The notes under the pieces were generated by a model that ran no database searches, was not told where the DNA came from, and saw only the letters and a list, made by a program, of their open reading frames with translations. Source: Discostella pseudostelligera (taxonomy: Eukaryota; Bacillariophyta; Thalassiosirophyceae; Thalassiosirales; Thalassiosiraceae). From it: DNA of 10,265 nt. The position numbers and the translations under genes are program-made. The stretch covers positions 1 to 10,265 of the forward strand of contig JALLBK010001283.1 in assembly GCA_036940085.1 (NCBI GenBank). Reading direction: 5' to 3'. Below, piece after piece: positions 1 to 10,265 of the stretch. The first letter of the stretch is position 1. Each line of letters begins with the position of its first letter.

Positions 1-1776
1 GCAGGTAGCAGCGCAGCGTACTGAGACTATGCAACGTGTTGAAAAGGGTGTGGTCTGGAACATTATCAAGGGCAAAGATTCTTCATGCCTCTTGCCTCTG
101 CATCGATTGTGAAGGAACTGATGCTGTCAAACGCGGATCCAAGGCAGCTATGAAACTATCCAGCAGATGCTACTTAAATCTACAACTAATACTGACAACA
201 ACGGCAGCGACGAGGATAGTATAACGCAACTTGTCTTGGAGCAAGATGACAAAGATCGGGATGCCGACAACCGCGCTCTTGCCAAGTTAAGGAAAATATT
301 TGACATCTTGACCAGCCATCGAAGTATGACATGTGTGTAGCTGGCTTGCCTTGTCTGACAAGTTCTCGGCTGGAGGATCCCAAGTACAAATGCGTCAGTG
401 TGAATTGTGAATGTGGATTCGACAAGCTGTGGAAGCATGGTGTGCATCCTAGAATATTCAAGTGTGAATATGATGAGACGAAGCGTCAGTGGGTTGACAA
501 GATACACCCAAACAGCATGTTAGGAAAAGATATTTGGTTAGAGACCATCGAATGGCGTGACTACGCATACAAAACAAAGCCTACTCTCGCCACACATGCA
601 AAGGAAGTTGCACGTCAAGCATGAGCTGCTCGCCCTTCTGAGGAAGATGATTTAGATTACGAACAATCAAACAAGAATGCATCAGCAAGGAATTTGGTGT
701 TGGAGACGATGCGTGGCACATTGGTAGATTATCTTGATCACTTCGAGCGGAAGTTGACTGGACACATTGAGCATCGTAATCTTGTTTCTTTGGAGCATAG
801 GAGTAGGCTGATTTATGCTCATCACTCGCGGCCATTGATATTTGCACGTGATATAGATTTTGCAGAAAATGGCACGATAGAGAACTTGACAAGGTTCAAT
901 TGGAGCACTGGGTGACGAAGCTATACTCTGTTCATATCTGTCTCCTCCTTTCTCGAGGTCGATACTTCCCTATATGGAATGATGAGGTTGGGGAATTAAA
1001 CATTGGTGCAGAAGTAACTGTGAATGGAGAGCGTCTTGTGGGTGACGATAGCGAAGATAATGATCAACATGAACTCGTATTGGGCAAAGGTGACAAAGCG
1101 TATTGGAGCCGACATGTACCAAGAAGAAGATTGGAATGGTGAATTACATGAGGTGGCTCGCTCGTCACTTCAACTCCGTCATAGACATACAATATGTTGC
1201 GGCCATATAACCGATGACAAGTTGCATGACCACTTTGCAATGCAACAATTCACTACCACCGAGAAGTACATTTCAGATCATTACCCAAATGACTTGATCG
1301 ATGGGAGAATTAAGAGATTGTATCAACATTCTGATAATGCCTCCCAACATTTCAAGAGTACCGGCGCCATATAATATTTCACTTCACTCGTCAAAGAAAG
1401 GGGTGGGCCATCGGAATGCATGTATGTCTACTCCTTCGCACCAGGTCATGGAAAGGGCGTCTTCAATAGTGTTGGCGGCGCCATCAAGAACAAGGTGCAT
1501 TCATTGATCAAAGGTACGTAGACCATGACAGAGGGGATATCCGGTGTTGATTCCGGTTACATCAACGATGTTGACGACGTCTTCAAAGCTATCAAGCACT
1601 GGCTGTCCGCTGCAAAAAGACGTAGCACTATTAAACTAAATATAGTGTTAGACTTTATTATTTCCCTGCTACTAAATATTCCGTGTCATATAATGACTGC
1701 GATTCAAGAATCGCGAAGTCTATTGATAAAAATGAACTTGATGCAAATTAGATGGTCTGCTTTCACTGATCACTGA
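1..1776 (+). pseudogene. Decayed RNase H-fold (DDE-like) transposase-like gene, open at left edge
   Basis: Protein-like sequence runs through this stretch but is broken. Reading frame 2 is coding-like to about 330 and holds an acidic Asp/Glu-rich segment near 200-270. Frame 1 takes over from about 331 and has in-frame stops at 622-624 (TGA), 913-915 (TGA), 1372-1374 (TAA) and 1519-1521 (TAG). Between about 890 and 1100 frame 3 looks better (QLEHWVTKLYS), which implies a frameshift there and another back. Recognisable motifs are a Cys motif (VNCECGF, about 400-420), ARDIDFAEN (about 847-870, likely first catalytic Asp), QHSDNASQHFK (1324-1356, likely second Asp) and PGHGKGVFNSVGG (about 1435-1473). 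From memory, an SDxAxxxFK motif followed by GHGKGxxDGxGG marks a widespread uncharacterised eukaryotic family that looks like a transposase. Protein similarity continues straight across the stops, so these look like mutations rather than introns. Function is presumably lost. The family name is not certain. Confidence 0.6.
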
Positions 1777-1807
1777 CCATTCACTCCTCCCTCACCCAGC
1801 AAGATCT

Positions 1808-3562
1808 CTAGCCAAGTGCCCTCTCTTCTGTCATGGACGCGAACACAGGAAGGCGACCAGTACACTTCTCCTTCTTGCCGAGGGTCGCTAGAAAAGATTC
1901 CCAGATGTCAAAGACTGCACTGTACTCGACATATGGGAACAGATAACTTGTCTGGTTCCTCACCTCAGGTGGTAAAGCGAGGTGGCCAGTATCCGACGTC
2001 CTTGGCCACATCCAGCCAAAACGGTGCACCTGCAAGTTTTTGAATTCTTTGATTGGCAGCTCAGGAGCATATACTTTGCCCTGGAGGACTGCAATCCTAT
2101 GCTCAAGAATGGCCCCAATGATTCGGTGTCCTTCGGGCGTGTCGATGGGGGGCTGCATGAACATGTAGGGCTTGGTGACAACGCTAAGATATGATGATTT
2201 GAACTCATCATTGTTGGGCATGCAGAAGAGTGCACCACTGTTGTCGTTGAGGTGCCAGGGGCCATCGCCATCATTCTTCTGCAACTTGTTGTCGTTGGGG
2301 TGCCAGGGGCCATTGCCATCATTCTTCTGCAACTTGTTGCGCTTCTCGCTCTTCTTGGTGGGCCAGTCTGAAATGCAGACGTCAAACCAGCTGTTGTACA
2401 TGAGGTGTGGGTACAAAGCAGGAAGTAGTAATAAACCAGGCCAGGCATAAGGAGACATGAAAAGTCCAAAGCACGCAGGCAGATAGTAAGGAGAGAAATG
2501 AATCACTCACACCGAGTGGTTGCAGCTCTGCTTCCCTTTCGCATCAAAAGCCACCTCGTGAGCAACCACAATACGGCCACTTCCTACTCCACCTTCATCC
2601 TTCCCCTGCACCTCCTCTACAACATGATTATTCTGCGAGTCAAGGAGGCGGAAGTAGTAGGTACCAAGCACCTTGCACTGCTGAGAGAATAGGCCTAAGC
2701 GGGTCAATGAAAAGGAAAAGTTAGAATGGTATCGATGTTACAGAAAACAGTGGTAGCATCAACAATAGAATCATGAAAAGAAAAGCATTGATGGTCACTT
2801 ACAGTTCTTTCGATCTTCATAGATGAAATCAGCACGACAGTCCCCACCGCCTTTGTTTCGAATCTTCACCACCATACTTAGTACCTGGAGCTCGGAGAGT
2901 GCGAGTGCTCCACCACCACCACTGACAGCGCCTGAGAAAGTCAGTTTGGCTGTACCTTCTTCTGGAGACTTCGTGTGATTGCACACTAAGTCATACGAAT
3001 CCGACCATACTCGTTTGTCGTCGTAGTCGTCATTGTTGTTCAAGCAACGATTCTTCCAAATAAAGGAAGAAATGAGTGGGTTGACTTGACCGATCGACTT
3101 GAGATGATGGTGGAAGAGACGATCAGGGATCACCATATTATCCTCACCCTTGGTACAATGTTGAAGGATGACGATATCATCGCTGCTATCGGAAGCGATA
3201 AGTTGTGGATCATGAAGGTGTTTGCATTTGTAGTCATAAGGGCTGCGATGATGATCGTTGCAGAGGAGGGTATGATTAGAAAGAGCATCACAGACATGAT
3301 GACATAATACAGAATAAACCGGCTCTACTCACCAATACCCAGTCATGAGCAGAATGGGGCAAGGCCACATCAAGATGTCGTCGGCGCCATTTACATGTAT
3401 TACAACACGCTCCTCCTCGGAATGCGCGTAGTGGCAATTGCCGCGATATCTACAAAATCCATACATGGTGATGTTGCGGCACATCTCTGTCCTGTAATTG
3501 GGAGGTACACTCGCCGCAGCTGCAGTCGTCGTAGTCGGGGTGGGAGAGGAAAAGGACGGCAT
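1808..3562 (-). CDS. Tandem CCCH zinc-finger protein (TTP-like fingers), four exons
   Basis: My model is join of exons 3562-3333, 3242-2803, 2694-2511 and 2390-1808, giving 1437 nt and 478 residues with stop TAG at 1810-1808. Introns are 90, 108 and 120 nt, all GT-AG, with donors GTGAGT, GTAAGT and GTGAGT and matching phases. Finger 1 is C28-x8-C37-x5-C43-x3-H47 with lead-in YRTEMC, close to the tristetraprolin-type lead-in. Finger 2 is C68-x8-C77-x5-C83-x3-H87. Its second Cys exists only after intron 1 is removed: TG|C replaces the unspliced TGG Trp. The ATG at 3562 is the first in frame after a TAA near 3680. Such tandem fingers usually bind AU-rich single-stranded RNA and control mRNA decay; that role is inferred here. 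The lead-in of finger 2 (ILMWPC) departs from the family. Residues about 140-220 look beta-rich with a Gly run. The remaining roughly 250 residues are not recognised. Exon 4 contains a 16-residue tandem duplication. Confidence 0.85.
2241..2336 (-). repeat. Two-copy 48-bp tandem duplication inside CCCH gene exon 4
   Basis: Two adjacent 48-bp units (2241-2288 and 2289-2336) differ at only two positions that I can see (2250/2298 and 2266/2314). The period is a multiple of three, so the reading frame is kept and the protein carries a doubled 16-residue unit with the core LQKNDGxGPWHxND. The near identity points to a recent duplication. Confidence 0.9.
3243..3332 (-). other. Intron 1 of the CCCH gene, splitting zinc finger 2
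   Basis: This 90-nt GT-AG intron begins GTGAGT (3332-3327) and ends GCAG (3246-3243). It interrupts the codon of the second zinc ligand of finger 2 in phase 2. Joining TG with C makes Cys, restores CX8CX5CX3H and continues with PYDYKCKHLHD. Without splicing the codon reads Trp and a TGA follows immediately. Confidence 0.9.
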
Positions 3563-3751
3563 GTATGGAAGACCACCAGAACTTCCATTCCTGCTGCTAA
3601 CACCGCGCGGTCTGGCTTGGGGGGCATGATGGTGATGGCGATGGTTCGTCTGGTGATGGCGATGATGGTAAGAATGGAATGGACGGAGTTAGAGATACGA
3701 GGCGAGAGGGCAGTAAAATGACATCGATGCCACCTCAAGTCTCAAGCGACA

Positions 3752-3782
<31 letters not shown>

Positions 3783-4087
3783 ATCGACGAATCGAGGACT
3801 ACGACGATGACAATGACGACGCACCGATTGCTTCGCAAAACTCACCATACGATTTCCTCCTCTTCCTCGCCCTACGTTCCTGTTTCGGCCTGCGATCATT
3901 GTTTCCAGCAAAAATGACAATGTGATGTAGGAGTATTGTGCGACATCTTCTATTGAGAGAGACGAGAGAGAGCGCAGTGGTGGTGGCCTGCCCATCCTGC
4001 CTACCATCTAGAGATGATATCCGAGGAAGATATGGAAAAGATCTTGTTGTCAATTCATACTAACTCCATCGTATGTGGAAAAGCTAC
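3563..4087. other. 5' flank of the CCCH gene, no supported gene
   Basis: This holds the presumed 5' UTR and promoter of the minus-strand CCCH gene. Directly upstream of its ATG the same frame stays open for about 40 codons (His/Gln/Arg-rich, then Gly/Ser-rich) back to a TAA near 3680. The N-terminus could therefore be longer if an upstream exon splices in, but I found no convincing donor. The (ACG)10 tract lies here. Short open frames in this stretch are low complexity and look non-coding. Confidence 0.5.
3752..3781. repeat. (ACG)10 trinucleotide microsatellite
   Basis: Ten perfect ACG units span 3752-3781, with degenerate cgac-type units on both sides. The tract lies about 190 bp upstream of the CCCH start codon. 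On the minus strand it reads (CGT)n and could encode a Ser run in one frame, but that frame ends in a stop right after the tract, so I treat it as non-coding. Confidence 0.95.
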
Positions 4088-4187
4088 GGCTGGGAGACAT
4101 CGGAAATGCCGTCTCTTCTGATGTCACGTCTTGCTGTGTCCTCTGCATTTCTGGCTGACACGACATTTCGGAGACTCCCTCCCAGCC
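4088..4187. repeat. Imperfect inverted repeat (hairpin) between the CCCH gene and the transposon
   Basis: The left arm at 4088-4112 begins GGCTGGGAG and ends GGAAATGCCGT. The right arm at 4160-4187 reads, in reverse complement, GGCTGGGAG, then a short unmatched stretch, then CGAAATGTCGT. The outer 9 bp match perfectly and the inner 10 bp carry one mismatch, which a G-U pair would tolerate in RNA. The loop is about 47 nt. It could be a foldback or MITE remnant, a structured RNA, or chance. Confidence 0.5.
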
Positions 4188-4687
4188 TTACATTTTCTGC
4201 ACTAGCTAAGGACCCGTCCCGCAGTCACCTGACCGGTCATCGCGATAAAATTCGAAATGCGTCTGTCGTCGCATGCTGAGTTTAAAACCACTTCTGTGAG
4301 TTGTGAATCATCTCTACGACAGAAACGACGGTGTCTCATTTTTGTGTCGCATCAATGAGCTTCATTCAATGGAGCGACGCATTGAAAATTTTGAAATTCT
4401 GTGGAGCTGATAGCGGGAAGGGTCTAGGCTCCCACTTGATGCTGGTGGAGGGCTTTTGTAATTTCTACTTAACAGCGAAACAAGGAGTTTGATCCTAAAT
4501 TTCAAATGGTAGCCTAAGTAAATAATCTAAATTACCATTACTATTTATGATTCCTCTTGTTTGTTGTCGATGCTGTCATTACTTTACCCGCGCCAAAATT
4601 TCAATTGGCATACATCAAGAAACCAATTAGATGTTCCACCTGAAAATGAAAGAAGATGAATCAATGACAGCGTCCGACCACACACAA
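4188..4687. other. Non-coding stretch upstream of the transposon gene
   Basis: No supported gene lies here. The stretch becomes AT-rich from about 4450 to 4560. A weak imperfect palindrome is centred near 4360, with arms containing tgtcgcatcaatgagc and gcttcattcaatggagcgac. It should contain the left end of the transposon, but no terminal inverted repeat matching the right side was found by eye. Confidence 0.45.
4590..4628. promoter_or_regulatory. E2F-like site and an inverted pair of CCAAT boxes upstream of the transposase
   Basis: GCGCCAAA at 4590-4597 is, on the minus strand, TTTGGCGC, which matches the E2F consensus TTTSSCGC. CAATTGG (4602-4608) and CCAATT (4623-4628) form an inverted pair of CCAAT-type boxes. 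The cluster lies about 130-170 bp before the transposase ATG, a reasonable promoter distance. Binding is inferred from consensus match only. Confidence 0.4.
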
Positions 4688-4691
4688 TAGT

Positions 4692-4730
4692 ATGAACCAT
4701 TACTCGCATATCATCTCTTACCACTGCTAA
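4692..4730 (+). other. 12-codon upstream ORF before the transposase start
   Basis: An ATG at 4692 opens a 12-codon frame that ends with TAA at 4728-4730, about 30 nt before the main ATG and in another frame. If the transcript starts upstream of it, it could reduce translation of the transposase. Short frames of this size are common by chance. Confidence 0.35.
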
Positions 4731-4759
4731 CATCCATCCTACCACTGTCATCAGTCATC

Positions 4760-7700
4760 ATGTTGTCTTCATATGCAGCAACGAACAAGAAGCCAAAGTT
4801 CCAGCGGAAACAAACAGCGGAACAGAAGCAGAAGCAAGCGCAAAAGTTCAGTGCAACAATGGCAAAGAAGCGGGCGGCCAAAGAGGCCACAATGGTGCAG
4901 AGTAAACGACAGAAGGAGGAAAATAAAAGGGCCATTTTTTTCTCTGCACGTAAACAAAAGACTGTGGTCGACGATAGCACAAGCTCTGAGATTCTCAATT
5001 GCCATGTCCAAGAAACTTCCGATGAAGGATGTGATGACGTAACATTTCCTACGAGCGTCGTTCATTGTGACGATGATGTTTTTGTCGTTGACAACCCTCC
5101 AATACCAGTCAAGCTGCATACAGCAGATATTGTAACCAATCTTGATTTCAACGATGAAGATGATGAATGTCTACAGAGCGATGATGACGATGTCGACGAC
5201 GGGGATGAAAATAGTGGTGTGCAACAGGATTATGTACGGGCCATCCAAAAACGTTTGCAGGTGGAAGTATCCGGTGATCATGATGGCCCGCAATGGTTAT
5301 TAGATGAATTGAAGAGAGATCTTTTTTGGATCCGGAGTCATCGTGCTCATTTTATTGTTTCCAAACTCGGCAGACTTGAAAAGCACCCTGAAGCATTCTA
5401 TCGAGATGTATATGTTTGGCTACCCGATGTGCAATGGTCAGATGCAAATAAAACATTTATGCCTTGTTGTCCAAACTGTAAGTCCAACAAGCACGTCGGC
5501 CCACACGGCTTCCGGAGTAATCATTTTGGTAGAGTGGTTGTCACTTTGTCTACTACATACTATGTGATGACATGGCGATATATTTGCCATGAATGCCGAA
5601 AAGAATCAACGCAGGCAAAAGAAACAATCGAAAGTATTGCAACAGACAAAGGGCTGAGCATAGAAGTAAGTGACAGTGGCCGACAATACACATTCATGGG
5701 CTGGGACAAGCGAATCTTACCGCTGTTCAAATACGGGAGAGGATCAAAATTTCCTGCATTCTTAACATGGAAGGCCGGAGTAGATTACTCTGTTATTCAT
5801 TTAATGCGCCTCCTATTTCTTAGAGGCGTTCGACCGGATGGTTTCGCCACTATATTGCTTGAACAACATGCAAAGAAATTCACAGAACTGGGAATTGAGC
5901 ATGAGAACGAAATGCTGCGCAAAAGCAGAGGCATATCAACACCAAAGAAAGAAATGTTAGGCGAATTTGGTGATAAACGCAAGTATCGTGGGCTGGTACC
6001 AACGGGGAGATATGTGCAACATGTTTTTATAACTCACAGTAAAATGATTGCGCCGTACATGGACAAGGAGGTTAAGAAGCGTGGCGCCAGATCACTTCAT
6101 TGGGACGTATCATATAAAGAAGCAAAGCATCTGTGTCGATACCGCGGCCAGCCAGTGTTCAAAGGATTAGTCACGGGGATGAATGAGGTTGGAGAAGTGC
6201 GCATGCAGTTTCATGTGTACAGTGACAGTCATGAACAGATGAAGAGTGCACTCGAAGCTTTCAAGCGAACAACACAAAATCTTGGCTTACCTGAAGTACA
6301 ATTCTTCTTCACCGACAATCCTGCTGCAGATAAGCAATTCTACATGCGCATGTTGCCCTCTTTGCAAATGCAACAAAATGTTCTTGATTCAATTGTTACG
6401 CCCTCGACAAAAGAGCACCATAGCACCAGTCCAAGTGGTATACCTATTATCCCTTCATATCCATACGACCTGCTTGATGTACGAATTGCTACTTCCGGTG
6501 ACGACATTGCAAATACTGTGCGGGCACTCATCGAGGAAGCCGTCGACTCAAGAATTGGTTTAGATGCTGAGTGGAATGTATCCATTGATTCCAGAGGGAT
6601 ACAAAGTGGAGTATCAAAAGTGCAAATAATTCAGATTGCTTACCGTTCTCAAGATGACAAGGTGAAGGTACTCATTTTCAAGGTGGGGAAACTAAGAAAA
6701 CTGCCGCAACGACTAGTATCGTTGCTTAGTAACAACACCATGCATATTTTTGGTGCCAATGTCAGTGCGGATCTCGTGAAAATCGCAAAAGATTTTAACA
6801 TAGATGAAATGAAAGAGGTCGATCAGAAAGCACGTTGTAATGTCCATAATCTTGGAGTCTTCGCCAGGAACAGGGACGTTGTCACCGACGGGGGCGCATC
6901 ACTAGAGTTGATTGTCAAGTCTGTTATGAATATCTCACTGGACAAAACCCTACGGTGTTCAGACTGGGGTGGAGACTTGTCAGCGGAACAGATCAAGTAT
7001 GCAGCGATTGATGCTGCCGTATCTCTAGAGGTAGGAGAGAAACTACAACAAATGCCGGATCTAACTCGTAGATTGATGCCTCACGAGCTGGTCCCTGGAA
7101 GAAAGGTTGATTTAATTCCCATGCACGGGAGGGCTGCATACATGGCAACTCGGGCTGCGTCCGCAACGATTGAGCAGAGCGACACTTGCAGCTGTCCACC
7201 TGGCATGGTTTACGGAAAGCGCGGACACATTAAGATGAAAGCTGGTAGATCAAGCTATGTCATCAAGCTCGACAAAATATACTCACCTGGTTTGATCGTC
7301 CCAAACTACTTCACTGAAGGAAGTGCATCATCTGTGACCGTCAATGACATTCCTCAAGGTCACCATATCATAGTGCCAATATCGATGATCAAAGAACATG
7401 TTGACAGTTTTGATGTAAGAGCCACACCGCTCAATAGCGATGAGGAACTTGTTGGTATATCACTCCCTGCTTCTGATCTTGTGGATGAAGATAACACGGG
7501 AACAAATTTGTTAGATGAAGACGCCAATGACAGAGAACATATTGATGACGAGTTCGACGCTGGTGTTATGCCTGATGAGAATGGCAACAAAGCAATTGAT
7601 GAAGACATCGATGACTTCACAGCTACGCTTACCTCGCAGGAGATAGATCACCTACAAATGGCCATCTTCGACACAAAGAATGCTTTGTCGGGGCGTGCAT

Positions 7701-9389
7701 TGCTACAATCAGACCATCTAAGTCCTCCACCCAATCCCAAGCATATCAGGGATAAGTACTCGGTTGTGCTTGGGGATGCATTTCATGCAATGGACCGCGC
7801 CAAGGTTCCAACCAAACATGAAGCAAAGAAAGCATATTTTGTAGCATTATCGGAGGCGTTCCTAATTTGGAATCCAGAAAAGTTGGAAGAATTAACAAGC
7901 AAGATGAGGGAGAGTGGGATGCAAGATGAAGAAGTGAAACTCCAACGATACTTCAATAAGTGCCTGTTCTGTGATTGTGTCGACCGACACTGCCCGGCGC
8001 CATCAATTCTCTACTGGAGGGTACGAGCAGTCTTCGTGTCATACGGCGGTATTATTGACAGTAAATCAAAAGAACCTCTATTCAACGCCAGGGCATGGCA
8101 AAAGGCGGACAATCTACTGAAAGAGATCCTGGAAGGGTATTACTCTGATCCGCCCGGCATAAACCTGTACACAACAAGGCTGCGAAGCAATGGATCCGAA
8201 ATGCGGAATAAATATGGAATGGAAATGATTGAGTGCTCGCGGGGTACCAATAGAACAGAAGGATATCACAAGAACATTACCACAACATTTGGTACATGGA
8301 ATGCAGGCATCGAGATGTCTGATTGCCTCTTGCGTGAAAAGCGGAATCAGCACAATCACAATGTGGCTGTAGCCCGCAGACCAGGATATCCCAAAACAGG
8401 ACACAGCGACACGTGGTTGGATGAGGAGTATCAGAGACTAGTGGAGAAGAACCATGGGGTGCACATCTATCCTGGATTGTGTAACACGAGTGATTATAAA
8501 CAGACGAATGAGAGCTTCGACACGATACCCTTGCAGACAAAAAGATTGAATGATGCAGTGACTGCACGGTTCAACGAATTAGGAAAACCGAACCTACCTC
8601 TAACATCAGATCAGCGATACCTCTGCAAAGCAATGGGATCTCTACTGCCATTGCTTCCATTTTCGGGAGAGAAAGAATTCAAGACGTATGCAAAGTTTGT
8701 AAATGAATCAGGCTACCCGAAAGATGACTACGAGGCAGCGATAGCATGGTGCAAGTTTGTCAATGGAATTGATATACTTCCAAAACTTCCGTCTCACCTG
8801 AGAATTCATCGAGATCGTTGGGATCGTAATCAGCGAGTAAAAGAATGCGTCGAGAGAATATCAACAATAAATGCAAGTTTGGATGAGCTGAATGCGAAGA
8901 TCACACCACAATATCAAACAATCCACACATGTGCACGGAATGACACGTACTCATCTGAAGCCGCTCAGTCTCTCTCGTCACCTTCCAGATTGTGTCAATA
9001 TCCTGCTGCTCAGTCTATCTCATCAACTTCAATATTGCATCAATATCCGGCATGGTGTTATCAGATGGTTATGCCAGGAAGTATGTTCCCGACACCATCA
9101 CCAGAGGCATTTGTGCATAGTGACTATCGCGGGATGACTGTCGCAGGTATCTCTATTGGTGCCAGTTGAGGAGATGCAGGGGGATACAAGCGGAATGGGC
9201 ACACCGAGGAGGGGAAGAGACAAATGCACAAGAAAGTCTCGACGATGCGGATTGTGTATGCGATACGCGGATGAATCTGAGTCGAATATGTTCACCTGCA
9301 AAGGCCGATGGGGTGGTAAGAATGGTGGATCCAGAGCATGTCAGTATTTCACATGCGATGGGAAAAAGAAAAACATCATATCCGTATAA
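4760..9389 (+). CDS. DUF6729-like DDE transposase with embedded DEDDy 3'-5' exonuclease
   Basis: The unspliced frame is 4760-9169 (1469 residues). My preferred model joins 4760-9080 with 9166-9389 (1514 residues). Order of parts: basic Lys/Gln-rich N-terminus (8-70); acidic linker (101-155); zinc ribbon CCPNC (236-240) and CHEC (276-279) with the following segment to about 380, resembling DUF6729; first Asp D449 (SLHWDVSYKEAKHL); second Asp D519 (FFFTDNPAADKQF); DEDDy exonuclease about 570-775 with D602 and E604 (GLDAEWN), D671 (GANVSADLVKIAKDF) and Y747/D751 (YAAIDAAVSLEV); a beta-rich part (780-880); acidic stretch 907-953; Cys cluster C1068, C1071, C1073, C1078; presumed third acid E1167 (GTNRTEGYHK); and a C-terminal Cys finger in exon 2. 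All exonuclease ligands of the WRN/RNase D family are present. The ATG is the first after an in-frame TAG at 4688 and has A at -3. DDE chemistry and exonuclease activity are inferred from motifs. The assignment of E1167 is the least certain. Confidence 0.85.
6467..7084 (+). other. DEDDy 3'-5' exonuclease domain inside the transposase
   Basis: Residues about 570-775 carry the three exonuclease motifs in order: Exo I DxE at 6563-6571, Exo II Asp at 6770-6772, and Exo III YxxxD with Tyr at 6998-7000 and Asp at 7010-7012. This arrangement, with YAAIDA at the end, is that of the RNase D/WRN family rather than the DEDDh family. In other family members these residues bind two divalent metals and remove 3' nucleotides. 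All ligands are present, so activity is plausible. The domain sits between the second Asp (6314-6316) and the presumed catalytic Glu (8258-8260) of the DDE core. Confidence 0.85.
8960..9049 (+). repeat. Two-copy 45-bp in-frame tandem duplication near the transposase C-terminus
   Basis: Residues 1401-1415 (AAQSLSSPSRLCQYP) and 1416-1430 (AAQSISSTSILHQYP) are diverged copies of one 15-residue unit, encoded at 8960-9004 and 9005-9049. The period keeps the frame. The unit is Ser/Gln-rich and looks like a flexible linker before the C-terminal Cys finger. Confidence 0.8.
9081..9165 (+). other. Probable 85-nt intron joining the C-terminal Cys finger to the transposase
   Basis: The intron would begin with the strong donor GTATGT at 9081 and end with GGTGCCAG at 9165. 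Its length, 85 nt, is 1 modulo 3, which moves the frame exactly to the one encoding the Cys-rich tail. TGACT elements near 9121 and 9135 could serve as branch points. A 19-nt removal (9147-9165) would give the same frame but is too short for an ordinary intron. A +1 frameshift is the other alternative. Confidence 0.6.
9166..9389 (+). other. Second exon: C-terminal Cys-rich finger of the transposase
   Basis: The frame here reads RDKCTRKSRRCGLCMRY, then a Cys after MFT, then KGRWGG, a Cys before QYF and one more Cys, ending with TAA at 9387-9389. The spacing is C-x6-C-x2-C-x13-C-x13-C-x4-C. Basic, Cys-rich tails of this kind occur at transposase C-termini, where they probably bind zinc and DNA. 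The frame differs from the main one, so it needs splicing or frameshifting to be joined. Confidence 0.6.
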
Positions 9390-9431
9390 TTGTTCAGTAA
9401 TTATTGCATAAAACGATGCACAAATACTTAC

Positions 9432-9623
9432 ATATTGTATCCCTTCTTTCAGCTGGTTGTTGAGTTCGTACTCAAGGGACAGTGATGTGCAGATGCGCTC
9501 ATGAAATTTGTGCATAGCTTCCGCACTGACCGAGCAACATGAGAAGTACACCCCAAGGGGGGGACCGGCCGTGGCAGGTTTTGATCTTATATTCTCCGTG
9601 CCCCCCTTGATGATAGATCCCAT
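9432..9623 (-). CDS. Exon of an unrecognised minus-strand gene (partial)
   Basis: From ATG at 9623 the frame codes for 64 residues and ends exactly at a strong donor, TAT|GTAAGTATT (intron from 9431), in phase 0. The second half looks like a real amphipathic helix (SAEAMHKFHERICTSLSLEY, then ELNNQLKEG); I do not recognise the family. Upstream the frame is a GA-rich low-complexity stretch back to a TAG near 9667, so 9623 may be the start or the frame may have slipped in the GA/G10 tracts. The next exon is unclear. An acceptor at 9296 (CCTTTGCAG) would continue in frame with about 66 codons antisense to the transposase tail. Otherwise the remaining exons lie beyond the transposon. Confidence 0.45.
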
Positions 9624-9625
9624 TA

Positions 9626-9664
9626 TCTCTCTCTCTCTCCCTCCTTCTCCCTCTCCCTCTCTCT
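9626..9664. repeat. Pyrimidine (CT-rich) low-complexity tract
   Basis: Thirty-nine uninterrupted pyrimidines, mostly CT and CCT units, run up to 9664. On the minus strand this is a GA tract immediately before the ATG at 9623. A C10 homopolymer follows at 9711-9720. Both are prone to length change and to sequencing error, which affects the reading frame of the minus-strand gene. Confidence 0.9.
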
Positions 9665-9834
9665 ACTCGCCATGAAACATCACTCTCACCTCGCACAATT
9701 GCTGTTCTCTCCCCCCCCCCATTTTGGCTATCCATTTCTAGTGATACAGCAGTCAAAGCACAATGAAGGATTAGTTTTCAGTGATAGAGATTATGCCACA
9801 TTATTATACACAATATGTATTAGTGAATACTTAC

Positions 9835-10046
9835 ATGGAATATTGATTTGGTACTCGACGCTCTGGACGGCACCTGCGGGTGTTGACGTTGGCCACAGCG
9901 GCGGGCGATGGCGGTGGCGCCGTAGGCATGCACGCGAGCAATGACGACATTGGCATGCCATTGAGAGGTAATGGTGGAACGTCGTCTCCTATCGATTTCC
10001 TCCCGACTGACCGACCGACCGACCGCCAACGATTCATCATAATCAT
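9835..10046 (-). CDS. Possible 5' exon of the right-hand minus-strand gene
   Basis: A frame starting at ATG 10046 codes for about 70 residues, rich in Arg, Pro and Ala, and runs into a strong donor, CCAT|GTAAGTATT (intron from 9834). The best following acceptor, CACTAG ending at 9738, would give a 97-nt intron, but the phase then produces a TAG almost at once. Hence this exon may be 5' UTR, or the G10 and GA tracts downstream may hide a frameshift. The donor shares eleven bases (ATGTAAGTATT) with the one at 9431. The composition is low complexity, so the coding claim is weak, while the donor is convincing. Confidence 0.3.
10009..10024. repeat. (GACC)4 tetranucleotide repeat
   Basis: Four perfect GACC units lie at 10009-10024, extended by degenerate copies on both sides. 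In the minus-strand frame they encode an Arg/Ser/Val/Gly pattern (RSVGRSVGR), a sign of simple-sequence origin. Confidence 0.9.
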
Positions 10047-10265
10047 GTCGTCATCGATACTGAATATGATTTTCTGTCCAACTTGCTTCTCTCTTCTCTC
10101 TTCCCGCCCTTTTCTCTCTCTCGCTCCCTCTCCTCAATTTTTGGCGGGCCGCTTCGCGCCCCATTTTTCTCTTTTCTTTCTTTTTCGTCCACCAGCACCT
10201 TCCCAAAGCCTTATTCGGACCCACCGATCGAGCAATAGCAAAACTTCCCTCCACTTTCTTGTAAT
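10047..10265. promoter_or_regulatory. Pyrimidine-rich promoter-like stretch with two E2F-like sites
   Basis: The stretch 10084-10135 is mostly C/T, and a second pyrimidine run follows near 10164-10188. TTCCCGCC at 10101-10108 (GGCGGGAA on the minus strand) and TTTTTGGCGGG at 10138-10148 both fit E2F-type cores and stand about 37 bp apart in opposite orientation. This could drive the minus-strand gene to the left, a plus-strand gene beyond the window, or both. No coding sequence was supported here; the open frame present reflects GA-rich simple sequence. Confidence 0.4.

Follow-up and report, generated by a model that had tools for sequence, protein, structure and literature searches.

The window, meaning the whole analysed stretch of 10,265 nucleotides of Discostella pseudostelligera DNA, encodes a protein of 1469 aa that is read here as a putative transposase whose catalytic core is interrupted by an exonuclease. 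Its features are given below, with fractions counting the rows that cover a position in the alignment of relatives and with model numbering equal to the residue number minus 204.

4760 to 9169, + strand: putative transposase ORF, 1469 aa plus stop
5468 to 5596, + strand: N-terminal CCCC zinc-binding motif (C237 in 65/66, C240 in 69/69, C276 in 66/66 and C279 in 65/66 of the covering rows)
5690 to 5896, + strand: best stretch of the Pfam DUF6729 match, residues 311-379 (E 4.4e-8)
6104 to 6106, + strand: D449, first Asp of the DDE core (73/73; inside model strand 241-247)
6314 to 6316, + strand: D519, second Asp of the DDE core (77/78; immediately after model strand 311-314)
6527 to 7057, + strand: DEDDy 3'-5' exonuclease domain, residues 590-766 (D602, E604, D671, Y747, D751)
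7103 to 7396, + strand: β-rich domain 3' of the exonuclease, residues 782-879 (strands in model 578-675)
7412 to 7630, + strand: linker, residues 885-957, mostly of low model confidence (pLDDT below 50 in model 681-693 and 706-753)
7775 to 7786, + strand: DxxH motif (D1006 in 79/81, H1009 in 81/81)
8258 to 8260, + strand: E1167, third acid of the DDE core, in RGTNRTEGYH (75/75; inside model helix 960-973)
9222 to 9389, + strand: Cys-rich, zinc-knuckle-like stretch in another frame, past the ORF stop
9504 to 9597, + strand: 3'-terminal sequence of the element, present in four copies with a common point of divergence

Two Pfam families score over the cut-off in the ORF, DNA_pol_A_exo1 across residues 590-765 (E 5.6e-11) and DUF6729 (E 4.4e-8), and the same search found no match to a hAT family. 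The insert carries the D, E, D, Y and D residues and the fold that characterise the DEDDy exonucleases of PF01612, and a PDB sequence search with it returned the EXD2 and WRN exonucleases as the best relatives. The N-terminal CCCC zinc finger expected of a Dada transposase is present, each Cys being found in at least 65 covering rows, as are the DDE and DxxH residues of that family, with D449, D519, E1167, D1006 and H1009 near-invariant. The initial annotation had named D449, D519, D602, E604, D671, Y747, D751 and E1167 as the catalytic residues and all eight lie where it had placed them, with the codon of D449 starting at 6104 and that of E1167 ending at 8260. The Cys-rich C-terminal stretch is in frame in a second copy of the gene on contig C229 and in several relatives, and follows a CxxC...C...C pattern rather than a clear CCHC. 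That it is out of frame between 9169 and 9389 points to either a frameshift or unrecognised splicing in the window copy. The zinc-binding DUF6729 and the C-terminal regions probably bind the element ends or the target.

A database search with residues 150-1300 as the query, in which the best 7994 candidates by shared words were scored, returned at least 84 proteins. The named matches come from the diatoms Discostella, Thalassiosira, Skeletonema, Cyclotella and Cylindrotheca, the green alga Cymbomonas and one Mycena, many rows being unnamed. Conservation was counted over the query and 84 homologues of this one diatom-centred search (85 rows, gaps excluded), and the exonuclease residues are found in 81/81 (D602), 80/81 (E604), 79/80 (D671), 81/83 (Y747) and 82/83 (D751) rows. 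All ten residues, those of the DxxH included, are present in 58 rows and a further 22 show gaps only, which reflect incomplete models. The remaining five carry substitutions, namely D1006S in P0070 and P0081, D519T in P0078, the loss of part of the exonuclease in P0067 and the loss of the exonuclease site in the fungal P0084. Judged from these aligned sequences, the conservation of the ten residues is far beyond chance, and a fortuitous motif match is ruled out by its extent across the query and 84 relatives. A separate peculiarity of this set is P0009 from Cylindrotheca closterium, in which the region from the start of the DDE core to the middle of the exonuclease is present three times in tandem, which may be an artefact of assembly or gene modelling.

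The position of the exonuclease relative to the core is best seen by comparison with a salmonid protein, P0158, which was retrieved in the third search, matches DUF6729 strongly and lacks an exonuclease. The two Asp are D356 and D424 in this protein, the DxxH lies at 451 and the Glu is E617. Six algal and fungal proteins from which the segment between the second Asp and DxxH was excised align with P0158 across the whole core, and both Asp, the DxxH, the Glu and the next His are invariant in all seven rows. A profile of 52 excised cores from which P0158 had been left out gives this protein a score of 58.2 bits, while the highest score among 200 shuffled versions of it is 4.9. The exonuclease, the β-rich domain and the linker, which has the lowest identity among the seven blocks compared, therefore amount to some 460 residues inserted after the second Asp and before DxxH. 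In a confident AF2 model, strands and helices follow an order that fits a DDE core with an embedded exonuclease, with a helical stretch (model 803-920) between DxxH and the Glu, and fold searches match the insert to the WRN exonuclease fold. All matches listed in these searches (the best 50 each) are exonuclease-fold chains and none is a known transposase. A profile of the seven cores had no match at E ≤ 10 among solved structures in the PDB, and Pfam searches with single cores gave weak matches, the best of which was to the ZSWIM1-3 RNaseH-like family (E 0.007) in one of the seven.

Conservation, the P0158 alignment, the predicted strand and helix order and the match to the WRN fold all support the claim of the initial annotation that a complete DEDDy exonuclease sits inside the DDE core. 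The initial annotation gave the helical insertion of hAT elements as an example of an insertion before the last Glu, but the two differ in position. The hAT insertion follows the C/DxxH motif, whereas the exonuclease precedes a DxxH that the initial annotation had not named, and an insertion of the hAT type is rejected for this reason.

The assembly (23 Mb, 963 contigs) was searched for further copies of the gene, which are found on C229 (near-full, 52% identity, one stop), on C741 (broken, in pieces) and on C77 (a fragment). A sequence shared by all four copies 3' of the transposase ends at one common position (9597 in the window), the flanks differing from there on, and it is present at four genomic places. 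In three cases the 3' flanks are single-copy in the assembly (in the window, the stretch after 9636), and that of C77 is as well, save for its far end, which matches C300. A single sharp 3' end in four different flanks, together with decayed copies in the same genome, is hard to reconcile with a host gene or a chance fusion in which a DUF6729 protein combines two unrelated nuclease folds and has no transposase activity. The invariance of the DDE and DxxH residues and the presence of relatives in fish and several fungal groups as well as in diatoms and a green alga likewise argue against such a protein. Although there are only four copies, all diverged, and neither a 5' end nor a target site duplication (TSD) is fixed, this origin is disfavoured and must be regarded as very improbable.

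The upstream boundary of the element is less distinct. A comparison of the 3' end with the upstream sequence in the four copies detected no terminal inverted repeat (TIR), the scores being at or within one point of those of shuffles, with two marginal cross-copy inverted scores of 28 against 27 in shuffles. TIR and TSD scans of the copies found no convincing duplication (the Dada TSD being 6-7 bp) and left the 5' end unfixed. Several candidates were rejected: rows near sequence starts that show a TSD of 12 are an edge artefact of the scan, the inverted matches reach only 8 bases (at 4596/9502) and 7 bases (in C229) and are at about chance level, and CGCGCCAAA, the single 9-mer that the two long copies have in common upstream (window 4590, L012 about 3755), occurs at about chance frequency. 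This 9-mer resembles an E2F site. The segment 4209-4424 was also considered as the 5' end and dismissed because it is a distinct repeat, bounded by inverted ends of its own and present in C52 too. It is near-identical to L016 2740-2990 (C52), the difference being mainly a 38-base gap, has 12-base inverted ends (GACCCGTCCCGC and GCGGGAAGGGTC) and looks like a small non-autonomous transposon. The C52 copy sits between two CTAG sequences, 64 bases past a tRNA-Val.

Further upstream, window bases 1-4100 occur once in the assembly. They include two 48-base tandem copies, 96% identical, at 2239-2334 within a minus-strand ORF that has no Pfam match, and two short plus-strand ORFs at 331-624 and 1024-1374 without a convincing Pfam match. 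The latter contains HSDNASQHFKSTG, which also occurs in other algal repeat proteins. In C741 about 2.6 kb (L013 3311-5918) interrupts the broken transposase between matches to window positions 8526 and 8531, probably as a nested insertion. A pattern search of viral contigs gave 58 matches with no relative among them.

In their published description, Dada elements encode a DDE transposase with DxxH after the second D, an N-terminal CCCC and a C-terminal CCHC finger, lack TIRs, have short sub-terminal inverted repeats and a TSD of 6-7 bp, and insert into small RNA genes where their ends are known (Kojima and Jurka 2013, PMC3706591). The same paper describes exonuclease-bearing Dada from Laccaria bicolor and Ectocarpus siliculosus, naming the species and not which Laccaria families, places the DEDDy exonuclease between the second D and DxxH and suggests that it processes 3' ends. 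Set alongside the published description of Dada-1_LB, Dada-2_LB and Dada-1_ES, the element in the window has the same DDE and DxxH, N-terminal CCCC and exonuclease position (PMC3706591). The scans of its copies found no TIR either, but its host is a diatom and the zinc knuckle at its C-terminus falls in another frame. The initial annotation had thought that the architecture might exist in databases without a described mechanism; both the arrangement and its suggested function have in fact been in print for Dada since 2013 (PMC3706591).

Two fish proteins represent the exonuclease-free form, the zebrafish Dada-U6_DR as published and the salmonid P0158, and their DUF6729 and DDE/DxxH core align with those of the diatom protein. 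The two Asp are 68 residues apart in both fish proteins against 70 here, whereas the second Asp and the Glu are separated by 176 (Dada-U6_DR) and 193 (P0158) against 648 because the fish lack the exonuclease insert. Unlike the published Dada elements with defined ends, the element has 3' flanks that are not multicopy and no tRNA or snRNA gene was found near its copies. ARAGORN and Rfam searches detected no tRNA or Rfam genes around the copies in the window, L012, L013 and L014, a search that a gene split by the insertion could escape as the 5' ends are unfixed, and one Rfam match of 22.7 bits (E 0.12), below the gathering score of 45, was taken as chance. The evidence therefore leans against small-RNA-gene targeting here. 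Overall, the ORF is best explained, with a probability of about 80%, as the transposase of a Dada-type DNA transposon that has a WRN/EXD2-like DEDDy exonuclease inserted after the second Asp and before DxxH.

From what is known of the family, the predicted RNase H-like DDE core formed by D449, D519 and E1167 with the DxxH at 1006-1009 would cut and join the DNA. The exonuclease, where its site is intact as it is here, may trim or resect the 3' ends that become accessible where the element is excised or inserted, within the same complex, as proposed by Kojima and Jurka (PMC3706591). Such 3'-end trimming during transposition is put forward tentatively as the likeliest role, at somewhat less than even odds. 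Alternatively, the exonuclease could act on the host side, degrading or processing the ends of the excision double-strand break or displaced strands and biasing repair rather than contributing to strand transfer. Its closest folds among the matches listed, WRN and EXD2, share the DEDDy residues of the insert and are DNA-end or repair nucleases that form part of repair or helicase proteins and not of a transposase. KolobokD offers a further precedent as a DDE-type DNA transposon lineage with a DEDD exonuclease, which is proposed to degrade DNA intermediates from the 3' end; that exonuclease is however of the DEDDh (DnaQ/TREX-like) type and a separate accessory protein, with no insertion into a DDE core stated in the sections concerned (Kojima 2022, PMC9587614). 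The insert described here is situated in the middle of the catalytic core, which favours a role within the transposition complex and makes action on the host side unlikely.

A fungus-centred search places limits on the trimming proposal. The exonuclease active site is lost in 42 of its 49 proteins, and in all but one of these cases the DDE and DxxH residues are retained at every position that the gene model includes. Exonuclease catalysis is therefore not required throughout the family, trimming would not be needed everywhere and the insert may also, or mainly, grip DNA. The joint conservation of the eight residues, which the initial annotation had proposed to check, holds in the diatom-centred set with its five substituted rows of 85 but breaks down in many fungal homologues, and the catalytic coupling of the two sites is looser than had been implied. 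Among the aligned homologues none was seen that keeps the exonuclease and lacks the DDE acids, the reverse pattern being found instead.

It is conceivable, though short of an even chance, that the insert serves primarily as a structural element by which the Dada transposase grips DNA, with catalysis kept in the algal, the Mucoromycota and some Agaricales proteins and lost in Mycena, Marasmius, Lentinula and their relatives, whose elements would have spread with a pseudo-exonuclease. The predicted model of one exo-dead protein retains the WRN-exonuclease fold; the P0102 alignment has 7 catalytically intact rows out of 37, which may steer the model. A slightly lower likelihood is given to the insert being chiefly structural or a nucleic-acid clamp that holds end or target DNA, with catalysis as an accessory that some lineages dropped. 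This reading has to contend, besides the possible steering of the model, with DEDDy residues that are as invariant as the DDE acids in the diatom-centred set, which argues for catalysis there, and with a mean identity in the dead group of 0.343 for the insert against 0.605 for the part from DxxH to the Glu, as expected under weaker constraint.

The assignment to exonuclease-bearing Dada-type transposons widens the host range of the 2013 observation, then two species, to include diatoms, further fungi and a green alga, and makes Pfam DUF6729, on which the literature search found no paper, a domain of these proteins. The exo-dead fungal group within the family likewise appears to be new, no description of it having been found in the literature searched under the topics of Dada, Academ, Zisupton, exonuclease and diatom, as far as those texts extend. 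This group provides a handle on the role of the exonuclease, since termini, footprints and target duplications can be compared between active and dead elements. If the structural reading is true, the family would constitute a natural comparison of active and dead forms for the contribution of an exonuclease to cut-and-paste transposition.
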